This document shows positions 1 to 64,000 of a DNA stretch of 64,000 nucleotides, one piece after another; position 1 is the first letter of the stretch; every line of letters begins with the position of its first letter. Origin of the DNA: Bacteroidales bacterium (lineage in GTDB: Bacteria > Bacteroidota > Bacteroidia > Bacteroidales > Marinilabiliaceae); contig JAKSLD010000019.1 in NCBI GenBank assembly GCA_024401395.1, forward strand, positions 1-64,000, read 5' to 3'. The notes under the pieces were generated by a model, which saw nothing but the letters and a program-made list of their open reading frames with translations, was not told where the DNA came from and searched no databases. The position numbers and the translations under genes were made by a program.

Positions 1-114
1 ATAAAGGCAAAGTTAATAAATTAACTTCACACTCAGAAGAAAACATGATTGAAACAGTTTATTTTTTATGTATTATTAGCAAAAACGTACATTGGAGTTG
101 TAAAAGTGACTGTT

Positions 115-1185
115 TTATCTGTCATTTGAGGTTAACACCCAATCGTATTTCTTTACCCAGCGCCATACTGTTACTCGGGACAAATTAGTCATGTTCTGGA
201 TCTGTGGCTTTGACAGACCTATTCGCATCAGGTAGCAGACTTGCATCTGTTGTTCTGTAAACGTACCAAGTTCCTTTAGTAGTTTGTCGTTGAAGTTTGG
301 ATATAGTTCATCTACAGCTTGGTATAGCTGTTTCCAATCTGCTGAAGTCATGTTTTTCTTCCCAGCAGTGGATTGGCGGATTGCAAAGATCACATCTTCA
401 GCCTTGCCTTCAAGTTCAGATTGATGGAGGAGCTTTATGAATGTTTTGTTTTGCTCCATCTTTTCAGATAGTTGCCTTTCTTTTTCTTTAAGAGCGTTAT
501 CGTATTCGTTGTATTCCGAATTTACACTGTCCAATTCCTGCTTGACTTTCCTTAGTTCTTCGTTTGATTGGTTTAGCATCATCTCCGATGCCTTCAACTC
601 CATCGTTTTTTTCTCAATCTCTTCGCGCAATCGTTTGTCATCAGCAGATAATCTTTCAAGTTTTAATGACAGATCTAATATTCTCATCAGATGAACGTTT
701 CTTCTTTTAATGTAGAGCACCCACAAGGCTGCACCAACAACTGCAAATGTTAGGAGAGCAAACATAAGGTATAGACGATATTTCTCTTTGCCAGCCTTGA
801 GTTCCTGCTCTTTCTTCTCATCCAGATGATATTTGTGTGCATTGTTTACAGTAGCAGCTAATTCCTGCCGTTTGCCAAAGTCAAGCGAATCACTTAATTG
901 CATATAAACTCTTGCATACCTGTTGGCATTTACAATATCTCCCGACTTTGTATAGATATTATACAGCCGATAGGCGGCATCATACCTATTGCTGATGTCT
1001 GTTTTGCCTTCAATAACACGATTAAAATAGAATCTGGCAGAGTCATAGAGTTCACATCCCTCATAATAATAACCGTATGCCATATCCTTCAAAACCGCTA
1101 AGTACCCGTGCAGATCTTCTGCAACGTACGACTTGCACTTCCGTGCTTTTTCCATCTGCTTCATTTCAGAATAGTCAGAAAGCAA
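115..1185 (-). pseudogene. TPR/coiled-coil membrane regulator with C-terminal HTH, 5'-truncated
   Basis: The 356-residue product has TPR-like helices over about residues 1-120, one membrane segment (about 138-160), a long coiled coil rich in K and E (about 165-255) and a C-terminal helix-turn-helix (about 295-350, ending in a TVWRWVKKYDW-like recognition helix). This is the layout of the membrane-bound TPR-HTH regulators common in Bacteroidetes, which normally carry a longer N-terminal TPR array and often a signal peptide. Both are missing here. The only upstream in-frame start is a TTG that overlaps the 3' end of the DUF1016 fragment by 11 bp, and a stop lies at 1222-1224 in the same frame. 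I infer that a deletion removed the front of this gene. A product starting at an internal ATG is possible but would lack the sensory part. Confidence 0.6.
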
Positions 1186-1606
1186 ACGGATAGTATAGTG
1201 TCCATGGAAGCAATTGTCGACTCACTGCGTCAACTTTTTCAAATAGTGGACTCACTGCGTCCACTTTCCCAAATTTTGGACTCACTGCGTCCAAAATCTC
1301 TGGAAAACATTTATAGAACCTAACGTACTGATATAAAGAGCTGAAATCAAATCCTTTACCATACTTTTCTGTCAATGCAGTTGCAAGTTGCTCAATAACA
1401 TGTTTCCCATATTCAGCTCGACCATCATCATCAAGATGCTCACGAGTAATACGCTCTCCTAATTTCCAGTTACGCAAAGTGAGTGCTACGTTTACGGCAC
1501 GGTAAGCAAACTGACGCGCCTCGTCAATAATGAAGCACGCATCTTTATACAGCTCACCATCGAGAATATTACTTTCTCTATATGTCCGAATCACCTTATC
1601 TTCCAT
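1175..1606 (-). pseudogene. DUF1016 (YhcG-type) N-terminal fragment, 3'-truncated
   Basis: Residues 20-100 match the DUF1016/YhcG N-terminal domain: an AYRAVN helix, RNWKLGERI, RAEYGKHVI and the YGKGF-SLYQYVRFYK-FPEI stretch. Full YhcG proteins run to about 350 residues with a PD-(D/E)xK nuclease-like C-terminal domain; this one stops at 143, just after the LLPWTLYY segment where the family usually continues. It abuts the truncated TPR regulator, so the pair looks like the two sides of a deletion. Between the N-domain and the W motif is an in-frame 30-bp tandem repeat encoding VDAVS-type decapeptides. The N-domain might still fold, but nuclease function is not expected. Confidence 0.65.
1219..1300 (-). 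repeat. 30-bp in-frame tandem repeat, three copies
   Basis: The 12-mer GACTCACTGCGT recurs at 1219, 1249 and 1279, exactly 30 bp apart, with partly degenerate sequence between. It sits inside the DUF1016 fragment and adds ten residues per copy (VDAVSPLFEK-like), so changes in copy number would keep the frame. Confidence 0.85.
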
Positions 1607-1768
1607 GTCTAAACAATCAATAATTTGTAGCTAAAGTACAACAATCCTAAGTTTATTAAAGGACTGCGCACACTTTCCCCAATTATAATCGAATGCAAAA
1701 TTACCAAACACGTCCGTCACAAAAGCGAAAATCATCAACTTTTTGACGAAAATGCCGTTTTAATTGAC

Positions 1769-1795
1769 AATTGGCTACGCGCTGCGTATCCAATT
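1769..1795. other. Inverted repeat in the 3' region
   Basis: AATTGG and CCAATT enclose TACGC-GCT-GCGTA with one mismatch, giving an 11-bp imperfect hairpin between the end of the minus-strand gene at 1829 and the DUF1016 fragment. No T-run follows on either strand, so a terminator role is uncertain. The rest of 1607-1828 shows no gene. Confidence 0.45.
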
Positions 1796-1828
1796 TCATC
1801 TTCAGTAAAATCCCGTAAATGTCTCTTT

Positions 1829-2308
1829 TTACCCTGCTAGTCGCGCTAAAGCCCCCCGATATTCTTCCACACTCTCAAATTTTACCCAGAAGAATGTCTC
1901 TCTTTCCTTGAATACTCGCATGTCTCTCTCGCTGTTCTTCACGCCTCTTTCTCGTAGATCCTGTAGTCTGACTTCCCTCAGTTCTTTCCCATGCTCTCTT
2001 ATCAATTTATAGTAATACGATACCGCCGCTCTGTAAGCCCCTAGTTTCTTGTGCAGCCTCGCATACCTCTCCCAATGTCTCACTCTGTTCCATCTCTTCA
2101 TGTCTTCTTTGGCAAGTACATTGGCATCCGCAAACATATCACGCACAGCACGTTGCTTTTTCGTAACGTGTACCATGATAAGCTTATAGTTATGCCCTGG
2201 ATATCGCTTGATGAATATGCTCCTGCCGTCTACTCTGGCTGTACTGTCCGATCGCATCGCCTTGCGCGCAACCGTAATGTATTTCTTACGAATGGTTACT
2301 CTTCCCAT
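1829..2308 (-). CDS. Small basic protein, unknown function
   Basis: This 159-residue protein is strongly basic (many K and R, several RxxR clusters), has no signal peptide or membrane segment, and looks mostly helical after residue 50. I do not recognise the family. It starts at an ATG with a 9-bp inverted repeat (2355-2379) about 50 bp upstream and one of the 11-bp-period arrays beyond that. Its neighbours are a truncated DUF1016 gene and an M48 protease, so context says little. A nucleic-acid-binding role would fit the charge but is only a guess. Confidence 0.6.
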   Translation of the reverse strand: MGRVTIRKKYITVARKAMRSDSTARVDGRSIFIKRYPGHNYKLIMVHVTKKQRAVRDMFADANVLAKEDMKRWNRVRHWERYARLHKKLGAYRAAVSYYYKLIREHGKELREVRLQDLRERGVKNSERDMRVFKERETFFWVKFESVEEYRGALARLAG

Positions 2309-2354
2309 GTCGAGTTTTGCTTATTAAATTAACGTGTCTGTTATTCTTTGTTGT

Positions 2355-2379
2355 CTTATACGCAGTATGCGCGTATAAG
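2355..2379. promoter_or_regulatory. 9-bp perfect inverted repeat upstream of the 159-aa gene
   Basis: CTTATACGC and GCGTATAAG are separated by 7 bp. The site lies 47-71 bp upstream of the start codon at 2308, where an operator or a 5' UTR hairpin would be placed. No regulator can be named. Confidence 0.4.
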
Positions 2380-2396
2380 GTTACGTTTATTGAATA

Positions 2397-2453
2397 AAAA
2401 AATTACGATGAACAAGGTACTTCCCTTAATGCAGCCTTATACTTGCCTTACAC
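2397..2453 (-). repeat. 11-bp-period degenerate array with GTTCATCG tail (locus A)
   Basis: Read on the minus strand, three 11-bp units (GTGTAAGGCAA, GTATAAGGCTG, CATTAAGGGAA) run into GTACCTTGTTCATCG and then a T-run. The last unit and tail nearly match locus B at 14490-14528. The array points toward the minus-strand gene at 2308. Confidence 0.6.
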
Positions 2454-2461
2454 TATTAAAT

Positions 2462-2494
2462 AGCTATCCCCCTCTGTGACAGAGGGGGATAGCT
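2462..2494. terminator. Strong hairpin downstream of the M48 protease gene
   Basis: A perfect 15-bp stem (AGCTATCCCCCTCTG and its complement) closes on a 3-base loop, 28 bp after the minus-strand M48 gene stops. On the minus strand it is followed by ATTTAATAG, a poor T-run, so termination is likely but not certain. Confidence 0.65.
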
Positions 2495-2521
2495 GCTTTG
2501 TCTATATGTCGTATCTCGGTT

Positions 2522-3745
2522 TCAGACTATGTCTTCTGTCTTTGGTGAGAATTCGGCTTGGACTTTCAGCGCAAAGGCTTGGGCAATCTCAATTTCTGTA
2601 AAGCCCAGATATTGCTTGCCGATGGCGAAGACAGTGTTTACTTCGTCTTTCTTGATCTTGCGGTCTACGATGGACATCGTGATGAGGAAATCAAGAAGGG
2701 CAGGACGATGACCTGCATCGAGTTCCAGTATATGGTTGACTGAGTCTTCAAAGACTTTGAGAATATCTTCGCCTGAGGTGATAATCTCCTGGAGATATTC
2801 TCTAGGAAATAGCTTGAAGGTGGATAATTCTTCTATTATGACGTTGTACTCTTCGTCGGTCACTACATCGTCCACGTTGGCCATCAGTAGTCCCGCAGTG
2901 GCTACAAAGCGCGTGAGGTAGTAGTCTATAGGTGTCGATGGCATCTTGACGAGTAGGTCAAGTAGCTCGTCGATCTTTTTCTGGGTGCCTCGTTTGCCTT
3001 GTATCAGTGATGCAAAGAGATTTATCGCCTCAATGCGGATAGGATTCACAGGATGGTCGTCGAAGCAGTTGTAGCCATTGTCGCTCTTGAAGAACTCAAG
3101 GCGCTCCTGGTTGGTCGACAGCAATGTCTTGATGTCCATGTTTATCTGGTCAAGATTTAGTCCTGTAGTAAGCTTGAAGAAGGCTGATACGCACTGGTCG
3201 AGATTCTGACAGGCTATGAATCCGTAACGGTCTGCCTCTAGTTCGGCTAGCTGCGACCACAACTGTATCTTGTATTTCAGCGCTAATGGCATGGCAAGTT
3301 CTTCTGGGAAAATGAAGCTTACCAGGTTGCGCATATCGTTATCTCCATTTATAAGGTGCCCTATTTCGTGACCGACAACGAATTTCAGCTCGTCGTCGTT
3401 CATGAGCTGGAGGAGACCTGAGTTGATGTTTATGACATTAGGCTCGCCTTCTTTGCGGTGCTTGACGGTCCATGCGTTTACGGATGAGTCGCAAGTGACG
3501 TAGAAATCTATATCCTCTTCGAACCCGAGAGCCTCTTTGACTCCATAGAAAATGTCGTGGTAGTGCTTCATCAGGTTTCTGTCTACCTTGAATGATTGCC
3601 CCTCAAGGGCATTCCTGAGAAAATCGGGACGCGCATTGACGTCGGCCATTTCCATGATTGCACTGACTGTCTCGCCTTGCAGAGCGTCGTATATTTTTTC
3701 GCGTAGTGTTAATTCCAGCGGAATCCTGATTTTGATCTTTTTCAT
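2522..3745 (-). CDS. M48-family zinc metalloprotease with C-terminal TerB-like helical region
   Basis: The zinc motif HEIGH is at residues 126-130 (VVGHEIGHLINGD), with the third-ligand region ELEADRYG near 168-175, as in M48 peptidases. There is no signal peptide and no clear membrane helix, unlike HtpX, so a soluble cytoplasmic enzyme is likely. From about residue 260 the sequence turns into acidic helices (VDDVVTDEEY, DRKIKKDEV) resembling TerB/DUF533-type tellurite-resistance domains, an arrangement seen in Bacteroidetes M48 proteins. It is transcribed alone, with a hairpin terminator at 2462-2494. Substrate is unknown; regulated proteolysis under stress is a reasonable inference only. 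Confidence 0.85.
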   Translation of the reverse strand: MKKIKIRIPLELTLREKIYDALQGETVSAIMEMADVNARPDFLRNALEGQSFKVDRNLMKHYHDIFYGVKEALGFEEDIDFYVTCDSSVNAWTVKHRKEGEPNVININSGLLQLMNDDELKFVVGHEIGHLINGDNDMRNLVSFIFPEELAMPLALKYKIQLWSQLAELEADRYGFIACQNLDQCVSAFFKLTTGLNLDQINMDIKTLLSTNQERLEFFKSDNGYNCFDDHPVNPIRIEAINLFASLIQGKRGTQKKIDELLDLLVKMPSTPIDYYLTRFVATAGLLMANVDDVVTDEEYNVIIEELSTFKLFPREYLQEIITSGEDILKVFEDSVNHILELDAGHRPALLDFLITMSIVDRKIKKDEVNTVFAIGKQYLGFTEIEIAQAFALKVQAEFSPKTEDIV

Positions 3746-3898
3746 AGTATGTGCGGTATTACTTGATATTCTTATGCTATTGTAGCGTTTGTTGAGTACC
3801 TAAGTTACAAAAAAAATAGCATAATTCAATTTTTGCGTAAAATTACGTAGAGTCATAATATAAATAGTGCGTTAATTTGTGCATTTGGAAAGTATTTT

Positions 3899-4495
3899 AT
3901 GTTCCTTTTGTATATAATATTCCTATTGTTTTTCTTCCTGATGGTGAGGTTTGTCATTCGTCAGGTGGTTAAATTGTCAGGTCGATTCAAATCGGCTGTG
4001 GTGTGGTCGTCTTGTATTATGATGGTCATTGTGTTTCAGACGGGTAATCTTATCTTCTGGCATTTGTATTGTATGTACGACAGGGTGAGTGAGCCTGTCA
4101 TGGTGCGTTGCGAACTGAAAGAGGTGAAGAAGAATATTTTCAGGATTGGTAATGATGGGATGATTAAATCTAAGGACAGCAAGTATTATGTGAAGGTGAA
4201 ACCTGTGGAGACTGTGCCTATCGTGTGGAGGTTTGAGTCGCTGCCTAAGTCGGAGAGGATGTTGCTGAAAATTATGGACTATTCGTGTTTTGGCTTGTTG
4301 ATGTCAGATAAGGAGGAGAGTAATACAAAGGAGCATACGAAATATGTGGGCTATTATGGCGATGATTGGTTGATTCAGGTATCGCCTTCTGTATATGAGA
4401 GCTTTGTCGGAGCGGAGGGGAATATGTGTGTGGATGTGGAGGCTCGGTGTAATGACAAGAGCAGCGCTCTTGTGTTCAAACTCTTTTCTATATGA
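3899..4495 (+). CDS. Two-helix membrane protein, unknown function
   Basis: The first 65 residues hold two hydrophobic segments (about 1-20 and 34-58), followed by a soluble domain of about 130 residues rich in beta-type sequence. I do not recognise the family. The gene converges on the dihydrouridine synthase gene with a 56-bp gap and stands alone. Its start follows a T-rich leader without a Shine-Dalgarno sequence, normal for this phylum. A role at the inner membrane is all that can be inferred. Confidence 0.6.
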   Translation: MFLLYIIFLLFFFLMVRFVIRQVVKLSGRFKSAVVWSSCIMMVIVFQTGNLIFWHLYCMYDRVSEPVMVRCELKEVKKNIFRIGNDGMIKSKDSKYYVKVKPVETVPIVWRFESLPKSERMLLKIMDYSCFGLLMSDKEESNTKEHTKYVGYYGDDWLIQVSPSVYESFVGAEGNMCVDVEARCNDKSSALVFKLFSI

Positions 4496-4551
4496 TGTAG
4501 ATTGTTGCTTGGGCTGCCCCTCGTTTTTGGTTCAGAGGCCGGGGACGTATG

Positions 4552-5481
4552 CTATCGCGTCGTAAGTGATGTGGTGAGGATGAGGTACTTGTCCCATTTT
4601 GTCGCTTTCATTATGGTTTTCCATGTTTTCCGTCCGATTGTGCTCTCAAGGTATTCCCAAAATGCTTTCAGTTTGCCTAGCCTCTGGTTCTCATCGGGAT
4701 ATGTTTCTGAGTAATATTCCACCAGGGCATTGTGCATCTTTATTATATAAGGTATTGTCTGCTCGTCGGTGAGGCGTATATTCTCGGTGTATTCTCGCGC
4801 AAGAGTCGGACGGGATAACAGTCCTCTTCCTATCATTATTCCCTTGATACCGGGAAATCTGTTTTCTATGTTGTGTATGTCGTCAATGGATGTGATGTCT
4901 CCATTATAGATGACAGGGTGTCTGCTCTCGGATAGGAATTGTCGGAACATTTCCATATCGACTGCCCCTTTATACATCTGTTTGCCTATGCGTGGGTGCA
5001 TGGTAATATGGGTGAGGGGTGTGTCGTTGAGTATGCTGATGATATTCTGCCAGTCGAGATTCGACTCCATTCCCAGTCGCATCTTTATGGAAAATGATAT
5101 TTCCGGGTGCTGACGGATCAGGTCGCATATATCCTGGACGGCGCTGGGGTGAGGGAGTATGCCTGCACCTCGGTTGTAGCGTGTCTGCATAGGGTAGGGG
5201 CATCCCATATTGATGTCCAGGGAAGAATAGCCGTTGGAGGTTGTCAATGATAAAATCTGGGCTAATTCTGCGCTGTTGCTGGCTATGGCCTGAGGGATGC
5301 AGGATAAGCCGCTGTTTGCATTAGGGGCGATGTCGCGTATGTCTTTGTTGCGTATCTCGCCTTTCTCAATGCGGATAAATGGGGAATAATAAGAAGAAAT
5401 GCCGCCGCACACTAGATTGTGTATGCGGCGGTATGGTGCTTCTGTGTACCCTTGCAGGGGTGCAAAGTAGATAGGTAGCAT
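4552..5481 (-). CDS. tRNA-dihydrouridine synthase
   Basis: FMN-dependent reduction of uridine to dihydrouridine in tRNA D-loops. The TIM-barrel signature is clear: APLQGYTEAPYRR near residue 7 (FMN contact), INMGCPYP with the catalytic Cys at 94, KMRLG near 135, ITMHPR with the conserved HxR, and YNGDI then GIMIGRGLL for phosphate binding. Length (309) is usual for Bacteroidetes Dus enzymes. It is 19 bp downstream of the MFS gene on the same strand and may be cotranscribed. The DusA/B/C subtype cannot be set from motifs alone. Confidence 0.9.
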   Translation of the reverse strand: MLPIYFAPLQGYTEAPYRRIHNLVCGGISSYYSPFIRIEKGEIRNKDIRDIAPNANSGLSCIPQAIASNSAELAQILSLTTSNGYSSLDINMGCPYPMQTRYNRGAGILPHPSAVQDICDLIRQHPEISFSIKMRLGMESNLDWQNIISILNDTPLTHITMHPRIGKQMYKGAVDMEMFRQFLSESRHPVIYNGDITSIDDIHNIENRFPGIKGIMIGRGLLSRPTLAREYTENIRLTDEQTIPYIIKMHNALVEYYSETYPDENQRLGKLKAFWEYLESTIGRKTWKTIMKATKWDKYLILTTSLTTR

Positions 5482-5500
5482 AAATTTGTGCTACTTGTTT

Positions 5501-6877
5501 TTATTTCTTAAGAGGGAATATCCAGGCGAGCCATCCCATAGTGACAGCGAATACTGTTGGGAAGATTGAGAAGAGTGCCCAGATCATTGTCTTTACGGCA
5601 TTGGCAGATTCAGGAGCGAATGTCAGACCACCGCCATCTTCGTTTACAACAGCGCCTGCAAGAATCAAGCACCAGCTGATGAGAGATGCAGAGATAGCAC
5701 CGCCGAACTTCTGTGCCATTGTGCCAGAAGAGAAGATGAGACCTGTAGAGGATGTGCCGTTCTTCTGTGTAGCGTAATCAGCTACGTCGGCATACATAGA
5801 CCAAAGGAGTGGAGAATAGAGACCAGCTCCGATAGAGGTAATGACGCTGACTGCAATCATTGCCCAGATGTATGATGCGTCCATTGGAATTACGAAGTAT
5901 GCCAATGATGATACGGCGCAGATAATGGATGCGTAGGCGAAGGCTTTGCGTTTTGAGCCTACCTTTTTGGTAAACCAAGGGGATACGCCTCCGAATATCA
6001 TACAGGTAACCTCTCCGAATGCCATGAATACTGTATAGTTGATGATGAACTTACCTATATTTATGTCGCCGTCAAGGCAGTAGGTAAACATATAGGCTGC
6101 TGCAGCATAGCGGAAACCATTGAAGAAGTTGGTGCAGATTCCCATTGTGGTGAGCATGACCCAAGGCTTGTTCTTGAAGAGGTCGCCGAACTGCTTGAAA
6201 GAGAACTTCTCGGCACGGATAGTCTTTACACGCTCTTTGGTAAGGAGACCGCAGGCAAGTGTCATCAAGGCAGCAACGATACCGAAGATGATACCTATAT
6301 AAGAGTATTGCTTCTGCTGGATCTGCTGGATTTCTGCCTCTGATAACCCTGCTACAGTGTGGTCGCCTATAGCCATCTGGATGTATGGGAAGAGGAACAG
6401 TGTGAGGAAGCCTACTGCATAGGCACCTACCATACGGTAAGATGAGAATTCGTTTTTCTCATTGTCATCTTCTGTCATTACACCGAGGAGCGAACCGTAA
6501 GGAACATTTACCGCCGTATATACCAACATCATAAGGAGGTATATGGTATAGGCGTATACTCGCTTGCCGACTTCTCCGAAATCTGGAGTGTAGAGAAGAA
6601 GGGCAAAGATGAGACCGAAAGGAATTGCACCGAATATCAGCCAAGGACGGTATGTACCCCAGCGCGACTGTGTGCGGTCTGCAATACTACCCATAAGCGG
6701 GTCTGTAACAACATCGAACATACGGGCGATGAGCAAAAGAATGCCAGCATCTGCAATCGATAGTCCGAAAACATTAGTAAAAAAGAATGGAAAAGCAATA
6801 GACATGATTTTCCATGTAATGCCACCTGCAGCGGCATCTCCAAGGGCGTAACCGATTTTCTCTTTTAAACTAGCCAT
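5501..6877 (-). CDS. MFS transporter, GPH (glycoside-pentoside-hexuronide:cation) symporter family
   Basis: This is a 458-residue, roughly 12-helix protein. The N-terminal LKEKIGYALGDAAAGG motif and the DPLMGSIADRTQSRWGTYRPW loop between helices 2 and 3 are the GPH/MelB hallmark. It probably carries a sugar or glycoside across the inner membrane with Na+ or H+. No glycoside hydrolase or regulator is adjacent, so the substrate is unknown. Its promoter region faces that of rpsF across 128 bp. Confidence 0.88.
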   Translation of the reverse strand: MASLKEKIGYALGDAAAGGITWKIMSIAFPFFFTNVFGLSIADAGILLLIARMFDVVTDPLMGSIADRTQSRWGTYRPWLIFGAIPFGLIFALLLYTPDFGEVGKRVYAYTIYLLMMLVYTAVNVPYGSLLGVMTEDDNEKNEFSSYRMVGAYAVGFLTLFLFPYIQMAIGDHTVAGLSEAEIQQIQQKQYSYIGIIFGIVAALMTLACGLLTKERVKTIRAEKFSFKQFGDLFKNKPWVMLTTMGICTNFFNGFRYAAAAYMFTYCLDGDINIGKFIINYTVFMAFGEVTCMIFGGVSPWFTKKVGSKRKAFAYASIICAVSSLAYFVIPMDASYIWAMIAVSVITSIGAGLYSPLLWSMYADVADYATQKNGTSSTGLIFSSGTMAQKFGGAISASLISWCLILAGAVVNEDGGGLTFAPESANAVKTMIWALFSIFPTVFAVTMGWLAWIFPLKK

Positions 6878-6936
6878 AGAAAATGTGTGTATAGATTGTT
6901 AATGAATGCGAAAATAGCACTATTTTTTGAATGATG

Positions 6937-6968
6937 TTTGTTATTGGTAAAAAATAATAGTAACTTCG
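6937..6968 (+). promoter_or_regulatory. Bacteroidetes-type promoter for rpsF-rpsR-rplI
   Basis: TTTG at 6937-6940 and TAACTTCG at 6961-6968 are separated by exactly 20 bp, matching the sigma-ABfr consensus (TTTG, 19-21 bp, TAnnTTTG) apart from one base. The rpsF ATG is 38 bp downstream. Confidence 0.75.
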
Positions 6969-7005
6969 CGCCGTTTTATAAACCAATAATTAACAAGTTA
7001 AACAA

Positions 7006-7356
7006 ATGAATCAGTACGAAACCGTTTTCATTTTAACTCCCGTTTTGTCTGACCAACAGATGAAGGAAGCGGTCCAAAAATTCAAGGACTTGATTCTCGA
7101 GAGTGGTGCTGAGATGGTAAACGAAGAGAATTGGGGTTTGCGCAAGCTCGCTTATCCAATTCAAAAGAAGACCACAGGCTTCTACACACTTTTTGAGTTT
7201 AAGGCTGAGCCTAGCTTTATTGACAAGCTCGAGGTAGCTTATCGCCGTGACGAGCGCGTTCTTCGCTTCTTGACATTCAAGATGGAGAAGTATGCTGTTA
7301 AGTACAGCGAGACAAGAAGAAACCAAGTTAAAAACGCAGAAGTAAAGGAGAACTAA
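7006..7356 (+). CDS. rpsF: 30S ribosomal protein S6
   Basis: This binds S18 and helper helices in the 30S platform. It shows the S6 start ([14 protein letters not shown]), the [13 protein letters not shown] core near 45-58 and [14 protein letters not shown] near 85. At 116 residues it has a slightly long, charged tail. First gene of rpsF-rpsR-rplI with a good promoter at 6937-6968. There is no Shine-Dalgarno before its ATG, in contrast to the two following genes. Confidence 0.97.
7344..7350 (+). promoter_or_regulatory. Shine-Dalgarno before rpsR
   Basis: AAAGGAG lies 8 bases before the rpsR ATG at 7359, inside the 3' end of rpsF. Bacteroidetes mRNAs rarely carry such sites because the anti-SD of their 16S rRNA is sequestered on the 30S by S21, S18 and S6. 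Its presence before S18 is therefore notable. Confidence 0.7.
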
Positions 7357-7358
7357 TC

Positions 7359-7628
7359 ATGGCACAGACTCCATCAGAGATCAGGTACCTAACACCTGCT
7401 ACCGTAGAGGTAAAGAAGAAGAAGTACTGCCGTTTCAAGAAGAGCGGTATCAAGTACGTCGACTACAAGAACCCAGATTTCTTGAAGAAGTTCTTGAACG
7501 AGCAAGGTAAGATTCTTCCTCGCCGTATCACAGGTACTTCTTTGAAGTATCAGCGTAAGGTCGCTAAAGCCGTTAAGCGTGCACGCCACTTGGCATTGCT
7601 CCCATACGTAACCGATTTGATGAAATAA
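7359..7628 (+). CDS. rpsR: 30S ribosomal protein S18
   Basis: Partner of S6 on the 30S platform. It has the S18 core: KKYCRFKK near 20-27, [14 protein letters not shown], and [33 protein letters not shown] (given here as one family block, residues about 51-84). Length 89 is normal. It starts 2 bp after rpsF and has its own Shine-Dalgarno (7344-7350). Confidence 0.97.
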
Positions 7629-7630
7629 TT

Positions 7631-7638
7631 AAAGGAGG
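7631..7638 (+). promoter_or_regulatory. Strong Shine-Dalgarno before rplI
   Basis: AAAGGAGG ends 7 bases before the ATG at 7646, a near-perfect match to the anti-Shine-Dalgarno. It is the strongest such site I noticed in the window. Confidence 0.75.
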
Positions 7639-7645
7639 GAAAAAC

Positions 7646-8092
7646 ATGGAAGTAATACTTAAGACAGACGTGGCTAAACTTGGCCACAAGGATGATATCA
7701 TCGTAGTAAAGCCAGGTTATGGCCGTAACTACCTTATTCCAAAGGGTATCGCAGTTTTGGCAACTGAGTCAGCAAAGAAGGTTCTTGCTGAGAATCAGAA
7801 GCAGCGCGCTCATAAGCTCGCTAAGATTAAGGCTGACGCTGAGGAGCTCGCAGCTAAGATGGAAGGCTTGAAGCTTACTATCGGTGCTAAGGCTAGCTCT
7901 ACAGGCAAGATCTTCGGTTCAGTTAATACAATCCAAATCTCAGAGGCTCTCGCTAAGGCAGGCTTCGAGATCGATCGTAAGATCATCCTTCTCAAGGATG
8001 AGGCTATCAAGGATCTTGGCAGCTATACAGCAACAATTAAGCTCCATCGTGAGGTTAAGGTTGACGTTGCATTTGACGTTGTTGCTGAGTAA
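7646..8092 (+). CDS. rplI: 50S ribosomal protein L9
   Basis: It binds 23S rRNA at the L1 stalk base. It has the N-domain signature MEVILKTDVAKLGHKDDIIVVKPGYGRNYLIP (residues about 1-32), a long charged connecting helix (about 42-75) and the C-domain with KIFGSVNT-IQISEAL. Length 148 is normal. Last gene of the rpsF operon, followed by a terminator at 8152-8180. Confidence 0.97.
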   Translation: MEVILKTDVAKLGHKDDIIVVKPGYGRNYLIPKGIAVLATESAKKVLAENQKQRAHKLAKIKADAEELAAKMEGLKLTIGAKASSTGKIFGSVNTIQISEALAKAGFEIDRKIILLKDEAIKDLGSYTATIKLHREVKVDVAFDVVAE

Positions 8093-8151
8093 TTAAACTT
8101 TTATTCAGAAGTTATTTTTTAACTAGGATATTTTTCAATACACACACATAG

Positions 8152-8180
8152 AGCCGAAGCTGTGAAGCTCCGGCTTTTTC
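8152..8180 (+). terminator. Rho-independent terminator after rplI
   Basis: AGCCGAAGCT and AGCTCCGGCT form a 9-bp stem with one mismatch around a GTGA loop, followed by a T-run. It ends the ribosomal protein operon before the M3 peptidase gene. Confidence 0.8.
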
Positions 8181-8239
8181 TTTTGTATATACTCCAAGAA
8201 TATCTTAATTTTGTGCTGTTATATAACCCTATTCAGGAA

Positions 8240-10420
8240 ATGAAAAAACTATCTACCATCGTAGCCGCTACTTTGATGGCTACAGCATGTACTACAATGA
8301 ATGACAATCCTCTATTGAAGACTCCTTTCCAGACGGAGTATAATGTGCCTCCGTTTGAGGAGATAAAGCCTTCTCACTATGTGCCTGCTTTTGAGGCGGC
8401 TATTGATGATGCCAGAAGGGCTATTGATCTGATAGCATCCAATCGCGCTGATGCTACATTCCAGAATACCATTATCCCATTCGACAGAAGAGATGAACAT
8501 CTGAATGTTATCTCTAATATTCTTTTTAATATCTGTGAGACGGATGTTACAGATACTCTCAACATAGTTTCTGCAACTGTCAGGGAGATGCTGACAAGCT
8601 ATGGCGATGAGACTGTTATGAATGATGCGCTTTTTATGCGTGTCAAGAAAGTATATGATGACCGTTTCAATTCGGGCTTGGATTCTTCACAGATTCGAGT
8701 TGCCGAGTTGTATTATAAGCAGTTCGTCCGTGGTGGCGCTTTGTTGTCTCCAGCTGATAAGGATAAGCTGAAAGAGATTAACCTTGAGCTGGCTAAACTT
8801 TCGCATAAATTTGCGATGAATCTTCTTGCAGAGACTAATGCTTATCAGCTAGTCATAGATACCGTGCCAGATTTGGCAGGTTTGCCTGAAGGTGTGATAG
8901 CTGCAGCCGCAGAGAGAGCCGAGAAGGCAGGTAAGTCGGGCAAATGGCTCTTTACTTTGCAGAAAGCCAGCATGATACCGTTCCTTACATACTCCGAGAA
9001 GCATGATTTGCGTAAGCAGATATATGATGCATATTCCAAGAGAGGCAATAATGACAATGAGAACGATAATAAGGATATCATAATCAAATTGTCTCATCTT
9101 AGAGCGCAGAAGGCTGAGTTGCTTGGCTATAAGTCACACGCTCACTATGTAATTTCAGAAAATATGGCTTCTACACCAGAGGCTGTAGATTCTTTCCTCA
9201 TGGAGCTTTGGACACCTGCTCTCCAGAAGGCGAAGTATGAGCTCAAGGACATGAAGGACTTTGCGTGGAGATATAATCACACGACTACGCTTGAGGCTTG
9301 TGACTGGTTCTACTGGGCTGAGAAGTTGAGAAAGGCTAAGTTTGATGTTGACGAGACTGAGTTGAGCCAGTATTTTGCTTTGCCAAATGTGAGAGCAGGT
9401 CTTTTTGAGGTTGCGAATAAGTTGTATGGCATTAAGTTCAAGAAGTTGGATAATGTGCCAGTATATAATAAGGAATGCTCTGAAGTGTTTGAGGTGACAG
9501 AGAAAGATGGATCGTACCTCGGTGTGTTCTACTTCGACTATTTCCCAAGAGCATCCAAGGGCGCTGGTGCATGGTGCACATCGTTCCAGTCGGCTCTTGA
9601 CAACTTTGACGGTACAAGAGAGGCAGCGCAAGTATCGAATGTATGTAACTTTACAGCACCAGTGGGCGACCAGCCTGCGTTGCTGACTTATGACGATGTT
9701 GAGACAATGTTCCATGAGTTCGGTCATGGTTTGCATGCATTGTTCTCGAAGGGTTATTACAGAAAGACTTGTGGTGAAGTTCCAAGAGATTATGTTGAGT
9801 TGCCATCACAGATTATGGAACATTGGCCTAATGAGCCAGAGTGTCTGAAGACTTTTGCAAAGCATTTCCAGACAGGAGAGGCTATACCTGATGCCCTTAT
9901 TGAGAAGGTGAAGAAAGCCGGTACATTCAATCAGGGTTTTGCTACAGTAGAGTATCTTGCAGCATCATTGCTTGATTTGAAGTGGCATACTATTGATTCG
10001 AAGACAGTAATCAGTGATGCCAATGCGTTTGAGGCTGAGGCAATGAAAGGCATAGGACTTATTGATGAGATATTGCCAAGATATCGTTCGACTTATTTGG
10101 CTCACTGCTTCAGCGGCGGTTACTCAGCAGGCTATTATGTATATATGTGGGCTGAGTTGCTCGATTGTGATGCTTTCGCAGCATACAAGGAGAGTGGTGA
10201 TATCTATAACACAGAATTGGCTGCTAGCTTCAGAAAGAACTGTCTCGCTGAGGTGGGTGAAGACGATGCTATGAATCAGTATCTTAAGTTCAGAGGCAAG
10301 AAACCAGACGTGAAGTATCTCATAGAGAAGAGAGGCCTTAATGAGAAGCGCCCTGTGTATGTAGCGCCAAAGCCAGTAGTGGCTGTGCCGGTTCCTGCAC
10401 CAGAGGTGCCAGCACAATAG
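8240..10420 (+). CDS. M3-family peptidyl-dipeptidase (Dcp-like), lipoprotein
   Basis: Zinc peptidase that removes C-terminal dipeptides from oligopeptides. The M3 motif HEFGHGLHALF is present at about residues 490-500, with the upstream MFH start and the downstream ELPSQIMEHW and EYLAAS blocks typical of Dcp/oligopeptidase A. I place the start at the ATG at 8240 because it gives a lipoprotein signal (MKKLSTIVAATLMATACTT, Cys 17), so the enzyme should sit in the envelope. A 26-codon upstream extension starting inside the rplI terminator is unlikely. The C-terminus ends in a Pro/Val/Ala-rich tail. PepD follows 30 bp downstream, suggesting linked peptide catabolism. Confidence 0.92.
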   Translation: MKKLSTIVAATLMATACTTMNDNPLLKTPFQTEYNVPPFEEIKPSHYVPAFEAAIDDARRAIDLIASNRADATFQNTIIPFDRRDEHLNVISNILFNICETDVTDTLNIVSATVREMLTSYGDETVMNDALFMRVKKVYDDRFNSGLDSSQIRVAELYYKQFVRGGALLSPADKDKLKEINLELAKLSHKFAMNLLAETNAYQLVIDTVPDLAGLPEGVIAAAAERAEKAGKSGKWLFTLQKASMIPFLTYSEKHDLRKQIYDAYSKRGNNDNENDNKDIIIKLSHLRAQKAELLGYKSHAHYVISENMASTPEAVDSFLMELWTPALQKAKYELKDMKDFAWRYNHTTTLEACDWFYWAEKLRKAKFDVDETELSQYFALPNVRAGLFEVANKLYGIKFKKLDNVPVYNKECSEVFEVTEKDGSYLGVFYFDYFPRASKGAGAWCTSFQSALDNFDGTREAAQVSNVCNFTAPVGDQPALLTYDDVETMFHEFGHGLHALFSKGYYRKTCGEVPRDYVELPSQIMEHWPNEPECLKTFAKHFQTGEAIPDALIEKVKKAGTFNQGFATVEYLAASLLDLKWHTIDSKTVISDANAFEAEAMKGIGLIDEILPRYRSTYLAHCFSGGYSAGYYVYMWAELLDCDAFAAYKESGDIYNTELAASFRKNCLAEVGEDDAMNQYLKFRGKKPDVKYLIEKRGLNEKRPVYVAPKPVVAVPVPAPEVPAQ

Positions 10421-10450
10421 ATTTTTTTACATTTCTAAGATTTGAAGAGT

Positions 10451-11902
10451 ATGACAATACATGATTTACAACCACAGATAGTGTGGCACTATTTCCACGA
10501 GATAACGCAGATACCTAGACCTTCGCGACACGAAGAAAAGATATTGGCGTATCTGGTTGATTTTGCCACCAAGAATAATCTTGAGTATAAGCAAGACGAA
10601 GTAGGTAATACCATTATATATAAACCAGCTACGAAGGGAAAAGAAAATGTGCCGATGATAGCCCTTCAGGCGCATGTGGATATGGTCTGTGAAAAGAATG
10701 CAGATAAGGTGCATGATTTTATGACAGATCCTATTGAGACTATTGTAGATGGTGAGTGGTTGAGAGCTAACGGTACTACACTCGGAGCCGATGACGGTAT
10801 GGGTGTTGCTATGGAGTTGGCTATCCTGGCATCGAAAGACATAGAGCATGGTCCGATAGAGTGTCTGTTTACCATAGATGAGGAGACAGGTATTACGGGT
10901 GCTCAGAACCTTGCTGCAGATTTGCTGAGGGGTAAGACACTTATCAATCTCGATTCTGAAGACGAGGGAGAAGTATATGTAGGTTGTGCTGGCGGCTGTA
11001 CTACACGTACCACTATGCCTGTAGAGAAGTCAGATGTTCCTGCAGGTATGTTGCCAATAGAGATAAAGGTATCAGGATTGAAGGGCGGTCACTCTGGTGG
11101 AGATATTCATTTGCAGAGAGGAAATGCAGTGAAGATTGCGGCTCGTATAGCAAAGCGTCTGATGGATTGCGGTTTCTTCCAGTTGACATCAATCACAGGC
11201 GGTAATCTGCATAATGCGATAGCTCGAGAGGCAAATATCAAGGGTTATGTGGTAAATGCCAAGAGAGAAGATGCACGGATAGAGTGTAATGTTATCTCGG
11301 CTGAGATACAAGATGAGTTGGCAGGTGTTGATGATGGCTTGCACGTGTCATTGCAGACTAATGATGAGATTCCAGCATATATACTGGAGCCAGGTATGGC
11401 TAAGAGGCTCATTAATGGTCTAGTGGCTACACCTCACGGTGTGTTGGCAATGAGCAATGATATTGAGGGTTTGGTAGAGACATCTGTAAATCTTGCTTCG
11501 ATAAAGGAGACAGAAGAAGGATTCTTGATTGTTACCAGCCAGAGAAGTTCGACAGACAGTCAGAAAGTGCTTGCTGCACAGATGGTACAATCTGTTTGGG
11601 AGTTGGCTGGTGCTAAGGTAGACACAGGAGACGGCTATCCAGGCTGGAAACCAAATATGAATTCCAAGATATTGAAGCACAGCGTAGAGACTTATAAGAA
11701 GCTCTTCGGTAAGGAGCCTGCTGTGAAGGCAATTCACGCAGGATTGGAGTGCGGTCTGTTCTTGGAGAAATATCCAGGGTTGGATATGATATCTGTCGGC
11801 CCGACATTCAGAGAGGTGCATTCACCAAATGAGAGGGTAGAGATTAAGACAGTCGCGATGTTCTGGGATTATGTAAAAGAGATGATCGAGACCTTCGCGT
11901 AA
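10451..11902 (+). CDS. pepD: Aminoacyl-histidine dipeptidase (M20 family)
   Basis: Cytosolic zinc dipeptidase (Xaa-His dipeptidase). The M20C signature is clear: HYFHEITQIPRPSRHEEK at the start, QAHVDMVCEKN (metal ligand H and catalytic D, about residues 75-85), TLGADDGMGVA (bridging D) and TIDEETGITGA (catalytic E plus ligand), then LINLDSEDEGE and a C-terminal HAGLECG ligand. Length (484) is normal. I prefer the ATG at 10451 over an upstream TTG at 10442. It follows the M3 peptidase gene and converges on the DciA-like gene with an 8-bp gap. Confidence 0.95.
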   Translation: MTIHDLQPQIVWHYFHEITQIPRPSRHEEKILAYLVDFATKNNLEYKQDEVGNTIIYKPATKGKENVPMIALQAHVDMVCEKNADKVHDFMTDPIETIVDGEWLRANGTTLGADDGMGVAMELAILASKDIEHGPIECLFTIDEETGITGAQNLAADLLRGKTLINLDSEDEGEVYVGCAGGCTTRTTMPVEKSDVPAGMLPIEIKVSGLKGGHSGGDIHLQRGNAVKIAARIAKRLMDCGFFQLTSITGGNLHNAIAREANIKGYVVNAKREDARIECNVISAEIQDELAGVDDGLHVSLQTNDEIPAYILEPGMAKRLINGLVATPHGVLAMSNDIEGLVETSVNLASIKETEEGFLIVTSQRSSTDSQKVLAAQMVQSVWELAGAKVDTGDGYPGWKPNMNSKILKHSVETYKKLFGKEPAVKAIHAGLECGLFLEKYPGLDMISVGPTFREVHSPNERVEIKTVAMFWDYVKEMIETFA

Positions 11903-11910
11903 ACAGGAAC

Positions 11911-12237
11911 TTAGATAAATACTATGTCCTGGATGACATTCTGGCCTACAGCGCTATTGATGTTATCCAGGACTTTACTTTTACTGTATATAAGCTCGTT
12001 TCGGATAACGCTGGAACTCAGCTCGACAAACATAACGCTGTTTTTGATATAGACAGCACGAGTAGCCCGGATGACAGTCGGTCCGGTTATTACCTTCCAT
12101 AGGTCTATGGCACGATGCTCCAGCATCTGGCGACCCATATTATTCTCCTGCATGATAGCGAGGACAATTTCTGACATCTTTTGGGCTCCGCCATTACGTT
12201 TGCCAGGGCGTGGGGTGTATATTTCTTCCTCTTCCAT
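11911..12237 (-). CDS. DUF721 (DciA-type) protein
   Basis: This 108-residue protein matches the DUF721/DciA fold: LEHRAIDLWKVITGP near 40-55, then VYIKNSVMFVELSSSVIRNELIYSKSKVL. DciA in many bacteria helps load the replicative helicase DnaB. The gene lies 4 bp after recF on the same strand, the usual Bacteroidetes arrangement, which supports a role in DNA replication or repair. Function in this phylum is inferred from the family, not shown. Confidence 0.82.
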   Translation of the reverse strand: MEEEEIYTPRPGKRNGGAQKMSEIVLAIMQENNMGRQMLEHRAIDLWKVITGPTVIRATRAVYIKNSVMFVELSSSVIRNELIYSKSKVLDNINSAVGQNVIQDIVFI

Positions 12238-12241
12238 ATAT

Positions 12242-13363
12242 CTATGATTCCGTAATAGTACCGTTAGCTACATCAAAAATCTTGAACGGCTTGTTGCTGA
12301 TATTATTCTGCAGGCGTACCAAGTGCTCCTTGTTGGTGTCGGATATGAAAATCTGACCATAAGATTCGGATGCTACGAAACGGATAAGGTTATCGCCACG
12401 AGAGTCGTCCAATTTGTCGAAGATGTCATCCAGCAGCAATATAGGATTCTTCTTGGTGGTGAACTCAAGATATCGGTATTGTGCCAATTTCAGAGCAATC
12501 ACGAAAGACTTGCGTTGTCCCTGAGAGCCAACCTGCTTCATTGGGTAGCCATTATATGATATAGTGATATCATCCTTATGGATGCCGCGAGAAGTATATC
12601 CAAGGATAAGATCACGGTTGCGGCTCTCTCTTAGTCCGATAAGAAGGTCGTATTTGTCGAGACCAGTAAAATACTGCACATCTATGTTCTCGCAGTCGGC
12701 AGAAGATATAGAAGAGTATATCTTCTTGACTATAGGGCGGAGCCACTCTATGAAAGAACGGCGCTTATCTGATATGTAGTGACCGATTGCAGACAGTTGC
12801 TCATCAAGGATATCGAGAAGAGCAAAATCGACAGTCTGACCATTGTCTATTTTAGCCTGGAGATCCTTCAAGTGCTGATTACGGTTCATCAGCGTCTTAG
12901 AATAACGCATTATGGCATCAAGATAAGTCACGTCGGACTGAGATATCACATAATCCATATAACGGCGGCGTTCCTCCGCAGCATCGGCTATAAGGTCCTC
13001 ATCAGAAGGGGAGATTATGACCAGGGGCAAGAGACCGATATGGTCGGTAATGCGGGTATAGTCCGTCTTGTTGCGCTTAAACTGTTTTTTGCGACCACGT
13101 TTGACTCCGCAATATATAGTCTCCTCGACATTATTAATAAGGTATTCACCCTGGATGACCATGAAAGGCTGGTCGTGCAAGATATTCAAGCTATCGGCTA
13201 CATTGGTATAGCTCTTACAGAAAGAGAGGTAGTAGACGGTATCCAGGAGATTAGTCTTACCGGCACCGTTATTACCCACGAAGCAATTAATGCCAGGGCA
13301 GAGGTTGACATCCGCCTGGGCAATATTGCGATAGTTTATTATATGCAGCTTCTGCAAGAACAT
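12242..13363 (-). CDS. recF: DNA replication/repair protein RecF
   Basis: SMC-like ATPase that loads RecA at gapped DNA with RecO and RecR. It has Walker A GNNGAGKTNLLD near residue 31, the RecF-specific SPSDEDLIADAAEERRRYMD block (about 115-134), the ABC signature VGSQGQRKSFVIALKLAQ near 278 and Walker B PILLLDDIFDKLD near 308. I choose the ATG giving MFLQKLHIINYRN as start, because an 8-residue upstream extension does not fit the family. It forms an operon with the DUF721 gene. The terminator of the candidate small RNA lies just upstream. Confidence 0.95.
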   Translation of the reverse strand: MFLQKLHIINYRNIAQADVNLCPGINCFVGNNGAGKTNLLDTVYYLSFCKSYTNVADSLNILHDQPFMVIQGEYLINNVEETIYCGVKRGRKKQFKRNKTDYTRITDHIGLLPLVIISPSDEDLIADAAEERRRYMDYVISQSDVTYLDAIMRYSKTLMNRNQHLKDLQAKIDNGQTVDFALLDILDEQLSAIGHYISDKRRSFIEWLRPIVKKIYSSISSADCENIDVQYFTGLDKYDLLIGLRESRNRDLILGYTSRGIHKDDITISYNGYPMKQVGSQGQRKSFVIALKLAQYRYLEFTTKKNPILLLDDIFDKLDDSRGDNLIRFVASESYGQIFISDTNKEHLVRLQNNISNKPFKIFDVANGTITES

Positions 13364-13393
13364 ACCTATAATGTATTTGTATGGCAAAGGTAC

Positions 13394-13429
13394 AAAAAAA
13401 TTAAAGGCTTTCGGTTGGAAAGCCTTTAA
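13394..13429 (-). terminator. Rho-independent terminator of the small RNA
   Basis: A perfect 12-bp stem (TTAAAGGCTTTC and its complement) with a 5-base loop at 13401-13429, followed on the minus strand by seven Ts (13400-13394). Confidence 0.85.
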
Positions 13430-13529
13430 TCAACAATAGACAACAACAGATGAAAAAATTACCGCGTTTCACAACGGGAATATCTTAATCGAGAGAGGGG
13501 AAACACCCTTACTCTCATTCATTTTTCAT
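13394..13529 (-). ncRNA. Candidate structured small RNA
   Basis: A minus-strand unit of about 135 nt is bounded by a consensus promoter (13534-13565) and a strong terminator (13394-13429). No ORF with a plausible start fits it. The predicted 5' end ATGAAAAAT can pair with ATTTTTTCAT about 80 nt later, closing a multiloop. Inside are a GAGAG-GGG/CCC-CTCTC hairpin and a CGTT-GTGA-AACG hairpin. Bacteroidales carry known Rfam small RNAs with exactly this promoter-plus-terminator layout (6S-Flavo, Bacteroidales-1). I cannot assign it to either by eye. It lies immediately upstream of recF, and the terminator would keep the two transcripts apart. Confidence 0.6.
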
Positions 13530-13533
13530 ATTG

Positions 13534-13565
13534 CAAATGTAGAAATCTTTTTCATTACTAACAAA
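13534..13565 (-). promoter_or_regulatory. Consensus Bacteroidetes promoter for the small RNA
   Basis: On the minus strand TTTG (13565-13562) and TACATTTG (13541-13534) are spaced by exactly 20 bp, a full match to the sigma-ABfr consensus. Transcription should start near 13527-13529. Confidence 0.75.
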
Positions 13566-13826
13566 TGTTAACAGGATAAAATTATTGTGTATATTATATT
13601 TGTGAGTGTATTTGGTTGATAATCAGTGTATTGGTATAGTAGTGATGGACGGTAATTTTTTTGGCACGGTATTTGATATAGGTTAATCGAAAACATTTAA
13701 GGTCAAACATAAATCAAGAAAGGAGTAGACGAGACGACTTCATGATACCTTAAAAAAGTGAAAAATGAATCAAAAATGAGCCTTCGGGTGTAACAAAAAG
13801 TATAATAATTCAGTAAAGATAGACAA
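13566..13826 (+). other. Leader region of the YfiR-like gene
   Basis: No gene is seen. A sigma-54-like element lies at 13661-13677 (see separate entry). The last 150 bases are A-rich and contain a short GAGCCTTCGGGTGT segment that could form a small hairpin. Confidence 0.4.
13661..13677 (+). promoter_or_regulatory. Sigma-54-like -24/-12 element
   Basis: TTGGCACG-GTAT-TTGAT matches the RpoN consensus (TGGCACG, 4 bp, TTGCW) at all but the -12 C, with the correct 10-base spacing between GG and the -12 dinucleotide. It lies 150 bp before the YfiR-like gene. The altered -12 base makes this uncertain. Confidence 0.3.
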
Positions 13827-14342
13827 ATGAACAGAGTTATGAAAAGAGCAATTGTATCAATACTACTAGTTGTGCTTGGCACAGTTTGCTATGCACAGAT
13901 GGCTAAGTTCCAAGCCTTGTATGTATACAACTTCGCGAAGAACATTGGTTGGGCCGCAGAAGATAACAACCGTGATTTGGTTATTACTGTGATAGGTGAT
14001 AACGATCTTGTAGGAGAGCTTTCTGGTCTTGCAAAGACAAAGAAAGTGGGAAACCGTACTGTGGTGGTTAAAGAGGCTGCTACAGTGAATGCATTGCCAA
14101 AGAGCGATATTATCTGCCTTGGTGAAGCAAAGAGTGGACAGATTGGTACTTTGGTAGCAAACCAGAGTGGAAATAAGACGTTGATTGTTAGTGGAAAGAA
14201 AGGGCAGTGCGCTAGTGGTGCTGGAATTTCATTCTTCGCTGACGGCAGCAAGTTGAACTTTGAGATTTCTGAGAAGAATATCAAAGAGAGAGGTCTGAAC
14301 GTTCTCAAGAAACTTTTGGATCTTGGAGTACAAGTAGACTAA
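13827..14342 (+). CDS. YfiR/HmsC-like periplasmic protein (DUF4154)
   Basis: A Sec signal peptide (MKRAIVSILLVVLGTVCYAQ, cleavage near residue 24) precedes a domain with the DUF4154 pattern: FQALYVYNFAKNIGW at the start, LVITVIGDNDL, SDIICLGEAKSG and the GAGISFFADGSKLNFEISEKNIKERGL end (about residues 133-160). In Pseudomonas YfiR is the periplasmic inhibitor of the diguanylate cyclase YfiN. No YfiN, YfiB or other GGDEF protein is nearby, so a different role is likely. Expressed alone with a terminator at 14382-14423. ATG codons 1 and 5 are both possible starts. Confidence 0.82.
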   Translation: MNRVMKRAIVSILLVVLGTVCYAQMAKFQALYVYNFAKNIGWAAEDNNRDLVITVIGDNDLVGELSGLAKTKKVGNRTVVVKEAATVNALPKSDIICLGEAKSGQIGTLVANQSGNKTLIVSGKKGQCASGAGISFFADGSKLNFEISEKNIKERGLNVLKKLLDLGVQVD

Positions 14343-14381
14343 TCAACAAGCACAGACAATAACAGATTATAGTTCGTTCAA

Positions 14382-14423
14382 AAAGCGCCTATCGCCTGAC
14401 CCGCGATAGGCGCTTTATTTTTA
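14382..14423 (+). terminator. Rho-independent terminator after the YfiR-like gene
   Basis: A perfect 14-bp stem (AAAGCGCCTATCGC and its complement) with a CTGACCC loop, followed by TATTTTTAT. Confidence 0.9.
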
Positions 14424-14445
14424 TGCCAGCTATTCGGATTTGTAG

Positions 14446-14528
14446 ACTCGGGCTATACTCGGGGAAGACTCGGAGAAGACTCAGGCTGTATTCAGGGAAG
14501 TACCTTGTTCATCGCAGTTTTTTTATTA
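14446..14528 (+). repeat. 11-bp-period degenerate array with GTTCATCGCAG tail (locus B)
   Basis: Five 11-bp units in perfect register: ACTCGGGCTAT, ACTCGGGGAAG, ACTCGGAGAAG, ACTCAGGCTGT, ATTCAGGGAAG (14446-14500). They are followed by TACCTTGTTCATCGCAG and seven Ts. The array lies between a terminator and the next plus-strand gene, whose ATG is 93 bp after the tail. Confidence 0.75.
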
Positions 14529-14620
14529 TAGGAGGTGTATTGATATATTACAAAGGGTTATTATGTAACAAAAATGAAGGTTTGAGTATATAAAGGGAGT
14601 ATAAATGAAAAATAACAAAT

Positions 14621-15355
14621 ATGGTTAAGTATAAACTAGGAAAAATTGTCCGTAGAGACGGCAATTTGATGGATATGCGTATAGTTGCTGCATTGAGTTT
14701 GGGTACATACGTTATAATGAAAGATGACAATACTGCTGAGCTATCGTTTGGATCAGATGCTAATGCGAAGACGATAAATGCCGTAGTTGAGGGAGACGTC
14801 TTTAATATTGAAGGAGAGAAGATATTTTTTCAGAAAGTAGAGAAGGGTAGAGGTATAGAATTTGTCTTTCAGGGAGATGTGATGACCTTTATACAAGAAT
14901 CGGTATATGATGTATATTTTACGATGATGGTAGCTACGGCAAAGAAAGAGGCGGCAGAGAAGATGTTGGCATTGACAAAGATAAAGGTAGAAGATATAAG
15001 GAAGAAGTCGAGAAAATATACTCTTCTGGGAAAAGTATCATGGAACAAGTTCGGGGCTCAGGATATGGAGAAAGCTACAAGCAAAGAGACGATAGAGTTT
15101 TTTGGAGAAGATGAAGGGTATGGAGATAAGCACTATGTGAGATGCTCGATACAAGGATATGGCGACGGGACATGGGTGAAGAGCGACGTGATCAGAGGTG
15201 GGTTTGATATTGGGTTCAGCGAGAAGAACTGTACGGCAACATTTGAAGAGGCAGACTCGCTAGTATATCTCAATGACGGTCCGGTCACATATCACTTCTT
15301 GCTAAACGGAGCCAAGATGCCAGAGATTGCGAGATTGAACTGGGAAGAAGATTAA
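14621..15355 (+). CDS. Protein of unknown function, 244 aa
   Basis: Starts MVKYKLGKIVRRDG. No signal peptide, membrane segment or motif I recognise. The sequence is balanced in K and E/D and mixes beta-type N- and C-terminal parts with a helix (about 100-125, KKEAAEKMLALTKIKVED). It is probably cytoplasmic. It follows repeat locus B and ends at a terminator shared with aqpZ. No function proposed. Confidence 0.7.
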   Translation: MVKYKLGKIVRRDGNLMDMRIVAALSLGTYVIMKDDNTAELSFGSDANAKTINAVVEGDVFNIEGEKIFFQKVEKGRGIEFVFQGDVMTFIQESVYDVYFTMMVATAKKEAAEKMLALTKIKVEDIRKKSRKYTLLGKVSWNKFGAQDMEKATSKETIEFFGEDEGYGDKHYVRCSIQGYGDGTWVKSDVIRGGFDIGFSEKNCTATFEEADSLVYLNDGPVTYHFLLNGAKMPEIARLNWEED

Positions 15356-15376
15356 AGTTCCGCGATGGAAATAATT

Positions 15377-15410
15377 AAAGGGCGTATCCGCTATGGATTA
15401 CGCCCTTTTT
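15377..15410. terminator. Bidirectional terminator between the unknown gene and aqpZ
   Basis: AAAGGGCGTA pairs with TACGCCCTTT, with further pairing inside, and a T-run follows on the plus strand; the minus strand has a shorter T-rich end. It sits in the gap between convergent genes. Confidence 0.8.
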
Positions 15411-15432
15411 GTGTTATATCCTTATGGATGGA

Positions 15433-16101
15433 TTACTTCTTGCAGCAGCAAGAGAGACCCTTCCAAGCGAGAGCTGCGAGAGTAGCACCGAGGAATGGAC
15501 CTACGATGAATGCCCAGAGCTGCTCGAGAGCGATGCCACCTTCGAAGATAGCTGGAGCGAGCGAACGAGCTGGGTTAACCGAAGTACCAGTGTAGTGGAT
15601 GCCTACGAGGTGAACGAGGATAAGAGAGAGGCCGATAGCGAGACCAGCGAGGTTGCCAGCGCCTACCTTCTTGTCTGTAGTACCGAGAACTACCAATACG
15701 AATACGAATGTGAGGATTGTCTCAACGATGAAAGCAGCGCAAGCGCCAGCGCAGCAAGAGTTAGCACCTGTAGTTGTGCCCTGAGCACCAACCTGCTGAA
15801 CCAATACCCAAAGGAGTGCAGAGCCGATGAAAGCACCGATGCACTGGAAGAGCATATACAAGAGAGTATCTTTACCATTCATACGTCCTGTGAGGAAGCA
15901 TCCGAGAGTGATAGCTGGGTTGATGTGGCAACCAGAGATACCACCGATAGTGTATGCCATAGCTACAACTGCGAGGCCGAAAGCGATAGCTGTTCCTACT
16001 ACAGATGCTGTGTCAACACCACAATTAAGACTAACTGCTGTTCCGCAGCCCATAAGCACAAGTACCATTGTGCCTACCATTTCTGCTAAATACTTTTTCA
16101 T
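15433..16101 (-). CDS. aqpZ: Aquaporin Z-type water channel (MIP family)
   Basis: Inner-membrane water channel. Six hydrophobic segments with both half-helix motifs: GCHINPAITLG near residue 57-66 and TSVNPARSLAP near 173-183. The selectivity-filter H in TVGGISGCH is typical of AqpZ rather than glycerol facilitators. Length 222 is usual. A 226-residue plus-strand frame overlaps the whole gene but is a Ser/Glu/Cys-rich shadow. Transcribed alone. Confidence 0.9.
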   Translation of the reverse strand: MKKYLAEMVGTMVLVLMGCGTAVSLNCGVDTASVVGTAIAFGLAVVAMAYTIGGISGCHINPAITLGCFLTGRMNGKDTLLYMLFQCIGAFIGSALLWVLVQQVGAQGTTTGANSCCAGACAAFIVETILTFVFVLVVLGTTDKKVGAGNLAGLAIGLSLILVHLVGIHYTGTSVNPARSLAPAIFEGGIALEQLWAFIVGPFLGATLAALAWKGLSCCCKK

Positions 16102-16201
16102 TTCTTTCGTGTTAAAATTGTTTTTATGTCATTATATACGATAAATGTCGATAAAAGTTGTAATTAATATCAGAAGGCCCTTGCTGTTGCTGCTTTTTAG
16201 T

Positions 16202-16209
16202 TATCTTTG
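16202..16209 (+). promoter_or_regulatory. TATCTTTG -7 box of the response regulator gene
   Basis: A match to TAnnTTTG 34 bp before the ATG at 16243. The -33 element is weak (TTGC near the right place). Confidence 0.5.
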
Positions 16210-16242
16210 TAGACATATAGAACATATAAGAGTCAGAGGATA

Positions 16243-16875
16243 ATGGATATATGGTTGGTTGACGATCATCAGTTGTTCAGAACGGGATTCAGGACACTCC
16301 TTCAGCGTATTGAGGGAGTGAGGGTAACGTTTGAGGCATCAGATGGAGAGGAATTCTTGAAGAAGCTGGAAGAGGTGGAAAAGCAGCCTGATATTGTTTT
16401 TATGGATATATCCATGCCGAAGATGAACGGGTTGCTTGCTACTGAAGCTGCGCTGTCATTGGTGCCCGATGTCAATATAATAATATTGTCAATGTTTGGA
16501 GAGCGAGAGTATTACTCCAAGCTTGTGGACAAAGGTATAAAGGGGTTTCTGCTGAAGTCGTGCGATTTCTCCGAAGTAGAGAAGGCGATAAAAGCAATTT
16601 CAGTAGGGGATATGTATTTTTCGGAAGAGTTGCTGGCGCAGATAAGTGTACAAAATAATACTACACCTTCGGTAGACGAGATGCTTAGTGAGCGAGAATT
16701 AGACGTATTGGCATTGATATGTTCAGGAGAGAGTAATCAAGAGATAGCAGACCATCTATACATATCCAAGAGAACCGTAGAGAAGCACAGGGCGAACCTG
16801 ATGGTAAAGACCGGTTGTGGAAATACGGCATCGCTCGTTGTGTATGCAGTGAAAGAGGGACTGTATCCGATATAG
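16243..16875 (+). CDS. NarL/FixJ-family response regulator
   Basis: REC domain (about 1-120) with acidic pocket DD at 7-8, phospho-acceptor in VFMDISMPKMNG (Asp near 56) and a KGIKGFLLKS end. It is followed by a LuxR-type HTH (about 148-205: LSERELDVLALICSGESNQEIADHLYIS, then KRTVEKHRANLM). A DNA-binding output regulator. No histidine kinase is adjacent, so the partner is encoded elsewhere. It is 44 bp upstream of mazG and may be cotranscribed with it. Confidence 0.92.
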   Translation: MDIWLVDDHQLFRTGFRTLLQRIEGVRVTFEASDGEEFLKKLEEVEKQPDIVFMDISMPKMNGLLATEAALSLVPDVNIIILSMFGEREYYSKLVDKGIKGFLLKSCDFSEVEKAIKAISVGDMYFSEELLAQISVQNNTTPSVDEMLSERELDVLALICSGESNQEIADHLYISKRTVEKHRANLMVKTGCGNTASLVVYAVKEGLYPI

Positions 16876-16918
16876 GTATTCAGAGAGTAGGGTTTAATGT
16901 TTATGCTTTAGAGTTTAT

Positions 16919-17704
16919 ATGGCAGATTTTATTACATCATATAATAGATTTGCAGATGTGCTAGACCGTTTGCGTGTTGAATGTCCGTGGGATAAGAAGC
17001 AGACATGGGAGACACTGCGTACGATGACGATAGAAGAGACATACGAGTTGGCCGATGCCATCTCGAAGTCGGATGTCCAGAATGTAAAGAAAGAACTAGG
17101 CGATGTTTTTCTGCATATAGCATTCTATGCAAAGATAGCTACCGAAAAAGAGCTGTTTACCTTTGCAGATGTATTAGACTCACTGACAGAGAAACTGATA
17201 TACCGTCATCCACACATATTCGGTAACGCGGTGGCAGAAGATGCAGAAGCTGTGACCAAGAATTGGGAGAAGTTGAAGCTCAAGGAGAAAGACGGGAACA
17301 AGAGTGTATTGGCAGGCGTACCAGATGCGTTGCCAGCATTGATAAAAGCATATCGAATACAAGGTAAGGCACAAGGCGTAGGATTCGACTGGGAGACGGC
17401 AGACCTGGTATGGGACAAGGTGAAAGAAGAGATGGACGAGTTGAAGGCAGAAGTGGAAGCCAATGATGCAGACAAGATGGAAGCAGAGATGGGAGACCTG
17501 CTGTTTGCTGTTGTGAATCTAGCCAGGAAACTACATATCAATCCAGAGAATGCGTTAGAGAGGACCAACAAGAAGTTTATCGGGAGGTTTACCTATTTGG
17601 AAGACAATACACTGAAAAAAGGCAAAGACCTGAAAGACATGACATTGGCAGAGATGGACGAGTTGTGGGATGAAGCCAAACGTTTAGAAAGACTAAAAAA
17701 ATAG
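16919..17704 (+). CDS. mazG: Nucleoside triphosphate pyrophosphohydrolase MazG
   Basis: Hydrolyses (d)NTPs to NMP plus PPi; house-cleaning enzyme. The N-terminal MazG domain has CPWDKKQTWETLRT and EETYELADAI, then KELGDVFLHIAFYAK with the EExxE/ExxD metal pattern. The second MazG domain repeats EEMDELKAEV and EAEMGDLLFAVVNLAR. Length 261 fits two-domain MazG proteins. It follows the response regulator gene and precedes nusB. Confidence 0.95.
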   Translation: MADFITSYNRFADVLDRLRVECPWDKKQTWETLRTMTIEETYELADAISKSDVQNVKKELGDVFLHIAFYAKIATEKELFTFADVLDSLTEKLIYRHPHIFGNAVAEDAEAVTKNWEKLKLKEKDGNKSVLAGVPDALPALIKAYRIQGKAQGVGFDWETADLVWDKVKEEMDELKAEVEANDADKMEAEMGDLLFAVVNLARKLHINPENALERTNKKFIGRFTYLEDNTLKKGKDLKDMTLAEMDELWDEAKRLERLKK

Positions 17705-17722
17705 TAACTAAATATAAAACGC

Positions 17723-17753
17723 TTTGCTTTATCACTTTTTGTGATTAGCTTTG
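17723..17753 (+). promoter_or_regulatory. Consensus promoter for nusB
   Basis: TTTG (17723-17726), 19 bp, TAGCTTTG (17746-17753): full consensus match, 40 bp before the nusB ATG. Confidence 0.75.
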
Positions 17754-17793
17754 CAACTCCTAAAACAATAAATAACAAAAGTTCTTATACAAG

Positions 17794-18729
17794 ATGTTAA
17801 GCAGACGACTACTTCGAGTTAAAGTAATGCAGATGGTTTACGCTCATCATATACAGAGCGACACTGATTACAAAATAGTCCTCAGCGAATTGCAACATAG
17901 TGTAGCAAAGGCACACGAGTTGTATATGTACCTTCTCCTTCTACCTAGTGCATTGCGCCGAATGGCAGTTAAGAAAATTGAGATTGGACGCCAGAAGATA
18001 CGTCCGACGAAGGAGGAATTGAATCCTAACACAAAGTTTGTACGCAACAGAGCCATATTAGAGCTTGAGAAGAATGAGACATTGAATGCCTATGTTGAGT
18101 CGACAGGTATTTCGTGGTTCAATGATGAAGAATTTCTGCGTACGCTATTCAACAAGCTTCTTGCATCAGAATTGTATAAAGAGTATATGAACTCTGAGGA
18201 AGACTCATTGGAGAATGACCGCAGATTTGTATTCAGATACTTGACACATGAGCTTCCTACATACGATTTGATATATGATCATTTCGAGTCGGAGTCGATC
18301 TACTGGAACGATGAGGTTCAGTTTGAGATGAGTCTGGCAGGAAAGACAGTCAAGATGATAGAAGAAGACAATGGTCAGACACTTGAGATACTTGGTGTTT
18401 ACAAAGACGATGAGGACAAAGAGTTCACAGAGAACCTGCTCCGCAAGTCGATGAGCGGTTATGACGAGGCATTCGGTCTTATCAAGAAGTATTCGCTCAA
18501 GTGGGATCCAGAGCGTGTGTCATTGATGGATACCATACTTATAGATATGGCCATAGCAGAGATGACATCCATGAGAGAGCTTCAGGTAAAGGTGACGCTC
18601 AATGAGTATCTTGAGATAAGCAAGTATTACTCATCAGACAAGAGTCATATTTACATCAACGGCTTGCTGGAAAAGATAGTACGCCAACTCTTTGAGGAGA
18701 AGCGTATATTGCCAGCGCAGTTGCAGTAA
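17794..18729 (+). CDS. nusB: Transcription antitermination factor NusB
   Basis: RNA-binding factor for rRNA antitermination with NusE/S10. It starts RRLLRVKVMQMVYAHHIQ, the NusB entry, and ends with the NusB core (about 190-300: DTILIDMAIAEMTSM, LNEYLEISKYYSS, INGLLEKIV). At 311 residues it is about twice the E. coli protein; the extra middle part is typical of Bacteroidetes NusB. First gene of a run with DUF1573, yajC and ybbR, behind a consensus promoter. Confidence 0.93.
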   Translation: MLSRRLLRVKVMQMVYAHHIQSDTDYKIVLSELQHSVAKAHELYMYLLLLPSALRRMAVKKIEIGRQKIRPTKEELNPNTKFVRNRAILELEKNETLNAYVESTGISWFNDEEFLRTLFNKLLASELYKEYMNSEEDSLENDRRFVFRYLTHELPTYDLIYDHFESESIYWNDEVQFEMSLAGKTVKMIEEDNGQTLEILGVYKDDEDKEFTENLLRKSMSGYDEAFGLIKKYSLKWDPERVSLMDTILIDMAIAEMTSMRELQVKVTLNEYLEISKYYSSDKSHIYINGLLEKIVRQLFEEKRILPAQLQ

Positions 18730-18739
18730 AAAGATACGA

Positions 18740-19150
18740 ATGAGAGTCGGTCTACTCCTTTTCTATGTCCTTGCTGCTATAGGAATGCTTAGCGGTTGCT
18801 CGCAGTTTTTTAATAAAACGAGCGATACAAGTGCAGTTGAAGAGACAGGAAAAGGACTAGCATTAGACAAGACAATACTAGACTTCGGTACGATAGAGAT
18901 GGGAGAGATGCTGTCGCGTCGTATCAAGTTGAAGAACGAATCGGGCAGGGGGGTAGTCATACGAGATGTGAAAGCGAGTTGTGACTGCATTCAGCCCAAT
19001 ATCAGTTCCTCAGAAGTAGAAGCAGGGAAGACGGTGACCGTAGAAGTATTGCTTGACAGCCGAGGGGTAATAGGAACACAATACCACAAGGTAACAATTG
19101 ATACAGAGATCGGGACATACGAATTCGCTGTAACAGCAGAGATAAGATAA
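18740..19150 (+). CDS. DUF1573 lipoprotein
   Basis: The start at 18740 gives a lipoprotein signal (hydrophobic stretch, LSGC with Cys 20). The rest is a single DUF1573 beta-sandwich: LDFGTIEMGEMLSRRIKLKNESG, the VKASCDCIQPN motif and TVTVEVLLDSRGVIG. Such Ig-like domains are common in Bacteroidetes envelope proteins; role unknown. An upstream start at 18692 would overlap nusB and hide the signal peptide. It sits between nusB and yajC in the order usual for this group. Confidence 0.85.
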   Translation: MRVGLLLFYVLAAIGMLSGCSQFFNKTSDTSAVEETGKGLALDKTILDFGTIEMGEMLSRRIKLKNESGRGVVIRDVKASCDCIQPNISSSEVEAGKTVTVEVLLDSRGVIGTQYHKVTIDTEIGTYEFAVTAEIR

Positions 19151-19180
19151 AACAGATAACCAATAAAACATTCACATAAT

Positions 19181-19495
19181 ATGTTTACTACACTTTTACA
19201 GGCTGTACAAGAGCCAGGACAAGGTAATATGCTTATGAGCTTTTTGCCTTTCATTATAGTTATTGCAATAATGTACTTCCTGATGATTCGTCCACAGCAG
19301 CAGCGTCAGAAGAAGCTCAATGAGTTCCGTGATTCGTTGAAGAAAGGCGATCAGGTTATGACAACTGGTGGTATTTACGGTAAGATTTCAGAAGTGAAGG
19401 AAGACGTTATCGTAGTTGAGGTAGCAGAAGGTGTCAAGATGAGATTTGACAAGTCTGCCATTCTTTCTGCTACAGACAAGAATCTTCAGCAATAA
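19181..19495 (+). CDS. yajC: Preprotein translocase subunit YajC
   Basis: SecDF-associated small membrane protein. One membrane helix (about 22-40, FLPFIIVIAIMYFLMI) ends in RPQQQRQKK, then the conserved LKKGDQVMTTGGIYGKI block and a basic/acidic tail. Length 104 is normal. It lies in the nusB-DUF1573-yajC-ybbR run. Confidence 0.95.
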   Translation: MFTTLLQAVQEPGQGNMLMSFLPFIIVIAIMYFLMIRPQQQRQKKLNEFRDSLKKGDQVMTTGGIYGKISEVKEDVIVVEVAEGVKMRFDKSAILSATDKNLQQ

Positions 19496-19517
19496 AGATT
19501 AAAAGGATAGTCCCGAT

Positions 19518-20507
19518 ATGCCGATAGTGCAGAAAATATTGGGAATATTGCGCGGACGCAATTTCCGCCTGTATATAAGTTTCGTCGTAGTTGCCTCGCT
19601 GTTTTGGCTGATAGAGCAACTACGACGTGACTATACTACGGCTATAATGATACCTATAGAGGCACATACCTCGCCAGACAACTATATATTAGACCAAGAA
19701 AAGGCGAAAGAGCTGAATCTGAAAGCAGTCATTTCGTCGGATGGCTTTACCTTGTTAAAGTACTATCTATTCGACTTGTCGTCCCAAAAAGTGAGAGCGG
19801 ACGTGAGCAGGCTATCAAGAGTTCAGACAAAAGAAGGAGTATTTGCGGTAATAACACCAACCCAGTTCTATTCAGAGATATCAGGGAATATGCCCGACCA
19901 TATAGAATTGAAGGGATTGCTTCAAGACACAGTATATGTACCATTGCTCAAGGCCAGAAAGAGATACCTGCCGATTGTGGCGAGGGTAAACTACGGTATA
20001 GAGCAACAGCATATACTATCAGACAAGATTACTATTTCTCCATCATACGTTTGGGTAAACGGAACAAACAATATATTAGACACGATGCAAGCCGTTTACA
20101 CAAAGAACACAGACTTTTTTATGCTACATGATACATTGACGCTGTCGCTTGATTTTGACCTCCCGAAGGGAGTAGAGACCAATGTGAGCAAGGTTGATGT
20201 GACATTCTGCGTAGAACCATACACAGAAAAGACAATAGAGGTACCTATCACGGCTTTAAATGTGCCAGACGGGTATATATTCAGGGCGTTCCCACATACG
20301 GCGAGAGTGACATTTACGGTGGGGATGAGTTCATTTGAGAAAGTCGGAGAGAATAACATAGACATAGTTGCAGATTTGTCATCTGTTGATATACACACCA
20401 ATAATCAACAAAAGGTGAAGTTGCATTTAGCAACTACACCTGAGAATATTACGAATGTAACCTATACCCCTATCTTTGTAGAGTTCCTTCTTGAGAAGGA
20501 AAAGTAA
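19518..20507 (+). CDS. YbbR-like domain protein
   Basis: One N-terminal membrane anchor (about 17-33) followed by an extracytoplasmic region with YbbR-like repeats (GLLQDTVYVPL, VWVNGTNNILDTM, KTIEVPITALNVPDGY, ARVTFTVGMSSFEKV). YbbR proteins in other bacteria work with the diadenylate cyclase CdaA or in the envelope. In Bacteroidetes this gene follows yajC and usually precedes coaE. Here coaE is not next; the following gene is on the other strand. Confidence 0.75.
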   Translation: MPIVQKILGILRGRNFRLYISFVVVASLFWLIEQLRRDYTTAIMIPIEAHTSPDNYILDQEKAKELNLKAVISSDGFTLLKYYLFDLSSQKVRADVSRLSRVQTKEGVFAVITPTQFYSEISGNMPDHIELKGLLQDTVYVPLLKARKRYLPIVARVNYGIEQQHILSDKITISPSYVWVNGTNNILDTMQAVYTKNTDFFMLHDTLTLSLDFDLPKGVETNVSKVDVTFCVEPYTEKTIEVPITALNVPDGYIFRAFPHTARVTFTVGMSSFEKVGENNIDIVADLSSVDIHTNNQQKVKLHLATTPENITNVTYTPIFVEFLLEKEK

Positions 20508-20528
20508 AAGAGATTTTCTGTTTTATTG

Positions 20529-21557
20529 TCAGAATCTAGGGTAAACGTATTTGTCTGTATTAGAAGTGAAATGCAGACCGAATACAGAATTATTATCTAT
20601 TGGCCTAGTCTTTTCAGCTATCAGAGAATAGTCATCAGCATTTATGGCATAATACTCGTATGCGTTGTCTTTTTTGATGATTATTGTCCAATCCAGAATA
20701 TTGCCATAGATAGTCATAGATTCCTTTATAGGGTCGAAAGAAGGGATATCGACAAGAGAAATGCTATAATCAGAATTAAGCACATACACCTTATGCTGTG
20801 AATCACAGAGAAGTCCGAGAATTCTTCGAGAACGGAATTCGGTGATGAAAACATTAGATATCTCAATATCCAGAGGAATATCGATACTACGGACATAAGG
20901 TCGGCCAACTACCTGTTTCAGGTGAAAGAGCTTATTTTCAGAATCGAGGACGAGATACCCCTCGTCGTATTCCTTTCGTGTCGATGGGTTGCCCGACAAT
21001 TGTTTTGCAGGGAAAGAGAAACCCTTGTCGAGCATTACCTTAGTAAATTTTGCACTTTTTTCGGCTTCGATGCTGTTAGACTCCATATCAATAAACTCTA
21101 TGCCATCGTCTGTTGTACGGAACACATCGGAAGGCATTACGAGATCCACCCTTTTAGATTGAGATTCCAAAAGAGGGTACAATTTTACCGTATTTGCGTT
21201 AATGAGATTAGGATTACTATAGAAAGTGAAATTGGTATTATTCACCTCGTGAGGAGTGAAAGCTCTTCCGCAAATAGAATCAGGGAAACGGTTATCCGTT
21301 ATGAGTTGGCGTATGTAGAAGAACGGCAACAAAGAATCAGCCTCCTCGCGAGAAAAGACGACATTATTGTCATCGCACCAGTAAGAACCATTAGTATCTC
21401 CGCGCGTTATATTCAAGAAACCCTTATGGACGCTACTATAGAGAGTCAGCAAAGGAGTATCATTCTTCGCACTAAAGAAAGCATAGCACCAAGGAGCAAT
21501 CCATATAAGGAGGAAGAGGCATATAAAGTAGAAAAATATCTTGCTGAATTGTTTCAT
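20529..21557 (-). CDS. DUF4857 domain protein
   Basis: An N-terminal membrane segment (about 5-27) anchors a large domain. The sequence agrees with what I recall of DUF4857 proteins: LLPFFYIRQL, RVDLVMPSDVFR, FPAKQLSGNPSTRKEYDEGYLVLDSENKLFHLKQVVGRPYVRS (residues about 195-238) and PSFDPIKESMTIYGNILDWT. It may form a beta-propeller-like periplasmic domain; function is not known. Last gene of the seven-gene operon headed by the TonB receptor, 17 bp after the permease. Its constant company with an ABC transporter suggests a partner of that transporter. Confidence 0.75.
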   Translation of the reverse strand: MKQFSKIFFYFICLFLLIWIAPWCYAFFSAKNDTPLLTLYSSVHKGFLNITRGDTNGSYWCDDNNVVFSREEADSLLPFFYIRQLITDNRFPDSICGRAFTPHEVNNTNFTFYSNPNLINANTVKLYPLLESQSKRVDLVMPSDVFRTTDDGIEFIDMESNSIEAEKSAKFTKVMLDKGFSFPAKQLSGNPSTRKEYDEGYLVLDSENKLFHLKQVVGRPYVRSIDIPLDIEISNVFITEFRSRRILGLLCDSQHKVYVLNSDYSISLVDIPSFDPIKESMTIYGNILDWTIIIKKDNAYEYYAINADDYSLIAEKTRPIDNNSVFGLHFTSNTDKYVYPRF

Positions 21558-21574
21558 AGTATCAGATGTCTAGT

Positions 21575-22240
21575 TTAGAACTGTTTACCCTTTTTGAAAT
21601 GAGAAACTGAAATCCAAGAGAGCGAACCCAGAAGGAACGTGAAAACAGTCAGATATGGCAAGAATCCATTATAAGCCTCAGGGTAAGGAGAGATAAAATA
21701 GATTCGGATAAGCATCATAGATATAGCGATAAATAAGATGCGATATAGCCAAGAAGGTTCCAGAACGACCCAGGAAGTCAGCAGATAAGCAGCGATGCCA
21801 GCCAAGAACCAAGGCAAAGCTGTGAGTATGATATGCCAATACAACTCATGGGCAAATACCTGTTGCAGTCCGAAGAACAGAATGAGCAAGTTGACAAAGA
21901 AGCAAGATATGACAGCTAAGAGTCCGAACTTGAGCATTGAGAAAATCATCTTAGAATGAGAGCAAGGCAAGTGGAGCGTCAGTTTGAGACACTTGTGATA
22001 CATTTCTGGTGCGAACTGAACTATAGCCAACAATATACCAGCTATCAGAGGGACAAACTGCATAGTAGACTCGATGAAGACAGAGTCCTTGATGATACCC
22101 ACCTCCCACAGATGGGCGGCACCTTTGAGTTCGACGACACGGAAGATGCGCAAAACGGCATATCCTGCAAAACCATTAGAGGATAAAAACAACAACAGTA
22201 AAAACCAGCGTGTTTTGATCCATTCCTTATAATAAATCAT
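21575..22240 (-). CDS. ABC transporter permease-type membrane protein
   Basis: 221 residues with about six hydrophobic helices and a basic C-terminus, resembling ABC-2-type permeases although no family motif is obvious. It lies 9 bp after the ATPase gene and 17 bp before the DUF4857 gene, so it is very likely the membrane half of that transporter. The residue pattern fits an exporter-type or mechanotransmission-type system rather than a binding-protein importer, and no substrate-binding protein is present. Confidence 0.72.
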   Translation of the reverse strand: MIYYKEWIKTRWFLLLLFLSSNGFAGYAVLRIFRVVELKGAAHLWEVGIIKDSVFIESTMQFVPLIAGILLAIVQFAPEMYHKCLKLTLHLPCSHSKMIFSMLKFGLLAVISCFFVNLLILFFGLQQVFAHELYWHIILTALPWFLAGIAAYLLTSWVVLEPSWLYRILFIAISMMLIRIYFISPYPEAYNGFLPYLTVFTFLLGSLSWISVSHFKKGKQF

Positions 22241-22249
22241 ACTTTACAA

Positions 22250-23146
22250 TCAATATTTACCAGTCAGACCGATGAAAGCGTCCTCGAGGTTGAGGTTCTC
22301 GCATATAAGATTATTGACAGGGACACCTGCCGAACGGAGTTCGTTTTCCACTTCATCAGGCTTGAGGAAAGAGTGAACCTCGAAAGTCTGGCGGAGAACA
22401 TTAGGGCGATACATACCATTGATAGAAGAAGGGCAAGAATAGCCATCCGGCACACGGCAAGTATACCTATGGAAAGTATTCAGCAACTGATCGACAGGTT
22501 GTTGGGTAAGAATACCTCCATAATCCATGATTATACAATCATCGATAAGACGTTCCATATCCTGAATGATATGAGAAGTGAGGAAAACCGTTTTGTTTTC
22601 CGACTTAGCGTAATCGCGCAGATACTCCACGAAAAGGCGGCGATATCCAGGGTCGAGACCAAGGGAGAAGTCGTCCAAGATAAGAAGCTCGGGGTCCTGA
22701 GCCAGGATAAGACCCAATGCGACCTGACTACGCTGACCACAAGACATACGAGATATTTTCTGACCAGGAGCCACTTTGAGCATATTCATCAATTCGTAGT
22801 AAGCATCGCGTTTCCACTGGCCAGGGTAGAAAGAGGCGTAGAACTTCTCGATTTCCTTGATGGTCATGAACTGATACTGTACGTGGCCCTCGATGAGCAG
22901 ACCAATACGTCGGCGCATTTCGTGGGGCATAGAGAGAGTATCATGCCCGAACATAAAGCATTGCCCAGCTTTAGGCTGGAGGTAGCCGCTCAAAATATTG
23001 ATAGTCGTAGTCTTTCCTGCGCCGTTTTTACCGAGCAATCCCAGAATACGTCCTTTAGGGACACTGAAACTGAGGTTTTCGTAGATAAGACGCTTCCCAT
23101 AGTAGTGAGTAAGATTACGACACTCGATAATCTTTTCTTCGTCCAT
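22250..23146 (-). CDS. ABC transporter ATP-binding protein (variant Walker B)
   Basis: CcmA/ABC-2-type ATPase of 298 residues. Walker A GKNGAGKT is at 39-46, signature MSCGQ at 134-138, Walker B LLILD at 154-158 and the switch His at 192 (TSH). The catalytic position after Walker B is Asp 159, giving LDDFSLGLD where most ABC ATPases have LDEPTxGLD. A conservative E-to-D change usually slows hydrolysis. Neighbours are a six-helix permease downstream and a Cys/His lipoprotein upstream, in the TonB-headed operon. Confidence 0.88.
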   Translation of the reverse strand: MDEEKIIECRNLTHYYGKRLIYENLSFSVPKGRILGLLGKNGAGKTTTINILSGYLQPKAGQCFMFGHDTLSMPHEMRRRIGLLIEGHVQYQFMTIKEIEKFYASFYPGQWKRDAYYELMNMLKVAPGQKISRMSCGQRSQVALGLILAQDPELLILDDFSLGLDPGYRRLFVEYLRDYAKSENKTVFLTSHIIQDMERLIDDCIIMDYGGILTQQPVDQLLNTFHRYTCRVPDGYSCPSSINGMYRPNVLRQTFEVHSFLKPDEVENELRSAGVPVNNLICENLNLEDAFIGLTGKY

Positions 23147-23151
23147 AATAG

Positions 23152-23724
23152 TTACTGTTCTACGATTTCGTAGCTGATAGCATTAATGTGATAGAAGGAT
23201 AGGTATGGTTTTCCTTCTGTAATCTGACGTGTTTCGATGCGTTTGCGGTAATCGGCGATACGACCAGCGGTAGTATTAGCCGTTTCTCCGCGAGCGCTTT
23301 TCTCTGTATCGCAAGTAGCGGTATTCTCCTCTGAAAGTTCCTTTTCTGTCAGTTGGTTCTCCCAGCTTTGGAGGTAAGCTTCATCTATACGGTCCTCGAC
23401 GAGAGTACCAGTTACGCGAACAACGCTCTTTATGCATTTTGTATCGAAGGCACCTAGTTTGCAAGCCTCTACGCGGATGGTCTTGGTATTGTCGGTACCC
23501 ATGAGGAAGATCTTGCGAGCACCATGTTTGCAGGTGTGAGTACATACGCCTTCGATGGTAACCTCTTTGTCGGTGAGGGATTCAGCGTTAGCGAGGAGGT
23601 CGTCGATTTCCAAAGCGGAAGAGACGGCAGAAGCAGATGACGTTTTACTAGAAGAGTTGTTACATGCTGTTGTGAACCCTATGCAAATAACGAGAACTAG
23701 TAGTAATTGGAAGTAGTTTTTCAT
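23152..23724 (-). CDS. Cys/His-rich lipoprotein with OB-fold-like domain
   Basis: The lipoprotein signal ends at Cys 21 (TTAC), followed by a Ser-rich linker. The mature part (about 40-115) looks like an OB-fold: KEVTIEGVC, KIFLMGTD, KTIRVEACK, VVRVTGTLVED. It carries a CTHTCKHG motif (Cys 61, His 63, Cys 65, His 67) plus Cys 88, 97 and 138. The cluster suggests metal or heme contact or redox chemistry, but this is inference. It sits 5 bp before the ABC ATPase gene and 1 bp after the DUF6850 gene. Confidence 0.65.
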   Translation of the reverse strand: MKNYFQLLLVLVICIGFTTACNNSSSKTSSASAVSSALEIDDLLANAESLTDKEVTIEGVCTHTCKHGARKIFLMGTDNTKTIRVEACKLGAFDTKCIKSVVRVTGTLVEDRIDEAYLQSWENQLTEKELSEENTATCDTEKSARGETANTTAGRIADYRKRIETRQITEGKPYLSFYHINAISYEIVEQ

Positions 23725-23725
23725 G

Positions 23726-25102
23726 TTATAGTCTGTATTTGACGTTAAAGTTAATTGTTTTTTTCTTATCTATTGATAAATTCTCAACATTTACATCAAC
23801 GCTAGTATAAATATTTCCCTTGGTTCGCAGATTGAAATTGTAATCTAGGTGAATGCCCAATTCCAAACGATTAGAAATGAGGTACTCCCATTCCTTCTCC
23901 AAAAGTTGGGCGTTGCGGTTATATTTCTGTTCTAGTGACTCATCCTTCAGTGTGAGCATATCACCATAGCGGCGCTCCTTAGCCAATGAACCTCTGGCGT
24001 TCATCTTAAACGGAGAGCGGTATTCAATATAGCCATACCATTTATGTCCTTTCAGTCTTTGCTGATATTCTTGTGGGTAGACGAAATGGGTCTGAGTCTT
24101 CAGGAAGAATTCATACGATGCTGCTCCAAAAATCTGAACCATAGAAGATTCGCTAGAAGATATAGAGAGAATATCGTTGAGGGCGATATTCAATTCTTCA
24201 GAATTATGTCGCTTTACCTCACTAAAATACTTGAATACTTCCATATCGCCATCAGATACCTTTTTGCCTACAGGGACATAGCTATCAACAGATTTGAAAG
24301 AAATCAAAGGTTTTCCGCCAATTATGTGCTTTATATCCAAATTCAGCGCGACCAAGTATCCCTCTTCACGTCCAATTTTTATGTTATCGACATGAGTGTC
24401 GATGTCGGAAGAAGAATGCATATATTTCAATCTTGCCGTTATTTTTTTAAATTCGTACCCAATAGCAGCGCCATTATCAATAGTACGGTAATATAAAGCA
24501 TGGTGCTTATTCCCGAATGCCTCTGTCGGACCAAAGAATAGTCCTTCGCAAGTAGTGATAGGTATTACAATGTCGGGACCAAATCTTCTAAGTGTCACCT
24601 CTTCTCGGTAAAGAGAAAAAATATAATCGACAGACAAACCATGCCAAGTTAGATTAGGTGTCAGTTCGATGCTGTTAACCACATTCTTGTTTCTTATATC
24701 GCGTTGTTTGGCCATAGAGCCAAGCATAATATTACCGGAAACAGAAGCTGACAACTCGTCTTTGATAGGGTATGAGAGAAGGGCATTGACATTGTATTGT
24801 TCCCTGCGGACATCGCCACGTATAGTATCGGCATAATAGAATGCGTAGGAACCTGGGGAGTACAACATAGAGTAGCCCATCTCCTGCTCATTAGATAGAG
24901 AGTAAGAGAACATACCTCTGCAAGAAGCGTTGCGAATGTTTCCTTCTCCATTTGCCCATGCAGAATACATCTGAGAGTGAGCTGCGTCTGTCAGAGCAGA
25001 ACGTCCATTTTGGAGTGTAACATCCACACCCACATTCTGAGCGAATGTGAGTGATGGAATTACAATCAGTATTGATAATATATTGAGAGCGATTCCTCTC
25101 AT
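23726..25102 (-). CDS. DUF6850-family outer-membrane protein
   Basis: A Sec signal (cleavage near FAQ, residue 22) precedes 436 residues of alternating beta-type sequence ending in an aromatic-rich strand (INFNVKYRL), consistent with an outer-membrane beta-barrel. The start of the mature protein and the FGNKHHALYYRTIDNGAAIGYEFKKI region agree with what I recall of DUF6850. It overlaps no neighbour but is directly joined to the DUF4876 gene (0 bp). It is probably the second outer-membrane component of the operon. Confidence 0.72.
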   Translation of the reverse strand: MRGIALNILSILIVIPSLTFAQNVGVDVTLQNGRSALTDAAHSQMYSAWANGEGNIRNASCRGMFSYSLSNEQEMGYSMLYSPGSYAFYYADTIRGDVRREQYNVNALLSYPIKDELSASVSGNIMLGSMAKQRDIRNKNVVNSIELTPNLTWHGLSVDYIFSLYREEVTLRRFGPDIVIPITTCEGLFFGPTEAFGNKHHALYYRTIDNGAAIGYEFKKITARLKYMHSSSDIDTHVDNIKIGREEGYLVALNLDIKHIIGGKPLISFKSVDSYVPVGKKVSDGDMEVFKYFSEVKRHNSEELNIALNDILSISSSESSMVQIFGAASYEFFLKTQTHFVYPQEYQQRLKGHKWYGYIEYRSPFKMNARGSLAKERRYGDMLTLKDESLEQKYNRNAQLLEKEWEYLISNRLELGIHLDYNFNLRTKGNIYTSVDVNVENLSIDKKKTINFNVKYRL

Positions 25103-26263
25103 TTATTTTACTAGTGTTGGAATAGTCAGAACCTCGAAATCATCAGAAGAGTTGTTGGTATCCTGATATATAGTGATGCCAGCCTCGGCAGAAGCCTTTT
25201 CGTCGACCTTGCGGCATACAGAAGAGCGAGATGCCATTCCCAGTTCGTTGAGGATATAGCCTGCGTCGACGCTAGCAGGGAGGCGCTTATAGCTGTTTGT
25301 GTTATTGAATACCTCTACACCATCTATAATCCACTTGTGAAGTATCTTCAGGTATTCGTAAGAGTCCTTCGCGTTAGCTGGATTGTTTGTTTTATAGTCG
25401 CCAGATATGTATTGGCTCATAGGGATATCTGGGCGGTAGATTACCACAGCAGGATCCTTATATGAAGAACTGAACATAGTCATTGATCCGCTCTTCCAAA
25501 CCAGATCCATGCAAGGGATACCATAAGCAGGAGGTGTCTGTTTGTTCAAGCCGGCATCCTCTTTATAGGCTGCCCAGCAATTGTCGGCAGTCAGGTTGAC
25601 GGACTCAGTATTGCCGAGAGCGATATGGTCAATACAGTTAGCTGCAACTATAACCTCTTGGCCAGGAGCGAGAGGGTGTTCGCCTCCATTACCAGGGAAA
25701 GCCCATGCGAAGCGGTATGCTGCGCAATAATCGTACTTATCCACGTCGCTCCAAGGAGACTCGCTATTGGCTGTTGTAGGTGTTGCGAAGGCGAAGCAAA
25801 TATTGTCGAGGTAGGCAGTATCTGTAGAATTGTTGTACAAAGCAAAATATTGGTCGTTGATGTAGTTCTTGCCATTGCCGCCAACACATCCAGTGTAGTA
25901 CAATTCTCGAAGGATGATATTGCCCGGGGTAGATAAAGAAACCGGTATAATAACGGTTACATCTTCGTCAACGGCATAACCACTGACCAGTCCAGTAAAG
26001 ACAGTCATCTGAGAACCTACCAAGCCCTTTGCAGAAGCAGAGAAAGAGTAGATGCCAGCCTCGAGAGAGACAGAATAGACTCCATTCTTAGGCGAAACTG
26101 TAATTACGTTAGAAGACGTTTGGTTGGTAACAACAACCTTGACATTGTCAGGAATGTTCTCCGAACAATCGAATGCGATAGTGACCTTATACTTTGGGTC
26201 ATCATCTTTCTCGCATGCTACTAAACATAGTAGAGACACTAGTGCAAAAAGAATTTTCTTCAT
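25103..26263 (-). CDS. DUF4876 lipoprotein
   Basis: Lipoprotein signal with Cys 17 (LVAC), then an Ig-like domain (about 25-110) and a larger domain starting GNIILRELYYTGCVGGNGKNYINDQYFALYN (residues about 115-145), which resembles lamin-tail-type domains and is the DUF4876 core. It lies 10 bp after the TonB-receptor gene. A surface lipoprotein paired with a TonB receptor is the common SusD-like arrangement in this phylum, although this protein is not SusD. It is plausibly the substrate-capturing lid for the receptor. Confidence 0.75.
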   Translation of the reverse strand: MKKILFALVSLLCLVACEKDDDPKYKVTIAFDCSENIPDNVKVVVTNQTSSNVITVSPKNGVYSVSLEAGIYSFSASAKGLVGSQMTVFTGLVSGYAVDEDVTVIIPVSLSTPGNIILRELYYTGCVGGNGKNYINDQYFALYNNSTDTAYLDNICFAFATPTTANSESPWSDVDKYDYCAAYRFAWAFPGNGGEHPLAPGQEVIVAANCIDHIALGNTESVNLTADNCWAAYKEDAGLNKQTPPAYGIPCMDLVWKSGSMTMFSSSYKDPAVVIYRPDIPMSQYISGDYKTNNPANAKDSYEYLKILHKWIIDGVEVFNNTNSYKRLPASVDAGYILNELGMASRSSVCRKVDEKASAEAGITIYQDTNNSSDDFEVLTIPTLVK

Positions 26264-26273
26264 ATTTTTATTC

Positions 26274-28691
26274 TTAGATTTTTATTCTTAAATCGCAACC
26301 GAAGTAGGTTGCTTGGTTCGTATATATATTGACATTAGATGATGCAAGGTGCCGTTTAGGACGGTAGTTTGTGATATTATTTACATAAAGAGATAACTGA
26401 GTTCTTTTGGCTATCTCCTTACTTATTTTTATATCAACCTGACCATAAGGCTTAGGATCGTCGCTTTTCAATGCTGTAGAAGTAGTATAGTGAATGTATT
26501 TTTGTCCTTGAGCTATATTTTTATCGTATGGTATAGTAACACCGTCCTTGCTGATGAAGTTGACAGGGTCGATATTTATACGTCCATCAGAAGCGTTGAC
26601 GTATGCCATGTCCATGTTTTTATATTCAGCTTTATTTCTGGTTTTATCCATCCATACACCTTGAGTCTTGACAGATGCTACAAGTCCGAAATCAGGGATG
26701 TGGACAATAAATCTGACATTCGTATTAAATCGTGCACTCTCGGATATGTTATTCCATGAATTTGCGTTCAAGACCTCAGCAGCAATGCTACGCAAACGGC
26801 CATTGAACGAACTCTTGTCGTAAATCTGTTCAGTCTCGGTATCAGTACGTATTATTTGTTGGTAGGCTCCGTCGACATAGATAGAGAGATTAAGAGGTTC
26901 GATTTTAGCGAAATCTACAACATACTCTATTCCCCATTTTTCGTGCTCAACATTATTGCGTGGGGTACGGAATTTTGCGAATGTTGTATCGGGGGCAGCA
27001 GTTTCCACGCGGAAAGGAGTTACCCGGGTCTTGAAATCGTAACCGCCAGTCAGATGTTCATTGAAATAAGTCAACGTAAAAGTTGCTATGCGAGATTTTG
27101 CGTCTAAAGTTATCTCGTAATTATTTGTAGTCGGCAATTTCAAATTGTAGTTTTTGTTATCGTTGACAACGTATGTGGTAAACGAGCAATGCTTTTCTCC
27201 GTTTTCGTCTGTGTATGCACTAACCTGATAATCCTCGTAATAAGGATCTGGGTATAGGTATATCAGGGAAGGTAATTTTTTCATTATACCCCATGAGGCA
27301 GAAATAGACAAATTCTTGCAGAATGAATATTTAGCGCTAAGTCTAGGTTCGAACTGCCACTTGAAGTCGTATTGAGGGGCATTGATGTGAGTCATACGCA
27401 ACCCGAGCTGTCCCTGTAGGCCTAGGATAGAAAACTTGTCGTCTATAAAAAATGCAGAAGAACCGAGATGAGGAATATCTCTGAATTTGCGTGAGCGTAC
27501 GTATGGGTTCATATATGTACCACCCTTGCCCTCTCCGAAATTGCGTTGCAAGTTGAGATGAGCGCCCAAAGATATGGTATTCATTCTTTCCTCTGAACCC
27601 TGAGCTTTTTTCAGTAAGACCTTAATTTGTCCGCTTACAGGTTTTCCGTGGATAAAAGTAGAAGAATTGTAGTTGACAGGGTAGAACTTACCGGGTGCAG
27701 TGCCACTTACGACGACATCTGTGTAAGGAGTCGGCATATTGGCAATATGTTTTTCGTTAGTATCATCCTCCTGCCACTGTATTCTACCTGAAGCATCAAT
27801 AGTGATAGAAGGTAAGAAGGCGGTATGGGGACGTATTTTTATGCTGTTGGACAAAGACAACGACTTGTCGGTATGAGTTTCCTTCTGGAAGCCAGACAAA
27901 TCAGGGTCGGTCTTGTATATGTTGCTTGCGTAGTGACCGTTAGCGACAGAGTTAAGAAACACGATTCCAAAAAGACGATGAAATGCCAGTCGGAGTCCGA
28001 TTCTCTGAAACTTCTCTGTCGTAGAGCGTTCGTCTTTTTGAGAAATAGCATAATCTAGATTAGCATTGATATGCCCCTTGCCGTATTCCCCAGATATACT
28101 CTTCAGTTTAGGGTCAGTTTTGACAACGACAGTCAAAGGTCTAGGGCGGTTGTTGTAGTTGATGATGACAGCGCCAGACGTTAGGTTGCCATATTCGGCA
28201 GGGGCTACGCCTCGGATTACAGTCATGCTCTCTATGGCATCAGTAGATATAGGGCGCAAATCCGTTCCTTTGAGAGCAGATTCATTAGTTTCTGCGGTAT
28301 TATTAACATTGGTAGAGAGCAACTGCAGGTTAGCGTCATTGCTTAATTCCATACCATCAGTGATGATAGCCACTCCGTTTTTGTTGGCATTTGAGTCTTT
28401 TGTATCACGAATGACGATCTGGTTCTGCTTGTTGAGGTTTGGGTTACTTGTCAGCACCCCGGGGAGAAGCTGCATCAGGTCGGCTACTGAAGAAGTCTGC
28501 TGGTGCTGAATGGCAGTCTGGTTAAGTTTTTGGATATTAGAGACCCCATTGACCGGTTTTGCAGTTACGACGACATCAGTAAGGCTGAGAGAAAAAGCAA
28601 CAGAGTCGGGCAATGAGGACTGTGCCTTTATGCTCGTTGACCACCAAAGCGTCAAAACGACTAGGGTAATAGTTGCTTTAAAAAGTTTCAT
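26274..28691 (-). CDS. TonB-dependent outer-membrane receptor
   Basis: 805 residues: signal peptide (cleavage near IKAQ, residue 24), TonB-box/plug region (about 35-180 with LPGVL near 73-77, VIRD, and SMTVIRGVAPAEYGNLTSGAVI) and a 22-strand-type barrel ending in the YFGCDLRIKI aromatic strand. It lacks the N-terminal carboxypeptidase-like extension found on SusC proteins, so it resembles metallophore, cobalamin or heme receptors more than glycan receptors. First gene of the seven-gene operon, and the upstream gap holds repeat locus C. Substrate unknown. Confidence 0.88.
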   Translation of the reverse strand: MKLFKATITLVVLTLWWSTSIKAQSSLPDSVAFSLSLTDVVVTAKPVNGVSNIQKLNQTAIQHQQTSSVADLMQLLPGVLTSNPNLNKQNQIVIRDTKDSNANKNGVAIITDGMELSNDANLQLLSTNVNNTAETNESALKGTDLRPISTDAIESMTVIRGVAPAEYGNLTSGAVIINYNNRPRPLTVVVKTDPKLKSISGEYGKGHINANLDYAISQKDERSTTEKFQRIGLRLAFHRLFGIVFLNSVANGHYASNIYKTDPDLSGFQKETHTDKSLSLSNSIKIRPHTAFLPSITIDASGRIQWQEDDTNEKHIANMPTPYTDVVVSGTAPGKFYPVNYNSSTFIHGKPVSGQIKVLLKKAQGSEERMNTISLGAHLNLQRNFGEGKGGTYMNPYVRSRKFRDIPHLGSSAFFIDDKFSILGLQGQLGLRMTHINAPQYDFKWQFEPRLSAKYSFCKNLSISASWGIMKKLPSLIYLYPDPYYEDYQVSAYTDENGEKHCSFTTYVVNDNKNYNLKLPTTNNYEITLDAKSRIATFTLTYFNEHLTGGYDFKTRVTPFRVETAAPDTTFAKFRTPRNNVEHEKWGIEYVVDFAKIEPLNLSIYVDGAYQQIIRTDTETEQIYDKSSFNGRLRSIAAEVLNANSWNNISESARFNTNVRFIVHIPDFGLVASVKTQGVWMDKTRNKAEYKNMDMAYVNASDGRINIDPVNFISKDGVTIPYDKNIAQGQKYIHYTTSTALKSDDPKPYGQVDIKISKEIAKRTQLSLYVNNITNYRPKRHLASSNVNIYTNQATYFGCDLRIKI

Positions 28692-28775
28692 CTACAATTG
28701 TTGTCTTTGTCAGTAATACGGCATTCCATATTGTGTTGTAATCAGCGACAAGACCTATGCTGCTCTTAGAGAAGT

Positions 28776-28802
28776 CCCTTGTTCATCGCAGTTTTTTTAT
28801 TT
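28776..28802 (+). repeat. GTTCATCGCAG tail element (locus C)
   Basis: TCCCTTGTTCATCGCAG followed by seven Ts and ATTTG closely matches the tail of locus B. Only one clear 11-bp unit (about TCTTAGAGAAG) precedes it. It lies on the plus strand between two minus-strand genes, so it is not tied to a downstream gene in its own direction. Confidence 0.55.
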
Positions 28803-28882
28803 GCACACAAAAACCATGTCGTATTATTCAAGCGCAAAATTAGTGCTAGTGTTATGCAACACAATACTAAATGATTGGTATA

Positions 28883-28912
28883 TAAGGTCTATACTCTATG
28901 GTATAGACCTTA
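28883..28912 (-). terminator. Hairpin after the SGNH hydrolase gene
   Basis: A perfect 12-bp stem (TAAGGTCTATAC and its complement) with a 6-base loop, 22 bp beyond the stop codon of the minus-strand hydrolase. The following bases are AT-rich but not a clean T-run. Confidence 0.6.
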
Positions 28913-28934
28913 CGTTATCACGTCGTTTAGGTAT

Positions 28935-29591
28935 TTATTTTACTATTCCATCCTGTTGGAGGCGGTGGGCGATGGCAGAGGCCATAATCTTAGTGCCTGC
29001 TGGATTTGGGTGAATGCTATCGAAAATGAGATCGATATGAGGCTTCATTACCTCGTACATATCTATTACCGGCAGATTATTGTTTTTAGCCAAAGCGTCG
29101 ATACATGGATTTACTCCAGTAGTAATAACGGAATCAGTAATCTCCCATTTTTCGGCACGTGCAGGGATGCAGTGGCAGAGGTAGATCTGAGTCTGAGGAT
29201 TGACACTACATATAGTATCGATCATAGCCTGATAAGAAGAAGAGAACTTTTCTGGATTCCACTGGAAGAGTTTAGCGTCATTAGTTCCCAGCATGATGAT
29301 ATGGACATCGGCATGGAAAGCGAGCATATTATTAAACTCCTTAGCAGACCAGTATGGGAAGTTACCATCCTGCATCATAGTAGTAGCTGAGCGACCGAAA
29401 TTGAGGACATCATAACCATTGCCAATGATAGAATCCAATCGGGCAGGGTAGCTGTTATAGCTCTGATAGTTGATACCGAAGCCCTCTGTGATGCTGTCGC
29501 CCACGCAAGCTATTCGCACATCATCCTGCTTGGCGCAAGAAGCCAAGAGGATGAAAAATGCTGCGAGAGAAGATTTTATTATATTCTTCAT
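28935..29591 (-). CDS. SGNH/GDSL-family hydrolase, lipoprotein
   Basis: Lipoprotein signal (ILLASC, Cys 19), then the SGNH blocks: GDSITEGFG (catalytic Ser near 34), FGRSAT (block II Gly), MLGTNDAK (block III Asn) and DSIHPNPAG (catalytic Asp-x-x-His near 190-193). It is likely an envelope esterase or acetyl-esterase of the TesA/lysophospholipase type; substrate open. It lies 2 bp downstream of the DUF1015 gene on the same strand and may be cotranscribed. Confidence 0.9.
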   Translation of the reverse strand: MKNIIKSSLAAFFILLASCAKQDDVRIACVGDSITEGFGINYQSYNSYPARLDSIIGNGYDVLNFGRSATTMMQDGNFPYWSAKEFNNMLAFHADVHIIMLGTNDAKLFQWNPEKFSSSYQAMIDTICSVNPQTQIYLCHCIPARAEKWEITDSVITTGVNPCIDALAKNNNLPVIDMYEVMKPHIDLIFDSIHPNPAGTKIMASAIAHRLQQDGIVK

Positions 29592-29593
29592 GA

Positions 29594-30841
29594 TTACTCA
29601 ATCTCCTTGATAACCAAACCAGAACGGAGTTTAGGCTCGAACCATGTTGTCTTAGGAGGCATGATATTGCCAGAGTCGGCGATATCGATAAGCTGCTTCA
29701 TAGAAACAGGGTACATACCGAAAGCCACCTTCATTTCGCCAGAATCGACACGACGCTGGAGTTCGCCTAGACCGCGGATACCACCTACGAAGTCGATACG
29801 AGTAGAACGGCGGAGGTCCTGAATATCCAGAACGTCGGCGAGCACATTATTAGAAAGGACAGTCACGTCGAGAACGCCGATAGGGTCATTATCATTATAA
29901 GTACCAGGGCGAGCCTCGAGCTTATACCAAGTACCTGCGAGGTACATAGAGAACTCGTGGAGTTTCTGAGGAGCGTAAGGAGCGTTACCCATAGGAGTAA
30001 CCACCATAGTCTTCTCTACTGCCTTGATAAAGTCGGCCTCAGACATATTATTAAGATCCTTAACTACACGGTTGTAGTCCATGATTCGGAGTTGCGAGTC
30101 AGGGAAATGGACAGCCATAAAATAGTTATAGTCCTCATCACCAGTATGGTTAGGATTCTTAGAAGCGAATTCGGCGCCGATGCGAGCTGCAGCTGCAGTA
30201 CGGTGGTGACCATCTGCCACATAAGTAGAATCGACCTTAGTAGCGAAGAGCTCCTGGAGGCGAGCAACCTTAGCGTCGTCATCAATTACCCAGAGAGTAT
30301 GACCGAAGCCATCCTCGGCAACAAAATCGTATGTTGGAGTCTTAGCTGTATACTCAGCCACGATAGCGTCAATTTCAGGAACAGCCTTATAAGCGAAGAA
30401 TACAGGTTCCACGTTAGCCTTCAGCCAGCGGGTGAGCACCATACGATCCTCCTCCTTATCAGGGCGAGTGAGCTCGTGCTTTTTGATGCGGCCCTCAATG
30501 TAGTCCTGTGCCCAAGCAGCACCGACGATACCACACTGACGGCGACCTTCCATAGTCTGAGCGTAGACATAATAGCAAGGCTTGCTATCCTTGACGAGCC
30601 AGCCGTTAGCCTTCATAGCGTTGTAATTGTCGAGAGACTTCTGATAGAGAGTGTCGCTATGAGGGTCGACATCTGCAGGGAGGTCGATTTCTGCACGAGT
30701 TACGTGGAGTAGCGACTCAGGTTTGCCTGCTGCCATCTGAGCGGCCTCCTGGCTATTCATTACGTCATAAGGGAGACAAGCCACCTTGTTGGATATAGCT
30801 TGTGGAGGGCGTACGCCTTTGAAAGGTCTAACTTTTACCAT
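29594..30841 (-). CDS. DUF1015 family protein
   Basis: 415 residues with the family start VRPFKGVRPP and CLPYDVMNSQEA, a mid block YVADGHHRTAAAARIG (residues about 216-231) and VHFPDSQLRIMDYNRVVKDL. DUF1015 proteins are widespread and sometimes called SerC-like, but the activity is not established. The DGHHR motif suggests an enzyme or ligand-binding pocket. In Bacteroidetes the gene often lies near serine-pathway genes (serC-serA); those are not adjacent here. Confidence 0.85.
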   Translation of the reverse strand: MVKVRPFKGVRPPQAISNKVACLPYDVMNSQEAAQMAAGKPESLLHVTRAEIDLPADVDPHSDTLYQKSLDNYNAMKANGWLVKDSKPCYYVYAQTMEGRRQCGIVGAAWAQDYIEGRIKKHELTRPDKEEDRMVLTRWLKANVEPVFFAYKAVPEIDAIVAEYTAKTPTYDFVAEDGFGHTLWVIDDDAKVARLQELFATKVDSTYVADGHHRTAAAARIGAEFASKNPNHTGDEDYNYFMAVHFPDSQLRIMDYNRVVKDLNNMSEADFIKAVEKTMVVTPMGNAPYAPQKLHEFSMYLAGTWYKLEARPGTYNDNDPIGVLDVTVLSNNVLADVLDIQDLRRSTRIDFVGGIRGLGELQRRVDSGEMKVAFGMYPVSMKQLIDIADSGNIMPPKTTWFEPKLRSGLVIKEIE

Positions 30842-30978
30842 TTTATCTGTTTTTATTTATGGTGCAATATTAGCTATTTTATTGCAAAGTTGGTTATATT
30901 TGTGTCGTTTTTGAATTGAACTGTCACTATATATTCGGGATTCTCTTAAAGATATGTAGGAAGAGAGGGAGAGTATAC

Positions 30979-31042
30979 TCTGGTATAAGGGAAGGTAGTG
31001 TCTGGTATAAGGGAGAATAGTCGTTGCTCGCAGTTTTTTTAT
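30979..31042 (+). repeat. 11/22-bp-period array with GCTCGCAG tail (locus D)
   Basis: TCTGGTATAAG alternates with GGAAGGTAGTG and GGAGAATAGTC at 30979, 30990, 31001 and 31012, each 11 bp. It ends in GTTGCTCGCAG and seven Ts. It points toward the thioesterase gene, whose ATG is 78 bp further on. The remainder of 30842-31120 holds AT-rich leader sequence and no gene. Confidence 0.65.
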
Positions 31043-31120
31043 TTTGGCACATGATTGAGATTAGAGCTTAAAGAGAATGGAATGATATAATAGTGACTGG
31101 TAAATGTAAATATAATAATT

Positions 31121-31528
31121 ATGATTGAACATAAAACACAGATAAGAGTCAGGTATGCCGATACCGATATGATGGGAGTGGTATACCATGCAAACTATGC
31201 CATATATTTTGAGGTGGCACGTACCGAGATGTTTCGTGCGATAGAGATGCCATACGCGGAGCTAGAGAAAAACGGCATAAGGCTACCTGTAGTTGATTTG
31301 CACTGTAAATATCACAGGCCAGCCTTGTATGATGATTTGCTGACTGTGACAGCCACCATGAAAGAGATGCCTGGGGTAAGAATACGATTTGAGTACAAAG
31401 TAGAGAATCAGAAAGGCGAGTTGCTGTGTGAAGGCGATACGGTACTGGTTTTCACAGATATCAACAGCGGCAGACCAGTCAGAATGCCATCATACGTAGG
31501 AGAAGTCATTCAAAAGTATTTTGAATAG
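31121..31528 (+). CDS. Acyl-CoA thioesterase, YbgC/FadM type
   Basis: Hotdog-fold thioesterase of 135 residues. The 4HBT signature is clear: RVRYADTDMMGVVYHANYAIYFEVARTEMFR (residues about 7-38, with the catalytic Asp in YADTDMMGV and the His of YHANY). Such enzymes release acyl groups from CoA or ACP in lipid metabolism. Followed by its own promoter-separated neighbour, a LysE-type gene. Confidence 0.88.
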   Translation: MIEHKTQIRVRYADTDMMGVVYHANYAIYFEVARTEMFRAIEMPYAELEKNGIRLPVVDLHCKYHRPALYDDLLTVTATMKEMPGVRIRFEYKVENQKGELLCEGDTVLVFTDINSGRPVRMPSYVGEVIQKYFE

Positions 31529-31550
31529 TAAATAGATTATTGTATCTTCG
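31520..31550 (+). promoter_or_regulatory. Promoter of the LysE-type gene
   Basis: TTTG (31520-31523), 19 bp, TATCTTCG (31543-31550): consensus spacing with one base off. The ATG is 48 bp downstream. Confidence 0.6.
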
Positions 31551-31597
31551 CGACGTTTTTTGCGATTATGACTAAAAAATAGAGTGTTGCTCGTCGT

Positions 31598-32260
31598 ATG
31601 ACAGGGGAAATCATAGACGTCAGTTGCAGCCTTATCCAAGGCGTTATGATAGGTTTCATGGCATCAATGCCATTGGGACCGATTGGCGTTTTGTGCATAC
31701 AAAGGACCCTTTACAAAGGAAGATGGTCGGGCTTTGCCAGTGGACTAGGAGCGGCGACATCAGATTTTATCTATGCTGTGATAGCCGGTTTTTCGGTTTC
31801 CCTTGTCGTCAGTTTCATAGAAGAGTACCAGCAGGCCTTGACATGGTTGGGAGCATTCATACTGATAGGATTAGGGCTTAAGATATTCTTCTCCAATCCA
31901 GTCAAGCAGATGCGCAAGCAGCAGAACAAGAGAAGTTCGGGTCTGCTTCAAGACTACGGATCGACCTTTGCGTTGACATTTACAAATCCCCTTGCGATAT
32001 TCCTATTCCTCAGCTTGTTCAGTATCTTCGGGGCGGTGAACAGCCTGATAGAACAAGTAGTGAGAATGTTAGGCGTTGGTGCAGGTGCGTCATTATGGTG
32101 GTTTACGCTTGTCATGCTAGTGGGATTATTCAGGAAGTATTTTACATTGAAACGACTATATTACATGAATAAAGTAGCGGGAGCCATTATAGTGCTGCTC
32201 GTGTTGGGAGGATTGCTATACGAGCCCCTCTGTCGCTTGATTCATTGGATATGTAGTTGA
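31598..32260 (+). CDS. LysE/RhtB-family translocator
   Basis: 220 residues with about six membrane helices. The N-terminal GVMIGFMASMPLGPIGVLCIQRTLYKGRWSGFASGLGAATSDFIYAVIAGF (residues about 15-65) is the LysE start, and FALTFTNPLAIFLFLSLF the second conserved helix pair. Probably exports an amino acid or related small metabolite; the substrate is not predictable. It is followed 27 bp later by the serine acetyltransferase gene, so a cysteine/serine pathway link is possible but unproven. Confidence 0.85.
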   Translation: MTGEIIDVSCSLIQGVMIGFMASMPLGPIGVLCIQRTLYKGRWSGFASGLGAATSDFIYAVIAGFSVSLVVSFIEEYQQALTWLGAFILIGLGLKIFFSNPVKQMRKQQNKRSSGLLQDYGSTFALTFTNPLAIFLFLSLFSIFGAVNSLIEQVVRMLGVGAGASLWWFTLVMLVGLFRKYFTLKRLYYMNKVAGAIIVLLVLGGLLYEPLCRLIHWICS

Positions 32261-32287
32261 TATATAATACAATAACACTATCACGCG

Positions 32288-33202
32288 GTGAACGACTCAT
32301 TTCAGGAACAGATGCTTCGCACCATACAACGTACAGTAGAGACGTTGCAGAATGACGTGCGGAGTTTGAGGCCTTATGGCGCACAAGGTTTAGAGTTGCC
32401 CATGCCTAATATAAAGAGGCTCAAGCAATTCGTGCAGTTGTGTCGTGGTATAATATTCCCTGGCTATTTCGTATACGATTCCTATATGCATCAGAGCGAG
32501 CGCTACCTGACGGGAGTCAATGTAGAGCAAGTCAGCTGTATTATTTCCAATGAGATATATGCCGCGCTCTGTCTTTATCAAGAAGATTTAGAGAGAGTAG
32601 ACAGTGCCATGCTGCAGCAGAAATCGCAGAGTATGGCCATAGAATTTGTGGCAGGGCTACCAGAATTGCGCAGGATGTTGAATCTTGACGTAGAGGCGAT
32701 TTATGATGGCGACCCAGCTGCAGAGTCGTACAAAGAGATAGTTTTTGCCTATCCAGGCATCCGAGCATTGATAAATTATCGTGTTGCGCACCTGCTTTAC
32801 AAGATAGGAGTGCCACTTTTGCCTCGAGTCATTACAGAGATGGCGCACTCAGAGACAGGCATAGATATTCACCCGTACGCGACCATTGGCGAGCGATTTG
32901 CGATAGATCACGGTACCGGTATTGTTATTGGAGCGACAGCAATTATCGGAAATAATGTTAAAATTTATCAAGGCGTTACACTTGGAGCGAAGAGCTTTCC
33001 GACCGATAAAGATGGCAATATACTGAAGGGAGAGCCACGACATCCAATCATAGAAGACGATGTCGTTATATATGCGCAGGCAACAATTCTGGGCCGTGTA
33101 CGTATAGGTAAGGGTTCCACGATTGGTGGTAATGTCTGGGTTACACAAGACGTTGCACCATTTAGTAAAATCGTACAGAACAACGTAAAAAAAGACGAAT
33201 AA
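32288..33202 (+). CDS. cysE: Serine O-acetyltransferase
   Basis: Converts L-serine and acetyl-CoA to O-acetylserine for cysteine synthesis. The C-terminal left-handed beta-helix is plain: GIDIHPYATIGERFAIDHGTGIVIGATAIIG (residues about 193-223, with the catalytic DH), VKIYQGVTLGAKSF, HPIIEDDVVIYAQATILGRV and GSTIGGNVWVT. The N-terminal helical domain is long, as in Bacteroidetes and EpsC-type enzymes. The frame opens at a GTG (32288); an ATG nine codons in is an alternative. Confidence 0.92.
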   Translation: MNDSFQEQMLRTIQRTVETLQNDVRSLRPYGAQGLELPMPNIKRLKQFVQLCRGIIFPGYFVYDSYMHQSERYLTGVNVEQVSCIISNEIYAALCLYQEDLERVDSAMLQQKSQSMAIEFVAGLPELRRMLNLDVEAIYDGDPAAESYKEIVFAYPGIRALINYRVAHLLYKIGVPLLPRVITEMAHSETGIDIHPYATIGERFAIDHGTGIVIGATAIIGNNVKIYQGVTLGAKSFPTDKDGNILKGEPRHPIIEDDVVIYAQATILGRVRIGKGSTIGGNVWVTQDVAPFSKIVQNNVKKDE

Positions 33203-33227
33203 TAGTGTATAAGTAATAAAATCTTGC

Positions 33228-33235
33228 TATATTTG
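33228..33235 (+). promoter_or_regulatory. TATATTTG -7 box before siaB
   Basis: Full TAnnTTTG match 17 bp before the siaB ATG at 33252; no clear -33 TTTG at the right distance. Confidence 0.45.
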
Positions 33236-33251
33236 CCCTCGCTAGTAGATT

Positions 33252-33827
33252 ATGACAGCTAACGGAAGCATATTAGAATTTGATCTTGATGCTTGGATGA
33301 AGCGGAAGTCGGCAGGTTCAGTACTTATTGAACATGTCGGCGAATTCTCGTCTGAGTATATAGATTCTGTTTTACCAAAGGTAGAGCAGAACCTAAACGA
33401 GCAGGTAGATCAAGAGAATATACGCAAGAAGGCTTTTCATATCTTTGTCGAGTGTATACAAAATCTTTATCACCATATAGAGCCTAACCCATCTTTGGTT
33501 AAGGATTTCGGTGATGATAAATTGGGCGCAATAGTGATGATCAAGGACGAGAACGGATGCAGGATTACGACGGGTAATTTTGTTCCGAAGGAGAAGATGC
33601 CAGTCCTGATGTCGCGAATTGACAACCTGAATGCGATGGACGCAGCCCAAATCAAGCAATTATATCGTGATACTATCAACAACATGACCTTCTCTGCAAA
33701 GGGTGGTGCTGGTATTGGTATGATAGATATGTGCAGAAAGACGGGTAACAAGCTGGAGTATGATTTCTATGACGTGAAGGATAATCCAGACGTAAAGTTC
33801 TTCTCATTTGATGTAAATATAAGCTGA
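33252..33827 (+). CDS. siaB: SiaB-family protein kinase (DUF6272)
   Basis: The 191-residue protein resembles the SiaB/DUF6272 histidine-kinase-like ATPase fold: KKAFHIFVECIQNLYHH (the N-box helix with E and N), an acidic loop, and AKGGAGIGMIDM as the G-box. In Pseudomonas SiaB phosphorylates SiaC, which controls the diguanylate cyclase SiaD. Here it is followed by a SiaC homologue 53 bp downstream. No SiaA phosphatase or SiaD is adjacent. The symbol is given by homology. Confidence 0.8.
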   Translation: MTANGSILEFDLDAWMKRKSAGSVLIEHVGEFSSEYIDSVLPKVEQNLNEQVDQENIRKKAFHIFVECIQNLYHHIEPNPSLVKDFGDDKLGAIVMIKDENGCRITTGNFVPKEKMPVLMSRIDNLNAMDAAQIKQLYRDTINNMTFSAKGGAGIGMIDMCRKTGNKLEYDFYDVKDNPDVKFFSFDVNIS

Positions 33828-33880
33828 GACATAGCACATTGTCAACATTAATAAAACAAGAAATTAAGTACTAATTGTAT

Positions 33881-34261
33881 ATGGAAACGATAACAATAGA
33901 AGAGAGTTCAAAGACACCATATATCTTTATGGATCCTGAGAAGGGAGTTTTGGAGATAAAGGGTCGCTCAATTCCAGAGAACTCGATAGAGTTTTACAAG
34001 CCTCTTACCGATATGCTCTCGGAGTATAGTGAGCAGGAGATGCGTAAGACGACTGTGAAGATACAATTGGAGTACTTCAATACTAGTTCTTCTAAGTGTA
34101 TCTTGGATATCTTCAAGCGTCTTGAGGTAATGTACCGTAAGGGCTGGACTATTGAGATATTCTGGTATTATGATGAGGACGATGAGGATATGTATGAGTC
34201 AGGTGAGGATTATCAGTCGATCCTTACATGTCCAATTTCTCTCGTTGAGGTGAAGTATTAA
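33881..34261 (+). CDS. siaC: SiaC-family regulatory phosphoprotein (DUF1987)
   Basis: 126 residues from the ATG at 33881 (a TTG two codons earlier is less likely). It shows the DUF1987 pattern: TPYIFMDPEKGVLEIKGRSIPENSIEFY (residues about 12-39), LEYFNTSSSKCILDIFKRLE with a Thr at 68, matching the phosphorylated Thr of Pseudomonas SiaC, and WYYDEDDEDMYESGEDYQ. It is presumably the substrate of the adjacent SiaB kinase. The target in this organism is unknown. A terminator follows at 34300-34336. Confidence 0.85.
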   Translation: METITIEESSKTPYIFMDPEKGVLEIKGRSIPENSIEFYKPLTDMLSEYSEQEMRKTTVKIQLEYFNTSSSKCILDIFKRLEVMYRKGWTIEIFWYYDEDDEDMYESGEDYQSILTCPISLVEVKY

Positions 34262-34299
34262 TATTGTTCCCGAGATAGGGAGCTATTTAGAAATATAAG

Positions 34300-34336
34300 T
34301 CCACTGCTTATCTGATGGGATGAGCAGTGGATTTTT
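34300..34336 (+). terminator. Rho-independent terminator after siaC
   Basis: TCCACTGCTTATC pairs with GATGAGCAGTGGA (13 bp, one G-U) and is followed by five Ts, 18 bp before the tgt start. Confidence 0.85.
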
Positions 34337-34353
34337 GGCGTAATAATATAGAG

Positions 34354-35484
34354 ATGAAATTTACATTACAACATACAGACCCTAAGAGTTCCGCTCGTGC
34401 TGGTCTGATAGAGACCGACCATGGCAAGATAGAGACCCCTATTTTCATGCCAGTGGGTACGGTAGGTTCTGTGAAGGGCCTGCATTTCAAGGAGGTATCA
34501 GATGATGCCAAGGCGCAGATAATATTAGGTAATACATACCATTTATATTTAAGGCCGACTACAGACGTGCTTAATGCGGCTGGAGGTCTGCATAAGTTCA
34601 TTGGTTGGGACAAGCCTATTCTGACAGACAGTGGAGGTTTTCAGGTATTCTCGTTGAGTCAGATGAGAAAGCTCACGCCAGAAGGGGCGCAATTCAGGAG
34701 TCATATTGACGGGTCGAAGCATATTTTCACGCCAGAGAATGTGATGGACATTCAGAGACTGATAGGTTCCGATATTATGATGGCATTTGACGAGTGTCCT
34801 CCAGGAGATTCAGACTTCAAGTATGCCAAGAAATCGCTTGATCTGACAGAGCAGTGGCTAGACAGGTGCATAGCCCGTTTTGACTCTACAGAGCCGTTGT
34901 ATGGCCATTCGCAGGCATTATTTCCTATAGTTCAGGGTGCGGCGCATAGAGAACTCCGTACACGTGCTGCAGAGCATATAGCCTCGTTAGGTCGAGAAGG
35001 CAATGCCATAGGCGGATTAGCCGTAGGAGAGCCTACAGAAGTGATGTACGAGATGGTAGACCTTGTAAACGGCATATTGCCAAAAGACAGGCCTAGATAT
35101 TTGATGGGCGTAGGTACTCCAGCAAATATATTAGAGAATATTGCATTAGGTGTGGATATGTTCGACTGCGTAATGCCTACGAGAAACGGGCGTAATGGTA
35201 TGATATTCACATCAGAAGGCGTTGTAAATCTCAAGAATCAGAAATGGAGCAAAGATTTCAGTCCGCTTGACCCATACGGGCCATCATTTGTAGATTCGCG
35301 ATATACCAAAGCGTATGTGCGACATCTATTTGTGGCAGGAGAGATGCTCGGTCCGCTTATTGCAAGTCAGCATAATATAGCATTCTACCTGTGGCTGGTT
35401 GGAGAAGCTCGTAAGCACATCATAGCTGGAGATTTTGCAGAGTGGAAAAATGTGATGGTTAAGAAAGTCACAACAAGACTTTAG
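34354..35484 (+). CDS. tgt: Queuine tRNA-ribosyltransferase
   Basis: Exchanges G34 for preQ1 or queuine in GUN-anticodon tRNAs. It has the TIM-barrel motifs: TPIFMPVGTVGSVK, LTDSGGFQVFSL (catalytic Asp near 92), MAFDECPPGD, FPIVQGA, GGLAVGEP and the second Asp in GVDMFDCVMPTRNGRNG (near 252-268). The usual C-terminal zinc residues are less evident because that end (residues 300-376: SRYTKAYVRHLF-like) differs from E. coli. The ATG at 34354 gives the normal start. Length 376 is normal. Confidence 0.95.
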   Translation: MKFTLQHTDPKSSARAGLIETDHGKIETPIFMPVGTVGSVKGLHFKEVSDDAKAQIILGNTYHLYLRPTTDVLNAAGGLHKFIGWDKPILTDSGGFQVFSLSQMRKLTPEGAQFRSHIDGSKHIFTPENVMDIQRLIGSDIMMAFDECPPGDSDFKYAKKSLDLTEQWLDRCIARFDSTEPLYGHSQALFPIVQGAAHRELRTRAAEHIASLGREGNAIGGLAVGEPTEVMYEMVDLVNGILPKDRPRYLMGVGTPANILENIALGVDMFDCVMPTRNGRNGMIFTSEGVVNLKNQKWSKDFSPLDPYGPSFVDSRYTKAYVRHLFVAGEMLGPLIASQHNIAFYLWLVGEARKHIIAGDFAEWKNVMVKKVTTRL

Positions 35485-35504
35485 AAAAGAGGAGACGCGG
35501 AGAG

Positions 35505-35548
35505 TTAAGGCTGTATTAAGGCTGTATTAAGAGAGCGTTAAGGGAGCG
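35505..35548 (+). repeat. 11-bp-period array, four units (locus E)
   Basis: TTAAGGCTGTA, TTAAGGCTGTA, TTAAGAGAGCG, TTAAGGGAGCG at 35505, 35516, 35527 and 35538: exactly 11 bp each. It follows the tgt stop codon by 20 bp. The tail here is TCGGTCAAGAAAATAATAAAAAG, related to the others mostly by its A-run. Confidence 0.75.
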
Positions 35549-35568
35549 TCGGTCAAGAAAATAATAAA

Positions 35569-35601
35569 AAGAGCGATGATACTTTGGAAGTCATCGCTCT
35601 T
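35569..35601. terminator. Bidirectional terminator between tgt and the toxin-antitoxin pair
   Basis: AAGAGCGATGA pairs perfectly with TCATCGCTCTT around an 11-base loop; T-rich sequence follows on both strands. Confidence 0.8.
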
Positions 35602-35604
35602 ATT

Positions 35605-35850
35605 TTATTCGGCTAATACGTATTCAACTTGTTTTTCTGCTGCGCCCTCAAAGGAATATCCATTTTTTAGGCGTTCCAAATCGTAATCTATATGGCAATG
35701 TTGTGTTTCGTATTCTTCAACAACCATTGACATAATAGATAATTCAAGTGTTTGTGCACTGGTGCTTATAGGTGCATCGGGAGTTATTGGTAATAACTCT
35801 TCGATGCGCTTCAGAGCGTATTCGTATTGTTCTTTTGTATAGGTACTCAT
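35605..35850 (-). CDS. Short antitoxin-like protein of a HigB-type pair
   Basis: About 81 residues from the ATG giving MSTYTKEQYEYALKRIEELL. The start resembles the N-terminal helix of Bacteroidetes HigA-type antitoxins (EYxxALxRIEELLPI), followed by ELSIMSMVVEEYETQH. The C-terminal HTH expected of HigA is absent, so the protein may neutralise the toxin without binding the promoter, or repression is done by the complex or by another factor. A start 9 codons earlier would overlap the toxin gene by 16 bp. It follows the toxin directly (toxin-first order, as in HigBA). Confidence 0.65.
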   Translation of the reverse strand: MSTYTKEQYEYALKRIEELLPITPDAPISTSAQTLELSIMSMVVEEYETQHCHIDYDLERLKNGYSFEGAAEKQVEYVLAE

Positions 35851-35861
35851 TGTCTTGTAGT

Positions 35862-36158
35862 TTATATCATTGAACAATCTTTTATTTTGTCATATTCAGC
35901 ATGGGTTCCAACGAATCTTACGAATATAAGTCCTGGGGTAAATTTGATTACGACAATCAGTCTATAGGTATTCCCTTTTATGTTGAATACGTAACGTTGG
36001 TTACCAACATAATCGACCGAAGGAAAGTCTTTCTTGATGTCATTTAGTTCACTCCATTCTGCGTGCATCGCAATATCGTACCACCTTAATAGCGGTTCCA
36101 TAGCATCTGCATGCTGTTCGTAATACTCCTGTAGCTTGGATTTGCTGATAATATGCAT
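35862..36158 (-). CDS. HigB-family mRNA-interferase toxin
   Basis: About 98 residues, starting at an ATG two codons inside a TTG. It matches the HigB/RelE-like fold of this phylum: MHIISKSKLQEYYEQHADAMEPLLRWYDIA, NDIKKDFPSVDYVGNQRYVFNIKGNTYRLIV and FVRFVGTHAEYDKI at the C-terminus (three blocks at about 1-30, 43-75 and 80-95). HigB toxins cut mRNA at the ribosome. Upstream of a short antitoxin-like gene. Confidence 0.85.
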   Translation of the reverse strand: MHIISKSKLQEYYEQHADAMEPLLRWYDIAMHAEWSELNDIKKDFPSVDYVGNQRYVFNIKGNTYRLIVVIKFTPGLIFVRFVGTHAEYDKIKDCSMI

Positions 36159-36209
36159 GATCAATTAATATAATTTGGTGGTGCGAATATAGTAAAAAAT
36201 AAAACAAAA

Positions 36210-36232
36210 AAGCCTGCGAACCTCGCAGGCTT
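36210..36232 (-). terminator. Rho-independent terminator after the saccharopine-dehydrogenase-type gene
   Basis: AAGCCTGCGA-ACC-TCGCAGGCTT, a perfect 10-bp stem, with a long T-rich run on the minus strand (36209 downward). Confidence 0.85.
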
Positions 36233-36254
36233 ATGTATTTGAATACAAACTGTA

Positions 36255-37487
36255 TTACAGTTCGAGGTCGATATCGAACTTCTCCACCCAAGGCAGACCC
36301 TGTTCGCCGAGACGAGCGAGGAATGGATCTGGGTCGAAATCCTCAACGTTCCATACGCCAGGCTTACGCCACAGGCCGCGCAAGAACATCTCAGCGCCGA
36401 GAGCAGCAGGAACACCAGTAGTATAGCTTACAGCCTGAGTACCAGTCTCCTTGAACGCAGCCTCGTGAGAGCAGTTGTTGTAGATATAATATGTACGCTC
36501 CTTGCCATCCTTGATACCTCTGATACGGCAACCGATAGAAGTCTCGCCCTCGTAGTTCTCGCCGAGATCCTGAGGATTAGGAAGAACAGCCTTGAGGAAC
36601 TGCAAAGGAACGATCTTAACCTTCTCAGTACCTGTGCCATCAGCCTTTTCAGCCTCGTAAACCACCTCGTCGATACGGGACATACCGATATTTTGGATTA
36701 CGTCGAGATAAGTGAGATACTGCTGACCGAAAGTCATCCAGAAGCGAGCCTGCTTGATAGAAGGGAAGTTCTTAGCAAGAGACTCGAGTTCCTCGTGATA
36801 CATCAAGTAGCTCTCTCTAGGGCCGATATTAGGGTAAGTCAGAGCCTTATGGATTTCGAGGGCACCAGTCTGCACCCACTTGCCATCCTTATAATAGCGA
36901 CCCTTCTGAGTAATCTCGCGAATATTAATCTCTGGGTTAAAGTTAGTTGCGAAAGCCTTGTGGTGGTTGCCCGCGTTGCAATCGACAATATCCAGGTAGT
37001 GGATCTCGTCGAAATGATGCTTAGCGGCATAAGCGGTAAAGACACCCGATACGCCTGGGTCGAAACCACAGCCGAGGATAGCGGTAAGACCAGCCTGCTC
37101 AAATCTCTCCTTGTAAGCCCACTGCCAGCTATACTCGAAATGAGCCTCATCCTTAGGCTCGTAGTTAGCGGTATCAAGATAAGAGACACCAGTCAAGAGA
37201 CAAGCATCCATAATTGTCAAGTCCTGATAAGGCAAAGCGACATTGACAACCAAATCTGGCTTAACCTCATTAATCAACTTAACGAGTTCATCCACATTGT
37301 CGGCATCAACCTGTGCTGTCTTGATTTTCGTACCAGTAGCCTTAAAAATAGCCTCAGCAGCAGCGTCGCACTTTTTCTTAGTGCGGCTAGCGAGAGTAAT
37401 CTCAGAGAAAACCTCTGGCAAAGCAGCCATCTTGTGAGCTACGACAGTACCGACACCACCGGCACCAATCTGTAATACTTTTCCCAT
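36255..37487 (-). CDS. Saccharopine-dehydrogenase-family enzyme, probably carboxynorspermidine synthase
   Basis: The start MGKVLQIGAGGVGTVVAHKMA is an N-terminal Rossmann NADP site, so I place the start at 37487 rather than 34 codons upstream. Further blocks are LASRTKKKCDA, DLVVNVALPYQDLTIMDACL, YLDTANYEPKDEA and ILGCGFDPGVSGVFTAYA. This pattern and the 410-residue length match carboxynorspermidine dehydrogenase/synthase, which makes carboxy(nor)spermidine from aspartate semialdehyde and a diamine. No decarboxylase partner (NspC) is adjacent, so the exact substrate is an inference. A small hairpin (37505-37526) lies in its leader. Confidence 0.85.
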   Translation of the reverse strand: MGKVLQIGAGGVGTVVAHKMAALPEVFSEITLASRTKKKCDAAAEAIFKATGTKIKTAQVDADNVDELVKLINEVKPDLVVNVALPYQDLTIMDACLLTGVSYLDTANYEPKDEAHFEYSWQWAYKERFEQAGLTAILGCGFDPGVSGVFTAYAAKHHFDEIHYLDIVDCNAGNHHKAFATNFNPEINIREITQKGRYYKDGKWVQTGALEIHKALTYPNIGPRESYLMYHEELESLAKNFPSIKQARFWMTFGQQYLTYLDVIQNIGMSRIDEVVYEAEKADGTGTEKVKIVPLQFLKAVLPNPQDLGENYEGETSIGCRIRGIKDGKERTYYIYNNCSHEAAFKETGTQAVSYTTGVPAALGAEMFLRGLWRKPGVWNVEDFDPDPFLARLGEQGLPWVEKFDIDLEL

Positions 37488-37504
37488 TTTTTGAATTCCT
37501 AATA

Positions 37505-37526
37505 CCTGATTCCTTAAAGAATCAGG
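37505..37526 (-). promoter_or_regulatory. Leader hairpin upstream of the dehydrogenase gene
   Basis: CCTGATTC-CTTAAA-GAATCAGG, an 8-bp perfect stem, 18 bp before the start codon and after the amidase gene. No T-run follows. It may affect translation or be a weak intercistronic structure. Confidence 0.35.
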
Positions 37527-37592
37527 GGGTTGTTTGTAATTAAATGTATTGTCTGTTGTTTCGCGTTGAGAGTTGCCCCTCTTCGGCACGGT

Positions 37593-38360
37593 TTATTTCA
37601 ATGTATAAGCGTCACGGTCGTCCAAGACACGGAACTTGCTTCTGAAAGAAGTCAGAGATTCTAGATCTATGTCGGCTGTGACCATCTGCTCCTTATATTC
37701 CTCTGTCTGAGCCTCAATCTTACCGCGAGGGCCGATGAGGACAGAGTCGCCGGAATATCGGATAGTTTCGTCATATCCCACTCTATTTACGCCAATTATG
37801 TAGCATTGGTTCTCTATAGCGCGAGCCTTGAGGAGGATATTCCATGCCTCACGTCGCGATGCAGGCCAGTTAGCCACATAAACTATAGCGTCATAGTCGC
37901 CCTGATAGCGGCTAAAGACAGGGAAGCGGAGGTCGTAGCAAATCTGCAATAAGATACGGACACCCTTTATCGTGATTGTTACTCGCTCATTTCCGGCTGT
38001 ATATACTTCAGGTTCGCTACCCATAGTAAAGAGGTGGTGTTTGTCGTAGGTTGTAATTGAGCCATCAGGGGCTGCTACTACGAGGCGATTGAACCACTTA
38101 TCGTTATGAGGGTATGAAACGCTTCCGCATATATGGGCGTTCAGTTGAGCCGCTTTATTCTGCAACCATGCAATTGCCGTGCCAGAACCTGATTCAGATA
38201 CGGCTTTGGGGTCGAAAGTAAACCCGCAATGGAACATTTCCGGCATAACGATGAAATCAGTCTCTCCAGGCTTAAGGGCGGAGAGCATCTCATCGAGGTG
38301 AGCCAGGTTAGCTGGGGTATTACCTTTTATTATGTCAGATTGCAGAAGAGTAACCTTCAT
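37593..38360 (-). CDS. Nitrilase-fold amidase (YafV/omega-amidase type)
   Basis: The start at 38360 gives MKVTLLQSDIIKGNTPAN, the normal family beginning; 13 extra upstream codons are not conserved in type. The catalytic triad is visible: Glu in VMPEMFHCGF (near 46), Lys in YDKHHLF (near 110) and Cys in LLQICYDLRFPVFSRY (near 143). YafV/Nit2-type enzymes deaminate alpha-ketoglutaramate or alpha-ketosuccinamate. It lies between rho and the saccharopine-type dehydrogenase on one strand, so the three may share transcripts. Confidence 0.88.
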   Translation of the reverse strand: MKVTLLQSDIIKGNTPANLAHLDEMLSALKPGETDFIVMPEMFHCGFTFDPKAVSESGSGTAIAWLQNKAAQLNAHICGSVSYPHNDKWFNRLVVAAPDGSITTYDKHHLFTMGSEPEVYTAGNERVTITIKGVRILLQICYDLRFPVFSRYQGDYDAIVYVANWPASRREAWNILLKARAIENQCYIIGVNRVGYDETIRYSGDSVLIGPRGKIEAQTEEYKEQMVTADIDLESLTSFRSKFRVLDDRDAYTLK

Positions 38361-38411
38361 TATTGTAATATTATTGAGACACCGTGAAAATAGACACAAT
38401 AAAATGCGTCT

Positions 38412-40256
38412 TTACGAGTTCATAGAAACGAGGAACTCTTCGTTGCTTCTCGTATTAGAGAGGCGAGTGATGAGGAATTCCATAGCTTCTGTAGGAGTCA
38501 TATCCGTCAAGCCGTTGCTACGGAGAACGCGCATACGGTTGAGTGTATTAGTATCCTGGAGGAGATCGTCGCGGCGAGTAGAAGACAAAGTGACATCTAC
38601 TGCTGGGAAGATACGGCGGTTAGCGAGCTTACGGTCGAGCTGAAGCTCCATATTACCAGTACCCTTAAACTCCTCGAAGATCACGTCATCCATCTTAGAG
38701 CCGGTCTCGGTGAGGGCTGTAGCGATGATAGTGAGCGAACCACCATTCTCCACGTTACGAGCTGCGCCGAAGAAACGCTTAGGTTTCTGGAGAGCGTTGG
38801 CATCGACACCACCAGAGAGTACCTTACCGGATGCAGGAGATACGGTATTGTAAGCTCGAGCCAAGCGGGTAATAGAGTCGAGGAGGATAACCACATCGTG
38901 ACCACATTCTACGAGGCGTTTAGCCTTTTCGAGTACGATATTGGCAACCTTTACGTGGCGCTCAGCCGGTTCATCGAAAGTAGATGCGATAACCTCTGCA
39001 TTTACAGAGCGTTGCATATCTGTTACCTCCTCAGGGCGTTCGTCGATAAGGAGGATAATCATATACACCTCTGGGTGATTGTCGGCTATAACGTTAGCGA
39101 TATCCTTAAGGAGGACAGTCTTACCAGTCTTAGGCTGAGCCACGATAAGACCGCGCTGACCCTTACCGATAGGGGCGAAGAGGTCGACAATACGAGTTGA
39201 GATATTAGCGTGACGGCCGTGCGAGAGGTCGAATTTCTCGTTAGCGAAAATAGGAGTTAGGTGTTCGAACTGCATACGGTCGCGTATTTCAGCTGGAGCC
39301 TTACCATTTACGTCTACGACATTGCACATAGGGAAATACTTCTCACCCTCCTTAGGAGGACGGATAGTAGCTGTCACGGTATCACCCACGCGGAGACCGC
39401 TCTGGCGGATCTGTTGTGGAGATACGTATATATCATCAGGTGAATTGAGATAATTGTAATCAGAAGAACGGAGGAATCCGAAGCCATCAGGCATAAGTTC
39501 CAAGACACCAGTTGCTGTGATGAGATCGTCAAAATCATACATCATATAAGGTTCACGCTCCTGAATATCCTGAGGGCGTTGCCAGTAGTCTACGCGCTGA
39601 CCAGGGAGAGCAGGCTGACGCTGTTGCTGTTGCTGACGCTGCTGGTTAGGATTCTGCTGTTGCTGTTGTTGCTGAGGAGCCGGCATCTGTTGAGGAGCCT
39701 GCTGCTGTTGCTGTGGAGCCTGCTGAGCCTGTTGCTGAGGCTGTGGAGGAAGCTGTTGCTGCTGGTTGCGTTTCTGATACTGCTGATTCTTGCGGTATTG
39801 ATTGTTGCGAGGTGCACCAGACTGAGGCATATCGAAAGGCGATGGCTTGTAGACTGGTTGCTGTGGAGCAGGCTGTTCCAGAGTTTCGGCTATAGGCTGA
39901 GTCTCCTCTGCAGATGGCACAGGTTCATTTGCACGCTCATTTTCTACCTGAGCCTGAGCCTCCTCTGCGTTAGCGCCGAAGATGTTAGTTATTGCATCCT
40001 GAATATCCTTAGGAGTAGCGGTAGGTTGTGGCTCCTCATTTTGAGTAGGCGCTACAGCCTTAGGCTTACGTCCCCTTTTAGGGCGGACCTCTTCTACAGG
40101 TTGCTCTTCATTTTCTGTAGATAAACCTAGTTTGGATAATATCTTTTCGACGAGCTCGTGTTTTCTGTACTGGTCGGCTCTGTTGATATTAATCTCTTTA
40201 GCCAATACGCGAAGTTCGAGGATGCGCATAGCTGAAAGACTTTCTGCTGTATACAT
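38412..40256 (-). CDS. rho: Transcription termination factor Rho with Q-rich disordered insertion
   Basis: Hexameric RNA helicase that ends transcription. Rho N-domain helices (about 1-42), then a low-complexity region from about 45 to 235 with a glutamine/proline-rich stretch at about 150-215, then the RNA-binding cold-shock domain ([25 protein letters not shown]) and the ATPase core with Walker A near [11 protein letters not shown], Walker [16 protein letters not shown], the Q-loop [23 protein letters not shown] and R-loop [11 protein letters not shown]. Bacteroides Rho also has a disordered insertion, reported to drive phase separation. At 614 residues it is far longer than E. coli Rho (419). 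Confidence 0.96.
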
Positions 40257-40426
40257 ATATTAATATGACAAAACTATATTTGCTTTGGAAATAATAAGAG
40301 AATGAAGCCTTAGAAACAATATAGTGGCGGCTTCTTAGTCTGATTGTTTATGCAAATTTAGTAATTATTCGGGAAATACAAATATTTGAGAATTTTTTTT
40401 GATTTGATGACGGTGTTAGAGGGGAA

Positions 40427-40495
40427 GGTTAGGGTGTAGTGTGGGTCTAGCGTGAGTGTAGCATGTGTTTAGCATGTGTGTAGGGGTTCATCGCA
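40427..40495 (+). repeat. 11-bp-period array with GTTCATCGCA tail (locus F)
   Basis: GGTTAGGGTGT, AGTGTGGGTCT, AGCGTGAGTGT, AGCATGTGTTT, AGCATGTGTGT at 40427, 40438, 40449, 40460 and 40471 (11 bp each), then AGGGGTTCATCGCA running into an A-run rather than a T-run. Confidence 0.75.
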
Positions 40496-40531
40496 AAAAA
40501 ATAAAAAAGATGCACCTTTTTGGGGTGCATC
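40495..40531 (-). terminator. Rho-independent terminator of the TlpA-like gene
   Basis: GATGCACC pairs with GGTGCATC (8 bp) around a T-rich loop; on the minus strand a long T-run (complement of 40495-40508) follows. Confidence 0.8.
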
Positions 40532-40557
40532 CTGATGTATATTGTGTATTGATAATA

Positions 40558-41667
40558 CTACTTAGAGAGATGCTCTTTGACAACAGACATAATATTGTTT
40601 GGAGCGAGACCTCTGTGGAGGATTGTACCGTCCGGGCCGATGAGCATAAGGTGAGGAATACCGTTGACGCCGTATATTTCAGTTGGGATAACATCGGCAT
40701 CGATAATATGATTCCAAGTCATGCCGAGTTCCTCCATAGCTTTCATGGTATCGTTATGCTTATCCCATACGGCGATAGAGAGAACCTGGAACTTATCAGA
40801 AGGGAAAGTCTTAGCGGCCTCTGCGATACTTGGCATAGCGCGACGGCAAGGTCCGCACCAAGAAGCCCAGAAATCCACCAAGAGGAGTTTACCCTTACCA
40901 GCGTAGTCGGAAAGCTTAGCCTCAGAGCCATCGAGGTTACCATTAGGAATAGTGAAGTCGGTAAACATGTGACCCTCAGAAGTAGCATCCTGAGCATTAT
41001 AGCGGCTTGTGATAGCCTTGACAGGACCGTAAGAAGCAATATATTCGCCTGCATCAGAAAGTTTCTGCTTGTAGACGATGCGATCCATGATATCATTATT
41101 AGCTATATCCATCCAGAACACCAACTGACCGAGAGCATCCTTCTTGTGGCTTGCGAGAAGAGCACTCGCCTTGTCGAGAACCTTAGTGCAGTAATCAGTA
41201 TAAAGCTCGTCGATCTGCTCCTCACGCTCCTCCTGAGAGAGTTCGCTATTCTTCATGATGACGCTATACTGCTCCTCGCTGACACTATTGACAGAATCAG
41301 AATAATTGCGGAAATCGCTCCATGCCTCATTAAGAGGAGAGCCAGAGACAGCGCTCATGCCCTGAATCTTGATGTTGCCAGCCTCCTTGATGAAGATAGC
41401 GCGGTTGCGGTTGTATGGAGGAAGTAGGATTGCGCATACCTCAGAACCTGTAGTTGTGCCTGAGAAAACAGCCTTCTGGTTGGTAATGAGAGCAGAATCC
41501 AGATAATTTACATCTCTGACACCCGACTTGAAAGATACCATATAGGCATAAGTATTGTCCGGGATATTTGTTGGGCATTGACAAGTAACAGTGTATTCTT
41601 TCTCCTGGTTACAGCCTGCGAGAGCCACGCCAGCAAGAGCGATGAATGCATAGATTGACTTATTCAT
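40558..41667 (-). CDS. TlpA/ResA-like thioredoxin lipoprotein with N-terminal DUF4369-type domain
   Basis: Lipoprotein signal (ALAGC, Cys 19), an N-terminal beta domain of the DUF4369 kind (about 24-105), a helical linker and a C-terminal thioredoxin domain with FWASWCGPCRRAMP (CGPC at 271-274) and the cis-Pro region GIPHLMLIGPDG. Such proteins reduce disulfides in the envelope, for instance in cytochrome maturation or oxidative-stress defence. Transcribed alone; a TACTTTTG -7 box lies on the minus strand near 41705-41712. Confidence 0.9.
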   Translation of the reverse strand: MNKSIYAFIALAGVALAGCNQEKEYTVTCQCPTNIPDNTYAYMVSFKSGVRDVNYLDSALITNQKAVFSGTTTGSEVCAILLPPYNRNRAIFIKEAGNIKIQGMSAVSGSPLNEAWSDFRNYSDSVNSVSEEQYSVIMKNSELSQEEREEQIDELYTDYCTKVLDKASALLASHKKDALGQLVFWMDIANNDIMDRIVYKQKLSDAGEYIASYGPVKAITSRYNAQDATSEGHMFTDFTIPNGNLDGSEAKLSDYAGKGKLLLVDFWASWCGPCRRAMPSIAEAAKTFPSDKFQVLSIAVWDKHNDTMKAMEELGMTWNHIIDADVIPTEIYGVNGIPHLMLIGPDGTILHRGLAPNNIMSVVKEHLSK

Positions 41668-41788
41668 ATCGTGATGATTAGTGACATTGATTTTTTCTCG
41701 TGGGCAAAAGTAGTACTTTTATCAATGGGGTGTTACGTTGGTGAGGGTATTTTTAATTATATTCGCACGTTGATTAAATTTCAGACCA

Positions 41789-43234
41789 ATGAAACACCCT
41801 TCGAGTATAATTTTTGCGCTACTATTATTCCTGTCGCTTAATTCGTTTTTTGCGAGCAACGGCTATGCTCAGACTAAGCAGCGAGTAATCATTCTTACAG
41901 ATATAGAGAATGAGCCAGACGACTGTCAGTCGCTTGTACGTCTTCTGCTTTATAGCAATGACATTGATATTAAAGCCATAATAGCGACAACATCTACGCA
42001 TATGCGAGATAAGGTGCATCCAGAGACTATACACCGAGTGATAAAGGCATACGCGAGTGTTCATGATAAACTAACCCAGCATGATAAAGGGTACCCATCA
42101 CCAAAGAGTCTGCACGATTGCGTTTTCAGCGGTCAGCCTGGCTATGGAATGGATGCAGTAGGAGAGGGTAAGGATTCCAATGGCTCAGAGAAGATAGCAG
42201 AAGAGTTGATGAGAGAAGATAACTCTCCACTTTGGATTTGTGCATGGGGAGGAGTAAACACGCTTGCTCAGACATTGGTATCTATTCGAAAGAATTATCC
42301 TGTTTCGGACCAGACAAGTATGCTTGCCAAGCTCAGAGTATACACTATTTCGGATCAGGATGATGCTGGACAGTGGATTCGTCGTGAATTCCCCCATATG
42401 TTTTATATCGTTAGCCCTGGTGGTTATGGTAATGCCACATGGATTGGTATGAACAATGCAGAAGGAGAACATCCCGAGTTGGTGTCGAATCAGTGGCTGG
42501 CTGAGAATATTCAGCAGGGACATGGTCTGCTAGGTGCATGCTATCCTGATGTTGCGTATGGTATGGAGGGCGATACTCCATCATTCTTGAACCTTATTCC
42601 CAATGGCCTGAATTCTCCAGAGAACCCTAACTGGGGTGGCTGGGGAGGTCGCTATGAGTTGTATACGCCTGATGTAAAGAAGTGCGATTATGATGGTTTT
42701 ACAGGAGGGGTAAAGATAGGTGACGAAACACGACCTATTTGGACCAATGCCTCTGATACATATACTCCTTTCGTTGCATCAGCCTACGGACGTGCAGTAA
42801 AGAAAGGTGATAAGACGTATACAGGCAATCAGGCTACCATTTGGCGTTGGCGAGAGGAGATACAGAACGATTTTGCTGCTCGTATGGATTGGTGTGTTAC
42901 GTCATTCAAGCAAGCCAACCATCCGCCATTCGCTATGTTGGACACACAAGAAAAGATAACCGTCAAGTCGGGTGAGTGGTTCTATTTCAATGCCGACAGT
43001 TCGTTTGATCCTGATGGCGACAGTATTTCATTCCTTTGGTTCCCATATCCTGAAGCTACAGGGTTCAAGGGCGAGTTGCCTGCACCACCTGCAGAGAATT
43101 GTCATGATTATAAGGCACAAGCACCTATAGTGAGTCAGCCAACAGATATTCATTATATATTGAAGGTTACGGATAAGGGTACGCCTAGACTGAGCCGATA
43201 CAAGAGAATAATTGTGACTGTAGAGCCGAAATAG
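41789..43234 (+). CDS. Secreted DUF1593 protein (nucleoside-hydrolase-like)
   Basis: Signal peptide (cleavage near YAQ, residue 27-28) and a DUF1593 domain: VIILTDIENEPDDCQSLVRLLLYS (residues about 33-56, the acidic DxExExDD metal-type cluster like nucleoside hydrolases), SPLWICAWGGVNTLAQTL and YTISDQDDAGQWIRREFP. The C-terminal part (about 395-480) is an Ig-like domain with FNADSSFDPDGDSISF. Members are often annotated as cellulose-binding or glycoside-related, but activity is unproven. It is followed 30 bp later by a two-domain hydrolase lipoprotein, likely cotranscribed and perhaps acting on plant material. Confidence 0.82.
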   Translation: MKHPSSIIFALLLFLSLNSFFASNGYAQTKQRVIILTDIENEPDDCQSLVRLLLYSNDIDIKAIIATTSTHMRDKVHPETIHRVIKAYASVHDKLTQHDKGYPSPKSLHDCVFSGQPGYGMDAVGEGKDSNGSEKIAEELMREDNSPLWICAWGGVNTLAQTLVSIRKNYPVSDQTSMLAKLRVYTISDQDDAGQWIRREFPHMFYIVSPGGYGNATWIGMNNAEGEHPELVSNQWLAENIQQGHGLLGACYPDVAYGMEGDTPSFLNLIPNGLNSPENPNWGGWGGRYELYTPDVKKCDYDGFTGGVKIGDETRPIWTNASDTYTPFVASAYGRAVKKGDKTYTGNQATIWRWREEIQNDFAARMDWCVTSFKQANHPPFAMLDTQEKITVKSGEWFYFNADSSFDPDGDSISFLWFPYPEATGFKGELPAPPAENCHDYKAQAPIVSQPTDIHYILKVTDKGTPRLSRYKRIIVTVEPK

Positions 43235-43264
43235 ATATACAGTTGATACAAATAACTAACAAAA

Positions 43265-44914
43265 ATGAAATATTTCTCTCTTTTATTATGTGTACTGCTA
43301 TTGGTGGGTTGTACACAAAAAGTTTCAAACGTTCGCAAGCAGAAGATTCTTGACGAAGGAGGCAGTGGGCCATACAAGGCTATGGGTGTTGCCGATTCCA
43401 CATTGCAAGGTTTGACCATTTACCGACCGCAGGATTTGAATGCGGCTGTAGATGCAGAGAACAGAGCCCTTCCTCTTATGATTTTTGCAAATGGCGCCTG
43501 TACAGACTGTAATGCGCAGCACTGGCGTATGCTTTCAGATATTGCATCGTACGGCTATATTGTCATTGCTGTAGGAGAACTCCAGGACAGTATCAACGAC
43601 CGCAAGCACGAGCAGGTGGGACCAGAACTGATGATTAAGGGACTCAACTGGGCAGAGCAAGAGAACAATCGTGCCGAGAGCGAGTATGAGTCACTCATTG
43701 ACATGGACAACGTATGTCTTGCAGGTATGAGTTGCGGTGGTGCAATGACGATGGCCAATAGTGCAGACCCACGCATAAAGACATATATAATGTTCAATAC
43801 AGGCATGGGCGACCTTCAGATGGCTGGTGCATCGACAGAGAATCTCAAGGATGTTCACGGACCAGTTCTCTATATGCTCGGTGGCGAATCCGATATAGCA
43901 TATAATAATGCACTTATGGACTATGACAGATTGAATCATGTTCCAGTAGCTTTCTCAAGTCAGCTTCGCGTTGGTCATGGCGGTACATATCACGAGCTTT
44001 ATGGCGGCGAGTATTCCATTATGGCTCGTTACTGGCTCGACTGGCAGTTGAAGGGCAATGAGTCGCACAAAGACGTATTCCTCCAGAATAACCTTGAAGG
44101 TTTTGCTGATTGGCGTATGAAATCCAAGGGCTTCAAGGAACTCAATGGGGTAGAGAACGACCCATATAGGGTAGAAGAGCATTGTGTCAAGACACGTAAC
44201 GGACAGAATATATGGGGTCAGCTCTATATTCCTAATACAGGAAAGGAGAAGATGCCTATGATAGTCATGGCGCACGGATTCAACAGTTCGTACGGAGAGC
44301 CAAAGGAGTTCGCCATGACTATGGCAATGAACGGAGTGGCAAGTTATATCTTCGATTTCATCGGAGGCGGCAATAACTGCAAGAGCGATGGTAAGACTAC
44401 AGATATGACCATTTTCACAGAAAAAGAGAATGTAGAGGATATTGTAGCAGATATCAAGAATCTTGATTTTCTTGACTCGCAGGATATTACACTTCTTGGC
44501 TGCAGTCAGGGCGGTTTAGTAGCTGCCATTACGTCATCGGCTAATCCAGATATGTTCAAGAATGTGATACTTATCTATCCTGCGCTTATGATACCAGAGA
44601 CGGCACCACGTATGCTTGAGGCGTTCAAGAAGAACGGCAATAAGCCTATGGAGGTCATGGGGATGAAGCTCTCGAAGAAATACTATGAGGTGCAGAATGG
44701 ACTTGACGTACTAGGTCAGCTTTCCAACTATAAGGGTAGGGTACTGATGGTCTATGGCGATGCAGATCCAGTCTGCAAAGGCGGTACATTAGAGAAGGCG
44801 CAAGAGATCTATCCAGATTGCAAGTCGGTTATTATCCCAGGCGCAAATCATGGGTTCCCAGAGTATAAGAACCATGCGATAGCTGCGGGGGCAGTGGTTG
44901 AGTTTATGAAGTAG
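43265..44914 (+). CDS. Two-domain alpha/beta-hydrolase lipoprotein
   Basis: Lipoprotein signal (LLVGC, Cys 16). Domain 1 (about 45-265) resembles dienelactone-hydrolase/lipase folds with nucleophile GMSCGG (Ser 156) and GHGGTYH. Domain 2 (about 312-549) resembles S9/BD-FAE-type esterases with AHGFNSSYGE, nucleophile GCSQGG (Ser 414), YGDADPVCKGG and GANHGF (Asp, His). Both keep GxSxG, so both may be active. Feruloyl or acetyl esterase activity is plausible, but substrate is not shown. Part of its 3' end is echoed at 46333-46386. A 14-bp hairpin (44939-44975) follows. Confidence 0.82.
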   Translation: MKYFSLLLCVLLLVGCTQKVSNVRKQKILDEGGSGPYKAMGVADSTLQGLTIYRPQDLNAAVDAENRALPLMIFANGACTDCNAQHWRMLSDIASYGYIVIAVGELQDSINDRKHEQVGPELMIKGLNWAEQENNRAESEYESLIDMDNVCLAGMSCGGAMTMANSADPRIKTYIMFNTGMGDLQMAGASTENLKDVHGPVLYMLGGESDIAYNNALMDYDRLNHVPVAFSSQLRVGHGGTYHELYGGEYSIMARYWLDWQLKGNESHKDVFLQNNLEGFADWRMKSKGFKELNGVENDPYRVEEHCVKTRNGQNIWGQLYIPNTGKEKMPMIVMAHGFNSSYGEPKEFAMTMAMNGVASYIFDFIGGGNNCKSDGKTTDMTIFTEKENVEDIVADIKNLDFLDSQDITLLGCSQGGLVAAITSSANPDMFKNVILIYPALMIPETAPRMLEAFKKNGNKPMEVMGMKLSKKYYEVQNGLDVLGQLSNYKGRVLMVYGDADPVCKGGTLEKAQEIYPDCKSVIIPGANHGFPEYKNHAIAAGAVVEFMK

Positions 44915-44938
44915 TAGAGATAGATATTTTTTGATACA

Positions 44939-44975
44939 ATAGCGGTAAGTCGGATAGGAAACGACTTACCGCTAT
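44939..44975. terminator. Hairpin after the two-domain hydrolase gene
   Basis: ATAGCGGTAAGTCG pairs with CGACTTACCGCTAT (14 bp) around a 9-base loop. No T-run follows on the plus strand, so function is uncertain. Confidence 0.5.
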
Positions 44976-45046
44976 GTAATTTTAGGGATAACATAGCGGC
45001 AACTATGTTCGCGACAATGGGGGTGAAATATAATATACACTCAGGT

Positions 45047-45091
45047 GAAGTGACTAATGAGGTGGTGATGGATGATTTGTTTGAGGGGTAA
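45047..45091 (+). repeat. 45-bp direct repeat, copy 1
   Basis: Identical to 46389-46433. In one frame it reads EVTNEVVMDDLFEG followed by a stop, as if it were the end of a vanished gene. Together with copy 2 it brackets the ATPase gene. Confidence 0.85.
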
Positions 45092-45115
45092 ACTTATTGA
45101 TTGGCTGAGAGCTTG

Positions 45116-46240
45116 TTAATATGTTGCAAGCCAGAGCATGAAGAAACGATTGTATACAGAAAGCGACTCACGGTCGGAGATTAGGAATTCGTTATCCGTC
45201 AAATATTTAATACAGCTCTTGACAGTAGAGATAGCTGGAAGCTTGTATTCTTGCAAAAAAGACGAGGCGTATGGTTTGTCAACCATGCGCCGTTTTGCTA
45301 TAGCTGACATGACTTTGCGTTGTGCAGGTGTCATTACTCTAGAATAGACGTAGAAATTCTCATCTTCTTCCCGCAATATTTTCTGGAGAGCGTTATTGAC
45401 ATCTGTGAGAGTAATGTCGCTCTCGACCATGTCATATAACTTGTTGAGCCACATCTGGATATACCATGTATGTGACATGACTGTTGCGTATATGGTATGG
45501 AAACACTCTTCGGGCAGATTTCTTCCACTATTGACGAAATGGTTCTGAGCGAACGAGAAGTATTCAGCCTCTGCTATTTCCCTCAAGTACAAAGTTTGTG
45601 TAGATTGATAGAATGGTCGAGCAGGGGAAGAAAACATCTCGCTCATAAGATGTCTTTTGCTGCCAGAGAAGATGAAATTGACATTTGGGAGAAACTGGAT
45701 ATATGAGCGCAGAAGTGCCTCGGTACCATTTTCTGGATATTCTGTTATTTGCTGAAATTCGTCAATTGCGATATAGCAACGTTTCCCTGACTGCTGCAGA
45801 TAGGTGAAGATATCCTTAAGAGTGTGCTCTTCGGTGCCATACTGGATATCAAGGGAAAGTGATGGAGCTCCTGTGATTTCATCTGCAGAGAAAGAGGGAC
45901 GGCTATGCTTGAATATCTTTATGATATCAGACAATAATTTGGTCATATTGCTGTCGAATACGCCAATCACGTTAGATGCGAATAGCTGAATAAAATCGCG
46001 CAATGACTGGGTATGAAATATATCTATATAGAAACATGAAACCTCGGGCGTATCGGTCTTGACTCTTTCAAAGACGTGTTTTATAAGTCCCGACTTCCCC
46101 ATACGACGAGGGCTAATGAGCGTAACGTTACGTCCATTTTCAAGAGCTGATATTATATCTTGAGTTTCGCTCTTGCGATCGCAGAAATAGTCTGAACTTA
46201 TATATCCTTCCACTAGGAAAGGGTTTTTGATGGCTTCCAT
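45116..46240 (-). CDS. AAA-type ATPase of the archaeal-ATPase-like family
   Basis: 374 residues from the ATG giving MEAIKNPFLVEGY. P-loop SPRRMGKS at 43-50, Walker B CYIAIDEFQQI near 138-148, a sensor block VNFIFSGSKRHLMSEMF and a C-terminal winged-helix-like region (VMSAIAKRR, LPAISTVKSCIKYL). These STAND/ORC-like ATPases are common and often multicopy in Bacteroidales, with unknown function. It is bracketed by 45-bp direct repeats, has a short leader (promoter -7 box at 46259-46266) and a 15-bp inverted repeat just upstream. This looks like an inserted cassette. Confidence 0.85.
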   Translation of the reverse strand: MEAIKNPFLVEGYISSDYFCDRKSETQDIISALENGRNVTLISPRRMGKSGLIKHVFERVKTDTPEVSCFYIDIFHTQSLRDFIQLFASNVIGVFDSNMTKLLSDIIKIFKHSRPSFSADEITGAPSLSLDIQYGTEEHTLKDIFTYLQQSGKRCYIAIDEFQQITEYPENGTEALLRSYIQFLPNVNFIFSGSKRHLMSEMFSSPARPFYQSTQTLYLREIAEAEYFSFAQNHFVNSGRNLPEECFHTIYATVMSHTWYIQMWLNKLYDMVESDITLTDVNNALQKILREEDENFYVYSRVMTPAQRKVMSAIAKRRMVDKPYASSFLQEYKLPAISTVKSCIKYLTDNEFLISDRESLSVYNRFFMLWLATY

Positions 46241-46258
46241 ACCAATTTGAATTTGTGG

Positions 46259-46266
46259 CAAAAGTA
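46259..46266 (-). promoter_or_regulatory. -7 box of the ATPase gene
   Basis: Minus-strand TACTTTTG, a consensus TAnnTTTG, only 19 bp before the start codon, so the leader is very short. The expected -33 element falls inside the inverted repeat at 46281-46313. Confidence 0.6.
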
Positions 46267-46280
46267 GCATTTTCTACATT

Positions 46281-46313
46281 ATTGCGAAAATTTCGTTGCG
46301 AAATTTTCGCAAT
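46281..46313. promoter_or_regulatory. 15-bp perfect inverted repeat over the ATPase promoter
   Basis: ATTGCGAAAATTTCG, 3 bp, CGAAATTTTCGCAAT. It covers the -33 position of the minus-strand ATPase promoter, as an operator would. It could also be a recombination end. Confidence 0.6.
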
Positions 46314-46332
46314 AGGTATTGTGTGGGTATGT

Positions 46333-46386
46333 GAGAAGGCGCAAGAGAAGTATCCAGACTGCAAGTCGGTGATTATACCTGGGGCA
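46333..46386 (+). pseudogene. Short remnant similar to the 3' part of the two-domain hydrolase gene
   Basis: In frame it reads EKAQEKYPDCKSVIIPGAG, against EKAQEIYPDCKSVIIPGAN in the hydrolase (DNA 44793-44845). The differences are mostly at third positions, so it is an old or paralogous copy. It then runs directly into direct-repeat copy 2, whereas in copy 1 the same two sequences are about 200 bp apart. Confidence 0.7.
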
Positions 46387-46388
46387 GG

Positions 46389-46433
46389 GAAGTGACTAAT
46401 GAGGTGGTGATGGATGATTTGTTTGAGGGGTAA
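46389..46433 (+). repeat. 45-bp direct repeat, copy 2
   Basis: Identical to 45047-45091 over 45 bp and flanked on the left by the hydrolase remnant. No insertion-sequence gene is seen between the copies. Confidence 0.85.
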
Positions 46434-46445
46434 TTTGTGGGGCGT

Positions 46446-46482
46446 AACTAAAAAAAGCACCTAGGGGTTGCCTAGGTGCTTT
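46446..46482 (-). terminator. Terminator of the 65-aa gene
   Basis: AAAGCACCTAGG-GGTTG-CCTAGGTGCTTT, a perfect 12-bp stem, with a T-run on the minus strand (complement of 46450-46456). Confidence 0.85.
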
Positions 46483-46498
46483 GAATATTATTGCCGTT

Positions 46499-46696
46499 TC
46501 ACCGAATTTCACCAAAAGGTCCATCTGGACTCGACAATGACGTCTCGAATATTACATCTCCTTCTTTTACAGATTGAGAAATAATAGGAATATCAGGTCG
46601 AGTAGGCGTTGTATAAGGGCTTAGTGCGACTTTTACAATATTCTCATCCAACTCAACAAACTTAAAATATGGACTATTATAATCTTTCTTCATCAT
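46499..46696 (-). CDS. Small ORF paired with the upstream T9SS cargo gene
   Basis: 65 residues with no signal peptide. The opening KKDYNSPYFKFVELDENIVKVALSPYT (residues 3-29) follows a pattern, K-x-Y-x-(S)P then a hydrophobic stretch with L-D and L-S, shared with the 81-aa ORF at 49887-50132. Such short ORFs are frequent in Bacteroidales, often next to surface proteins; function unknown. It lies 161 bp downstream of the 864-aa cargo gene on the same strand and has its own terminator. Confidence 0.65.
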   Translation of the reverse strand: MMKKDYNSPYFKFVELDENIVKVALSPYTTPTRPDIPIISQSVKEGDVIFETSLSSPDGPFGEIR

Positions 46697-46857
46697 ACAG
46701 ATGTCTAATCAACAGAACAGGCATCTAATCAACACTAGCCTACGATAACATACTAAATCTCATGTAACGTGTTTGCAAATGTAAACACTTTATTTCAAAA
46801 AACAAACATAAATGTCTTCACACTTACATCATGGTAATAGATTCTATTTGAAACATA

Positions 46858-49416
46858 TTACCAAACAAGCACTTTAGATGTTTTTGATATACTTGATGAT
46901 ATAACATCAACTACGTACATGCCTTTTTTTCCTCCGAATGGAATTTTCGTTATAACATCAGATGTCTTAGTTTTACTGATCATTTTTCCACAAACATCAT
47001 AGATTCTAACTACCATATCGGATGGTAAAATATTATTAACCGACGAACGTACTATGATATAACCATCTGTAGAGTATACAGATATAGTTTCATCTGTATT
47101 AATTGAGGTCGAGATACTACCAAGAGCCTCCTCTTGATTTTCTGCAGACTTAAGTATTAGAGAAAATCTATCTGAGATATATTGTCCACCTCGCTCTTCA
47201 AACAAATATGCATTATTCTCTCTTAAGTCAACTACTTCTCCTGTCAAATTATCTCGCAAAAATACATTTACTTCAGAATTAAACATATCAATATTTTTCG
47301 CAGTAAAGGTACCTTGATATGATTTTGAAGAAAGCATCAAACCTAGAGGAAGCTCAGCATCCAATATGTCCTCTGCAGCAGGATAGTATGGTATCACCAT
47401 ACGTTTATTTTCTTTTACTGCGTATATCTGATTCTTTGTTTTCTCTAATATCATTTTTTCAGCGTCACCATAGATAACATCAAGAGATCCCCCCTCCCTA
47501 AATACCATGGCTAACTCATCTGTATTGAGGCCCTCAGAACTAAGTGTCAGCCTTAATACATCGTTCTCCACACTCGCAGATTTCAATCTAGATGATGCTA
47601 GACTATAGTTGCTTGGCAAAGCATTAAACTTTAAAAAGCCCACTGCACCAGGAGCAGCATTTTCATGAGCTCTAACATAGAAAGCCTGTTGAGGAGCTAT
47701 TACGTCAGAATTTATGGCTACATCTCCTACCTGCGTATGTGTCGCTACACTATATGTAGAGTATTCATAACCAGACCCTGTGTAATTGTCGAACCATAAA
47801 ACAGGATCCACATTATTATCGCACTCTATATTATTCAACGGATATGCATACGAAAATGGATTGGAAAGTAAACACCATGTATTACCATCTTCGTGAGTCC
47901 TGTATCTTCTAACATCAAGTGTTTTTGATCCAGAAGACAATATAGTACCCTCTTGGGTCACGCTGAACGTTCCTGAACCTCCTTTAGCCAGGAAACCAGC
48001 CTGATTAAATGGATCTCTGTATTGACTAGAAGATACATAACTATCTGTAGCATGATCATGAAGATAGAACATACACCCATTAGTCGTTATATTTCCTTCT
48101 GTAGTCTCCGAACCTACATACATATATCTACCAGTAGGATATGTTGTATTTATCTTCACATGGTTATAATAGGCTCCATTTTTATACTTAATAGGTTCCT
48201 GTAAAAGTACGGACACCATATTGCCTGATGTCTGATTGATAACAATAGCGTCATTGTTACCTGAATTCACTACAGAAATAGACTTAGCGTGTAATCTTGC
48301 TCCAGCGTTTAATGTCAATTTACAATTATCCTCAATAATGATATTTCTAACATGAATTAAATCACTCCTAGATATAACGGGCATATTCGCTGCTGTATTT
48401 GCAATTGTAACATCCGTATATTGATCGGGAATTGATTTCGCTCCAGTTTTTGCATTGTACCAATTGTTATTGTTAAACCAATCCTCACTTTCTACTCCAG
48501 TCCATGAGTTTTTCTTAACTTCTTGGTAAGCTCCTTTATCTATTAGACTCTGTATGATTCGCTCGGTGTCTTCCTTACTATGATTGATTGCATCTGGCAA
48601 AAAATCAATAATAATCTCCGTTCCATTTAAATCCCACGCGATATTCATGCTTGTAGCCCTAAACTCACCATCTACCTTAAACGTTGTGTTTGACGATAGA
48701 GGTAGATATCCGCAATTCAGATTGCCAGCAATATCAACACTGCCATTAGGTTGAAAATTATTATTATTAGTGTCAACACTACCTCCACATACCAATGAAG
48801 AATTATCCGACATAGGGAAATAGCCACAACTGATATTTCCTCCGACAACAACACTGCCAGAAATTTCAAAATTTCTTCCATGTGTATCAACATTCCCAGT
48901 ACATGCCAATGAAGATGATGAGTTTTGGACTTTAACATCTTTACAATCCAATCCTCCATCTCCAATACTAACGCTTCCGTTAACATAAACATGATTTTCT
49001 GACGTAAAACTTCCTGTACACGTCAGTGATGCTGCGCTTTGTTGCTCAAATTCGTTCTTACAATAAATGTTGCCATTTACATTTACTTCTCCACCATACA
49101 TATGAATATGACCTTGAGAAATAAGGTTTCCATTACAAGTGAAGACCACGCCTGCCGAAGTATAAAAATCAAGACACTCTAAATCATTCGGACAAACTAC
49201 GCTAGCATTTATGTAAATACAATCGCCTGATTGTGGTAGCCTATCAGCAGCATTCCAACCTGTATAATATGGAGTCGCTTGACCTTTCCCCCAATTATTT
49301 ATATCATTCCAATCGTTTCCTGGACCTTTAAACACAAAATTATCTCCCCAGGCACCGAGTGATACCAGAGCAAGGCAAGCAAGGACTATAAGTCTTATAT
49401 ATCTCATTTTTTTCAT
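46858..49416 (-). CDS. Large secreted beta-helix-like protein with T9SS C-terminal domain
   Basis: About 852 residues from the ATG giving MKKMRYIRLIVLACLALVSLGAWG (signal peptide, about 24 residues). An N-terminal region (about 30-110) has a NNW and SGDCIYINA pattern. It is followed by short imperfect repeats (SLxCxGxxxxxxxxxxxxGSVxxxGxxxC, about 120-260), probably a right-handed beta-helix, and a G8-like NNWYNA region near 320. The end (about 785-852: VYSTDGYIIVRS, VRIYDVCGKMI, GMYVVDVI, KVLVW) is a type A T9SS sorting domain, so export to the surface by PorSS is expected. Ligand unknown. Confidence 0.85.
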   Translation of the reverse strand: MKKMRYIRLIVLACLALVSLGAWGDNFVFKGPGNDWNDINNWGKGQATPYYTGWNAADRLPQSGDCIYINASVVCPNDLECLDFYTSAGVVFTCNGNLISQGHIHMYGGEVNVNGNIYCKNEFEQQSAASLTCTGSFTSENHVYVNGSVSIGDGGLDCKDVKVQNSSSSLACTGNVDTHGRNFEISGSVVVGGNISCGYFPMSDNSSLVCGGSVDTNNNNFQPNGSVDIAGNLNCGYLPLSSNTTFKVDGEFRATSMNIAWDLNGTEIIIDFLPDAINHSKEDTERIIQSLIDKGAYQEVKKNSWTGVESEDWFNNNNWYNAKTGAKSIPDQYTDVTIANTAANMPVISRSDLIHVRNIIIEDNCKLTLNAGARLHAKSISVVNSGNNDAIVINQTSGNMVSVLLQEPIKYKNGAYYNHVKINTTYPTGRYMYVGSETTEGNITTNGCMFYLHDHATDSYVSSSQYRDPFNQAGFLAKGGSGTFSVTQEGTILSSGSKTLDVRRYRTHEDGNTWCLLSNPFSYAYPLNNIECDNNVDPVLWFDNYTGSGYEYSTYSVATHTQVGDVAINSDVIAPQQAFYVRAHENAAPGAVGFLKFNALPSNYSLASSRLKSASVENDVLRLTLSSEGLNTDELAMVFREGGSLDVIYGDAEKMILEKTKNQIYAVKENKRMVIPYYPAAEDILDAELPLGLMLSSKSYQGTFTAKNIDMFNSEVNVFLRDNLTGEVVDLRENNAYLFEERGGQYISDRFSLILKSAENQEEALGSISTSINTDETISVYSTDGYIIVRSSVNNILPSDMVVRIYDVCGKMISKTKTSDVITKIPFGGKKGMYVVDVISSSISKTSKVLVW

Positions 49417-49451
49417 ACAAATGCTTGTTACGTGAAATATTTTATAAGTCA

Positions 49452-49478
49452 CCCACGCATAGATAATCTATTTGTGGG
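49452..49478 (-). promoter_or_regulatory. 5' UTR hairpin of the 864-aa cargo gene
   Basis: Two stacked stems (5 and 6 bp) with a 2-base internal loop and 1-base loop, 36 bp before the start codon. It may mask the start region or stabilise the mRNA. Confidence 0.4.
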
Positions 49479-49826
49479 CTTGGTTTCCTTTGTTTTTAAT
49501 GTCGTTACTAGCAAACTTAATTAGTATCTCGATAAATTATTGTGCGTAAATATTGACTTTAAGAATCAGGAGGCACAAATCGTGCAAGCCGACTAAAAAT
49601 CTTAAGGTTGACTAGAATTACTTATTAACAAGTCTACATTCTAAGACCGTTGATAAATGTCCAGCAAACCCTGTGCTAAATTACGTAAATTCTCCCGATA
49701 AGGTTACTTTGTAGGTTTCACTAATTTATTACTAATAAGCGAAATGCGGCAGTTAGCAATGTGTAATCTAACAATTTACCATTGTTTCAACGACTTTGTG
49801 AGTGTGAAATCAGGTTGTACAAAGCT

Positions 49827-49861
49827 GAAAAAATCCCTTACTAGATTTCTAGTAAGGGATT
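49827..49861 (-). terminator. Terminator of the 81-aa gene
   Basis: AATCCCTTACTAG-ATTT-CTAGTAAGGGATT, a perfect 13-bp stem, with TTTTT on the minus strand. Confidence 0.9.
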
Positions 49862-49886
49862 GGATATAAAAGGGGGGAGAAATTGT

Positions 49887-50132
49887 TTAAAACGGAGAAT
49901 TTGATGAGTTGAATGGGGTGAGATTGCTGCCTATAGTTGTAGGATTGTCTGAAAACATAGAGGCAGAAGATAGGGTCTCAGGGACTGATGGTGTTCCTAG
50001 ATCTCTCCAACTTCCATCGTCATTTCCATCATTATTGTTCGGACTAAAAGACAATAATGTCGATGTATAATCAAGAGATATCTGAGAAACTATTGGAGAT
50101 ATATAGTTCTTTTTGGTAATTAAATTACTCAT
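49887..50132 (-). CDS. Small ORF paired with the upstream T9SS cargo gene
   Basis: 81 residues starting MSNLITKKNYISPIVSQISLD, the same KKxYxSP-x5-(I/V)-x-LD design as the 65-aa ORF at 46499-46696, followed by an acidic, Ser/Thr/Pro/Asn-rich tail. No signal peptide or membrane segment. It starts 10 bp after the 1478-aa cargo gene, almost certainly in one transcript, and ends at a strong terminator. Function unknown; the co-occurrence suggests a partner role. Confidence 0.68.
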   Translation of the reverse strand: MSNLITKKNYISPIVSQISLDYTSTLLSFSPNNNDGNDDGSWRDLGTPSVPETLSSASMFSDNPTTIGSNLTPFNSSNSPF

Positions 50133-50142
50133 AGCGATTAGT

Positions 50143-53100
50143 TTATTTTACAATTACCTTCTGCGACTTATCATTCATAACAACTATATACACACCTTTT
50201 TGAGAGATAGGAATGATGTTATACTTGCTGCTATTGTTGATCTTAGTCACTTCGCGACCCATAAGGTCGATAATGCTTATTGCACTACCTTCATCAGCTG
50301 AGCCAAGTTCTACAATAATGTTGCTTTGTGTAGTATACGCGATGAAACGTCGATTTGTTATAGTATTATCGATACTAGTTGCAGAACCTGTATTCTCTGT
50401 TTCTGAAACATCACTCTTTCTCAAAACGATACTGAAACGTTTAAGAGAAAGGTCTGAAGCAGAAAGATCATAAGAATCTGTGCTTAGATTGATCTCTGTC
50501 TGATCCTTGTGATCGATAAGTATGACATCATAATCATCAATGTACTCTGACAAATCAGCCGCAATAGTAACACTCTTTGTTCCCTTTGCAGATGTAACTG
50601 TCATAGGAATCTCGACACCTTCCATATCGGTGGCGGAAGGGTAGAGTGCGATAGCGTATTTGTTGTTAGAATTATGCTTGTGAATGTGAATCTGATTCAG
50701 CGATGAAGATGTGTATTTATGTGAGTCGATATCAGATACGCCAAGTATACCGTCTTCACGAAGAACCAAGACAGCCTGATCGTCCATAATGTCATTGCCA
50801 TCAGTCAATACATTCAAACGAATCACGCTCTTCAACGATTCAAGAGATGCTGATTTAAGGTGCGAATACTTGCTACCAGCTGGGATGCCACTTATAGAAT
50901 AATCGCCGGTAGTATTTACGTAGATGCAATAATCTTGGAAAGGTGCTATGTATTTAGCATCTTCTGTAGCATACTTAGGATCTACTTTATTGTCTTCATT
51001 TACCCTGCCGTGAGTAGTTGCTATATCCAACCCTGCATTGTAAGTCGCATAAGTATATTTGTCGCCACCTATATTGCGTCTTACCCAAACAGTCTTTCTC
51101 ATATTGTCGGACAATTCAGGAAGCAAACCACATCTCATGTCGCTATCCCAAGTCTTTGCAGTATATGGATATGGGTTAGACAGCCAGTTCCAGCCTTCAA
51201 CGCAATGCACAGGAATGTTTTCAGAGTTGTGGATAGTACCAATCTGTTTGATAGATACATCACCTGAACCATAAGGGCGCAAACCGACAGTACAACCTAC
51301 ATACTGAGGAACAGGGAATCTAGCCTCAGAGCGAGCAACGACAAAACTCAAAGTTGGGGCATTAAAATATGCCAGATAATCACCTCCGGTATTATAGCCC
51401 TCATTTATAGTCCCTTCAGCAGTCGCAGAACCCATATAATAAAGCATATCCTGCTTGACTGTGCGGTTTACTGTAATTCCCTTAGGCGATGCTCCACTGA
51501 TAACGAGATTAGGAGCTCCATTCACTGATGAGAATGCATCGCCATAGTTAACTGTAAATGTTCCCTGGTTTGTAATTGTGCCATTCACATTTACGGTGAT
51601 GTCAGCGGCCGGAATATTTACGGCAGCACTTGGATCAATATGAAGGTTATTGATATTGACATTACTGCTGATAGTAGGATAATGCTTCTTGATGAAAGCA
51701 ACTGCTGGAATCGTAATTGTTTCATCAGCCGCCTCCATATTTACTGGAGCTTTGCCCTTCTTCCAGTTTGAAGCTTTTGACCAATTTGAGTCAGTAGCTC
51801 CAGTCCATACATAACCAACAATAGTTGGGTATCTTAACCCAGGATCAGCGCCATAATGATACCACACCGTCTTATTGTTGACGCCATTCAGCAGATTTCT
51901 TACTGTACCATCTTTGAACTCATCAGCGGTTTTCTTTGTTTCACCACTACGAGTAGCCGTACCGAGGGTACGATTATAGTAGCAGTCGGTCAGTTTAGCG
52001 ATGGTAGGAGCGAAGGTATTGTAGTTAGTACTAGTGCTATTGTAGTTCGATGGTTGGTAATACACTATACTCTTTCGGATATATCCAGTGGCGCTCGGAT
52101 TGCCTACGATACCACTTACTTTTGTAATACCATCATTGAAACTACCTGCGAACCCACAATTTGATACGGACCATCCTGCAACTTTAGCGTTACCAATCAA
52201 TCCGCCGACAGTTGGTTTTCCGCCTTTTGTAGGTTTTGTTATTAATACGGTGCTGATACAACTCTCAAGTGTAAGAGGTTGATTGATATTGTCTGCTACT
52301 ATACTACCAACTGCATTATTTTTACCTTTCTCAGACTCAACAGTTCCCGCCACGAGGAGATTCTTTATTGTCGCGCTAGAGACGTAATCGAACAGAGGAG
52401 TACCCTGCAAGGTAATGGTATTATAGCCGCCATCGAATGTGCCAGCGTATGGGTGGGTAGCACTACCTACTGTCGTGGTAGTTCCTGCACTGAAATTACA
52501 TAGTACCTTTGCGTTATACATATTCCCAGCCTCAATTTCACCAGCGAAAGATCTGAGCTTGTCATCATTGTATATCAGATAATTTCCCTCAGAATCAAGG
52601 CTTATATCTCCGCAAATAGAACAATTGAAATCGCCAGCTGCGAAATCTACATCCTTATGATCTGGATAGTCAAACAACTCTGCACCAGTAAGGATAATGT
52701 TATTGTATGTAGAATGGTGGGTAGTTGGGGCACCAGGGCACTCTTTATGGTCATTCTTATACACCACCTTATTCTCGCCAGCATGTTCAGGGCAAGAGCA
52801 CTTTGCATGAACAGGGTTAGGCTCTGTGCCTATATTTTGATACCAAGGACCTGTTGTCTCCGAGGTACTACCATTTAGGAGGTGGCAGACTTCGCCAGAG
52901 GCGTATTGCTCTGGGGTTTTATCGGTGCTGTAGGAGTTGGTTAAGGTTACTGCATTTTCACTAGGTATAAATTGAGCGCCAGTAGCTTTTATTAAACTAA
53001 AGTTAGCGTAACTATCTTCTATGAGAATATTGGGACTGTTATATATCTTACATAAGAACCCATAACATGCAGATGTATTCCCCTTACCTTCTATCGTACC

Positions 53101-54555
53101 TATATATGCACATTTTTGGAATGTTATATTTTTATTAGTATAATAAACAAAACCTCCTATCAGTGCTGTAGAATTAGTTCCTGTAATAAAATTCATTTTA
53201 TTAATACAATTAATCAAGCGCGTATTATCACCAACATTACGATAAATATACGAACCACAATTAATATTTCCCGAAATACTACCGCTAAGGTTGAGATTTT
53301 GTATAACGGCATCAAGTGTCAAATCAAATAATCCATACGACATTTCATTTCTATTTATAGTAATCGTATGATTATTACCATCAAAAGTTCCTGAATAATT
53401 CCTAGTCACATTGTCAATATTACCACCCACCGTTCCGTTAAACTCAATACACTTTCTAAGATGTCCATTAATCGTTCTATTTCCCCCATTCACAGCATTA
53501 GCAAAGCGCTGCATATCTGCTGTTGAACGGATATACATATCAGTAGCTTTAGAATCTATTACCGCTAGGATTTCCTCCAAAGTTGGCTGTCTGTTAGGAT
53601 AATCTTTATTGATATTATTAGGCCATTCCTGGAATGGAGGATTATAGCTATTCTTTGTCGGTGTCCTCCCGTTAACTTTTCCAGCAAAGAAACAATTTCT
53701 AAGTTGGTTACTTCCATTTTTAGTAGTAACTACGCCTGTACTATGACTTGACCTATTGCCAACTAGTGGGTAAAAATAATTACCCTGTTTAGAGCCTTCA
53801 TCTGTAAGAGTCATCCCACTAGAATCATCTACATATACATAACTTTCATATATATGTCCACTTTTAACGAGACCTGCCAACCCGCCTATCTCTACTCGAT
53901 AGCTAGTATTATCTGTAGCTTTTGATGTCGATATGATATTACCAAGGAATCCACATTGCTCCATGTACAAAGTTCCTTTTTGGCTACATCCTATTATTCC
54001 TCCTAAGGAAACAAAATCTTGGGTGCCTTTCTCTTTAGTAGCTGTTATAACAACGCTACTCGTACAATTTTTAATATATCTTGTTTTGCCATCGAGATCG
54101 CTATCTCCTCCCACTATACTACCAACGTGCCACCACTGACCACTAATTGTCAATGTTCCATCAACATTAAGATTTTTAATAGTGGCATTGTCAACAAAGG
54201 CGAATAAACCGACACAGTCTAAAGCCGCATTTTGAAAATTAAAGCCTATGGTAATGGTGTATCCATCTCCATCAAAGACACCGTTGAAAGAACGAACACC
54301 TTTTTGGTTACCTATCATGTAACGATCTTGATCGTTATACATGCTGTAATCTATATCATTTATCAGTTTTCCCTCTATAGTTCCGTAACCATCATTAACT
54401 CTCAAAGCGTACCACAAGAGTTCTTCGGCAGTACCTATCAGATATGGATCTCCTGCTACACCATTTCCGGCAGGCTGGGTGCCTGTTTGGCCATACATGC
54501 CTAAAGGCATGAACATCATTACGATTAGTAATACAAAATATCTCATGTTTGTCAT
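50143..54555 (-). CDS. Very large GLUG-repeat surface protein with T9SS C-terminal domain
   Basis: About 1470 residues; I start at the ATG giving MTNMRYFVLLIVMMFMPLGMYGQ, a signal peptide, rather than a TTG 8 codons earlier. Long repeats of the GLUG type (YLIGTAEELLWYA, SFNGVFDGDGYTI, GLFAFVDNATIKNLNVDG, GSIVGG, GGLAG) recur in at least three blocks, each with a CSxxEHAG or CSICG cysteine pair between. A later region (about 955-1100) has a NWKKG block and AG-rich strands. The end (ISIIDLMGREV, GVYIVVMND, KVIVK) is a type A T9SS sorting domain. Likely an adhesin-like surface protein. Confidence 0.87.
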   Translation of the reverse strand: MTNMRYFVLLIVMMFMPLGMYGQTGTQPAGNGVAGDPYLIGTAEELLWYALRVNDGYGTIEGKLINDIDYSMYNDQDRYMIGNQKGVRSFNGVFDGDGYTITIGFNFQNAALDCVGLFAFVDNATIKNLNVDGTLTISGQWWHVGSIVGGDSDLDGKTRYIKNCTSSVVITATKEKGTQDFVSLGGIIGCSQKGTLYMEQCGFLGNIISTSKATDNTSYRVEIGGLAGLVKSGHIYESYVYVDDSSGMTLTDEGSKQGNYFYPLVGNRSSHSTGVVTTKNGSNQLRNCFFAGKVNGRTPTKNSYNPPFQEWPNNINKDYPNRQPTLEEILAVIDSKATDMYIRSTADMQRFANAVNGGNRTINGHLRKCIEFNGTVGGNIDNVTRNYSGTFDGNNHTITINRNEMSYGLFDLTLDAVIQNLNLSGSISGNINCGSYIYRNVGDNTRLINCINKMNFITGTNSTALIGGFVYYTNKNITFQKCAYIGTIEGKGNTSACYGFLCKIYNSPNILIEDSYANFSLIKATGAQFIPSENAVTLTNSYSTDKTPEQYASGEVCHLLNGSTSETTGPWYQNIGTEPNPVHAKCSCPEHAGENKVVYKNDHKECPGAPTTHHSTYNNIILTGAELFDYPDHKDVDFAAGDFNCSICGDISLDSEGNYLIYNDDKLRSFAGEIEAGNMYNAKVLCNFSAGTTTTVGSATHPYAGTFDGGYNTITLQGTPLFDYVSSATIKNLLVAGTVESEKGKNNAVGSIVADNINQPLTLESCISTVLITKPTKGGKPTVGGLIGNAKVAGWSVSNCGFAGSFNDGITKVSGIVGNPSATGYIRKSIVYYQPSNYNSTSTNYNTFAPTIAKLTDCYYNRTLGTATRSGETKKTADEFKDGTVRNLLNGVNNKTVWYHYGADPGLRYPTIVGYVWTGATDSNWSKASNWKKGKAPVNMEAADETITIPAVAFIKKHYPTISSNVNINNLHIDPSAAVNIPAADITVNVNGTITNQGTFTVNYGDAFSSVNGAPNLVISGASPKGITVNRTVKQDMLYYMGSATAEGTINEGYNTGGDYLAYFNAPTLSFVVARSEARFPVPQYVGCTVGLRPYGSGDVSIKQIGTIHNSENIPVHCVEGWNWLSNPYPYTAKTWDSDMRCGLLPELSDNMRKTVWVRRNIGGDKYTYATYNAGLDIATTHGRVNEDNKVDPKYATEDAKYIAPFQDYCIYVNTTGDYSISGIPAGSKYSHLKSASLESLKSVIRLNVLTDGNDIMDDQAVLVLREDGILGVSDIDSHKYTSSSLNQIHIHKHNSNNKYAIALYPSATDMEGVEIPMTVTSAKGTKSVTIAADLSEYIDDYDVILIDHKDQTEINLSTDSYDLSASDLSLKRFSIVLRKSDVSETENTGSATSIDNTITNRRFIAYTTQSNIIVELGSADEGSAISIIDLMGREVTKINNSSKYNIIPISQKGVYIVVMNDKSQKVIVK

Positions 54556-54877
54556 ATTTCTCAGTATTTGTAATTTCAATACGTTGTGATATTACCTAGT
54601 AATATTCTTGTCATGTTACGCAGCGTCTGTGCGTTAGGTTATAGGGAGCGTGTTTTATTTTAGTATTTTAACATTGGGGATAGTTTATATGGATTCGGCG
54701 ATTTTTGCACTTGTGGATCTTTATCACAAAGAAGAGGTACGGCTCTTTCATATAACTCTACAATCTAACGTGTAGATTCCTACAATAATACAACATCAAA
54801 CATATCCATTCAACAATTCTGGAATGTTTGCGACCATACTTTCCCCAGTAATGCCAAAGCCTATCCCCCTACAAACA

Positions 54878-54921
54878 CATACGCACATCATACGATCATC
54901 ATACGCACGTCATACGCACAA
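54878..54921. repeat. 11-bp-period array, four units (locus H)
   Basis: CATACGCACAT, CATACGATCAT, CATACGCACGT, CATACGCACAA at 54878, 54889, 54900 and 54911. On the minus strand the units read TGTGCGTATG, like locus F (AGCATGTGTGT). No GTTCATCGCAG tail is seen. Confidence 0.75.
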
Positions 54922-55408
54922 GCATAATTTTCCGTGCCTTCGCTGCTATCTATATATAAGAGTCGGCATTATGCAAAACGAAACAATCAACAGTCAAGGG
55001 TGGGTGGCAATGCCCGGAATACCTGGGTGCCGTTGAAACAGAATATGCAGAGGCGGATATACGAAGCATTCCCGTATAATGAAACTTTTTACTTCGCGTT
55101 TTAAATGAAATTGCCGTAAAGAAGAGGGGTAAAACCGTAACCATTTATTGAAATAGTCCATAAAATCAACTAATTTTGTGAGACTATTGCCTCTTTGGGG
55201 GCTTTATTAACAGGTGTTGAAAGGCACTTTTTGTTCTGAGAGAGTTGTAACTACCTATGGGTTAGATGATTATGGGACCTATGGGGAGTTGGAGTGTTGT
55301 TTTTTGCTGGTTGCTTGCATACTGATTGATACAGATTTATATATACAGATTATTTTGAATGAATTTTCAACAAGCACGCAAACGGATAAATGCGATAATA
55401 ATCTTCCG

Positions 55409-55438
55409 TATTAATCCGTAAAAATCCGTATGAGGGAA
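55409..55438 (+). repeat. 10-bp-period ATCCGT array upstream of the 143-aa gene
   Basis: CTTCCGTATT, AATCCGTAAA, AATCCGTATG in register at 10-bp steps, then AGGGAAAAATAA and the ATG at 55453. The unit is the inverse of the ACGGATT unit found on the other side of the gene. Confidence 0.7.
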
Positions 55439-55452
55439 AAATAAAAACAACA

Positions 55453-55884
55453 ATGACATCATTAGATCGAGAGCAACATAACCAGCAGATGGCGGATATG
55501 GCATCATTTGATGAGGAGATGCCATCTGTAGGTATATTCTGGTATGATGAGCAGGAACATTCTTTGTTTGGAGTATATAAAGAGCAAGTAACGCCCAAGA
55601 AGATAGAAGAAGTGGCTACGCTGGGACTTCCTTTTATTAATCATCCATCCATACATCATCGCGTATGGAACAACAATAATAATTTAAAAGGTGATTATAC
55701 TCAGATTCCTCGTGGTCGTGTGAGTTGGAATATTGATAAATTCATAGTGTTTGTCGGCAAATGGGCAGATCCTATCCAAGACGAGCTCACAACGCTGATT
55801 GAAGAAACCTTCCATCTCCCATACTTTGAGTTCGTGTATGATGAGCATTGGGACCTGGGGCATGGATGGTCTGGGGATTTTTAG
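55453..55884 (+). CDS. Protein of unknown function, 143 aa
   Basis: Starts MTSLDREQHNQQMADM. No signal peptide. Blocks such as VGIFWYDEQEHSLFGVYKEQV, PFINHPSIHHRVW, PRGRVSWNIDKFIVFVG and the W/G-rich end WDLGHGWSGDF make it a compact soluble protein. Sequences of this look are scattered in Bacteroidales accessory regions, and I do not know a function. The gene sits alone between two 10-bp-period repeat arrays in opposite orientation, which suggests a mobile or recombining unit. Confidence 0.7.
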   Translation: MTSLDREQHNQQMADMASFDEEMPSVGIFWYDEQEHSLFGVYKEQVTPKKIEEVATLGLPFINHPSIHHRVWNNNNNLKGDYTQIPRGRVSWNIDKFIVFVGKWADPIQDELTTLIEETFHLPYFEFVYDEHWDLGHGWSGDF

Positions 55885-56010
55885 GCTCACGGGGATTTTT
55901 GGGGGCTCACGCAGATTTAAGGGATTCTAGGGATTTTGTGGGAGTTCATACGGATTGATACGAATTAATACGGATTACCACGGATTTGTAGGAATAGATG
56001 GGTAGGAATA
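55884..56010 (+). repeat. 10-bp-period degenerate array, about 12 units
   Basis: From the last base of the 143-aa gene onward, GGCTCAC recurs 20 bp apart (55884, 55904), then GGGATTCTAG, GGATTTTGTG, GGAGTTCATA, CGGATTGATA, CGAATTAATA, CGGATTACCA, CGGATTTGTA, GGAATAGATG, GGTAGGAATA follow in exact 10-bp steps (55921-56010). It lies directly upstream of the epimerase gene of the capsule locus. Confidence 0.75.
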
Positions 56011-56034
56011 TATATAATCCGTGAGAGGGAAGTG

Positions 56035-56042
56035 TAATTTTG
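56035..56042 (+). promoter_or_regulatory. TAATTTTG -7 box before the capsule locus
   Basis: Full TAnnTTTG match 29 bp before the epimerase ATG at 56071; the -33 element is not clear because the array sequence occupies that place. Confidence 0.45.
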
Positions 56043-56070
56043 AGTGTGGGTTTATGAGAGTAATCAATAT

Positions 56071-57120
56071 ATGATGAAATATATACTAATAACAGGAGCT
56101 GCGGGCTTTATCGGGTCGAATTTGGTAAAGAGGGTCTTAAACGATGATCCGGAGGTTCATGTAGTGGGAATTGACAATCTCAGTGATTATTACGATGTGT
56201 CTATTAAGCAGTATCGGTTGAATGAGTTGTCGAAGTTCGGGGAGAGGTTTGTTTTTATCAAGGGTAGCATAGCGGATAAGTCGTTGATAGAAGAGGTTTT
56301 TACAAAATACAAGCCAGAGATTGTAGTCAACCTTGCTGCTCAAGCGGGTGTCAGGTATTCGATTACCAATCCTGATGCTTATATTGAGGCAAACATTCTA
56401 GGTTTCTATAATATTTTGGAAGCGTGTCGCCACAGTTATGACAATGGAGCCAGTGGGGTAAAGCATCTGGTATATGCTTCGTCGTCCAGTGTCTATGGAA
56501 CCAACAAGAAGGTGCCGTATTCTGTAGAAGACAAGGTTGACAATCCAGTAAGTCTTTATGCGGCTACGAAGAAGAGCAATGAGCTTATGGCGCATGCTTA
56601 CAGTAAGTTGTATAATATACCATCGACGGGTTTGCGCTTCTTTACAGTGTACGGACCAGCTGGTCGACCTGACATGGCCTACTTCGGTTTTACCAACAAG
56701 CTCATTAAAGGTGAGAAGATACAGATCTTCAACTATGGCAACTGCAAGCGTGACTTTACATACGTAGATGATATCGTAGAGGGCGTTACCAGAGTGATGG
56801 CGAAGGCGCCAGAGAGAGTGACAGGTGAAGATGGGCTTCCGATCCCACCATACAAGGTTTACAATATCGGTAATAATCAGCCAGAGAATCTGCTAGACTT
56901 CGTGCAGATATTACAAGAGGAGTTGATTCGTGCTGGGGTATTGCCTGCTGATTATGATTTTGAGGCGCACAAAGAGTTGGTTCCTATGCAGGCAGGCGAT
57001 GTGCCTGTGACATACGCGGATACTAGTGCGTTGGAAAGGGATTTTGGGTTCAAGCCAGCTACGCCGTTGAGAGAGGGACTGAGGAGGTTTGCGGAGTGGT
57101 ATAAGGGGTTTTACTGCTAA
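56071..57120 (+). CDS. NAD-dependent epimerase, UDP-glucuronate 4-epimerase type
   Basis: SDR-extended sugar epimerase of 349 residues from the ATG giving MMKYILITGAAGFIGSN (start placed 9 codons inside a GTG). NAD site GAAGFIG near 9-15, VVNLAAQAGVRYS near 94, YASSSSVYGTNKKVPYS with the catalytic Ser, YAATKKSNELMAH (YxxxK) and the LRFFTVYGPAGRPDMAYFGFTNKL substrate loop. This pattern is that of UDP-GlcA 4-epimerases (CapI/Cap1J). It heads the surface-polysaccharide locus. Confidence 0.9.
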   Translation: MMKYILITGAAGFIGSNLVKRVLNDDPEVHVVGIDNLSDYYDVSIKQYRLNELSKFGERFVFIKGSIADKSLIEEVFTKYKPEIVVNLAAQAGVRYSITNPDAYIEANILGFYNILEACRHSYDNGASGVKHLVYASSSSVYGTNKKVPYSVEDKVDNPVSLYAATKKSNELMAHAYSKLYNIPSTGLRFFTVYGPAGRPDMAYFGFTNKLIKGEKIQIFNYGNCKRDFTYVDDIVEGVTRVMAKAPERVTGEDGLPIPPYKVYNIGNNQPENLLDFVQILQEELIRAGVLPADYDFEAHKELVPMQAGDVPVTYADTSALERDFGFKPATPLREGLRRFAEWYKGFYC

Positions 57121-57167
57121 GCGTAGCTTATTTATAATTATAGAATAATAATAAAACAGATAAAGAT

Positions 57168-58214
57168 ATGTCAATTTTTGCGGGTAAAACCCTTATGATT
57201 ACAGGAGGCACAGGTAGCTTCGGCAATGCAGTGCTTAACCGTTTTCTCCGCACAGATATTGCAGAGATACGTATTTTCTCTCGTGACGAGAAAAAACAGG
57301 ATGACATGCGTCACCTCTACCAGGTGAAGTACCCTGATGTGGCTAACAAGATAAAGTTCTTCATAGGAGATGTCCGTGATCTGCAGAGCTGCCGTAATGC
57401 AATGCCTGGCGTTGACTATATTTTCCATGCAGCAGCTCTTAAGCAGGTGCCTAGCTGTGAATTCTTCCCAATGGAAGCTGTAAGAACAAACGTAATCGGT
57501 ACGGACAATGTATTGACAGCTGCTATTGAGGCGAAAGTTGGTGCGGTAATCTGTCTCTCAACAGACAAGGCTGCATATCCAATCAATGCTATGGGAATAA
57601 CCAAAGCTATCGAGGAGAAGATAGCAGTTGCTAAAAGTCGATATTCTGGTGATACAAAGATATGCTGTACACGATATGGTAATGTAATGTGTTCTCGTGG
57701 TTCTGTTATTCCTTTGTGGATAGACCAGATACGCAAGGGCAATCCTATCACATTAACAGAGCCAAAGATGACACGCTTCATAATGTCGCTCGAGGAGGCT
57801 GTTGACCTCGTTCTCTTTGCTTTTGAGCATGGTCAGAATGGAGATATTCTTGTACAGAAGGCTCCAGCTTGTACAATTCAGACACAGGCAGAAGCAGTAT
57901 GCGAGCTCTTTGGCGGTAAGAAAGAAGATATCAAGGTGATTGGTATTCGTCACGGTGAGAAAATGTACGAGACACTTTTGACAAACGAGGAGTGTGCGAA
58001 GGCTGAGGATATGGGTAATTTCTATCGCGTGCCTGCCGATAATCGTACACTTAACTATGATAAGTTCTTTACAGAGGGTGATGCCAAGCGAGTGACATTG
58101 ACAGAGTTCAATTCTGACAATACGAAGAGGCTCAACTTAGAAGAGACAAAGGCTAAGATAGAAGCATTGGAGTATATACAGAATGAGTTGAAGGGGATAC
58201 CTAATATTCAGTAA
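57168..58214 (+). CDS. capE: UDP-N-acetylglucosamine 4,6-dehydratase, CapE type
   Basis: The inverting UDP-GlcNAc 4,6-dehydratase/5-epimerase makes the first keto-sugar toward UDP-L-FucNAc. NAD site GGTGSFGNAVL near 13-23, FSRDEKKQDDMR, FHAAALKQVPSCEFFP, CLSTDKAAYPINAMGITKAIEEK with the MxxxK catalytic pair, RYGNVMCSRGSVIP and TRFIMSLEEAVDLV. Length 348 is normal. Followed by capF and capG homologues, so the whole pathway is present in order. Confidence 0.9.
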   Translation: MSIFAGKTLMITGGTGSFGNAVLNRFLRTDIAEIRIFSRDEKKQDDMRHLYQVKYPDVANKIKFFIGDVRDLQSCRNAMPGVDYIFHAAALKQVPSCEFFPMEAVRTNVIGTDNVLTAAIEAKVGAVICLSTDKAAYPINAMGITKAIEEKIAVAKSRYSGDTKICCTRYGNVMCSRGSVIPLWIDQIRKGNPITLTEPKMTRFIMSLEEAVDLVLFAFEHGQNGDILVQKAPACTIQTQAEAVCELFGGKKEDIKVIGIRHGEKMYETLLTNEECAKAEDMGNFYRVPADNRTLNYDKFFTEGDAKRVTLTEFNSDNTKRLNLEETKAKIEALEYIQNELKGIPNIQ

Positions 58215-58222
58215 GTCGGTCA

Positions 58223-58249
58223 ACGAATTTGACGGATTTGACGAATTGG
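58223..58249 (+). repeat. 9-bp-period array between capE and capF
   Basis: ACGAATTTG, ACGGATTTG, ACGAATTGG in exact 9-bp steps, then an ATCCGTGGAATTCGT motif at about 58272-58286. It carries the same ACGGATT core as the 10-bp arrays around the 143-aa gene. Confidence 0.6.
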
Positions 58250-58305
58250 CATTGTGTCGGTTTCTGTATTATCCGTGGAATTCGTAGACGAACAAAGATG
58301 ACAAT

Positions 58306-59514
58306 ATGAAGATATTAGTTACTGGAGCAAAGGGGTTCGTGGGGAAGAACCTTGTGGCTCAGTTGAGGAATATTCAAGAGGGGAAAGCGAAGTGCTATGG
58401 TACTTTGACGGTCTCTGAGGTATATGAGTATGATGTAGATTCGACTTCGGAGCAGCTGGATGCATATTGTAAAGATGCAGATTTCGTGTTCAACCTGGCA
58501 GGTGTGAATCGTCCACAGAATACAGAAGAGTTCATGCAAGGTAATTTTGGTTTTGCATCTACTTTACTCGATACCCTAAAGAAGCATGGCAATACATGTC
58601 CAGTGATGCTGTCGTCTAGTATTCAGGCGACTCTTGCTGGCCGATTCGGCACATCTGAATATGGAAAGAGCAAGAAGGCTGGTGAGGAGCTATTCTTTGA
58701 GTACTCAAAAGAGACAGGCGCCAAGGTGCTGGTATACCGGTTCCCGAATCTCTATGGCAAGTGGTGCCGACCAAACTACAATTCGGCTGTAGCTACATTC
58801 TGCAATAATATTGCAAACGACCTGCCCATCACAGTAAACGATCCATCTGTAGATATGGAGCTTCTCTATATAGATGATCTTGTAGAGGAGATGATAGATG
58901 CTTTGAAGGGCAATGAGCACCACTGTGAGTTTGATGGAGTAGAAACAGTGATGAAGTCAGACGGAAGATACTGTGCAGCACCAATCACACATCATGTAAA
59001 GCTTGGTGAGATTGTAGATTTGCTATATAAGTTCGCTGAGATGCCTAAAACCCTGATGATTCCAGAGATAGCTTCTGATTCATTTGCCAAGCGCTTATAC
59101 AGCACGTTCCTTTCATACTTGCCTAAGGAGAAAGCAATCTTCGACCTTAAGATGAATGTGGACAACAGAGGATCATTTACAGAACTCGTCCACACACTAA
59201 AGTGCGGACAGGTTTCCATAAATATATCTAAGCCAGGTATCACCAAAGGGCAGCATTGGCATCACACGAAGTGGGAGCAGTTTATTGTTGTCTCTGGTCA
59301 TGGCTTGATACAGATGCGCAAGGAAGGAACAGATGAAGTAATAAACTATGAAGTGTCTGGTGAGAAGATACAAAGTGTGATAATGCTTCCAGGCTATACA
59401 CACAATATCATAAACCTGAGTGATACGCAGGATTTGGTTACAGTTATGTACTGTAACGAGATTTTTGATTCTAATCGTCCAGATACATTTTTTGATCCAG
59501 TAGAAAACAAATAG
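58306..59514 (+). CDS. capF: CapF-type reductase with C-terminal cupin
   Basis: Bifunctional enzyme of UDP-L-FucNAc synthesis. SDR domain (about 1-250): TGAKGFVGKNL near 6-16, FNLAGVNRPQ, SSIQATLAGRFGTSEYGKSKKAGEELF (residues about 103-130) and RFPNLYGKWCRPNYNS. Cupin domain (about 290-395): GITKGQHWHHTKWEQFIVVSG with the metal His residues, and PGYTHNIINLSD. It catalyses C3 epimerisation and NADPH reduction of the CapE product. It ends 1 bp before the epimerase gene. Confidence 0.92.
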   Translation: MKILVTGAKGFVGKNLVAQLRNIQEGKAKCYGTLTVSEVYEYDVDSTSEQLDAYCKDADFVFNLAGVNRPQNTEEFMQGNFGFASTLLDTLKKHGNTCPVMLSSSIQATLAGRFGTSEYGKSKKAGEELFFEYSKETGAKVLVYRFPNLYGKWCRPNYNSAVATFCNNIANDLPITVNDPSVDMELLYIDDLVEEMIDALKGNEHHCEFDGVETVMKSDGRYCAAPITHHVKLGEIVDLLYKFAEMPKTLMIPEIASDSFAKRLYSTFLSYLPKEKAIFDLKMNVDNRGSFTELVHTLKCGQVSINISKPGITKGQHWHHTKWEQFIVVSGHGLIQMRKEGTDEVINYEVSGEKIQSVIMLPGYTHNIINLSDTQDLVTVMYCNEIFDSNRPDTFFDPVENK

Positions 59515-59515
59515 T

Positions 59516-60703
59516 ATGAAACTGAGAACAGATTACAGTGATATAAAATTTGCAGATAATGGCAAATTGAAGTTGTTGATTATTGTTGGAACACGTCCAG
59601 AGATTATTCGTTTGGCAGCTGTAATCAACAAGACAAGAAAATACTTTGATGTTATTCTGGCACACACAGGTCAGAACTACGACTATAATCTCAATGGTAT
59701 TTTCTTCAGAGATTTGAAACTAAAGGAACCTGAAGTATATATGGACGCTGTTGGCGCTGATCTAGGAGAAACATGTGGCAACATTATCAGTGCCTCATAT
59801 AAGCTGATGGTCGCTTGTAAGCCAGATGCGGTACTAGTGCTAGGAGACACAAACTCATGCCTTTCGGTAATAGGAGCAAAGCGACTACATATACCTATTT
59901 TCCATATGGAAGCCGGAAACAGATGCAAAGACGAGTGTCTGCCAGAAGAGACGAACCGTCGTATCGTTGATATCATTTCAGATGTCAACATGGCGTACTC
60001 TGAGCATGCTCGCAGATATTTGGCAGATTGTGGTCTTCCAAAGGAGAGAACCTACGTTACTGGCTCCCCTATGGCTGAGGTACTTCATGAGAATTTGGCC
60101 GAAATCGAAGCTTCAGACATACACAAACGACTTGGACTTGAGAAAGGCAAATATATCCTTCTTTCAGCACACAGAGAGGAGAATATTGATACAGAAAAGA
60201 ACTTCTTGTCGCTCTTCAATGCAATAAACAAGATGGCAGAGAAGTATGATATGCCAATATTATACTCATGTCACCCGCGATCAAGAAATCGACTTGCAGC
60301 TAGTGGCTTCAAGCTAGACAAACGAGTCAACCAGCAGGAACCGTTAGGGTTTCATGATTACAACTGTTTACAGATGAATGCTTTTGCTGTGGTTTCAGAT
60401 TCGGGTACACTTCCAGAAGAGAGTTCATTCTTTACCTCAGTAGGTCATCCTTTCCCTGCTGTATGTATCCGTACATCAACCGAGCGTCCTGAGGCTATTG
60501 ATAAGGCAGATTTCGTGATAGCTGGTATTGATGAAAAGTCATTGCTTCAGTCGGTAGATACTGCGGTAGCCCTCTGCAGAGATGGACAGCATGGTATTCC
60601 AGTTCCAGACTATGTAGATGAGAACGTATCAACAAAGGTTGTGAAGATTATTCAATCTTATGTTGGTATTGTGAATAAGATGGTTTGGCGAAAGGATGTA
60701 TAA
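59516..60703 (+). CDS. capG: Non-hydrolysing UDP-sugar 2-epimerase, CapG/WecB type
   Basis: Completes UDP-L-FucNAc by 2-epimerisation. GT-B-like epimerase motifs: IIVGTRPEIIRLAAVI near 22-37, HTGQNYDYNL, VLGDTNSCLSV, FHMEAGNRCKDECLPEETNRRI (residues about 130-151), VTGSPMAEVLHE, LSAHREENID, SDSGTLPEES and RTSTERPEAI. Length 395 is normal. The capE-capF-capG order supports FucNAc rather than ManNAc synthesis. The next 225 bp are AT-rich without a gene and mark a composition change. Confidence 0.9.
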   Translation: MKLRTDYSDIKFADNGKLKLLIIVGTRPEIIRLAAVINKTRKYFDVILAHTGQNYDYNLNGIFFRDLKLKEPEVYMDAVGADLGETCGNIISASYKLMVACKPDAVLVLGDTNSCLSVIGAKRLHIPIFHMEAGNRCKDECLPEETNRRIVDIISDVNMAYSEHARRYLADCGLPKERTYVTGSPMAEVLHENLAEIEASDIHKRLGLEKGKYILLSAHREENIDTEKNFLSLFNAINKMAEKYDMPILYSCHPRSRNRLAASGFKLDKRVNQQEPLGFHDYNCLQMNAFAVVSDSGTLPEESSFFTSVGHPFPAVCIRTSTERPEAIDKADFVIAGIDEKSLLQSVDTAVALCRDGQHGIPVPDYVDENVSTKVVKIIQSYVGIVNKMVWRKDV

Positions 60704-60929
60704 GGTACAAAGTAGAGCATATTTTGAAGGTATAACCATTATAAACATTTATAGCCGTAGAATAGAATCCTAAGTTAGAAACGTTATTGTCTAGTTAGTG
60801 TAGCAATGCGAAGTTAGTCAACCTTGTAAATAATATATTCATTGCTTATATAATATTATATACATTCTTATCATTCTATTCTATATGTGATGGTTGTATT
60901 TTGTAAGTTGCTATTTCATTCCAAGTTAG
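60704..60929 (+). other. AT-rich gap before wzx
   Basis: No ORF or clear hairpin. Composition becomes clearly more AT-rich from here to the end of the window than in the preceding capE-capF-capG genes. Confidence 0.5.
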
Positions 60930-62465
60930 ATGACAGACCAATTTTCAAATAGTAAAAGAATAGCAAAGAATACTCTTCTGTTGTATGTTAGAATGTTCTT
61001 GATGATGGGGATTACTCTGTATACCAGCAGAGTAATACTTGAGACTTTGGGAGTAGAGGATTATGGAATTTACAATGTTATTGGAAGCTTGGTTAGTATG
61101 TTTGGCATTCTTAATGCTTCAATGACTGCTGCGTCACAACGGTATATTACTATTTCATTAGGCAAGAATAATAGCTTAGAACTGCAAAAGATATTTAGTA
61201 TATCACTTTTAATTCATATCGTTATTGGTATTGTTAGTGTTGCCCTTGTGGAGACTGTTGGAATTTGGTTTTTGTATAATAGAATGACTATTCCGATAGA
61301 AAGGATAGATGCGGTTTTTTGGGTTCTTCAGTGTTCTGCTTTCTCTTTATTTGTTTCTATAATTAGTGTGCCATATAATGCTCTTATCATTGCACATGAA
61401 AAGATGTCGGCCTTTGCGTATATTTCTATTTTAGAGGCAGTACTGAAACTTTGTGTCATTTATATACTTCTAATAATCCCTTATGATAAATTGATAGTGT
61501 ACTCATTCTTGCTTCTGTTAGTGCAGATTTCTATCAGGTCTTGCTATAGCCTCTATTGCTCTAGACATTTTGCGGAATCAAAGTATAAGCTATCACGTGA
61601 TTTTGTATTGATGAGAGAAATGTTACATTTCGCAGGATGGAATATGTTTGGAGGACTATCTGGTATTGCGTTCGGACAGGGATTAAGTATGCTTTTAAAC
61701 GTTTTTTTTGGTCCTGTTGTTAATGCTGCACGTGGTATAGCACAACAGGTACAATCTGCAATTCAAGTCTTTATTACAAATTTTCAAACTGCAATTAATC
61801 CTCAGATTATAAAGTGTTATGCTAATAACGATAATTCGCAGATGCATTTGTTAATGGAGCGTAGTTCAAGGTTTTCATTTTATTTGATGTGGCTATTAAG
61901 CCTGCCCATAATTCTTGAAACTCCATTTGTATTAAATATTTGGCTAACTGTAGTGCCAAATGATACTTCTGTATTTATTCGAATTGCTTTAGCAACCACA
62001 CTAATTTACACAATTATTAATCCTATACTAACGGCAAATAATGCGACAGGAAAGGTTCGTTCATATTATTTAATATGTGGATTTTTAATGATTTCAATTC
62101 TGCCAATTTCGTATATAGTACTTAGCTTTGGTGCTCCAGCATATTCGGTATTTATAGTTCATTTTTGTGTTGAAGCATTTACTCAGATTGTTAGATTGTT
62201 GATGGTTAGAAAACGATTGCATCTTTCGATAAAACGTTATTTTAAGAATGTTTACCTTCCCATTTTTTTAGTAGCCACTCTCTCTTTTATTATTCCTTAT
62301 TTAACAAGTGTAAATATGTCTGAGAGTATTTCTCGTTTTTTTATAGTTTGTACTACAAGTGTAATATCAGTGTGTGTTGTATCATTTGTTTTTGGTTTTT
62401 CCTCTCAGGAACGTGATTATATTATTTTAATGGTAAGAAAACAAATTAATAGGTTTCAAAAGTGA
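60930..62465 (+). CDS. wzx: Wzx-type polysaccharide flippase
   Basis: 511 residues with about 12-14 membrane helices, starting TDQFSNSKRIAKNTLLLYVRMFLMMGITLYTSRVILETLGVEDYGIYNVIGSLVSMF (residues about 2-60), the usual Wzx/MATE-like entry of Bacteroidetes. It moves lipid-linked repeat units across the inner membrane. The symbol is by family, and the substrate is not shown. It shares a 4-bp GTGA overlap with the next gene, so translation is coupled. Confidence 0.85.
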   Translation: MTDQFSNSKRIAKNTLLLYVRMFLMMGITLYTSRVILETLGVEDYGIYNVIGSLVSMFGILNASMTAASQRYITISLGKNNSLELQKIFSISLLIHIVIGIVSVALVETVGIWFLYNRMTIPIERIDAVFWVLQCSAFSLFVSIISVPYNALIIAHEKMSAFAYISILEAVLKLCVIYILLIIPYDKLIVYSFLLLLVQISIRSCYSLYCSRHFAESKYKLSRDFVLMREMLHFAGWNMFGGLSGIAFGQGLSMLLNVFFGPVVNAARGIAQQVQSAIQVFITNFQTAINPQIIKCYANNDNSQMHLLMERSSRFSFYLMWLLSLPIILETPFVLNIWLTVVPNDTSVFIRIALATTLIYTIINPILTANNATGKVRSYYLICGFLMISILPISYIVLSFGAPAYSVFIVHFCVEAFTQIVRLLMVRKRLHLSIKRYFKNVYLPIFLVATLSFIIPYLTSVNMSESISRFFIVCTTSVISVCVVSFVFGFSSQERDYIILMVRKQINRFQK

Positions 62466-63583
62466 TAGAAATTGTTGATAAGCATATGTGCTGTGGATGT
62501 TCTGCTTGTGTACAGATATGTCCAAAACAATGTATAAGATTTGACGAGGATAAACAAGGTTTTAGATATCCGTTAGTTGACAAAGATGAATGTATTAACT
62601 GCGGTCTTTGTGAACAAGTTTGTCCAGTATTGAATCGTTCAGAACACGCTGATTCTATTGATGTTTATGCTGCCATTAATCCCAATGAGAAGATTCGAAT
62701 GGAATCATCTTCAGGCGGAATATTTACAATGCTTGCAGAAGAGACTATTAAAAATGGAGGTATTGTTTTTGGGGCGTCTTTTAATGATAAGTGGGAAGTT
62801 TACCATAGGAGTGTTGAAACGCAAGAAGAAATTCGAAATTTGCGAGGTTCTAAATATCTTCAAAGTCTTATATGTGATACATATAAAGAGGTTAAATCTA
62901 ATCTAGATAAAGGACGTTCTGTTTTGTTTTCGGGAACTCCATGCCAAGTGTCGGGGTTGAACTGTTTCTTAAGAAAGGAATATGATAATCTATTAACTAT
63001 AGAAGTGGCGTGTCATGGTGTGCCCAGTCCTTTAGTATGGAGAGATTACATTAAACGTAAATCTGGTGGTAAAGTAATAAATGATGTATCATTTAGAGAT
63101 AAGAGAACAGGCTATAAAACATATTCAACACGTTATGTATTTAAAGATAAAAAGTGCTTGAAATATTACAAAAGAGATGAATATATGTTAGGCTTTATTC
63201 ATAATTTAACTCTTCGACCCTCATGTTTTAAATGCCCGTCTAAGTTGCACAACAGTTGTAGTGATATTTTGATAGCGGATTTTTGGGGCGATAAAAGCAC
63301 AATTGATAATACAAACGGTATCAGTTTAGTTGTTGTCAATAGTAGTAAAGGCATGTCGTATATGCAACGAATTCACGCCATAATGGATAGCTCTAATATA
63401 GATATTGCTCTGAAATCCAATCCATATATTGTAGTAAGTCCTAAAGAACCAGATGATTATTCTGCTTTTTGGAATGAATATTGTAGTAAAGGTGTTATAG
63501 CTCTTGAGACTTATACTAAAAAATATAGGCCATCTTTCGTTTTTTTTGTCAAAATGTATATATCAAGATTGATAAATAGATGA
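62462..63583 (+). CDS. F420-hydrogenase-beta-type 4Fe-4S protein of the polysaccharide locus
   Basis: Opens with a two-cluster ferredoxin domain (CCGCSACVQICPKQCI near 9-24 and CINCGLCEQVCPV near 41-53), followed by the FrhB N- and C-domains (SSSGGIFTMLAEE, FSGTPCQVSGL, CHGVPSPLVW, HNSCSDILIADFWGD). Members of this family are common beside pyruvyl transferases in capsule loci, where the redox role is not defined. Start is GTG, overlapping wzx by 4 bp, and the end overlaps the next gene by 4 bp. Confidence 0.88.
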   Translation: MIEIVDKHMCCGCSACVQICPKQCIRFDEDKQGFRYPLVDKDECINCGLCEQVCPVLNRSEHADSIDVYAAINPNEKIRMESSSGGIFTMLAEETIKNGGIVFGASFNDKWEVYHRSVETQEEIRNLRGSKYLQSLICDTYKEVKSNLDKGRSVLFSGTPCQVSGLNCFLRKEYDNLLTIEVACHGVPSPLVWRDYIKRKSGGKVINDVSFRDKRTGYKTYSTRYVFKDKKCLKYYKRDEYMLGFIHNLTLRPSCFKCPSKLHNSCSDILIADFWGDKSTIDNTNGISLVVVNSSKGMSYMQRIHAIMDSSNIDIALKSNPYIVVSPKEPDDYSAFWNEYCSKGVIALETYTKKYRPSFVFFVKMYISRLINR

Positions 63584-64000
63584 AAATAGGAATATTGACA
63601 CATCCATTGGAAGCTAACTATGGAGGTTTGTTGCAGGCTTATGCTTTACAAGAAATAATCAAGCGAATGGGATGTGAAGTTGAGCATATTGATTTACACA
63701 TTTATCCTAAAGATAGAGGCTTCTTTAAATTGCTTTTAGGATTTATAAAGCGTAATATAGAGCACTATATTATGCGCAGAAATGTTACAACCAAGTTTAG
63801 ACCTTATATAACAAAAAAAGACTATGACAAGATAGCAAAAAAAATAAGACCATTTATTACAAAGAATATTAAATGTTCTGATAGATTTGAAGGGATTGAG
63901 TCGCTATATAGTATTAGAGAAACAGATTATGATTGCATTATTGTCGGTAGTGATCAAGTATGGATACCTGATTTTTGTCCAGAGTATTTTTTGAATTTTA
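63580..64000 (+). CDS. Polysaccharide pyruvyl transferase family protein, partial
   Basis: The first 140 codons run off the window. MKIGILTHPLEANYGGLLQAYALQEIIKRMG (residues 1-31) and DYDCIIVGSDQVWIP are the family's opening blocks (NYGG and SDQVW). Pyruvyl transferases add ketal pyruvate to cell-surface sugars. The start codon overlaps the stop of the preceding gene (ATGA), so the two are translationally coupled. It is AT-rich like its upstream neighbours. Confidence 0.85.
   Translation, partial: MKIGILTHPLEANYGGLLQAYALQEIIKRMGCEVEHIDLHIYPKDRGFFKLLLGFIKRNIEHYIMRRNVTTKFRPYITKKDYDKIAKKIRPFITKNIKCSDRFEGIESLYSIRETDYDCIIVGSDQVWIPDFCPEYFLNF

Follow-up and report, generated by a model that had tools for sequence, protein, structure and literature searches.

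A composite motif, which consists of a variable number (n) of 11-bp words followed by the core GTT(CA|GC)TCGCA and a tract of A or T, is dispersed through four genomes of one clade of gut bacteria: that from which the 64-kb stretch analysed here (the window; contig C11 of a 3.3 Mb assembly in 47 contigs, genome G000) was taken, and those of its sister species G011, G012 and G013 (together, the carriers). Its composition, its 11-bp register, its copy number, its limitation to one clade, its presence on both strands of coding sequence, its emergence within genes by substitution without indels and its word dialects are direct observations. As to its role, we favour a DNA self-recognition signal similar to the uptake sequences of Pasteurellaceae (USS) and Neisseriaceae (DUS), which would be spread by molecular drive while slippage lengthened the intergenic copies; on our analysis the probability of this reading is roughly 40%.

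An earlier note on the window had reported six arrays with an exact 11-bp period, together with a near-bare copy, and all of these are present where it had placed them. On the plus strand, the motif at 14441–14528 consists of six 11-bp words, the core GTTCATCGCAG (14507–14517) and the tract TTTTTTTATTA, with 18/22 matches at lag 11; a short copy at 28748–28802 has three words, the core GTTCATCGCAG and the tract TTTTTTTATTT; the motif at 30979–31044 has four words, the core GTTGCTCGCAG (31023–31033) and again TTTTTTTATTT; and the motif at 40431–40507, upstream of rho (38412–40256, minus strand), has five 11-mers, the core GTTCATCGCAA (40486–40496) and an A-type tract, AAAAATAAAAA. On the minus strand, at 2392–2457, four words (AATAGTGTAAG, GCAAGTATAAG, GCTGCATTAAG and GGAAGTACCTT) are joined to the core GTTCATCGTAA and the tract TTTTTTTATTC; the tail of this copy and 33 bp around it are identical in G011 and G012, and the words differ. 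The shared tail described in the earlier note is a genuine family feature, with the qualification that it takes the variant form GTTGCTCGCAG at 30979. Family membership had to be redrawn at two sites: the array at 35503–35557 (plus strand) is made of family words and has no core (its G011 orthologue keeps the same register with one more unit and other words), and the array at 54878–54921 belongs to a second repeat family (54740–55050), in which a leader of ~100 bp is followed by an 11-bp array of the CATACGCACGT type. There are at least 13 copies of this second repeat in G011 and G012 (L229–L241), with copy numbers differing by exactly 11-bp steps. At one locus, L070, its leader and CATACGCACGT repeat abut a tail-type array head to head.

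The note had also held that all of the sites are intergenic, which is not the case. A DUF1573 lipoprotein gene (ORF from 18740; ...LSGCSQFFNK) contains a further plus-strand copy within its signal-peptide sequence, at 18751–18816 (four words followed by the core GTTGCTCGCAG and the tract TTTTTTAATAA), and another, at 41839–41904 on the minus strand (four words, core GTTGCTCGCAA, A-rich tract), is antisense within the gene at 41789–43234, which encodes an Sde182 nucleoside-hydrolase-like protein. Nor do the sites point consistently towards the next gene, as the note had held for at least three of them: with crude gene calls, the orientations of the genes flanking T-type copies were 17 ++, 12 --, 9 -+ and 4 +-. 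A promoter or terminator role was rejected for lack of a consistent orientation.

Counted in blocks of 11 from the core, the motif has a simple grammar: degenerate words (e.g. GCTACACTCGG, GCTAGTATAAG, GGAAGTACCTT and AGAGCACCCTT) precede a core block, which is GTTCATCGCA(A/G) or GTTGCTCGCA(A/G), and the core is followed by a T block with an A near position 8; in a less common version an A tract takes the place of the T block. The words approximate the consensus GCTAGACYCAG, with positions 3–4 fixed as a T-A or T-G step, and neighbouring words differ by 401 substitutions over 115 pairs. The pyrimidine-purine step at positions 3–4 recurs every 11 bp, with frequencies of 0.90, 0.63, 0.63 and 0.46 in blocks -2 to -5, and adjacent positions are near zero. 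Where motifs are stacked, the distances between cores are 44, 66, 77 or 88 bp i.e. multiples of 11, with few exceptions. At one orthologous site, that of the DUF1573 lipoprotein, A and T tracts are exchanged (in G011 and G012 the equivalent position of the orthologue is occupied by an A-tract version), as would be expected if the tract is read for its shape.

The exact 11-bp period was borne out: in the window, in sampled loci of the same genome and upstream of tails, no lag other than 11 and its multiples 22 and 33 was strong. Sequence identity upstream of 54 tails was 0.41 at lag 11, 0.39 at lag 22 and 0.34 at lag 33, with no other lag above 0.28, and downstream of the same tails there was no identity peak at 11-bp lags. 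In the sampled loci, 46 windows had lag 11, against a median of 2. A leave-one-out word profile placed 158/188 word hits in register 0 with the core, and in blocks 2 to 6 only 9 hits fell off register vs 115 in register. A genome-wide search for the tail found 72 copies of GTTCATCGCA in G000 vs 2 for the control, the reversed core sequence, and the core also ranks near the top of the over-represented 10-mers of G011. With the T run included, the tail was found 39 times in G000, 6, 16 and 6 times in the three sister species and 0 times in 11 other members of the genus. Tails are thus abundant, the arrays linked to them have a period of 11 only, and homologous sites in the carriers are periodic; none of the outcomes that the earlier note had named as counting against its proposal was seen.

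The distribution of the motif across genomes, which are mostly metagenome assemblies, was determined with a 44-column sequence model used as a profile; the counts per genome are lower bounds. Each of the four carriers has at least 138 profile matches, and none of the 11 remaining genus members and none of 56 further genomes from the family gave a convincing match. Carrier stretches totalling 181 kb, mostly not chosen for the tail, contain ~22 motifs, vs 1 weak hit in 1.2 Mb from non-carriers; extrapolated from this small sample, the density is roughly 120 per Mb or ~400 copies per genome. In these stretches, DNA outside long ORFs amounts to 9% and holds ~86% of the motifs. The carriers also cluster by protein identity, their type III pantothenate kinase (coaX) being 70–77% identical to the query vs 43% for the next genome, G006. 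Database records with the same tail were mostly Bacteroidales/Bacteroidia metagenome assemblies, several of them from horse faeces. Tail matches outside Bacteroidales lack the words and look like chance. A viral origin was considered and dropped, as core patterns in viral contigs gave 3 stretches, which lacked array words, and 0 stretches.

The copies inside genes carry much of the argument. Gene calling in our scripts was crude and placed some intergenic sites inside ORFs, and claims about coding copies were therefore restricted to genes that are conserved in relatives, named by Pfam or have long unambiguous frames. The pattern TTGCTCGCARAAAAA, i.e. TTGCTCGCA with a run of A, has 28 matches in the four carriers, many of which lie in genes, vs 0 in eleven non-carriers and 0 for the reversed control. 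The coding copies use all three frames (giving CSQKN, LLAKK and VARKK), both sense and antisense. Ten genes, several of them counted in more than one species, were picked by core and tract alone, ignoring the upstream sequence, and the 33 bp before each core were scored against the word profile. At register 0 the block means were +1.9, +2.4 and +1.9, and at other phases mostly -4 to -10; nearly all of these sites lack a tandem array. Codon bias cannot produce words in this register, because 11 is not a multiple of 3. Upstream of coding cores with a tract the median score was -3.1; it fell to -19.9 where cores of the same genome lacked a tract and to -23.5 for non-carrier cores (p ~4e-6 and 2e-8, respectively; at gene level 6e-5 and 2e-6).

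Alignments of orthologues reveal how such copies arise. In a glycosyltransferase gene, 14 orthologues align without gaps, and the motif, which takes the form GTTGCTCGCAAAAAA (or CTTGCTCGCAAAAAA), is found in the four carriers only, with unrelated codons at this position in the others; the gap-free alignment means that it arose by substitution, not by insertion or slippage. Alanine dehydrogenase (Ald) has the motif in G000 and G013, part of it in G011 and none in G012, with no change in length. In gluQ, the G006 gene is of equal length, which suggests an origin by substitution here too. The coding motif thus arose in place, by substitution or replacement. The earlier proposal that a conserved step and tail with drifting words exceed what slippage alone would give is upheld, since the same register is present in gap-free coding sequence. 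One further coding copy, at position 1500 of L347, places a core and A tract inside the domain of a putative reverse-transcriptase-like gene (378 aa; assigned by sequence resemblance).

At orthologous sites the words change while the step and the core persist. Word endings differ by species, TAAG being found in G011, TCGG in G012 and both in G000, a comparison to be read with caution as the sets of sites were partly chosen by core; the core dialects also differ between species. Copy number is variable, e.g. by two units between L070 and L041. In coaX (L069, L300–L303) every one of the four carriers has an in-frame array written in a dialect of its own; the array makes the protein longer, and the hypervariable peptide of ~20 residues that it encodes is wholly different between proteins that are 70–77% identical overall. 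That the arrays in general encode peptides was rejected, as many words contain in-frame stops, and coaX is the exception. The 30979 motif lies, in both G000 and G011, between a TATATTTG sequence and a start codon, that of a thioesterase gene at 31121 in G000; we take TATATTTG to be a putative promoter by the Bacteroidetes -7 consensus. In G012 and G013 ~193 bp are missing at this locus, which is free of the motif. Only one inverted repeat was apparent, at 30979, and it was regarded as a one-off. In L107, two near-identical copies at 4040 and 6635 are 2595 bp apart with matching flanks, which suggests tandem duplication of a 2.6-kb segment.

The motif most likely acts as double-stranded DNA, since it occurs in sense and antisense, with either an A or a T tract, and both in and between genes. 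Judged by sequence, the core, the A/T tract and the helically spaced words with their T-A/T-G steps resemble a multi-turn contact surface for a protein. Under the favoured self-recognition reading, a protein would read the motif directly as DNA, with one helical turn per word, and DNA bearing the motif would be preferentially taken up or used in recombination, so that the motif would accumulate through molecular drive, as USS and DUS do. Between genes, the word part would grow and shrink by whole 11-bp steps through slippage or unequal exchange, and homogenisation of the words within each genome would yield the visible arrays. The presence of hundreds of copies in one clade, the coding copies made by point changes and the dialects are how uptake sequences under molecular drive behave. 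Several observations count against this reading. The estimated density of ~120 per Mb appears to fall far short of that of DUS in Neisseriaceae, with thousands of copies per genome, the placement of ~86% of motifs outside long ORFs is a stronger intergenic bias than expected, and some copies resemble added DNA (the ~193 bp at 30979 and the coaX array that lengthens the protein). We also know of no long tandem arrays among uptake sequences. A broader proposal, which we advance tentatively and at less than even odds, is that a protein system reading exact 11-bp steps from the core and A/T tract labels the chromosomes of one clade, with spread by drive and with species dialects, and that this would be a new class of genomic self-label in Bacteroidales.

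The earlier note had suggested that a protein filament or a sensor of bending or supercoiling could read the arrays, which is one rival among several. In its general form, a nucleoid protein, gyrase-like wrapping enzyme or filament would bind the core and follow the T-A/T-G steps, and the copies would be selected for chromosome structure. This is a serious possibility that we nevertheless consider unlikely. It would explain the pyrimidine-purine step at positions 3–4 with neighbours near zero, the interchangeable A and T tracts, the enrichment in intergenic DNA and the near absence of off-register words from the first six blocks. However, the motif is wholly absent from sister species that share the same basic chromosome biology, an exact step of 11.0 bp over many units would drift against the 10.5 bp of B-DNA, and a generic architectural protein has no need of word dialects in each species. 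We infer that an architectural site accounts for the phasing as well as an uptake signal does, and for the clade limit and the dialects less well.

A selfish or neutral dispersed minisatellite, similar to BrickBuilt (see below), would be an array that has a conserved end and was dispersed through transposition or gene conversion; 11 bp would be merely the length of the founder unit, maintained because slippage operates by whole units. It is likewise a doubtful account of the family as a whole, even though much of the intergenic evidence fits it: the strong intergenic bias, the tandem identity between adjacent words, the changes in copy number by whole units at orthologous sites, the element-free orthologous site at the 30979 locus and the dialects, which fit concerted evolution. 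Against it stand the words that precede cores, in register and with no insertion, in conserved genes, where an origin by substitution was found for one gene (the glycosyltransferase) and is suggested for gluQ. A MITE with inverted repeats was rejected, as local alignment of upstream flanks with reverse-complemented downstream flanks at the tails gave no excess over mismatched flanks and hence no terminal inverted repeats. No transposase-bearing parent was noticed near the elements that were read, in the course of a reading that was not a systematic search. A neutral minisatellite therefore explains the intergenic arrays and not the coding copies.

Two further explanations are very improbable. 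An RNA-level signal ending in a U tract (a Rho-utilisation site, attenuator, terminator or small-RNA element) would suit the T run after the core in most copies, the periodic pyrimidines in the words and the one copy that adjoins rho, but copies occur in sense and antisense within genes with no dominant orientation to their neighbours, A tracts stand in for T tracts, Rfam gave no match in the window and no hairpin was seen by eye before the T run. Equally remote is an origin in decayed or captured DNA for lipoprotein signal peptides: the core reads G-C-S-Q in one frame and the motif lies exactly at the lipobox in the DUF1573 lipoproteins of G000, G011 and G012, yet other genes use the frames that give LLAKK and VARKK, many arrays have stop codons just upstream in the G-C-S-Q frame, and G013 has the lipoprotein without the motif.

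Among known systems the nearest are the uptake sequences. USS spans about 32 nt, including a 9-nt core and AT-rich segments (PMC12616744), and the dialects of DUS follow clades (PMC3630211). As in USS and DUS, the core described here is over-represented, is found in genes and between them, on both strands and in several frames, has dialects that track clades and arises by substitution without indels (glycosyltransferase and Ald alignments). In contrast to both, the motif has 11-bp words that run for several turns from the opposite side of its core and grow into arrays, and its copies are strongly intergenic; the density estimated here also appears to be lower than that of DUS. A limited full-text search found no uptake sequence described in Bacteroidales. 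BrickBuilt of Porphyromonas gingivalis is a minisatellite with a 23-nt unit, 19 copies, a MITE leader and tail and IS5-like terminal inverted repeats (PMC4596501); it shares with our motif its occurrence in Bacteroidales as dispersed intergenic tandem repeats with a conserved flank and variable copy number. Our motif differs in its 11-nt unit, in its hundreds of copies and in its lack of inverted repeats, and some of its copies arose in coding sequence by substitution, whereas BrickBuilt is always intergenic. Heptamer arrays are found in cyanobacteria (STRR), Beggiatoaceae, some Bacteroidetes and Xanthomonas, including TAACTGA (PMC4679880) and GGGAATC repeats (PMC4692102). These too form many dispersed intergenic arrays with a unit length that is fixed within one genome; the unit is 7 rather than 11, and neither a conserved core and tract nor in-register words in gap-free coding sequence are known to us from them. 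Finally, a weak genome-wide periodicity of A/T dinucleotides at ~11 bp is general in bacteria (PMC4132750, PMC7537859) and is likewise near the helical repeat, but it is statistical, with no core or words, whereas the motif consists of discrete copies in exact 11-bp register. Within a limited search of the literature on 11-bp intergenic repeats and Bacteroidetes uptake sequences, nothing was found that combines 11-bp words with a core and tract.

Were the motif to serve in uptake or recombination, no earlier signal of this kind would be known from Bacteroidetes, as far as that search reaches; it would also be unusually long, would be the first whose repeated contacts follow the helical phase, and would make genetic self-recognition testable in a dominant gut phylum. 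If it is instead an architectural site, it would offer hundreds of naturally varied copies in which to study how a protein tracks successive turns of DNA. Either way, it sets 11-bp periodicity that comes from tandem duplication apart from periodicity written into unique coding sequence, two things that are usually confused.

Other repeats came to light in the window and in related genomes. A 30-bp tandem repeat of 2.7 copies, AATTGTGGACTCACTGCGTCCACTTTCCCA, lies at 1212–1293 of the window. Arrays of other words with an 11-bp step in G003, G004, G006, G008, G009 and G010 were in modest excess relative to neighbouring periods (~15 vs 5, p ~2e-4) and were set aside as support for the motif; those of G010 are partly one MITE family. 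There (L255, L290, L292, L295, L297 and L299), a dispersed repeat of ~300 bp, with ends that resemble TTTGACCRTGACCATT inverted repeats, holds three fixed 11-mers, TAACGGTACCT, TACCGTACCCT and TACCATACCTT. Other members of the genus have intergenic arrays with a 7-bp or 9-bp step, which means that 11 bp is no general rule for such arrays. The 7-bp arrays are found in the motif-free sister species G001 (L159–L162), G005 (L247–L248) and G014 (L270), with variable words (AACTCGT, AATTGAA and GTAGAGA), and resemble cyanobacterial STRR; the 9-bp arrays, GAGTCGTCG and TCCGACGAC, are found in the sister species G003 (L163–L164). The favoured array period varies among species of one genus.
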